Shown here in pieces: positions 1 through 23,116 of a stretch of 23,116 nucleotides of DNA. Below the pieces are notes generated by a model. That model was not told the DNA's origin and made no database searches. It worked only from the letters and a program-made list of their open reading frames with translations. A program made the position numbers and the translations under genes. Source of the stretch: a virus; IMG/VR virus record IMGVR_UViG_3300032265_000317, positions 1 to 23,116 of that record; one strand, given 5' to 3'. Numbering within the stretch: position 1 is the first letter of the stretch; each line of letters opens with the position of its first letter.

Positions 1-1
1 A

Positions 2-208
2 GTAGTGTATATTATATCTCTACTCCATTTCCCTAAACTAGATTGCTGTCGTCCAGTGTTATCCTGGTTGGCAGGATCATTTTGGATCTGGTTGACATTT
101 TCGCAGCCTGTTTCTATTATGGCAATACCTGTGTTTTTACTCGGTATTTCTAACATAGTAGCATTCCTTATAAATACAGTAATACTGAGTGAAACATGGA
201 AACCATAA
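2..208 (+). CDS. Small hydrophobic membrane protein, 5' end outside window
   Basis: The frame is open to the left edge of the window. A GTG at base 5 would give 67 residues, but no ribosome binding site can be seen there, so the gene probably starts further left. The visible part has two strongly hydrophobic stretches, around residues 17-33 and 38-62 counted from the GTG, and ends with a short polar tail. It would sit in the inner membrane. Its last 13 bases overlap the start of the next gene, so the two are translationally linked. Small membrane proteins next to an anchored coiled-coil protein can be holins in phages, and the hydrophobic pattern also loosely recalls small transporters of the SemiSWEET type. 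Neither reading is supported by a clear motif, so no function is assigned. Confidence 0.45.
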   Translation, partial: VVYIISLLHFPKLDCCRPVLSWLAGSFWIWLTFSQPVSIMAIPVFLLGISNIVAFLINTVILSETWKP

Positions 209-528
209 TAGTAACTGCATTTAATACACTTAATGGAAGCTCGGGTGTTCTGAGTTTCCTAATAAGTATGTCTGCCTTAACCTTCGGTGCTTGGTTGTAT
301 TTTAGAAAAACCAAAATCGAAGAAGTTACATCAGTAGGCACATTACAACAGAAACAAATAACAAGCCTTCTCGAGCAAATTCAATTTCTCGCAGAAGAAC
401 TAACAAAGGCAAGAAGTCAAATTGCCGAAATTCATGAACAGAATGTTCATCTAATGCAACAAGTAAGAGAGTCCAATCATAGAATACAGGAATTGGAACG
501 TCTCCTTGATATTAACAGGAGTTTATAA
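196..528 (+). CDS. Membrane-anchored coiled-coil protein (possible inner-membrane spanin-like)
   Basis: A 110-residue protein. One transmembrane segment lies at about residues 15-36, followed by a basic residue cluster (FRKTK) and then a long, Gln/Glu/Lys-rich amphipathic region at about 48-107 with heptad-like Leu/Ile spacing, predicted to be a coiled coil. This anchor-plus-coil layout matches inner-membrane spanins (Rz-like), which help disrupt the envelope at lysis, but it also fits many other small phage membrane proteins. The ATG at 196 lies inside the preceding membrane-protein gene, and its stop is followed within a few bases by the next gene. The family is not recognised from sequence; the lysis role is inference from topology and position. 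Confidence 0.6.
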   Translation: METIIVTAFNTLNGSSGVLSFLISMSALTFGAWLYFRKTKIEEVTSVGTLQQKQITSLLEQIQFLAEELTKARSQIAEIHEQNVHLMQQVRESNHRIQELERLLDINRSL

Positions 529-530
529 TT

Positions 531-974
531 ATGTCAGCAATGTCAAACTATCTAGAAAACAAATTGGTAGATCACATCTTCCGAGCAACTTCGTTTACTG
601 CACCAACAACGCTATATGTTGCTCTGTATACCGCAGCCCCATCTGATGCAGGTGGTGGTACTGAAGTTACTGGAACTGGTTATTCAAGAGCATCAGTATT
701 GTCATCAGCGACAGCCTGGGCCAATACACAGGCATCAGGAACTGGTGCATCATCAGAATCAGCTGGTGGTACAGGTGGCCGGACTTCTAATAGTTCCGCT
801 ATTACCTTTGCAACTCCTTCTGCCTCATGGGGCACAGTAACTTACTTTGGTATTCTAGATGCCGCTACAGGTGGTAATCTATTATTTCAAGGAGCATTGA
901 CTGTATCACAAACAGTTAACATAGGAAACACAGTATCCTTTGCTGCTGGAGCTCTACAGATTACTTTCGCTTAA
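531..974 (+). CDS. Small virion structural protein, probable tail-fibre/capsid-associated
   Basis: A 147-residue protein. The N-terminal part (NYLENKLVDHIFRATSF then PTTLYVALYTAAPSD) is a pattern shared by many small phage structural proteins annotated as tail-fibre or decoration-like. The rest is rich in Gly, Ser, Thr and Ala with alternating hydrophobic residues, as expected for an all-beta virion domain. The start at 531 is chosen over a second ATG at 540 because AGGAG at 517-521 is correctly spaced only for 531. The gene opens the adhesin module and is followed by a strong hairpin terminator, so it ends one transcription unit. Its exact place in the particle is not known from sequence. 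Confidence 0.75.
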   Translation: MSAMSNYLENKLVDHIFRATSFTAPTTLYVALYTAAPSDAGGGTEVTGTGYSRASVLSSATAWANTQASGTGASSESAGGTGGRTSNSSAITFATPSASWGTVTYFGILDAATGGNLLFQGALTVSQTVNIGNTVSFAAGALQITFA

Positions 975-992
975 TATGTTAGTAATACGTAT

Positions 993-1023
993 AGGGCTGC
1001 TTTATTGCAGCCCTTTCCGTTTC
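993..1023 (+). terminator. Rho-independent-type terminator after the 147-residue structural gene
   Basis: Perfect 8-bp stem AGGGCTGC (993-1000) paired with GCAGCCCT (1007-1014), a 6-base loop, then a T-rich run ttccgttt. It lies 19 bases after the stop codon and directly upstream of the CTAAATAA late-promoter motif. Confidence 0.85.
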
Positions 1024-1030
1024 TAAATAA
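1023..1030 (+). promoter_or_regulatory. Putative T4-type late promoter (CTAAATAA)
   Basis: CTAAATAA, 31 bases upstream of the ATG at 1054, just behind a hairpin terminator. It differs by one base from the T4 late element TATAAATA in the aligned core and recurs in five other gaps of this window. Confidence 0.75.
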
Positions 1031-1053
1031 GAAAGCAGTGTAAGGATTCATAA

Positions 1054-1506
1054 ATGCCAATATATGCAGACCGAGTAAAAGATAGTACCACCATTACAGG
1101 TACTGATTCAATAACACTCGCTAATTCTGCTCCTGCAGGATATCAGACATTCGCCACAGCGTTTGGATCTGGCACCAATACCGTAACATACTGTATTGCA
1201 GAACAATCTGGCTCAAATTGGGAAGTAGGAACTGGATCGTTTAACGGTAGTACAGTTCTTACTCGTGCTACTGTATTTGCCTCAAGCAGCGGAGGTGCCA
1301 AAGTAAATTTTGGCGCAGGTACTAAAGACGTGTTTTGTACAGTCCCAGCGAAGTACTTGACTCGCGTAACTAAGTCTACAACAGCTCCTTCCGGCGCAAT
1401 AGAAGGTGATACTTGGCTTGACCCATCAACAGGTTCTTGGTTAATGTACCTTGAATCCGGAGGTGGCGTCGCGTCTAGTGGCTGGGTAGAAATAGGGAGA
1501 CCTTAA
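1054..1506 (+). CDS. Small structural protein of the tail-fibre module
   Basis: A 150-residue protein. It starts with a pattern (IYADRVKDSTTITGTDSITL) and has a later NFGAGTKDVF motif that recur in small phage virion proteins and in N-terminal fibre domains. The central part alternates hydrophobic and Ser/Thr/Gly residues, suggesting a beta-sandwich. The C-terminal segment (about residues 112-150) contains GDTWLDPSTGSWLMY, a motif often seen in phage fibre or baseplate-attached proteins. AGGA at 1043-1046 supports the start at 1054, and a late-promoter motif lies just upstream. It ends 2 bases before the large fibre gene and probably acts with it, perhaps as an adaptor; this role is inference. 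Confidence 0.75.
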   Translation: MPIYADRVKDSTTITGTDSITLANSAPAGYQTFATAFGSGTNTVTYCIAEQSGSNWEVGTGSFNGSTVLTRATVFASSSGGAKVNFGAGTKDVFCTVPAKYLTRVTKSTTAPSGAIEGDTWLDPSTGSWLMYLESGGGVASSGWVEIGRP

Positions 1507-1508
1507 AC

Positions 1509-3911
1509 ATGTCATATGATTTAACAGCCCCACTACTAGATGGCACACTAAGAATTCTTGGAACCAAACAATATATTTACAATGCAGCTAAGACTAGATG
1601 GGATCGTGTTTTACCTAAACTCTTGGCAGCAGATATTACTGTTGACTATGATGGCAAAGAAACAGGTAACAGTTACATCGCAAACCAATATGTAACAGGT
1701 ACTGTTACTTGGAATCAGCCAGTTACTTCTTTTGGCGCAAGTAACATTACTTTTACGTTTGGTAGCGGCACAATTTTTAACAACACCGTTACCCAAGATT
1801 TAGCTGATCCTAAAAAATACACATTCTTATTTCAGTATTCCGGCGCTGTGGGGCAGTTCTCAATCCCAGCAAGCAGTGTAACATCATCGCAGGATAATAC
1901 TGTTAATCCATTAACAATTTACTCGCCTGCTATTCCTGGTGTATATAAGCCGTATCCTGTAATAACTATTGTTCCTAAAACTGGTGCTTTTGTTTCAGTT
2001 TATTCAATAGCTGATTCATTCACTCCAGGGGTTACTCGATATTTTTCTACAAACTTAGCATCAGCAACTACTTCATCAGTACGTCTTAAAGTTGCTTTTC
2101 AAAACTTTATAAGCGTCGCAACTACTTCATATACAACTGGAGACATCGATAGAACGAAAATCGTCGGAACTCCTAGCTTTTCTGTCAACGGTATATATAC
2201 AACTGCTGACGGAAATACTACAGCCAGCGTATCAACATCCACAAGATTTACAGATTTATATTATAGCTTAAGCAGCACAATCAACACACCTGTTTTAACC
2301 TACATTTCAATTGCAGCATCAGCATATAGTGATAACGGCATTAGCAACGATGCTTCACCCAAAGTATATTTTGCAAATTTGCCATCAAATTCAGTTGGAA
2401 TGACAGCTTCAACTTATAATGTTAACTTCGCCAACAGCAACGCGCAAGTTGGTGGAATTCAAATAGCGTTTGATCACTATCTAGCTCTGCTTCAGAGTAT
2501 GCCATCATTATCTGGGATTACGCGGGTTAGTGGGACTGGCACTGGATCACTGTCAAACCTTCGACGATTGACAACGAATTTTCCTGGAAATACTCTTTAC
2601 GCAGATTACACACTAGCTGCAACGCCCGAAGACTACACTGAAACTTTTAGAGTACCAGCGAGTTGGGCAACTTTTGATGGTACAACTAACGTAATAAAAG
2701 ACCCAACATCCGCAGGTAATGCATTTACAACAAGAACAAATAGTTCTTCCGTCGATATTCCAATTACTGTCGTCCGCTCTGCAGTTACAGTAACAACTAC
2801 TATCCCAACAAATGGCGCTACTTCAGTTTCAAGTAATTCAATAGTTTTATATTTCAACAGAACAATGACATCAGTAGCTGGAAAAAACTACCGCATTCGT
2901 ACAGGCGACTCAAATGGTACAATTGTCGTAAATGCGCAGGTTCCAACTGCGTTATCAGTATATGGTGTTGATGTTACTTACACAGGAATGGCTGCAAATA
3001 CAAATTACTATATTGAATTTGATCCTGGGTCTTATGTTGATGCGTACGGTAACTCCTCGCCAACTGTTGCGTTTAGTTTCCAAACTGCTGCAGAACAGCC
3101 TTCTGATATAGTTTTCCAGAATACGTTTGGAACATACTCGTGGGTTGTTCCACCTTTCGTTACACGTATTAGTGCGGTCGGTATTGGTACTGGCGCGGAT
3201 GGCTCGCAAGCACCATACATCTCAGGCGGCTGCAACGGATGCCCTACATATTACTATGGTGGCGGCGCAGGTGGTGTGGGAGGCGGTCTTTCTTACAGGA
3301 ACAATATTTCAGTCACACCTGGAGAAACACTAACTATAAATTTCTCGACAAGTGTTAATATTAAACGTGGTAGTGTTTTCTTATTGAGTGCCAGAGGAGG
3401 AATTGCTGGCGGCAACGGTGGTGGCACTGTTGATGGAGTTACTCATGATGGTGGTGGGAATGGTGGTTTGTCAGGGGTTTCGGTTTCTAATTCAACGCCT
3501 GTCAATCGAGGCGGCGGTGGCGGCGGCGGTGCTGGTGGTTATAGTGGGGCTGGTGGAGTCGGCGGCGGCGGTTCGACTAATCCTGCTAATGGCAGTGCAG
3601 GAACTGGAGGAGCAGGAGGTGGTGGCTCCAGCGGCAATGCGGGTCAATATGGTGGTAATGGCGGTGGCGTCGGATTGTACGGAGTAGGATCTAATGGCGT
3701 CGGGGGTTCTACACAATCAACAGGATCATATGGTGGGAATGGTGGTGATGGTAGTAATGGTTCAAACGGCATCTTTGGTGCCGGAGGTGGTGGTGGATAC
3801 GCAGTGTTAGACACTCACAGCGGCAGCAGCGGCAAACTTGGCGCTGTTCGTATTTTATGGGGCACTGGTCGATCATTCCCAAGTACAAACGTCAGCACAC
3901 AAACATCTTAA
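1509..3911 (+). CDS. Large tail fibre / receptor-binding adhesin with glycine-rich tip
   Basis: An 800-residue protein, the main adhesin candidate in this window. The N-terminal segment (about 1-40) has a short W/Y motif (NAAKTRWDRVL) suited to attachment. It is followed by several Ser/Thr-rich beta domains. Residues about 427-527 resemble a bacterial Ig-like (Big_5/SbsA-type) domain, with PTNGATSVSSNSIVLYFN and a NTNYYIEF segment. Residues about 537-800 form a glycine-rich domain that opens with the YSWVVPPFVTRI pattern and ends with GAVRILWGTGRSFPST, a C-terminal signature found in many T4-like fibre tips. Gly-rich tips of this kind are used for host receptor recognition, as in the gp38-type adhesins. 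GGGA at 1495-1498 gives a suitable binding site. Variable receptor specificity is expected here. Confidence 0.88.
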   Translation: MSYDLTAPLLDGTLRILGTKQYIYNAAKTRWDRVLPKLLAADITVDYDGKETGNSYIANQYVTGTVTWNQPVTSFGASNITFTFGSGTIFNNTVTQDLADPKKYTFLFQYSGAVGQFSIPASSVTSSQDNTVNPLTIYSPAIPGVYKPYPVITIVPKTGAFVSVYSIADSFTPGVTRYFSTNLASATTSSVRLKVAFQNFISVATTSYTTGDIDRTKIVGTPSFSVNGIYTTADGNTTASVSTSTRFTDLYYSLSSTINTPVLTYISIAASAYSDNGISNDASPKVYFANLPSNSVGMTASTYNVNFANSNAQVGGIQIAFDHYLALLQSMPSLSGITRVSGTGTGSLSNLRRLTTNFPGNTLYADYTLAATPEDYTETFRVPASWATFDGTTNVIKDPTSAGNAFTTRTNSSSVDIPITVVRSAVTVTTTIPTNGATSVSSNSIVLYFNRTMTSVAGKNYRIRTGDSNGTIVVNAQVPTALSVYGVDVTYTGMAANTNYYIEFDPGSYVDAYGNSSPTVAFSFQTAAEQPSDIVFQNTFGTYSWVVPPFVTRISAVGIGTGADGSQAPYISGGCNGCPTYYYGGGAGGVGGGLSYRNNISVTPGETLTINFSTSVNIKRGSVFLLSARGGIAGGNGGGTVDGVTHDGGGNGGLSGVSVSNSTPVNRGGGGGGGAGGYSGAGGVGGGGSTNPANGSAGTGGAGGGGSSGNAGQYGGNGGGVGLYGVGSNGVGGSTQSTGSYGGNGGDGSNGSNGIFGAGGGGGYAVLDTHSGSSGKLGAVRILWGTGRSFPSTNVSTQTS
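3253..3798 (+). repeat. Glycine-rich low-complexity tract of the fibre tip
   Basis: Dense GGT/GGC/GGA codons encode many Gly-Gly clusters separated by short Ser/Asn/Ala-containing segments. The DNA is more GC-rich than its surroundings and contains short near-repeats such as ggtggtggt and ggcggcgg, which are prone to recombination or slippage. It corresponds to about residues 582-763 of the adhesin. Confidence 0.85.
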
Positions 3912-3923
3912 GCGGAGCCACCT

Positions 3924-4256
3924 ATGGAAACCATGCAACAATTTTTTATTAAAATGCAGGACGGGATACCAGAAGGTCATCCGTTCTTTTTGAGTAATCT
4001 TTTACAATGTGGTATAGAACCGCGAGGACAACCTAATTGGGCAGAGTTTTTGCCGCAGCCACATGATATTCTAGTCGGTAGATATCAAGTATTAGAACAA
4101 CAGTACGTCGTTGAAGAAGATAAGGTTTTAGGTAAATGGTTTGCTCGTGATATGACTGAAGAAGAGCGCGCAGAACTTCCTCCAGAACCCATGCCACAAA
4201 TAACACAGGCAGAAATGGCAAAAATGACAGGAAGTGCTCCAGATGTTATCGAATAA
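3924..4256 (+). CDS. Small fibre-module protein, possible tail-fibre assembly/chaperone factor
   Basis: A 110-residue acidic protein with no signal or membrane segment. The N-terminus (QQFFIKMQDGIPEGHPFF) and the following segment with HDILVGRYQVLEQQY and GKWFARDMTEEE form a compact pattern seen in small proteins encoded next to tail-fibre genes in T4-like phages. The position directly after the big adhesin (12-base gap, GGAG at 3914-3917) is typical for fibre assembly chaperones. Its function is inferred only from this position. The 3' end overlaps the following cupin gene by 14 bases. Confidence 0.6.
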   Translation: METMQQFFIKMQDGIPEGHPFFLSNLLQCGIEPRGQPNWAEFLPQPHDILVGRYQVLEQQYVVEEDKVLGKWFARDMTEEERAELPPEPMPQITQAEMAKMTGSAPDVIE

Positions 4257-4524
4257 AAGAGCTGATTTTGGGGGACTCAAAGCTGTTATTTTTGACTTCG
4301 AGTTTAAAGGTGATATTTTGCCTATGCACGTCCACGACCAATCAAGTATTCATATTACCGTTGTTGCGCGAGGAAGCATCAAAGCCTACTCACACGATTG
4401 GCAAAAAGAATCTAGTGCAGGTGCTGTACTAAATTTCCGAGAGGGAGAGCCACATGAGATTGTGGCTCTTGAAGACGGCACTAGGATCGTTAATATTCTG
4501 CGCAATACTTTCGAAGAGCAATAA
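4243..4524 (+). CDS. Small single-domain cupin-like protein
   Basis: A 93-residue protein. It shows a cupin-type double-stranded beta-helix pattern: a first motif with PMHVHDQSSIHITVVARGSI, supplying paired histidines, and a second with FREGEPHEIVAL, supplying a third histidine. These could bind one metal ion. The start at ATG 4243 is preferred over the upstream GTG 4234 because AGGAAG at 4229-4234 is well placed for it. It overlaps the preceding gene by 14 bases and so is translationally coupled to the fibre module. Small cupins occur near fibre and modification genes in several phages, but the substrate cannot be predicted; it could also be a non-enzymatic virion component. Confidence 0.75.
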   Translation: MLSNKRADFGGLKAVIFDFEFKGDILPMHVHDQSSIHITVVARGSIKAYSHDWQKESSAGAVLNFREGEPHEIVALEDGTRIVNILRNTFEEQ

Positions 4525-4534
4525 AGAAAAATAA

Positions 4535-5941
4535 ATGTTAAGTTTTAACCCAATATCATCAAACTCAATATCTGATATAAAAATATCTGGTGTAAACAGA
4601 GTATTTGATGTTGCGTTAGATGAAATTGCAGTAACAGCGTCATCAGAAATTTCTGGTGTATCTACTTCTGCATCAATAGTTGAAACTAACTCTACTACAT
4701 CGACAGAATCCACTTTACTGACAATCAGTGGAACTATAGCAGAAACTTTCTCTAGTTCCTCAACAGAAACCACAACTTTAACTGCTGTTGTTAATATAGC
4801 AGAAACAACTGCTACTGTATCATCAGAAACCTCTAGCAATGTTAGAGATTTAACCGAAACATCTGTATCTACAAGCACAGTACAAACGCCAACTCTTGTA
4901 TACGTAGTATCACTAGCTGAATCTGCATCAACAGCGTCTACTGAAACTAGTAGTATTTCTTTAGTTGCCTCTGTAGCTGAATCAACTGCTGTTTCTGAAT
5001 CATCTACTAGTTCTGTTGGTTTATTACAGGCTACTATAAATTGCGCAGCAACAGTAACAGCTCTGCTTGATCTAGATGGTAATACAGAAGGATCTCCGGC
5101 TGGAACTGCTGCTCCTGGTTTCACTCCACTAACAAGTGTTGTTCTTGCTCAACATATAGAGTCAGCTCCAGCAGCGACCTATACTGTAACAGCTGACTTT
5201 GATCCATTATTAGAGACTGAGATTACTTCGGTGTTCTTCAATGATAATCCAGCGAATGTACTAAGTTATTCTATTATTGGTCCAGATGTTTTCATTACTA
5301 CCAATACACCAGCAGACGTTTATGCACAGGCATCTACGTTTATGGTGAACAGAAAAGTTGTTCCGCAGTTTAACGAATTCATTAACTATAATGTTAGATT
5401 TAACACAATAGTGAAACGTGATAATGATGGTAGGAATTTCTATTCAAATAAATTCTACTCTGAACAGAATGTCACCTGCTTCCTACAAGATGATGGAGCA
5501 GGGGCAATTGATCTTTATGAAGAAGTAACTCCAGGAACTACAAAGAAATTAAAGACAGTTGGTAGAATAGACTATACCACTGGATTCGTCGAGGTTCGAA
5601 ACCTAATGATTACTTCTCTGTATGATCTTGAGTTATTCTTCTTTGTAGAATCTCTTGATTCAATAATTCCTACGAAAGATTACTTCACTGCACAGAATAA
5701 TCTATTAGTACAGAGCAAGACAATAACATTTCCAACAGGTGAACAAGTTGAGATTAGTCAGTATGAGAAGCAGACTGACATCGTTGATCTGGAGATATAT
5801 GTTACTGCCAGATCATATGCATTGGCTAATCCATTAACTACAGTTGAGACAAGAACAGCGAAATATGTTCTTAGAATTGTTCCGGATTATGATCTCGGTA
5901 AGAATGCGATTAAACAACTTGTCTTAGAACAAGCAGCATAA
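4535..5941 (+). CDS. Virion structural protein with Ser/Thr-rich repeat shaft
   Basis: A 468-residue protein in two parts. Residues about 27-168 are an array of about 20-residue repeats, each with an (I/V/L)(A/V)E(T/S) step followed by Ser/Thr-rich segments. Residues about 190-468 form a folded region, with RKVVPQFNEFINYNVRF, a GRIDYTTGFVEV motif and a final hydrophobic-rich stretch. The IDYTTG pattern recalls C-terminal segments of T4 gp6-like baseplate wedge proteins, but the match is weak. In T4 the place just before gene 13 holds the short fibre and whisker (fibritin) genes, so a neck fibre or baseplate-attached fibre is a reasonable guess. No good ribosome binding site is visible before the ATG. 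The particle position is unknown. Confidence 0.65.
   Translation: MLSFNPISSNSISDIKISGVNRVFDVALDEIAVTASSEISGVSTSASIVETNSTTSTESTLLTISGTIAETFSSSSTETTTLTAVVNIAETTATVSSETSSNVRDLTETSVSTSTVQTPTLVYVVSLAESASTASTETSSISLVASVAESTAVSESSTSSVGLLQATINCAATVTALLDLDGNTEGSPAGTAAPGFTPLTSVVLAQHIESAPAATYTVTADFDPLLETEITSVFFNDNPANVLSYSIIGPDVFITTNTPADVYAQASTFMVNRKVVPQFNEFINYNVRFNTIVKRDNDGRNFYSNKFYSEQNVTCFLQDDGAGAIDLYEEVTPGTTKKLKTVGRIDYTTGFVEVRNLMITSLYDLELFFFVESLDSIIPTKDYFTAQNNLLVQSKTITFPTGEQVEISQYEKQTDIVDLEIYVTARSYALANPLTTVETRTAKYVLRIVPDYDLGKNAIKQLVLEQAA
4613..5038 (+). repeat. About 20-residue (60-base) protein repeats in the 468-residue virion protein
   Basis: Glu residues recur at positions 30, 50, 70, 90, 108, 129 and 149 of the protein, in the contexts DEIA, VETN, AETF, AETT, TETS, AESA and AEST. 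A second TE(T/S) element appears between most of them. The spacing is close to 20 residues and the copies have diverged at the DNA level. Confidence 0.8.
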
Positions 5942-5945
5942 TGCG

Positions 5946-5952
5946 CTAAATA
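5946..5952 (+). promoter_or_regulatory. Putative late promoter (CTAAATA) before gp13
   Basis: CTAAATA followed by C, 29 bases upstream of the gp13 ATG and 5 bases after the preceding stop. It matches seven of the eight bases of the motif found in the other gaps. Confidence 0.65.
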
Positions 5953-5974
5953 CAAAATAATCATAGGGGCTACT

Positions 5975-6721
5975 ATGTCAGTAACAAATCGCGAAGGTCT
6001 AAAGAATTATGCATTGAGAGCACTTGGTGCTCCGCTAATCACAATTGATATTGCCGATGAACAGGCAGAAGATCGGATTGATGAGGCATTAGGATTCTTT
6101 CGCGAATACTATTTTGATGGTATCGAGAAAGTATACTACAAGCACCTTGTTACTACACAAAACGTAACTGATAAATTTATTACACTACCAGACACTATCT
6201 GGAGTGTAAATCGTATTTTCCCATACCCAACAAGCAGCAGCTCTAGTTCGGTGAATATCTTTGACCTGCAATATCAGTTGAGAATGAATGACCTGAAGGA
6301 TTTGACCAGCACAAGTCTAATCTATTATCAACAGGCAATGAGCCATATTGCTCTAATTGATAATCTGTTGAATGTACAGAAGCAGTTTAGATTCAATAAA
6401 CTAAATGGGAAACTATATATTGATCAGAACTGGGGTATCGCTGGGTTGGCAGCTGGTCAATACCTTCTATTTGACGTATATACTGCATTAGACCCAACTG
6501 CTAGTCCTAAACTATGGGATGAGCGTTTATTCAAAAAATATGTTATCGCCCTATTTAAGAAACAATGGGGGACCAATGTCAAGAAATATCAGGGCATTCA
6601 ATTGCCAGGCGGAGTGACTATTGATGGACAGTCACTATATGAGGAAGGCAAGACCGAACAAGATGATATTGAAACTATGATTATGAGTCAGTTGTCGCCA
6701 CTAGAATTCTTTATGGGCTAA
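5975..6721 (+). CDS. gp13: Neck protein gp13 (head completion)
   Basis: A 248-residue homologue of T4 gp13, which with gp14 closes the filled head at the portal vertex and makes the site where the tail joins. The N-terminal region KNYALRALGAPLITIDIADE, followed by EDRIDEALGFFREYYFDG, is the hallmark of this family. The C-terminal part KPWDERLFKKY-like (LWDERLFKKY) and KKQWGTNVKKYQGIQLPGG is also typical. It is shorter than T4 gp13 (309 residues). AGGGG at 5965-5969 is well spaced for the ATG. It stands first in the gp13-gp14-gp15-gp17 run behind a late-promoter motif. Confidence 0.92.
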   Translation: MSVTNREGLKNYALRALGAPLITIDIADEQAEDRIDEALGFFREYYFDGIEKVYYKHLVTTQNVTDKFITLPDTIWSVNRIFPYPTSSSSSSVNIFDLQYQLRMNDLKDLTSTSLIYYQQAMSHIALIDNLLNVQKQFRFNKLNGKLYIDQNWGIAGLAAGQYLLFDVYTALDPTASPKLWDERLFKKYVIALFKKQWGTNVKKYQGIQLPGGVTIDGQSLYEEGKTEQDDIETMIMSQLSPLEFFMG

Positions 6722-6776
6722 TCCTCATAGTCACAGTTGAATTATACTCCATTAAACCAACTCATAAAATAAACTT

Positions 6777-7427
6777 ATGACTTTACGCCTGCATAACTCC
6801 GTATATGGGAATGAGAATCTGCTGATCGAATCTATGATCACGGAAGCCATCAATATGCACGGCGTAGATTTTATGTATATCCCAAGAAGTTTCGTTGGTA
6901 AAGAAGATCTGTATGGAGAAGATAGGTTGAGTCGCTTTAAGAATGCCTATCCTATCGTTATGTATATGGAGAACAGCGATGGTGGTTTCCAAGGACAGGG
7001 AGCATTCGCCTCGAAGTTCGGTCTAACGATGGAACAGTCTGCTACTCTAACTGTAGCAAGAAGAAATTGGGTTCAGGCAGTCGGTAGATATGGTGACACA
7101 ATCCTTCCGAACCGACCAGCTGAAGGTGATCTGTTATACTTTCCGATGACAGGTGGATTGTTCGAGATTATGTTCGTACAGCACCAAGACGCATTCTACC
7201 AGTTAGGTCAGTTGTATACCTACAAACTCACAGTAGAACTGTTCCGTTACAGCAGCGAAGTTATGGAAACTGGTGTTACAGATATCGATGCATTTATGGA
7301 AAACAAGAGTACTGATGTAACTCTTAATGATCCAGAGAAGCCAGATTCTTTCGGTGATAATAGTGAACTTCGCGCGAAGGCAGATGCCTTTGTTTTTGAC
7401 CTCAATAATCCTTTCGGGGAACTTTGA
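6777..7427 (+). CDS. gp14: Neck protein gp14 (head completion)
   Basis: A 216-residue homologue of T4 gp14 (256 residues), the partner of gp13 in the neck. It is a soluble protein, beginning with a segment containing ENLLIESMITEAINMHGVDF, then YIPRSFVGKEDLYGEDRLS, a pattern shared by T4-like gp14. Further along, FPMTGGLFEIMFVQ and FYQLGQLYTYKL match the general gp14 pattern. Its stop codon TGA overlaps the ATG of gp15 by one base (TGATG). The 55-base gap upstream has only a degenerate late-promoter-like stretch (cataaaata), and no clear ribosome binding site precedes the ATG. Confidence 0.9.
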   Translation: MTLRLHNSVYGNENLLIESMITEAINMHGVDFMYIPRSFVGKEDLYGEDRLSRFKNAYPIVMYMENSDGGFQGQGAFASKFGLTMEQSATLTVARRNWVQAVGRYGDTILPNRPAEGDLLYFPMTGGLFEIMFVQHQDAFYQLGQLYTYKLTVELFRYSSEVMETGVTDIDAFMENKSTDVTLNDPEKPDSFGDNSELRAKADAFVFDLNNPFGEL

Positions 7428-8197
7428 TGTTTGCGACGCCATATTATCACGAACTTATCAAAAAGACCACGATTGGATTTGGTGCTCTTTTCAGTCAGAT
7501 CAAAGTAATCCGTAGGAATCCTACTTCTGGTGTAGAAGCGCAAGTAATCTCTGTTCCTATTGCGTTTGGGCCAAAGGAAAAAACTCTTTCTCGAATTGAC
7601 CAAGATCCATCGTTAACTGGTCATACTTATATCACTCTGCCAAGAATGGCATTTGAGATTACAGGTTATAACTATGACACCAGTAGAATGGTCAATAGGA
7701 ATAACAAAATCCAATGTTATAAAGATCAGATACTGTCGGCGATATATTCCCCTGTTCCTTATAACATCGAATTCTCATTGTATGTGTTAACCAAAGGAAC
7801 AGAAGATGGTCTGGCTATTATTGAGCAGATCCTTCCATTGTTTACACCAGAGTATTCATTTACAGTAAATGCTATTCCGGAAATGAATATCTCTCAGGAT
7901 ATTCCAGTTGTGTTGAATGGTATTTCTGTGTCCGATGATTATGAGGGTGACTTTGCTACTAGACGTCTTGTTACGCATACACTTAATTTCACTGCAAAGA
8001 TAAATCTGTTTGGTGATCTACAGACTTCTGGTGTTATTACTAGGGTTGATGCGGATATTAAAAAATTCGAGAATTACACTGCGACGATGGATGCGGATGG
8101 TAATATCGTTGTTGACAAGTGGAACATTAAGTCAAGAGAATCAATGCAGAATTCATTGGCGGCAAACATCACTGCAACTGCAACTGCTACTGTTTAA
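7427..8197 (+). CDS. gp15: Tail completion / sheath stabiliser gp15
   Basis: A 256-residue homologue of T4 gp15 (272 residues), which forms a hexameric ring on top of the finished tail, stabilises the contracted and extended sheath, and connects to the neck. The segment YYHELIKKTTIGFGALFSQI, with IPIAFGPKEK-like (VPIAFGPKEK) and YITLPRMAFEITGYNYD, is characteristic. The ATG at 7427 is chosen rather than the TTG at 7424 because GGGGA at 7416-7420 is well spaced and ATG overlaps the gp14 stop. The C-terminus is a short Ala/Thr run (TATATATV). Its stop overlaps the ATG of the terminase (TAATG). Confidence 0.92.
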   Translation: MFATPYYHELIKKTTIGFGALFSQIKVIRRNPTSGVEAQVISVPIAFGPKEKTLSRIDQDPSLTGHTYITLPRMAFEITGYNYDTSRMVNRNNKIQCYKDQILSAIYSPVPYNIEFSLYVLTKGTEDGLAIIEQILPLFTPEYSFTVNAIPEMNISQDIPVVLNGISVSDDYEGDFATRRLVTHTLNFTAKINLFGDLQTSGVITRVDADIKKFENYTATMDADGNIVVDKWNIKSRESMQNSLAANITATATATV

Positions 8198-9786
8198 TGG
8201 CGACTGTCTTTTATCAGGCGAATCCGAATCTTAAGAATGTCGGTGTTCCGATTGAATACACTACTGAACAGATAGAAGAATATATAAAGTGTAAATTAGA
8301 TCCCATCTATTTTATCAAAACATATATCAAGATTATCTCCCTTGACCTGGGTCTGATAAATTTCAATCTCTATGACTATCAGGTTCGATTCATAAATCAA
8401 ATCCACGATAGTCGCCGAGTACTGGGTATGTTCCCGCGCCAGCACGGAAAGACTACCACAGTAGCTGCCTACCTCTGTTGGTATTTGTTATTCAATGATA
8501 GTAAGACCGTCGCTATTCTTGCGAATAAGGCAGCAGCTGCTCGGGAAATTATGTCTCGTCTGCAGTTGATGTATGAGTATATTCCTAAGTGGCTACAACA
8601 AGGCGTCGCTGAATGGAACAAAGGATCGTTCTCACTTGAGAATAACAGTAAGGCATTTACTGCTGCGACCAGCTCTAGTGGTATTCGTGGTAAATCCGTA
8701 AACTTTCTTTATGTTGACGAAGCAGCCATTATCCCGAATACAGTAGCTGATGATTTCTTTACTGCGACTTATCCAACAATCTCTGCAGGTGAAACGACTA
8801 AGATTGTATTGACTTCGACACCACTTGGTTTGAATCATTTCTGGAAGTTCTGGACAGAGGCGGTGTCGAAAATTAATGGATTCATTCCAGTAAGAGTTGA
8901 GTACTGGGAACATCCGGATCACGATGATGTTTGGGCTGCTCAACAGAAACAACTACTTGGTGATCTGAAGTATCGTCAGGAAATTCTGATGGACTTCCTC
9001 GGATCAGCTGCTACGTTGATTGATCCAGCGGCAATCCAACGAATGGCAGTGGAAGCGACAATATATAATCAGAATGGTATGCTGGTTTACGATAAACCAG
9101 AAAAAAATAAAGCGAGTTATGTTATCACAGTAGATACTGCCAGCGGAGTTGGTGGTGATGCAAGTGCATTCTCCGTAATACGAATTGATGCACTGCCATA
9201 TAAAGTAGTAGCGAGATATAAGAATAATACGATATCGCCATTGTTATATCCATCATTGATCCATAGATGGGCAACAGAATATAATGATGCCTGGGTTTTA
9301 ATTGAACTAAATAAGAATGAACAGGTTCCATATATCCTCCAGAATGATTTGGAGTATGAGAATATTGTTTATGTAAATCGTAGTGTAAAGGGTCAGACTG
9401 TTACTGGTGGTTTCGGTGGTGGAAAGACTCAATTGGGTGTTGTGACTGATAAGAAAACCAAACGAATTGGTTGTTCTATGTTTAAGACATTAGTCGAAGA
9501 ACATAAACTGATTATTCCAGACGCAGATATTATAAGTGAGATATCTACGTTTATTGAGCAAAGAGGCAGTTATGCTGCTGACGATGGAAAGAATGATGAT
9601 CTTGTAATGACTCTAGTGTTATTTGGATGGTTGACCAGCCAATCATTCTTCAAAGAACTCACTGATATTGATCTAAGAAAAGATATTTACGACGCAAGAA
9701 TTAGGCAAATTGACGAAGAGACATTACCTGCTGGGTTTTTCGTTGATGGATCTGAATCTGGTATAGAAGAAATTCTAAATTTTTGA
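8197..9786 (+). CDS. gp17: Terminase large subunit gp17 (packaging ATPase-nuclease)
   Basis: A 529-residue homologue of T4 gp17 (610 residues). It is the DNA-packaging motor docked on the portal and cuts the concatemer. The ATPase half shows a Walker A-type RQHGKTT (residues 81-87), Walker B LYVDEAA with D174 and E175, and the coupling motif LTSTP (205-209). The C-terminal RNase H-like nuclease half has the expected acidic residues: D313 in VITVDTASG, E370 in WVLIELNKNEQ and D467/D468 in GKNDDLV. The start overlaps the gp15 stop (TAATG). The N-terminus is shorter than in T4. In T4 the small subunit gene 16 sits between 15 and 17; here it is absent. Confidence 0.97.
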   Translation: MATVFYQANPNLKNVGVPIEYTTEQIEEYIKCKLDPIYFIKTYIKIISLDLGLINFNLYDYQVRFINQIHDSRRVLGMFPRQHGKTTTVAAYLCWYLLFNDSKTVAILANKAAAAREIMSRLQLMYEYIPKWLQQGVAEWNKGSFSLENNSKAFTAATSSSGIRGKSVNFLYVDEAAIIPNTVADDFFTATYPTISAGETTKIVLTSTPLGLNHFWKFWTEAVSKINGFIPVRVEYWEHPDHDDVWAAQQKQLLGDLKYRQEILMDFLGSAATLIDPAAIQRMAVEATIYNQNGMLVYDKPEKNKASYVITVDTASGVGGDASAFSVIRIDALPYKVVARYKNNTISPLLYPSLIHRWATEYNDAWVLIELNKNEQVPYILQNDLEYENIVYVNRSVKGQTVTGGFGGGKTQLGVVTDKKTKRIGCSMFKTLVEEHKLIIPDADIISEISTFIEQRGSYAADDGKNDDLVMTLVLFGWLTSQSFFKELTDIDLRKDIYDARIRQIDEETLPAGFFVDGSESGIEEILNF

Positions 9787-9804
9787 GGCAAGAGAACACA
9801 TTTT

Positions 9805-9812
9805 CTAAATAA
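9805..9812 (+). promoter_or_regulatory. Putative late promoter (CTAAATAA) before gp18
   Basis: Exact CTAAATAA, 60 bases upstream of the gp18 ATG, the longest leader among the six sites. It lies 19 bases after the terminase stop codon. Confidence 0.72.
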
Positions 9813-9864
9813 TTAAGAGTTAAACCTCAACGAATTTGTAACAAATAAAAGAAGGAAATATAAA

Positions 9865-11892
9865 ATGCCTATTCAACTATCTCCAAGTTTAGTGGTTCAA
9901 GAAAGAGATCTAACGAACGTAATTCCTGCAGTTTCTGCTTCTGCTGGCGCGACGATCATTGATGCAGTCTGGGGACCAGTACTAGAAGTAACAACGTTAG
10001 ATTCAGAAAACGCACTTGTGAGCCAGTTTGGTAAACCAGTTGCGGCTAACGCGACTAGCTGGTTTACTGCGGCTAACTTCCTGTCATATGCGAACAACCT
10101 TAAGGTTGTTCGTACTGATACTTCTGGTCAAAGAAATGCTGTTTCGACTTTGTCTGGTTCTGTCTCATCTATTAGTATTACTACTGCTGGAACTCAATAT
10201 ACGACAGCTCCTACATTAGTTATTGATGCGCCTACTATTACTATGATTGCAAATGGTGGTAGACAAGCAACTGCAATTGCTGAAGTTTCTGGTGGCGTGA
10301 TTACTAATGTTATTATTGTTGATCCAGGTGCTGGTTACTCGACTGTTGCGAGTGCTATCAATATTACTATTAACAGAAATAACACGACAACTGGTTCTCC
10401 GACTGTTGCTGTATTGGCAGCAACAGCTGTTTCTGGCGGGGTTAAATTAAATAACCAGACAGATTATCTTTCTAATTACAGTGCTGGTTCAGTAAAGGCT
10501 CCTGGGCAGTGGATCGCGAAATATCCAGGTGCACTTGGTAATGGTATTAAAGTTTCTATTGCAGATTCATCTAATTTTGATTTGTGGGATTACAAAGGTA
10601 ATTTTACTGCTGCCCCAGGAAAAAGTTCGTACGCATCAGCTCGTGGTAGTGACTTAGATGAACTGCATATCGCAGTAGTTGATTCTACTGGAAAGTGGTC
10701 TGGTACTGCAGGAACAGTCCTTGAAACATTTGCGTTTGTTTCTAAAGCATCTGATGCAAAAAGAGAAGATGGAACAAGTTCTTATTACAAGAACGTCATC
10801 AATACACAGTCGAAGTATATCTGGTGGAATGGTCACTTAACTTCTTCATGGAATGGTTCTGCTTTCGTTACTATTAGTACCGGAACTTGGGGACAAGCTG
10901 CTCAGGGTGTTACTTTCGCTACCATTCTCACTAGCACTACTGGAGCATCGCAGAGTTCGATTACTCTGTCAGGTGGAGTTGATGATCTAACTAGTAAAAA
11001 TAGCAATAAAATTACAGCCTTTGATTTGTTTGCCGATGGCGAATCTCTTGACGTTAATCTAATTATGTGCGGTAAGGCTGACTATGTTTTGGCCAACTAT
11101 GTAACTCAAAATATTGCTGAAGTTAGAAAAGACTGCGTTGCATTTATTTCTCCGCAAGACACAACCAGTGGCGACCCTCTGATTGGAGGTACTTCTGCAA
11201 TTGCTACTTCGATTGTTACTTACCGCAATAATATCACTTCCAGCTCGTATGCTGTTATTGACTCTGGTTACAAGTATCAATATGACCGTTACAATGACGA
11301 ATACCGTTGGATTCCACTAAATGGTGACATTGCTGGTCTTTGCGCTCGCACGGACTACACCAATGATCCTTGGTTCAGCCCAGCTGGCCTAAATCGTGGT
11401 CAGATTAAAAATGTGGTTAAGTTGGCATACAACCCACGCAAGACTGATCGTGACACTCTTTATACTGCTGGTATTAATCCAGTAGCATCATTCCCAGGTC
11501 AAGGTATTGTTCTGTTCGGTGATAAGACTGCTCTTTCTAAGCCAAGTGCATTTGATCGAATCAACGTTCGTCGTCTGTTCATTACGCTTGAGAAGGCAAT
11601 CTCTACTGCTGCTAAGTATCAGCTGTTTGAGTTCAATGATGGATTCACTCGTGCTCAGTTTAAGAATATCGTTGAACCATTCCTACGTGATGTAAAGGGT
11701 CGTCGCGGTATTACTGACTTCTTGGTTGTTTGTGATGAAACAAACAATACTGGTGAAGTTATCGATACTAATCGCTTTGTTGCTGATATCTATATCAAAC
11801 CAGCACGTAGCATCAACTTCATCCAGTTGAATTTCATCGCGACGCGCACTGGTGCTTCGTTCAATGAGATCGCTGGCGGTACAGCTGCTTAA
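9865..11892 (+). CDS. gp18: Tail sheath protein gp18
   Basis: A 675-residue homologue of the T4 contractile sheath protein gp18 (659 residues). The N-terminus with SPSLVVQERDLTNVIPAVSA, the segment GDIAGLCARTDYTNDPWFSP, and the C-terminal FVADIYIKPARSINFIQL are diagnostic. The last part, which makes the inner sheath contacts, is the best conserved. Residues about 97-190 are an extra beta-rich insertion with the GxGY-type repeats described separately. AAGGA at 9852-9856 supports the start. The 5' part prefers AGA and AT-rich codons, while the 3' part uses more CGT/CGC. It is expected to be highly expressed and forms a ring-stacked hexameric tube around gp19. Confidence 0.97.
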   Translation: MPIQLSPSLVVQERDLTNVIPAVSASAGATIIDAVWGPVLEVTTLDSENALVSQFGKPVAANATSWFTAANFLSYANNLKVVRTDTSGQRNAVSTLSGSVSSISITTAGTQYTTAPTLVIDAPTITMIANGGRQATAIAEVSGGVITNVIIVDPGAGYSTVASAINITINRNNTTTGSPTVAVLAATAVSGGVKLNNQTDYLSNYSAGSVKAPGQWIAKYPGALGNGIKVSIADSSNFDLWDYKGNFTAAPGKSSYASARGSDLDELHIAVVDSTGKWSGTAGTVLETFAFVSKASDAKREDGTSSYYKNVINTQSKYIWWNGHLTSSWNGSAFVTISTGTWGQAAQGVTFATILTSTTGASQSSITLSGGVDDLTSKNSNKITAFDLFADGESLDVNLIMCGKADYVLANYVTQNIAEVRKDCVAFISPQDTTSGDPLIGGTSAIATSIVTYRNNITSSSYAVIDSGYKYQYDRYNDEYRWIPLNGDIAGLCARTDYTNDPWFSPAGLNRGQIKNVVKLAYNPRKTDRDTLYTAGINPVASFPGQGIVLFGDKTALSKPSAFDRINVRRLFITLEKAISTAAKYQLFEFNDGFTRAQFKNIVEPFLRDVKGRRGITDFLVVCDETNNTGEVIDTNRFVADIYIKPARSINFIQLNFIATRTGASFNEIAGGTAA

Positions 11893-11897
11893 TTTAC

Positions 11898-11915
11898 AGG
11901 GGGAGAAATCCCCCT
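11898..11915 (+). terminator. Strong hairpin after gp18 (terminator or RNA-processing/stability stem)
   Basis: Perfect 7-bp stem AGGGGGA (11898-11904) with TCCCCCT (11909-11915) closed by a GAAA tetraloop. It has no T-run of its own: the next bases are the CTAAATAA motif. It may therefore be an incomplete terminator or a 3'-end stabiliser for the sheath transcript. Confidence 0.65.
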
Positions 11916-11923
11916 CTAAATAA
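11916..11923 (+). promoter_or_regulatory. Putative late promoter (CTAAATAA) before gp19
   Basis: Exact CTAAATAA, 33 bases upstream of the gp19 GTG and immediately abutting the hairpin after gp18. Confidence 0.75.
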
Positions 11924-11948
11924 CTTATTAGAATAAAGGAAACATATC

Positions 11949-12488
11949 GTGGCAGATATCTCGCAATTCAAATCACAGATGATTCAAGGTGGAGCACGTG
12001 CTAATCAGTTCCGCGTTGAAATCACATTCCCAACTTTTGTGCAGAATGGTGGTCTGGCTGGTCAGAAACTACAATTTCTTGCAAAGTCAGCACAACTTCC
12101 ACAGTCTTCTGTTTCAGATGTTGCTGTTATGTATCGTGGTCGCCCAGTGCATTTTGCTGGCGAACGCGAATTTCAACCATGGAACATCGAAGTATACAAT
12201 GATAACGACTTCGTTGTCCGTAATGCATTCGAGAGATGGATTGACAGCATCCAGAACGCAGAAAATACAAATGGCATTCAACAACCTGGTCTGTATCAGG
12301 TTGATATGAGCGTAATTCAATTGGACCGCGCAGACCGTGAAGTTAAACGATACAAATTCGTTGATGCATTTCCAACAGAAGTTGGCTCGATTGCTCTTGA
12401 TTGGGAAACCAACAACCAGATCGAAGTGTTCCCAGTGACTTTCCAGTATAATTATTTCTCAAGTCCAACGTCGCAAGGCATTCTATAA
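11949..12488 (+). CDS. gp19: Tail tube protein gp19
   Basis: A 179-residue homologue of T4 gp19 (163 residues), whose hexameric rings make the inner tube of the contractile tail. Typical features are ANQFRVEITFP near the N-terminus, QKLQFLAKSAQLPQSSV, and WNIEVYNDNDFVVRNAFE RWI-type sequence in the middle, ending with YKFVDAFPTEVG. The start codon is GTG at 11949; AAGGA at 11936-11940 is 8 bases upstream and no in-frame ATG lies close by. The gene has its own late-promoter motif, giving the tube a promoter separate from the sheath. A second protein of the same fold is encoded at 22334. Confidence 0.96.
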   Translation: MADISQFKSQMIQGGARANQFRVEITFPTFVQNGGLAGQKLQFLAKSAQLPQSSVSDVAVMYRGRPVHFAGEREFQPWNIEVYNDNDFVVRNAFERWIDSIQNAENTNGIQQPGLYQVDMSVIQLDRADREVKRYKFVDAFPTEVGSIALDWETNNQIEVFPVTFQYNYFSSPTSQGIL

Positions 12489-12503
12489 ATTATTGGTTCA
12501 TAA

Positions 12504-14009
12504 ATGGAACTTAACGTATTTGGTTTTAATATTAAACGACAGAAGGGTGACGATCAACCGATCCCTTCTGTCGTTGCACCTAATCAAGATGATGGTGCTC
12601 TTATTGTCGGCTCCGATGGGGCTAATTATTATGGTTACGCTTATAATCCATTAGGTGATGTAAAGACGGAGAATGACCTTCTTCGTCGTTATCGAGAAGT
12701 ATCTGCATTCCCTGAAGTTGATCAGGCGATCAATGAGATCACTGATGAGGCTATCGTCTTTGATGATGAGAAATATCCAGTTCGTCTGCAGTTAGATGAT
12801 CTGAAAGTACCAGAAACAATCAAGAAGAAATTCAATGAATGTTTCGAAGAGGTTCTACAACTTCTAAAGTTCGATGACCGTGGTCATGACATCTTTCGTA
12901 GCTGGTATATTGATGGTAAGGTCTACTACCATGTTATGTTCGATGGTGAGAATTTCAAAGATGGTATCGCAGAAGTTCGATATATTGATCCACGAAAGAT
13001 CAAGAAGATTAAGAACGTCAAGAAGGGTCGTATGGCCAATGGCGTTGAGGTAGTCAAAGAGATCGAAGAATACTATCTTTATAATGATAAGGGTATTGAT
13101 GACAAGACCACGCAAGGTGTTCGACTGACAAAAGATTCAGTTGTTCTGTGTACCAGTGGTTTAGTTGATCCTAATAATAGTCTGATTCTTTCGCATCTAC
13201 AGAAGGCTATTAAACCAGCCAATCAGCTGAAGATGGTTGAGGATTCATTGGTTATCTATAGAATGACTCGTGCGCCTGAGCGCAGAATCTTCTATGTTGA
13301 CGTTGGTAATCTGCCAAAGGGTAAAGCCGAGCAGTACGTGAATGAGATTATGAACAAGTTCAAGAATAAACTTGTTTATGATGCGCAGACTGGTGAGTTG
13401 GCTGACTCCAAACGTCATATGTCTATGATGGAAGATTTCTGGATGCCACGTCGTGAAGGCGGCAAAGGCACAGAGATTACTACTTTGGCAGGTGGGCAGA
13501 ATCTTTCACAGATCGAAGACATTGAATACTTCAGAGACAAATTACTTCGTTCATTGAATGTTCCTATTGGTAGATTGAAGCCAGACCAGACATTCAACAT
13601 TGGTCGTAGTAATGAGATTACTCGCGATGAGTTGAAGTTTATGAAGTTCGTTAAGAGACTTCGTGCTAAATTCAACCAGTTGTTCATGGATCTGTTGAAG
13701 GTGCAGCTCGTATCTAAGGGTGTTATTAGACACGAAGAATGGGCAGATATCTCCAATAAGATTATGTTGGATTACCTCCGTGACAATCAATTCGCGGAGA
13801 TGAAGGATGCCGATCTTCTAAACTCAAGAATCACAACTCTCCAGCAAATTGATCAGTATGTTGGTAAGTACTACTCGAAGGAATGGGTCAGAAAGAACGT
13901 TCTTCGATTGACAGATGAAGATATTGAAGAAATGGATAAACAAATTGAAGAGGAAGCACCTACTGCCAAAGAAATGGCACAGATGCAGCAACAAGGAGAT
14001 ATGAAATGA
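12504..14009 (+). CDS. gp20: Portal vertex protein gp20
   Basis: A 501-residue homologue of the T4 portal gp20 (524 residues), the dodecameric ring at one vertex through which DNA enters and leaves, and the nucleus for prohead assembly. Conserved segments include NDLLRRYREVSAFPEVDQAI, RIFYVDVGNLPKGKAEQYV and the region with REGGKGTEITTLAGGQNL and PIGRLKPDQTFNIGRSNEIT. The C-terminus is rich in Gln, Glu and Met, as in related portals. The start at 12504 lies only 15 bases after gp19 without a strong ribosome binding site. Its stop codon is overlapped by the ATG of the small core gene (ATGA). Confidence 0.97.
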   Translation: MELNVFGFNIKRQKGDDQPIPSVVAPNQDDGALIVGSDGANYYGYAYNPLGDVKTENDLLRRYREVSAFPEVDQAINEITDEAIVFDDEKYPVRLQLDDLKVPETIKKKFNECFEEVLQLLKFDDRGHDIFRSWYIDGKVYYHVMFDGENFKDGIAEVRYIDPRKIKKIKNVKKGRMANGVEVVKEIEEYYLYNDKGIDDKTTQGVRLTKDSVVLCTSGLVDPNNSLILSHLQKAIKPANQLKMVEDSLVIYRMTRAPERRIFYVDVGNLPKGKAEQYVNEIMNKFKNKLVYDAQTGELADSKRHMSMMEDFWMPRREGGKGTEITTLAGGQNLSQIEDIEYFRDKLLRSLNVPIGRLKPDQTFNIGRSNEITRDELKFMKFVKRLRAKFNQLFMDLLKVQLVSKGVIRHEEWADISNKIMLDYLRDNQFAEMKDADLLNSRITTLQQIDQYVGKYYSKEWVRKNVLRLTDEDIEEMDKQIEEEAPTAKEMAQMQQQGDMK

Positions 14010-14182
14010 GTGAGAGCGTATTTAATCTAATTGATGCTATTCAGGCAGGAAAGTCCCTGGATATTGAACAGAATTTCAACCAAGTAATGGCAGAGAAGTT
14101 ACATTCTGCTATTGATCAACGCAGAGAAGAACTTAGCAGAGACCTGTTGACTACTCCTGCTGAAGTAGAAGAGATCGAATAA
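14006..14182 (+). CDS. gp67: Small prohead core protein, gp67-like
   Basis: A 58-residue protein starting at the ATG that overlaps the portal stop codon (ATGA) and ending at TAA 14180-14182. GGAG at 13995-13998 in the portal coding sequence is well placed. It begins MSESVFNLIDAIQAGKSLD and continues with NQVMAEKLHSAIDQRREELS, an amphipathic helix rich in Glu, Gln and Arg, then an acidic tail. T4 gene 67, encoding a small, acidic scaffold-core component cleaved by gp21, lies at exactly this place after gene 20. The AEKLHSAIDQRREEL pattern is common in short core proteins of T4-like phages. The identity rests mostly on size, position and composition. Confidence 0.68.
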   Translation: MSESVFNLIDAIQAGKSLDIEQNFNQVMAEKLHSAIDQRREELSRDLLTTPAEVEEIE

Positions 14183-14186
14183 TCAA

Positions 14187-14699
14187 ATGAAGTTTGATAC
14201 ACTAAGAACCGAGATAGCACCTATGCACGAATCATCATTTTTTATTGATGGTAATGTATGTGCGCAAATCGACGGTTCTTGGTATCTTAATGAAGAACAA
14301 GTTTACGTTGATTCTTTTGACGATGCAGTTTTAGTTATCAAAGAAAAAATTGAGAATAATAAAGAGAAGTATAATTCGCTAATAGACGAATCTTATTCTG
14401 TTGAACAAGCAATAAAAATAGTAAGAAAATACAGCAATAAAGTATCTCAGACAATATTGGAAAACTGCATTGAAACTGCATCGTCAAAACAATTAACGAA
14501 TGACCCAGCAGTTCTAGAACTGAGATTAGAAGATACTAATTTGATTGCTGATAAATATATGTTTATTCTAGACAATAAAGATGCAGTTGCTTTAAGTAGC
14601 TCTGATTTATTGATGCTAGAAAATTTCGATGATGAATTGCTCCAGTATGGAAAGCAATCTGCTGAAAACCTAAAACAAATTCTTAGAGGTATCTACTAA
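14187..14699 (+). CDS. Unknown protein between core protein and protease
   Basis: A 170-residue protein, not recognised. It is acidic, with no membrane segment or signal peptide. Residues about 15-60 contain alternating hydrophobics (FFIDGNVCAQIDGSWYL), suggesting a small beta domain, followed from about 45 onward by mainly helical, Asn/Lys/Glu-rich sequence, including VEQAIKIVRKYSNKVSQ. It stands in the place of T4 gene 68, another core component, but no similarity can be claimed. The codons are AT-rich (AAA, AGA, ATA), unlike the capsid gene. It starts 4 bases after the gp67-like gene, without a clear binding site, and its stop overlaps the next start (TAATG). Confidence 0.7.
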   Translation: MKFDTLRTEIAPMHESSFFIDGNVCAQIDGSWYLNEEQVYVDSFDDAVLVIKEKIENNKEKYNSLIDESYSVEQAIKIVRKYSNKVSQTILENCIETASSKQLTNDPAVLELRLEDTNLIADKYMFILDNKDAVALSSSDLLMLENFDDELLQYGKQSAENLKQILRGIY

Positions 14700-15121
14700 T
14701 GGCACTAACCATAATGAAACTAACGGAGACCTTAGCTATTGTTAAGGTCACTGGTGTGGGCGCAACAACTATCTCTCTGAGTAATACCCAGGCTTCTGGT
14801 GGGTTATTATCCCCAACACAAACTCTTAGTGGAACGCTAAAGGTAGGTATTGGATATCTCACCTGGAGTAACAATGATACCATCACCATTGCTAGAAATA
14901 GCGTTGAAGTGTTTAAGTTACATCCAAATGGCAATGAGCTCGATCTGCATGGTAATGGTGCAATGCTCGATATTACAGAGTCAGCATCAGATATTGTAGT
15001 TACTATTGGAGCTAGTGGTGGATTTTGTATCTTAACGCTCCGTAAAGTTGGTGGATATGCTTCGAAAATTGAGCCATGGAGATTTGGTTCTTATGATGAC
15101 ACAACTGCTGTAGGATCATAA
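14699..15121 (+). CDS. Beta-rich conserved phage protein, possible capsid decoration protein
   Basis: A 140-residue protein. It starts MALTIMKLTETLAIVKVTG and continues with alternating hydrophobic and Ser/Thr/Gly residues throughout, including a segment SDIVVTIGASGGFCILTLRK, so an all-beta sandwich is likely. Proteins with this opening and the SDIVVT segment occur in structural regions of several environmental T4-like phages, as recalled from general knowledge, without a known function. It overlaps the previous gene by one base and lies one base before the prohead protease, so it is translated with the prohead genes. A role on or in the head is the best guess. Confidence 0.65.
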   Translation: MALTIMKLTETLAIVKVTGVGATTISLSNTQASGGLLSPTQTLSGTLKVGIGYLTWSNNDTITIARNSVEVFKLHPNGNELDLHGNGAMLDITESASDIVVTIGASGGFCILTLRKVGGYASKIEPWRFGSYDDTTAVGS

Positions 15122-15122
15122 A

Positions 15123-15755
15123 ATGAAATTCCTTAGAGAATCCATCGAAACCAGTGATATCAGAATTATCACTGAAGGCATTCAAAAAGACCTATTCATC
15201 GAAGGCATTTTTGCTCAGGCAGAAACGAAGAATAGAAATGGCAGAGTCTATCCACAGAAGATCATGGAATCTGCTGTCAAGACCTATTGCAATGAATACG
15301 TTTCTTCCAATAGAGCACTTGGTGAATTATCTCACCCAGAGAATCGCCCGACAGTTAAACCAGAATTAGCTAGCCACCTTATTACTGAGTTCCGTATGGA
15401 TGGTAATAACGTAATGGGCAAGGCAAAGATTCTCAACACACCACAAGGACAGATCGTCAAGGGTTTGCTCGATGGTGGTGTTAAGTTAGGTGTATCTACT
15501 CGCGGTCTTGGATCAGTTACAGAAAAAGCTGGTTCAACATACGTCGGTGATGACTATACATTAATGGCAGTGGATGTGGTAACTGATCCATCTGGTATTG
15601 ATTGCTGGGTTAACGCAATTAATGAAAGTCAAGATTGGACGATCACTGATGACGGAAGAATCGTCGAAGCGATCAGAAAAGAATTGAATAAGCAGAAACT
15701 AACTGAAGACAAGGCTTTGGCTATGTTCAGCAAGTTTCTACGCGATATCAAATAA
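15123..15755 (+). CDS. gp21: Prohead maturation protease gp21
   Basis: A 210-residue homologue of T4 gp21 (212 residues), the serine protease inside the prohead that trims gp23, removes the scaffold and activates itself. The fold-typical motifs are FIEGIFAQAETKNRNGRVYP (residues 25-44), LGELSHP with H71 as catalytic histidine, GVSTRGLGS with S125 as catalytic serine, and AVDVVTDPSG with D151. N-terminal LRE (4-6) matches the family's own (L/I)-X-E cleavage preference and may be a self-processing site. It follows the 140-residue gene by a single base. The product should be co-assembled with gp22 core before capsid expansion. Confidence 0.95.
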   Translation: MKFLRESIETSDIRIITEGIQKDLFIEGIFAQAETKNRNGRVYPQKIMESAVKTYCNEYVSSNRALGELSHPENRPTVKPELASHLITEFRMDGNNVMGKAKILNTPQGQIVKGLLDGGVKLGVSTRGLGSVTEKAGSTYVGDDYTLMAVDVVTDPSGIDCWVNAINESQDWTITDDGRIVEAIRKELNKQKLTEDKALAMFSKFLRDIK

Positions 15756-15797
15756 TCGTTGATGGAAGTAGCCCTTACCGGCAAAAATTCTTAAACA

Positions 15798-15805
15798 CTA
15801 AATAA
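15798..15805 (+). promoter_or_regulatory. Putative late promoter (CTAAATAA) before gp22
   Basis: Exact CTAAATAA, 31 bases upstream of the gp22 ATG, with AAAGGA between them. Here no hairpin precedes the motif. It would drive scaffold and capsid genes together. Confidence 0.75.
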
Positions 15806-15828
15806 TATATAACACAAAGGATATTAAC

Positions 15829-17004
15829 ATGTCTATTGAACAAAAAATTGCACAACTGATGGAACAGGCTAAACAGCTCGAGTCATCGGATGAAGTTGTT
15901 TCCATTGAAGAAGTTTCACTCGACGAGGCAACTTCTGTTGTTGGTAAAGCAACTAAAACTGGTGCTGATAAAAAGGGTCAGAAACTTGGTGCAATGTCAG
16001 CAGCAGTTGAGGGAGTAAAAACTGAGCACGAGCACAAAGGCGAAAAATATACTGTGCACAGCGTGGTTGACCATGACGGAGATGTACATCATTCGGTCAT
16101 GCATAACGGCAAACAAGTGCACAATCATTTAGTTTCACAAGAGGGAACGCATGGCGATAAACCTTCGCCTTTGCATAAGAAACTAATTGCCGACCATGTT
16201 ACAGCTGCCAAAAAACATTTGGATAAAATGGCTGGTCATATATTCTCTGACGAGGATGACGAGGATGATATGCATGAGTCAGTAACCCAGAAGATTGACC
16301 TTGGGTCGCTTTTCGAAGGTGAAGAGTTCTCGGAAGAATTTAAGTCTAAGGCAGCTGAGTTATTCGAAGCTGCAGTAGAAGCTCGTATCAAGCAAGAAAT
16401 TGCTCAGATCGAAGAAGAAGTTTCACAGCGCGTAGTTACTGAAAGTGCTGAGTTAAAAGAGGGTCTTGTTGATAAAGTTGATGGATATCTCGACTACGTA
16501 GTCGAACAGTGGATGCAAAAGAATGAGCTCGCCCTTGATCGTGGTATTAAAGTCGAAATTTTTGAAAGTTTCGTGAGCGGAATGAAGGATCTTTTTGAAA
16601 CTCATTATATCGACGTTCCAGAAGAAAAGTTTGACCTGATGGAAAGCGTCGACGCAAAAGCAAAAACTCTTGAAGAACAAGTAGATTTTCTAACTGCACA
16701 AAACGTTGAATTACAGCAGAAGTTTAAGTTAGTCGCAAAAGAAAAGCAAATCGAAGAAGCCTGCAAAGAGCTGACCGATTTGGAAGCAGAGCGATTCAAA
16801 CAACTTGCTGAAGAATTGGCGTATGATGATGAAGAATCATTCGGAAAGAAATTAGAACTCGTGAAAGAGAACTATATTTCGAAAGCAAAACAAGTAAAGA
16901 CAGTTGTTGATTCAGTGGTAACTGATTCGCCTGTTGCACTTAATGAAGACAAACAAGTCGATGCTACGATGGCGCGTTATATGCATGCCTTCAAAGCACG
17001 ATAA
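15829..17004 (+). CDS. gp22: Prohead scaffold core protein gp22 with His-rich insertion
   Basis: A 391-residue homologue of the T4 major core protein gp22 (269 residues), which forms the internal scaffold on which gp23 assembles and is then digested by gp21. The region from about residue 158 (LGSLFEGEEFSEEFKSKAAE) is the conserved core, followed by long Glu/Lys-rich helices with coiled-coil potential up to about 350. SLFE and other L-X-E triplets would be gp21 cut sites. Residues about 65-137 hold a His-rich insertion that accounts for much of the extra length; an acidic linker (DEDDEDD) follows at 141-147. AAAGGA is well placed for the start, and a late-promoter motif precedes the gene. Confidence 0.92.
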   Translation: MSIEQKIAQLMEQAKQLESSDEVVSIEEVSLDEATSVVGKATKTGADKKGQKLGAMSAAVEGVKTEHEHKGEKYTVHSVVDHDGDVHHSVMHNGKQVHNHLVSQEGTHGDKPSPLHKKLIADHVTAAKKHLDKMAGHIFSDEDDEDDMHESVTQKIDLGSLFEGEEFSEEFKSKAAELFEAAVEARIKQEIAQIEEEVSQRVVTESAELKEGLVDKVDGYLDYVVEQWMQKNELALDRGIKVEIFESFVSGMKDLFETHYIDVPEEKFDLMESVDAKAKTLEEQVDFLTAQNVELQQKFKLVAKEKQIEEACKELTDLEAERFKQLAEELAYDDEESFGKKLELVKENYISKAKQVKTVVDSVVTDSPVALNEDKQVDATMARYMHAFKAR

Positions 17005-17031
17005 TCAACTATTATCAAAAAGGAAAATAAA

Positions 17032-18369
17032 ATGGAACAATCTCGTCCTGATCTAGTTAAGAAGTGGGCTCCTATTCTTGAGCACGCTGATCTTCCACAA
17101 ATCAAAGATAACTACCGCAAGGAAGTTACTGCTGTTCTTCTTGAGAACCAAGAACGTTCGCAGCGCGAAGAGCGTCGTGCTCTGTTCGAAGATTCGCCAA
17201 ACGGATCGTCTGTTAGCGGAACATTCATGCCAGACACTGGTGGTGTTGCTAAGTTTGACCCAGTTCTGATTAGCCTGGTTCGCCGTGCTATGCCAGCAAT
17301 GGTCGCTTACGACATGTGCGGTGTTCAGCCAATGACGCAGCCTACAGGTCTGATCTTCGCAATGAAGTCAACTTATGTAACAAGTGCTGGTGTTCGTGGT
17401 GCAGAAGCTCTGTTCAACGAAGCTGATACTGGCTACTCTGGCGTTGCTACTGGTGGTACTGCTGGTACGTCTAACACTGGTTCTGCTCAGTCGACTCTTG
17501 ATGGTGCTACCACTCCGATCACATCGGGTACTGCTTTCCCAACGGGTATTGGCGAAAACCAAACTGGTACTGGTACCGGTACCACCCAGCAGAATAACGG
17601 TGCTGGTTTCAACCAGATGGGATTCACAATCGAAAAGACTTCAGTTACTGCGCAATCGCGTGCTCTGAAGGCTGAGTACTCTGTTGAACTCGCACAGGAC
17701 TTGAAGTCTGTTCATGGTCTTGACGCAGAAGCCGAACTGAGCAACATCCTTTCGCAAGAAATCTTGGCTGAAATTAACCGCGAAGTTATTCGTACGGTTT
17801 ACAACTCAGCTAAAGTTGGTGCTCAAGTTGGTACTGCTACTGCTGGTATTTTCGACCTTGACGTTGACTCGAATGGTCGTTGGTCAGTTGAGAAGTTCAA
17901 GGGTCTGATGTTCCAAATCGAACGCGAAGCAAATGCAATTTACCAAACGACCCGTCGTGGTCGCGGTAACTTCATCGTTTGCTCGGCTGACGTTGCTTCG
18001 GCTCTGGCAATGGCTGGTGTTCTTGACTACGCTCCTGCGCTGTCGACGAACCTGAACGTTGATGAAGCAAGCAACACGTTTGCTGGTGTTCTGAATGGTA
18101 AGTACAAAGTATATGTTGATCCATATGCTGCTAACCAATCGGCTGACCAGTTCTTGCTAGTTGGTTACAAGGGTACATCGGCATTCGACGCTGGTATCTT
18201 CTACTGCCCATACGTTCCGCTGCAACTGTATCGCGCTACAGATCCAGCAACGTTCCAGCCGAAGATCGCTTTCCGTACTCGCTACGGTATTGTCGCTAAT
18301 CCGTTCACGGCTCTTACCGCTGGTAACAACATCTATTTCCGCAAGGTTCGCGTTCAGAACCTGATGTAA
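17032..18369 (+). CDS. gp23: Major capsid protein gp23
   Basis: A 445-residue homologue of the T4 major capsid protein gp23 (521 residues), an HK97-fold shell protein. Conserved parts include the N-terminal arm, MPDTGGVAKFDPVLISLVRR, and near the C-terminus GIFYCPYVPLQLYRATDPAT and FRTRYGIVANPF. The N-terminal propeptide should be cut by gp21 after E53 in ALFEDSP, which fits the (L/I)-X-E rule. Codon use is distinct: arginine is nearly always CGT or CGC and serine often TCG, as expected for a very highly expressed gene. AAAAAGGA precedes the ATG. No gene 24-like vertex protein follows; a strong terminator does. Confidence 0.98.
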   Translation: MEQSRPDLVKKWAPILEHADLPQIKDNYRKEVTAVLLENQERSQREERRALFEDSPNGSSVSGTFMPDTGGVAKFDPVLISLVRRAMPAMVAYDMCGVQPMTQPTGLIFAMKSTYVTSAGVRGAEALFNEADTGYSGVATGGTAGTSNTGSAQSTLDGATTPITSGTAFPTGIGENQTGTGTGTTQQNNGAGFNQMGFTIEKTSVTAQSRALKAEYSVELAQDLKSVHGLDAEAELSNILSQEILAEINREVIRTVYNSAKVGAQVGTATAGIFDLDVDSNGRWSVEKFKGLMFQIEREANAIYQTTRRGRGNFIVCSADVASALAMAGVLDYAPALSTNLNVDEASNTFAGVLNGKYKVYVDPYAANQSADQFLLVGYKGTSAFDAGIFYCPYVPLQLYRATDPATFQPKIAFRTRYGIVANPFTALTAGNNIYFRKVRVQNLM

Positions 18370-18390
18370 TCGGAAACGGTGCAGTTAGAC

Positions 18391-18414
18391 AAAAGGGAGC
18401 TTCGGCTCCCTTTT
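18391..18414 (+). terminator. Strong terminator after the major capsid gene
   Basis: Perfect 10-bp stem AAAAGGGAGC (18391-18400) with GCTCCCTTTT (18405-18414) around a TTCG tetraloop closed by a C-G pair, the exceptionally stable UUCG loop. The downstream arm supplies the T-run. It would end the scaffold-capsid transcript. Confidence 0.95.
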
Positions 18415-18421
18415 CAATTAT

Positions 18422-18429
18422 CTAAATAA
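18422..18429 (+). promoter_or_regulatory. Putative late promoter (CTAAATAA) before the accessory block
   Basis: Exact CTAAATAA, 30 bases upstream of the ATG at 18452 and 8 bases after the capsid terminator. It would start a separate late transcript for the 477-residue protein, ATPase and following genes. Confidence 0.75.
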
Positions 18430-18451
18430 TGAATAACTAACCAGAAATAAC

Positions 18452-19885
18452 ATGTTATCTTTCAAAACATTCTTATTAGAAAATGAACTCATTATGATGA
18501 ATACGGAGAAGTACACTAATCCTGCTTTACTAAAAAACTATGTTGTCAAAATAAATGCTCATTTTGGTAGTGATACAGTTTCTGTATACTCAAGAGACAA
18601 AAGTTTGAAAAGCATAACAGGAAAAATTACTGGAGGAAAAGAAGCGATTGAATTAGTTATGAAGAATGTGTTCGGGAAGACCACTAAAATAGAACAATTA
18701 TCAGGTGACGTCGCCAAAGCAGTATCAGGAAAATTTGATTCTTTTCTGGTGAAACTTTCAACTGGAGGTGGATTTTATTTTAGATCTAAAATCGGAGAAA
18801 AAGGAGTTTTACACGATAAAGACTTAACTCCTGCAAAATTTCACCTAACTGGAAAAGAGTTAACAAAAGAAAACTTTGATCATTCATTCAATATGGGGGT
18901 TATGGACTCACAATATGACCTTCCCATTAATATGCTAGACTTGATGCAAGAATTATTATCAGCAGTTTCTGTAAAGGGTGACACCATACCTATTACTAAT
19001 ACTGTGAAGGAGTTAATGAAGTCACTAACTTCTACAGAGTTACAGATTCTTGGTAAAAATTTCGGAGAGATTGCGCTGGCCAAATGGTGTTTATACAATA
19101 AACCAAAAGCGAAACATGTTTTCTTTCCACCAGAAGAAAATGCAGCATTGGCTGATTTTCTTGTAACATTGTCTAATAAAGAAACACTAAAGATTTCTGC
19201 TAAATTTGAAAGTGGAGCAAATGCTTCTATTAGTTCAATTATAAAGAAGGGAAGCGTAGCTCCTGCTGACTTTACAGTTGAAGAGAATAAGAAATTCTCT
19301 GCGGTTATGGCAGTCGTCGATCAGCCGATTCTAAAGGGTCTTATTATGGCAGAAGAAATACTAGACACACCAGAATATAAAGCAATAAAGAAGATGTGTA
19401 AAGACGGGATAGTAAACGAAAAGACTATTGGAGATGCTGTTGAGAAAGCATTGATGGAGTCTGGAATATCAAAGGGATCTCCGGCATCATCAATAACGCA
19501 AGATAAGATTTCTAAGTTTAGAAAAATAATGGATCCGTTTTATTCGCAAATAAAAACACCATCACAAGGATTTCCTGAAGACGATTCTTTTAGTAAAATT
19601 GCTGCTGGTAAATTTGCGGACCCAGTTCTTTATGCATTCTCAGTAGCACTTGCTGCGAGATTTAATGCTGATGAAACATATACCAAAATATTAAATAAAG
19701 CGGCACAGGCAATTGAGGCTGAACAGATATACTTAAAGTTTACATCAACTAACATTACAGTAACTAAGAAAAAGTTCGCAGAATCTGAATTCAAATTTGC
19801 TGCTGGTGCTATGGCGCATGATGCAGATAATGTTCGGTTGAAAGTGAAAATGATTAAAAAAATAAACGAAAGTGTTCAAACATAA
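18452..19885 (+). CDS. Unknown protein with capsid-targeting-like N-terminus and possible nuclease-like core
   Basis: A 477-residue protein of unknown function. The N-terminus MLSFKTFLLENE resembles the T4 capsid-targeting sequence of internal proteins (consensus MKTYQEFIAE), ending in an L-X-E gp21 cut site (L8-L9-E10). Residues 200-260 contain E206 in NFGEIALAKW, D235 in LADFLV, and K251 in LKISAKFESG. This order could be a degenerate PD-(D/E)XK nuclease-type core, but no catalytic glutamate precedes the lysine (S249-A250-K251), so the assignment is speculative. The codon use is AT-rich with AGA arginine, in contrast to the capsid gene before it. It has its own terminator-promoter boundary and is followed by the ATPase gene. 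It may be packaged in the head. Confidence 0.72.
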   Translation: MLSFKTFLLENELIMMNTEKYTNPALLKNYVVKINAHFGSDTVSVYSRDKSLKSITGKITGGKEAIELVMKNVFGKTTKIEQLSGDVAKAVSGKFDSFLVKLSTGGGFYFRSKIGEKGVLHDKDLTPAKFHLTGKELTKENFDHSFNMGVMDSQYDLPINMLDLMQELLSAVSVKGDTIPITNTVKELMKSLTSTELQILGKNFGEIALAKWCLYNKPKAKHVFFPPEENAALADFLVTLSNKETLKISAKFESGANASISSIIKKGSVAPADFTVEENKKFSAVMAVVDQPILKGLIMAEEILDTPEYKAIKKMCKDGIVNEKTIGDAVEKALMESGISKGSPASSITQDKISKFRKIMDPFYSQIKTPSQGFPEDDSFSKIAAGKFADPVLYAFSVALAARFNADETYTKILNKAAQAIEAEQIYLKFTSTNITVTKKKFAESEFKFAAGAMAHDADNVRLKVKMIKKINESVQT

Positions 19886-19896
19886 AGAAGGATAAT

Positions 19897-21423
19897 ATGA
19901 CACAGTTAAACGAAGCAATTAGACAAAAAGATTTCGGCAGAGCAACTGGGCTTGTTCTGAAGTATCTCCGTAAGAAACTTGGAAACAAAGTATATCTGTA
20001 TCCAGTACCAGAACGATTTACTTCTGCTGGTGGATCGATGACTGGTATTCGATTCTTCATGGGATCGAATAAATCTATTCGTTTCAACTGGAAATCTACT
20101 ATTGATACTTCGAATGGTCTGTTGTCTTTAGATTATTGGGATGGATCGAAACTTCCACAACCAAATCCAAGTGAGCATATCAAATTCGACGAAGCGCAAT
20201 CTCTGGTAAAAGTATTACCATTTGTTGTTGAGTTCTTGGATGGTAAAGTTGATAATTCGGGTATCTATGTTACTGAAAGTGTATCACCTGAGTTTAATCT
20301 GGTGCTTGATTTTCGTACAGACCTAACCGAAGCAACCTATACATCGGGGGAACTCTCAAAGACTATTTCGAATGTTATCAATGCATTCAAGAGCAATATT
20401 CAAATTGCTGACCAGTATAAGAATGGCGGAAATAAGAAGTATGGTCCGCGCTGGGAACAAGCAATCAAAGAAATTAGAAAACAATATCCAGAATTGTTCA
20501 CCAAACAAGGCGCAAAGATTAACATTGATGCTGCCAATGCTGGAAAGATTGACTCATCGAAGATTCTAGCAGCAATCTCCGGTGGTGATGATGCCGTTGC
20601 ATTCAATATTACCAGCGGCAGCAAGGAAGAACAGATCGTCGATGGCGCTAGTGATGCTGATATCGATCGTATGACTTATGAAGAGCAACTTGATTCGCTC
20701 AAGTCTGGTATGAAGTTGCTTATGAGCAATGCTACGAACTCTATGTGGGTTGGTGGTCGAGGTGGTACTGGTAAGACGCAGACTGTTGAGGATATGCTCC
20801 ATGCAGCTGGTAAGAGCGATGGGGAAGGTTACTTCAAGATTACTGGTTCGGCTACGCCAACTGGTATCTATAGAATTCTTTATACACACCGTAAAGACAT
20901 TATTCTATTCGACGACTCGGACTCAGCTCTGAATGACCAAGAAGGTCGTAATCTGTTCAAGGCAGCAGCCGATACGAAGAAGAACCGTAAGATCTCCTGG
21001 ATGAAGGGTGGTAAGAACTTTGTTGATCCAGCTGACTTCGATGAAGAAAGCGGCGACGAAGATGTTCTGCCACGTTACTTTGACTTCACAGGTAAGATTA
21101 TCTTCATCTCGAATATGCCGCTGGCTAAACTAGATCCAGATGGTGCTCTGCGCACTCGTGGTTTCGTTATGAATGTTGACCCAACCAATGAAGAGATCTA
21201 TGACTTTATGAATAAGATTGTTGATTTTATTCCATTGGATGTTAACTATCCATTGTCTAAAGAATCAAGAATGGAAGTAGTTGATGTATTACGAGCAAGA
21301 AAGATCTCTGAGAAGAGTGCTAACCTTCGCTCACTGGTACGTGGTCTAAACGTGCGCGCTGGTATTGAATCACAGGGTGGGTCAGAAGAAGAATGGCGTC
21401 GTTTCGTTAAGATGTTCGCTTAA
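19897..21423 (+). CDS. AAA+ family ATPase in the late region
   Basis: A 508-residue protein. The first about 260 residues are an unrecognised N-terminal region. The AAA+ core has Walker A GGRGGTGKT (286-294), Walker B DIILFDDSDSA (D339/D340) and a sensor-1-like FISNMP with N406; R419/R421 in GALRTRGF may be a finger or sensor residue. Residues after about 430 are helical and may be the AAA+ lid. The segment GDEDVLPRYFDF is an acidic linker between Walker B and sensor 1. AAGGAT precedes the ATG. It is placed in the late operon, not with replication genes, so it might act on assembly, packaging or virion proteins. It could still be a general remodelling ATPase; the substrate is unknown. Confidence 0.85.
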   Translation: MTQLNEAIRQKDFGRATGLVLKYLRKKLGNKVYLYPVPERFTSAGGSMTGIRFFMGSNKSIRFNWKSTIDTSNGLLSLDYWDGSKLPQPNPSEHIKFDEAQSLVKVLPFVVEFLDGKVDNSGIYVTESVSPEFNLVLDFRTDLTEATYTSGELSKTISNVINAFKSNIQIADQYKNGGNKKYGPRWEQAIKEIRKQYPELFTKQGAKINIDAANAGKIDSSKILAAISGGDDAVAFNITSGSKEEQIVDGASDADIDRMTYEEQLDSLKSGMKLLMSNATNSMWVGGRGGTGKTQTVEDMLHAAGKSDGEGYFKITGSATPTGIYRILYTHRKDIILFDDSDSALNDQEGRNLFKAAADTKKNRKISWMKGGKNFVDPADFDEESGDEDVLPRYFDFTGKIIFISNMPLAKLDPDGALRTRGFVMNVDPTNEEIYDFMNKIVDFIPLDVNYPLSKESRMEVVDVLRARKISEKSANLRSLVRGLNVRAGIESQGGSEEEWRRFVKMFA

Positions 21424-21424
21424 T

Positions 21425-22330
21425 ATGAAAGTAGTACATAAAGATTTACAGGCTCTTGGTATTGACCATGAGTCTGTAAAGAAATACTTAAAATATAGAG
21501 AGGCAGATGCTAAGGTCGGTAATGACCCATATACATCATCTGCATCTGATAAAGCGAACAAGACCAAAGCATTCCGAGCATTACACAAAGATCTAGAAGC
21601 AAAAACCAAGAATGCGATGGTGGCGAGTCAAGCCTTACACAACATTCATGACTATAAAGGAAAAGAAGCGATGTATGAAAGTATGATGTCATTCAAATCT
21701 TTTCTCGAGATCAATGAATTGTCTAATGTCACACTGGCTTCTTATAAAAAGAAAGCAGGAGAACAGGCAACAGCTGCTGATAAGGCAGGTGACTTCAAGA
21801 AAGGCAATAAGCGATTCTCTGGTATTACCAAAGCAACGAAGAAACAATTCGCCAATGCAGTAAAAGAAGATGAAGATCCTTGCTGGGATAATTACAAACA
21901 GCTTGGTATGAAGAAGAAGAATGGAAAGAAAGTTCCTAACTGCGTTCCTGAGTCTGTTGACGAACAGTTTGATGTTATCGAAGAAATGGTAATGTCACTG
22001 GCTGAAGAGCAAAATATTGATCCAGAAATTATCTGGGAAGATTTTGAATCAGTTGATGACGAAGAATTACTAGAATATGCAGTTGACGCCAAGGGATACA
22101 AATCATCAACTGGTGGTTTAACGCAAAAAGGTCGCGATGCTTATAATGCCAAAGGTGGAAACTTGCAAGCACCAGTAACGACTCCACCATCTAAACTGAA
22201 GCCAGGAAGCAAAGCTGCCAATCGCCGTAAGTCTTTCTGTGCGCGTATGAGTGGCATGGAAGGTGCTATGGAAAAACCAAATGGTGAACCTACTCGTAAA
22301 GCACTAGCACTACGTAAATGGAATTGCTAA
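21425..22330 (+). CDS. Mosaic phage protein with internal targeting-like motif and Cys modules
   Basis: A 301-residue protein. The ATG at 21425 lies just behind the ATPase stop and is preferred over the earlier in-frame start at 21365, which would overlap that gene. Residues 1-85 are a helical Lys-rich part. Residues 88-98 (MSFKSFLEINE) resemble a capsid-targeting sequence with an I-N-E cut site; next comes LSNVTLASYKKKAG and KRFSGITKATKK, a helical module common in environmental phage proteins. Residues 151-175 carry CWDNYKQLGMKKKNGKKVPN with C153 and C173. The C-terminus (223-301) has RRKSFCARMSGMEG and ends KALALRKWNC, with C272 and C301. Several such modules occur in different combinations in other phages. 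Internal ATGs at 21671-21686 could give a shorter form. Confidence 0.75.
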   Translation: MKVVHKDLQALGIDHESVKKYLKYREADAKVGNDPYTSSASDKANKTKAFRALHKDLEAKTKNAMVASQALHNIHDYKGKEAMYESMMSFKSFLEINELSNVTLASYKKKAGEQATAADKAGDFKKGNKRFSGITKATKKQFANAVKEDEDPCWDNYKQLGMKKKNGKKVPNCVPESVDEQFDVIEEMVMSLAEEQNIDPEIIWEDFESVDDEELLEYAVDAKGYKSSTGGLTQKGRDAYNAKGGNLQAPVTTPPSKLKPGSKAANRRKSFCARMSGMEGAMEKPNGEPTRKALALRKWNC

Positions 22331-22333
22331 AGT

Positions 22334-22867
22334 ATGACTATTCTGACATGTCCATCGCCGAGTAACATAAATCCATTAAACCCAAACGGATTTTTATTCT
22401 CTATCAGTAAACTACCAGAGCTGACATTCTTTGTGCAGGACGTAGAGTTGCCTTCTCTAAGTATCGGAACTGTGCTCCAATCATCAAGTGTCCAAGATAT
22501 TAAGATCCCAGGAGAGACAGCTGAGTTTGGTAGTCTTAGTGTCAGTTTCCTCGTAGATGAACAGTTCGCTAACTACAAAGCAATTTATGCCTGGATGGTT
22601 GGTCTAACATATCCAGAGAGTCACGCTATGTATAAGGCATTCTTAACATCTGACAAGAATGCAAATGGATATAGTGAACTGGCAAAGGGTTACTCCGACG
22701 CATCATTGACTATTCTCAACAGTAGCAATAATCCTGTTCAAAGAATTACTTTCGTGGACACGTTTCCAACATCTCTAAGTACATTACCATTTACCTCTCA
22801 GAGTAATGATGTTCAATTCCTGAGGGCAACGGCTACATTTGACTATACGTACTATACATTATCTTAA
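22334..22867 (+). CDS. Tail-tube-like structural protein (gp19-fold paralogue)
   Basis: A 177-residue protein resembling the T4-like tail tube/baseplate tube family. The segment NGFLFSISKLPELTFFVQDV, with VELPSLSIG, matches the first strands of tube proteins, and the C-terminal RITFVDTFPTSLSTLPF parallels YKFVDAFPTEVGSIAL of the gp19 at 11949. The fold should therefore be the same, but the identity is low, so it is not a second copy of gp19. Possible roles are a baseplate-tube junction protein (gp48/gp54-like position) or a tail terminator. It is placed directly before uvsY. The start has no strong binding site and lies 3 bases after the preceding stop. Confidence 0.8.
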   Translation: MTILTCPSPSNINPLNPNGFLFSISKLPELTFFVQDVELPSLSIGTVLQSSSVQDIKIPGETAEFGSLSVSFLVDEQFANYKAIYAWMVGLTYPESHAMYKAFLTSDKNANGYSELAKGYSDASLTILNSSNNPVQRITFVDTFPTSLSTLPFTSQSNDVQFLRATATFDYTYYTLS

Positions 22868-22883
22868 CTTCCTGTAATATATT

Positions 22884-23116
22884 ATGACACTCGATGAAAT
22901 TCGAGAGCAGTGGGAAACTGACTGCTCAATAGATGACCTCCACCCTGACAAAGCATCAGCTACTAGTCCAAGTCTGCACGCCAAGTATCTTGGTGAGTTG
23001 ATGAACTATAGACTCAAACTCACCAAGACGCAGTTTGAGTACAGCCAGCTACGCGCCAAGAAGTCTAAGTATTTTCGTGGAGAAATGACTCGCGATGAAC
23101 TGGAAGAGAATGGCTG
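22884..23116 (+). CDS. uvsY: Recombination mediator UvsY, 3' end outside window
   Basis: Only the first 77 codons are present. The sequence begins MTLDEIREQWETDCSID and includes HAKYLGELMNYRLKLTK and AKKSKYFRGEMTRDEL. This matches the general outline of T4 UvsY (137 residues), including a short acidic start, a K-Y/W-L stretch, and a basic segment leading to a KxxYxxG-type motif. In T4, UvsY loads the UvsX recombinase onto single-stranded DNA coated with gp32, and its gene also sits beyond the capsid genes. The ATG at 22884 is 17 bases after the preceding stop. The identification is by pattern and gene order; the C-terminal half cannot be seen. Confidence 0.82.
   Translation, partial: MTLDEIREQWETDCSIDDLHPDKASATSPSLHAKYLGELMNYRLKLTKTQFEYSQLRAKKSKYFRGEMTRDELEENG

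Follow-up and report, generated by a model that had tools for sequence, protein, structure and literature searches.

A candidate packaged, nuclease-like protein encoded downstream of the major capsid gene of a T4-like phage

The stretch of DNA analysed here (the window) comprises the 23,116 nucleotides of the 23-kb IMG/VR virus record IMGVR_UViG_3300032265_000317 and derives from an uncultured T4-like phage, whose gp23 is nearest to cyanophage gp23 (59%). According to homology the genes are arranged in the order gp13, gp14, gp15, gp17, gp18, gp19, gp20, two unknowns, gp21, gp22 and gp23, followed by the gene under study, an AAA+ ATPase gene, a gene encoding a DUF6321 protein and a gp3-like gene (Table 1). 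An earlier note on this DNA had placed the 477-residue ORF downstream of the major capsid gene and beside an AAA+ ATPase and had numbered E10, E206, D235 and K251 in its product; location, neighbour and numbering were all confirmed. Two further observations concern the surrounding genes. The gp22 scaffold of the window has 391 residues compared with 281-285 in relatives and contains an insert of about 100 residues (approximately 15931-16300), which is His-rich and acidic at its end. Inside the DUF6321 ORF, from position 21683, a CTS-like (capsid-targeting-sequence-like) peptide, MMSFKSFLEINE, was found, which may mark the true start or two fused parts.

Table 1. Features at and around the gene for the 477-residue protein.
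Feature	Position	Strand	Remarks
gp21-like prohead protease	15123..15755	+	enzyme expected to cut the CTS
gp23 major capsid protein	17032..18369	+	
Intrinsic-terminator-like hairpin	18391..18414	+	AAAAGGGAGC-UUCG-GCUCCCUUUU, after gp23; z -2.7
Late-promoter-like element	18422..18429	+	CTAAATAA, located 30 nt upstream of the ATG
Gene under study, nuclease-like candidate internal protein	18452..19885	+	477 aa, ATG start
CTS-like residues 1-10	18452..18481	+	MLSFKTFLLE; gp21 predicted to cleave behind E10
Region diverging from L001, a relative of 91% identity	18698..19000	+	codons ~83-183
Nuclease-like core, residues 194-252	19031..19207	+	E206 on a helix, then one strand, a second strand following D235 and a third bearing S249-A-K251
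AAA+ ATPase related to T4 NrdC.10	19897..21423	+	same late unit as the gene under study
DUF6321 protein	21425..22330	+	

The 477-residue protein is basic (pI 9.0) and its N-terminus, MLSFKTFLLENE, opens with MLSFKTFLLE|NE, the bar marking the predicted cut. MLSFKTFLLE|N matches MKTYQEFIAE|A of the T4 internal proteins IPII and IPIII (T4 genome) in spacing, in cut site and in the Glu at residue 10. Two patterns were used for comparison: a strict motif, M..[FYL]..[FYLMI][LIVFM].E, and a relaxed gp21-type site, [LIMF]xE[AGSN] within residues 6-34. The strict motif occurs in two of the 89 T4 proteins scanned, IPII and IPIII only, and in none of the 84 remaining genes of the family loci that are supported by homology, the DUF6267 genes being set aside; 16 of 18 DUF6267 genes carry it. 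Within the protein family only 9 of 29 representatives match, which counts against a packaged reading. The relaxed site is present in 24 of these representatives, which are related to one another and hence are not independent observations, compared with 6% of internal windows. No conclusion was drawn from the relaxed site by itself; the strict motif and a comparison with virion mass spectrometry (MS) were used instead. Since the first 14 residues are identical in a homologue of 63% identity with the same synteny and the strict motif is specific, the N-terminus is more than chance. The likeness to a T4 capsid-targeting sequence that the earlier note had claimed was borne out at the level of sequence, by the IPII/IPIII spacing and cut site and by the specificity of the strict motif. 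Past the CTS there is no similarity to the T4 internal proteins or Alt, and as blastp found nothing in T4 ipI-III or alt that matches the mature part, the protein is not filed as an internal protein homologue.

Virion MS from related phages allowed a comparison of the tag with packaging. For the cyanophage S-CREM2, 52 proteins are detected by MS in virions, although the authors consider carry-over into the CsCl preparations possible (PMC10665884). Of the 148 proteins scored against these data, four of the five that carry the strict motif were detected (SAM hydrolase, ORF13, ORF136 and cytidylyltransferase), compared with 23 of the remaining 143 (Fisher p=0.004). Inclusion of a kinase with a GTG-start form of the CTS lowers p to 0.0008, the kinase having been added after the list was known. 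The strict motif sets MS-detected virion enzymes apart from most other S-CREM2 proteins. S-SM1 virions contain the cytidylyltransferase T4-GC190 (PMC3037559); its N-terminus, MKKFSAFLNEA, is the same type of tag as that of the 477-residue protein, and this NMNAT-like enzyme is encoded in one cassette with fold relatives of the latter. The virion SAM hydrolase and cytidylyltransferases share the strict CTS-like N-terminus, and their folds are unrelated to that of the window protein, as are those of the kinase and of a Cas9-like nuclease, both likewise detected in virions by MS, the latter with a similar stretch, LRFASFMAEA, near its start. The S-CREM2 ORFs concerned (OR473000; L089/L090) are ORF6, 12, 13, 14, 136 and 154; the virion SAM hydrolase, kinase and cytidylyltransferase start with CTS-like peptides of the internal protein type. 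No connection of these S-CREM2 and S-SM1 virion enzymes with a CTS was found in the available parts of their papers.

Between gp23 and the start codon lie a strong terminator-like hairpin, which is also present in the related loci L001, L022, L093 and L098, and the element CTAAATAA. The element occurs six times in the window (1.39 expected), among others at about -30 of gp13, gp19 and gp22. The late promoter of cyanophage S-PM2 is NATAAATA (PMC2984593). The gene itself is accessory: it is missing from this junction in L093, L094 and L098, and in close relatives with a 96% identical gp23 the order is gp23, the same terminator, CTAAATAA and the AAA+ gene. As these empty-site relatives retain terminator and promoter directly before the AAA+ gene, the claim of an own late promoter had to be narrowed: a late-promoter-like element is present but not private to the gene, being common to it and the AAA+ operon, to which it probably belonged originally. 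Another relative, the 148-kb G002, encodes a 363-residue family member elsewhere (G002:C1:61176-62267; N-terminus MLSLKQYISE|T) as well as a tagged DUF6267 protein. Compared with L001, DNA identity falls to 74-90% over the divergent codons, while upstream it is about 98% and downstream mostly 90-99%. Presence or absence of the gene combined with local divergence recalls the injected internal proteins that block host restriction.

Searches with the single sequence yielded two contigs and one weak match in a named phage, C48C1 (E 0.03), the only one obtained by tblastn in named phages; searches with an alignment of these extended the set to 16 and later to 56 loci on viral contigs. Sequence searches of Pfam, PHROGs, PDB and PADLOC gave no match for the window protein, no curated family (Pfam, PHROGs) describes its family, and the family is apparently undescribed. 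As to cellular relatives, a single 3.1-kb contig was found, which belongs to a Flavobacteriales MAG and is probably phage. Many relatives directly follow gp41 and uvsX. For 10 of 11 relatives located in the replication cluster, the exact T4 late promoter, TATAAATA, precedes the family gene by 34-50 nt, compared with none of 35 neighbouring genes (p=3e-9). A protein packaged into the head would require such a switch to late expression amid replication genes. The promoter sequences indicate late transcription of the gene. C48C1 and the Syn9 gp182-type proteins, which occupy related positions, are without the tag, which counts against packaging; between the family and the Syn9 gp182-type proteins encoded at the same locus hhalign detected no homology (probability 0.2%).

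The family alignment comprises 36 rows, most of them with about 20% identity to the window protein, and G205, E206, F225, P226, L233, D235, F236, S249, K251 and G255 are invariant. The three residues named in the earlier note are thus part of the family core, with D235 and K251 as catalytic-type Asp and Lys. The fold was predicted twice with AlphaFold, each time with another sequence placed first, from an alignment of the window protein and related viral-locus proteins only (the C48C1 row was left out); the models reached pLDDT values of 79.6 and 82.4. The predicted core is alpha-beta-beta-beta, with E206 on a long helix, D235 before the second strand and S249-A-K251 on the third. This helix-strand-strand-strand arrangement is that of PD-(D/E)XK nucleases. 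Two residues before K251, where (D/E)xK has its acid, there is an invariant Ser, and the fold is for this reason called nuclease-like and not formally filed as PD-(D/E)XK; the proposed core therefore stood in its three residues but not in its (D/E)xK signature. Replacement of the acid is familiar from nucleases such as HinP1I (QxK) and Cfr10I (SxK). The window protein places D and K like these enzymes, has an invariant helix Glu as they do and shares SxK with Cfr10I; it differs in long N- and C-terminal additions and in the lack of a significant structural or profile match. E206 on its helix may compensate for the missing acid.

Foldseek searches of the PDB ranked HinP1I (E 0.38) and FokI (E 0.26) first in two runs, with HincII recurrent among the matches. 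All three lie at E 0.26-0.8 and are only suggestive; neither these searches nor profile searches matched a solved nuclease significantly, and Pfam gave no match. The expected likeness to PD-(D/E)XK nucleases was thus seen in the predicted topology and not in significant matches to solved structures. Viral models (BFVD) gave nine strong matches, none of which carries a functional annotation. One of them, S-PM2 T4-GC841 (Q5GQJ7; E 2e-9, prob 1.00), is related to the family weakly by profile and clearly by fold. It shares the predicted fold, the motifs EIL.A, NEALIDY and ISVKS, and a location in a gp41-mazG-DUF6267-cytidylyltransferase cassette; it differs in its length of 586 residues and an N-terminus without CTS, and it is unannotated. 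On the models a nuclease-like fold is likely, and the combination of models and conserved residues makes catalysis fairly probable.

The neighbouring genes point in a similar direction. AAA+ homologues in L101, L102 and L103 start with the CTS-like sequences MKQFKNFLNEE, MISFKNYLSED and MPLNFRSFLQE, and the AAA+ ATPase may be virion cargo too. In most relatives a DUF6267 gene lies directly downstream of the family gene. Its product has a conserved K-x-D-G motif, joined in the majority of copies by EGFV and K motifs, from which we infer a ligase-type covalent nucleotidyltransferase. In DUF6267 (T4-GC 71; e.g., L061:9143-10375) these motifs read KxDGAP, EGFV[AI] and KL[VI][ND]R, a CTS-like N-terminus is found in many phages, and the Pfam entry gives the function as not known; a relation to T4 NrdC.11 was not detectable. 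Upstream of the family gene in L031 (4584-7728) and L034 (4148-7368) there is a tagged block with a tagged GGAAGHMMHP protein and a 618-residue protein with a CTP_transf_like C-terminal part.

The explanation that we favour, by a modest degree, is that of a late accessory internal head protein, which is packaged, injected and acts on DNA as a divergent PD-(D/E)XK-like nuclease. Residues 1-10 would be a T4-type capsid-targeting sequence that brings the protein into the prohead core, where the phage's own gp21 protease would cut them off after E10. The basic remainder of 467 residues would be packed with the DNA and enter the cell alongside it. The protein would be a metal-dependent nuclease with E206, D235 and K251 in its active site and Ser in place of the usual acid. 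It would act on DNA as infection starts, perhaps together with the AAA+ ATPase of the same late unit; in relatives a possible partner is the ligase-like protein. We infer packaging by the tag, gp21 cleavage, co-injection and metal-dependent DNA action. We regard packaging as likely, judged from the tag in the family, the late promoter at the gene in replication-cluster relatives and the MS detection of tagged proteins in S-CREM2 and S-SM1. That the protein acts after injection and not during packaging is somewhat more probable than not, and the evidence is about equally compatible with DNA processing and with an anti-host function.

Precedents exist in T4. Its internal proteins are packaged and injected with the DNA (PMC3012670, PMC12373910), and T4 heads tolerate a packaged nuclease, as staphylococcal nuclease was packed into them by means of the CTS (PMC3012670). 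IPII and IPIII share with the window protein the N-terminal CTS and the (L/I)-x-E cut at residue 10, and IPI-III are likewise accessory and basic. The characterised T4 internal proteins are small restriction inhibitors, whereas the window protein, with its nuclease-like core, is far larger, which counts against the parallel, and smaller than T4 Alt.

A packaged protein could instead work in the maturing head, where it would trim, debranch or repair DNA during packaging or protect the ends, injection being incidental. The position of many relatives directly after gp41 and uvsX, the conserved ligase-like DUF6267 neighbour, the AAA+ neighbour in the window and late expression would suit this role, which we nevertheless judge unlikely: accessory presence in close relatives misfits an essential packaging step, yet G002 has a member elsewhere, and the local divergence better suits an arms race. 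Less probable again is that the protein is packaged but non-catalytic, binding DNA or acting as an inhibitor with a nuclease fold that is no longer active, for instance as a decoy for host restriction enzymes in the manner of IPI-III. The replacement of the acid by Ser and the basic pI agree with this reading, and T4 IP1-3 are Type IV restriction inhibitors (PMC12373910), but the invariance of E206, D235, S249, K251 and G255 at about 20% identity argues for a kept active site. That the N-terminus is no CTS and the protein a late non-virion enzyme of DNA metabolism is improbable, for although many family members fit only the relaxed motif and C48C1 has no tag, the strict motif is specific, a T4 late promoter stands at the gene and the tag agrees with virion MS in S-CREM2 and S-SM1.

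T4 is the textbook case of head-tagged proteins, and its best-characterised cargo consists of small inhibitors. In the present case the tag is borne by a large, as yet unnamed family that has a nuclease-like core and occurs on many contigs of T4-like phages. More tentatively, marine T4-like phages may carry an undescribed virion-borne DNA enzyme kit of SxK nuclease, DUF6267 ligase-like nucleotidyltransferase, AAA+ ATPase and NMNAT-like enzyme, all with tags of the internal protein type and co-injected. If true, this kit would process DNA and host metabolism as infection begins. The strict motif provides a simple and directly testable rule by which virion cargo might be recognised from sequence, and it draws attention to enzymes possibly acting before phage gene expression.
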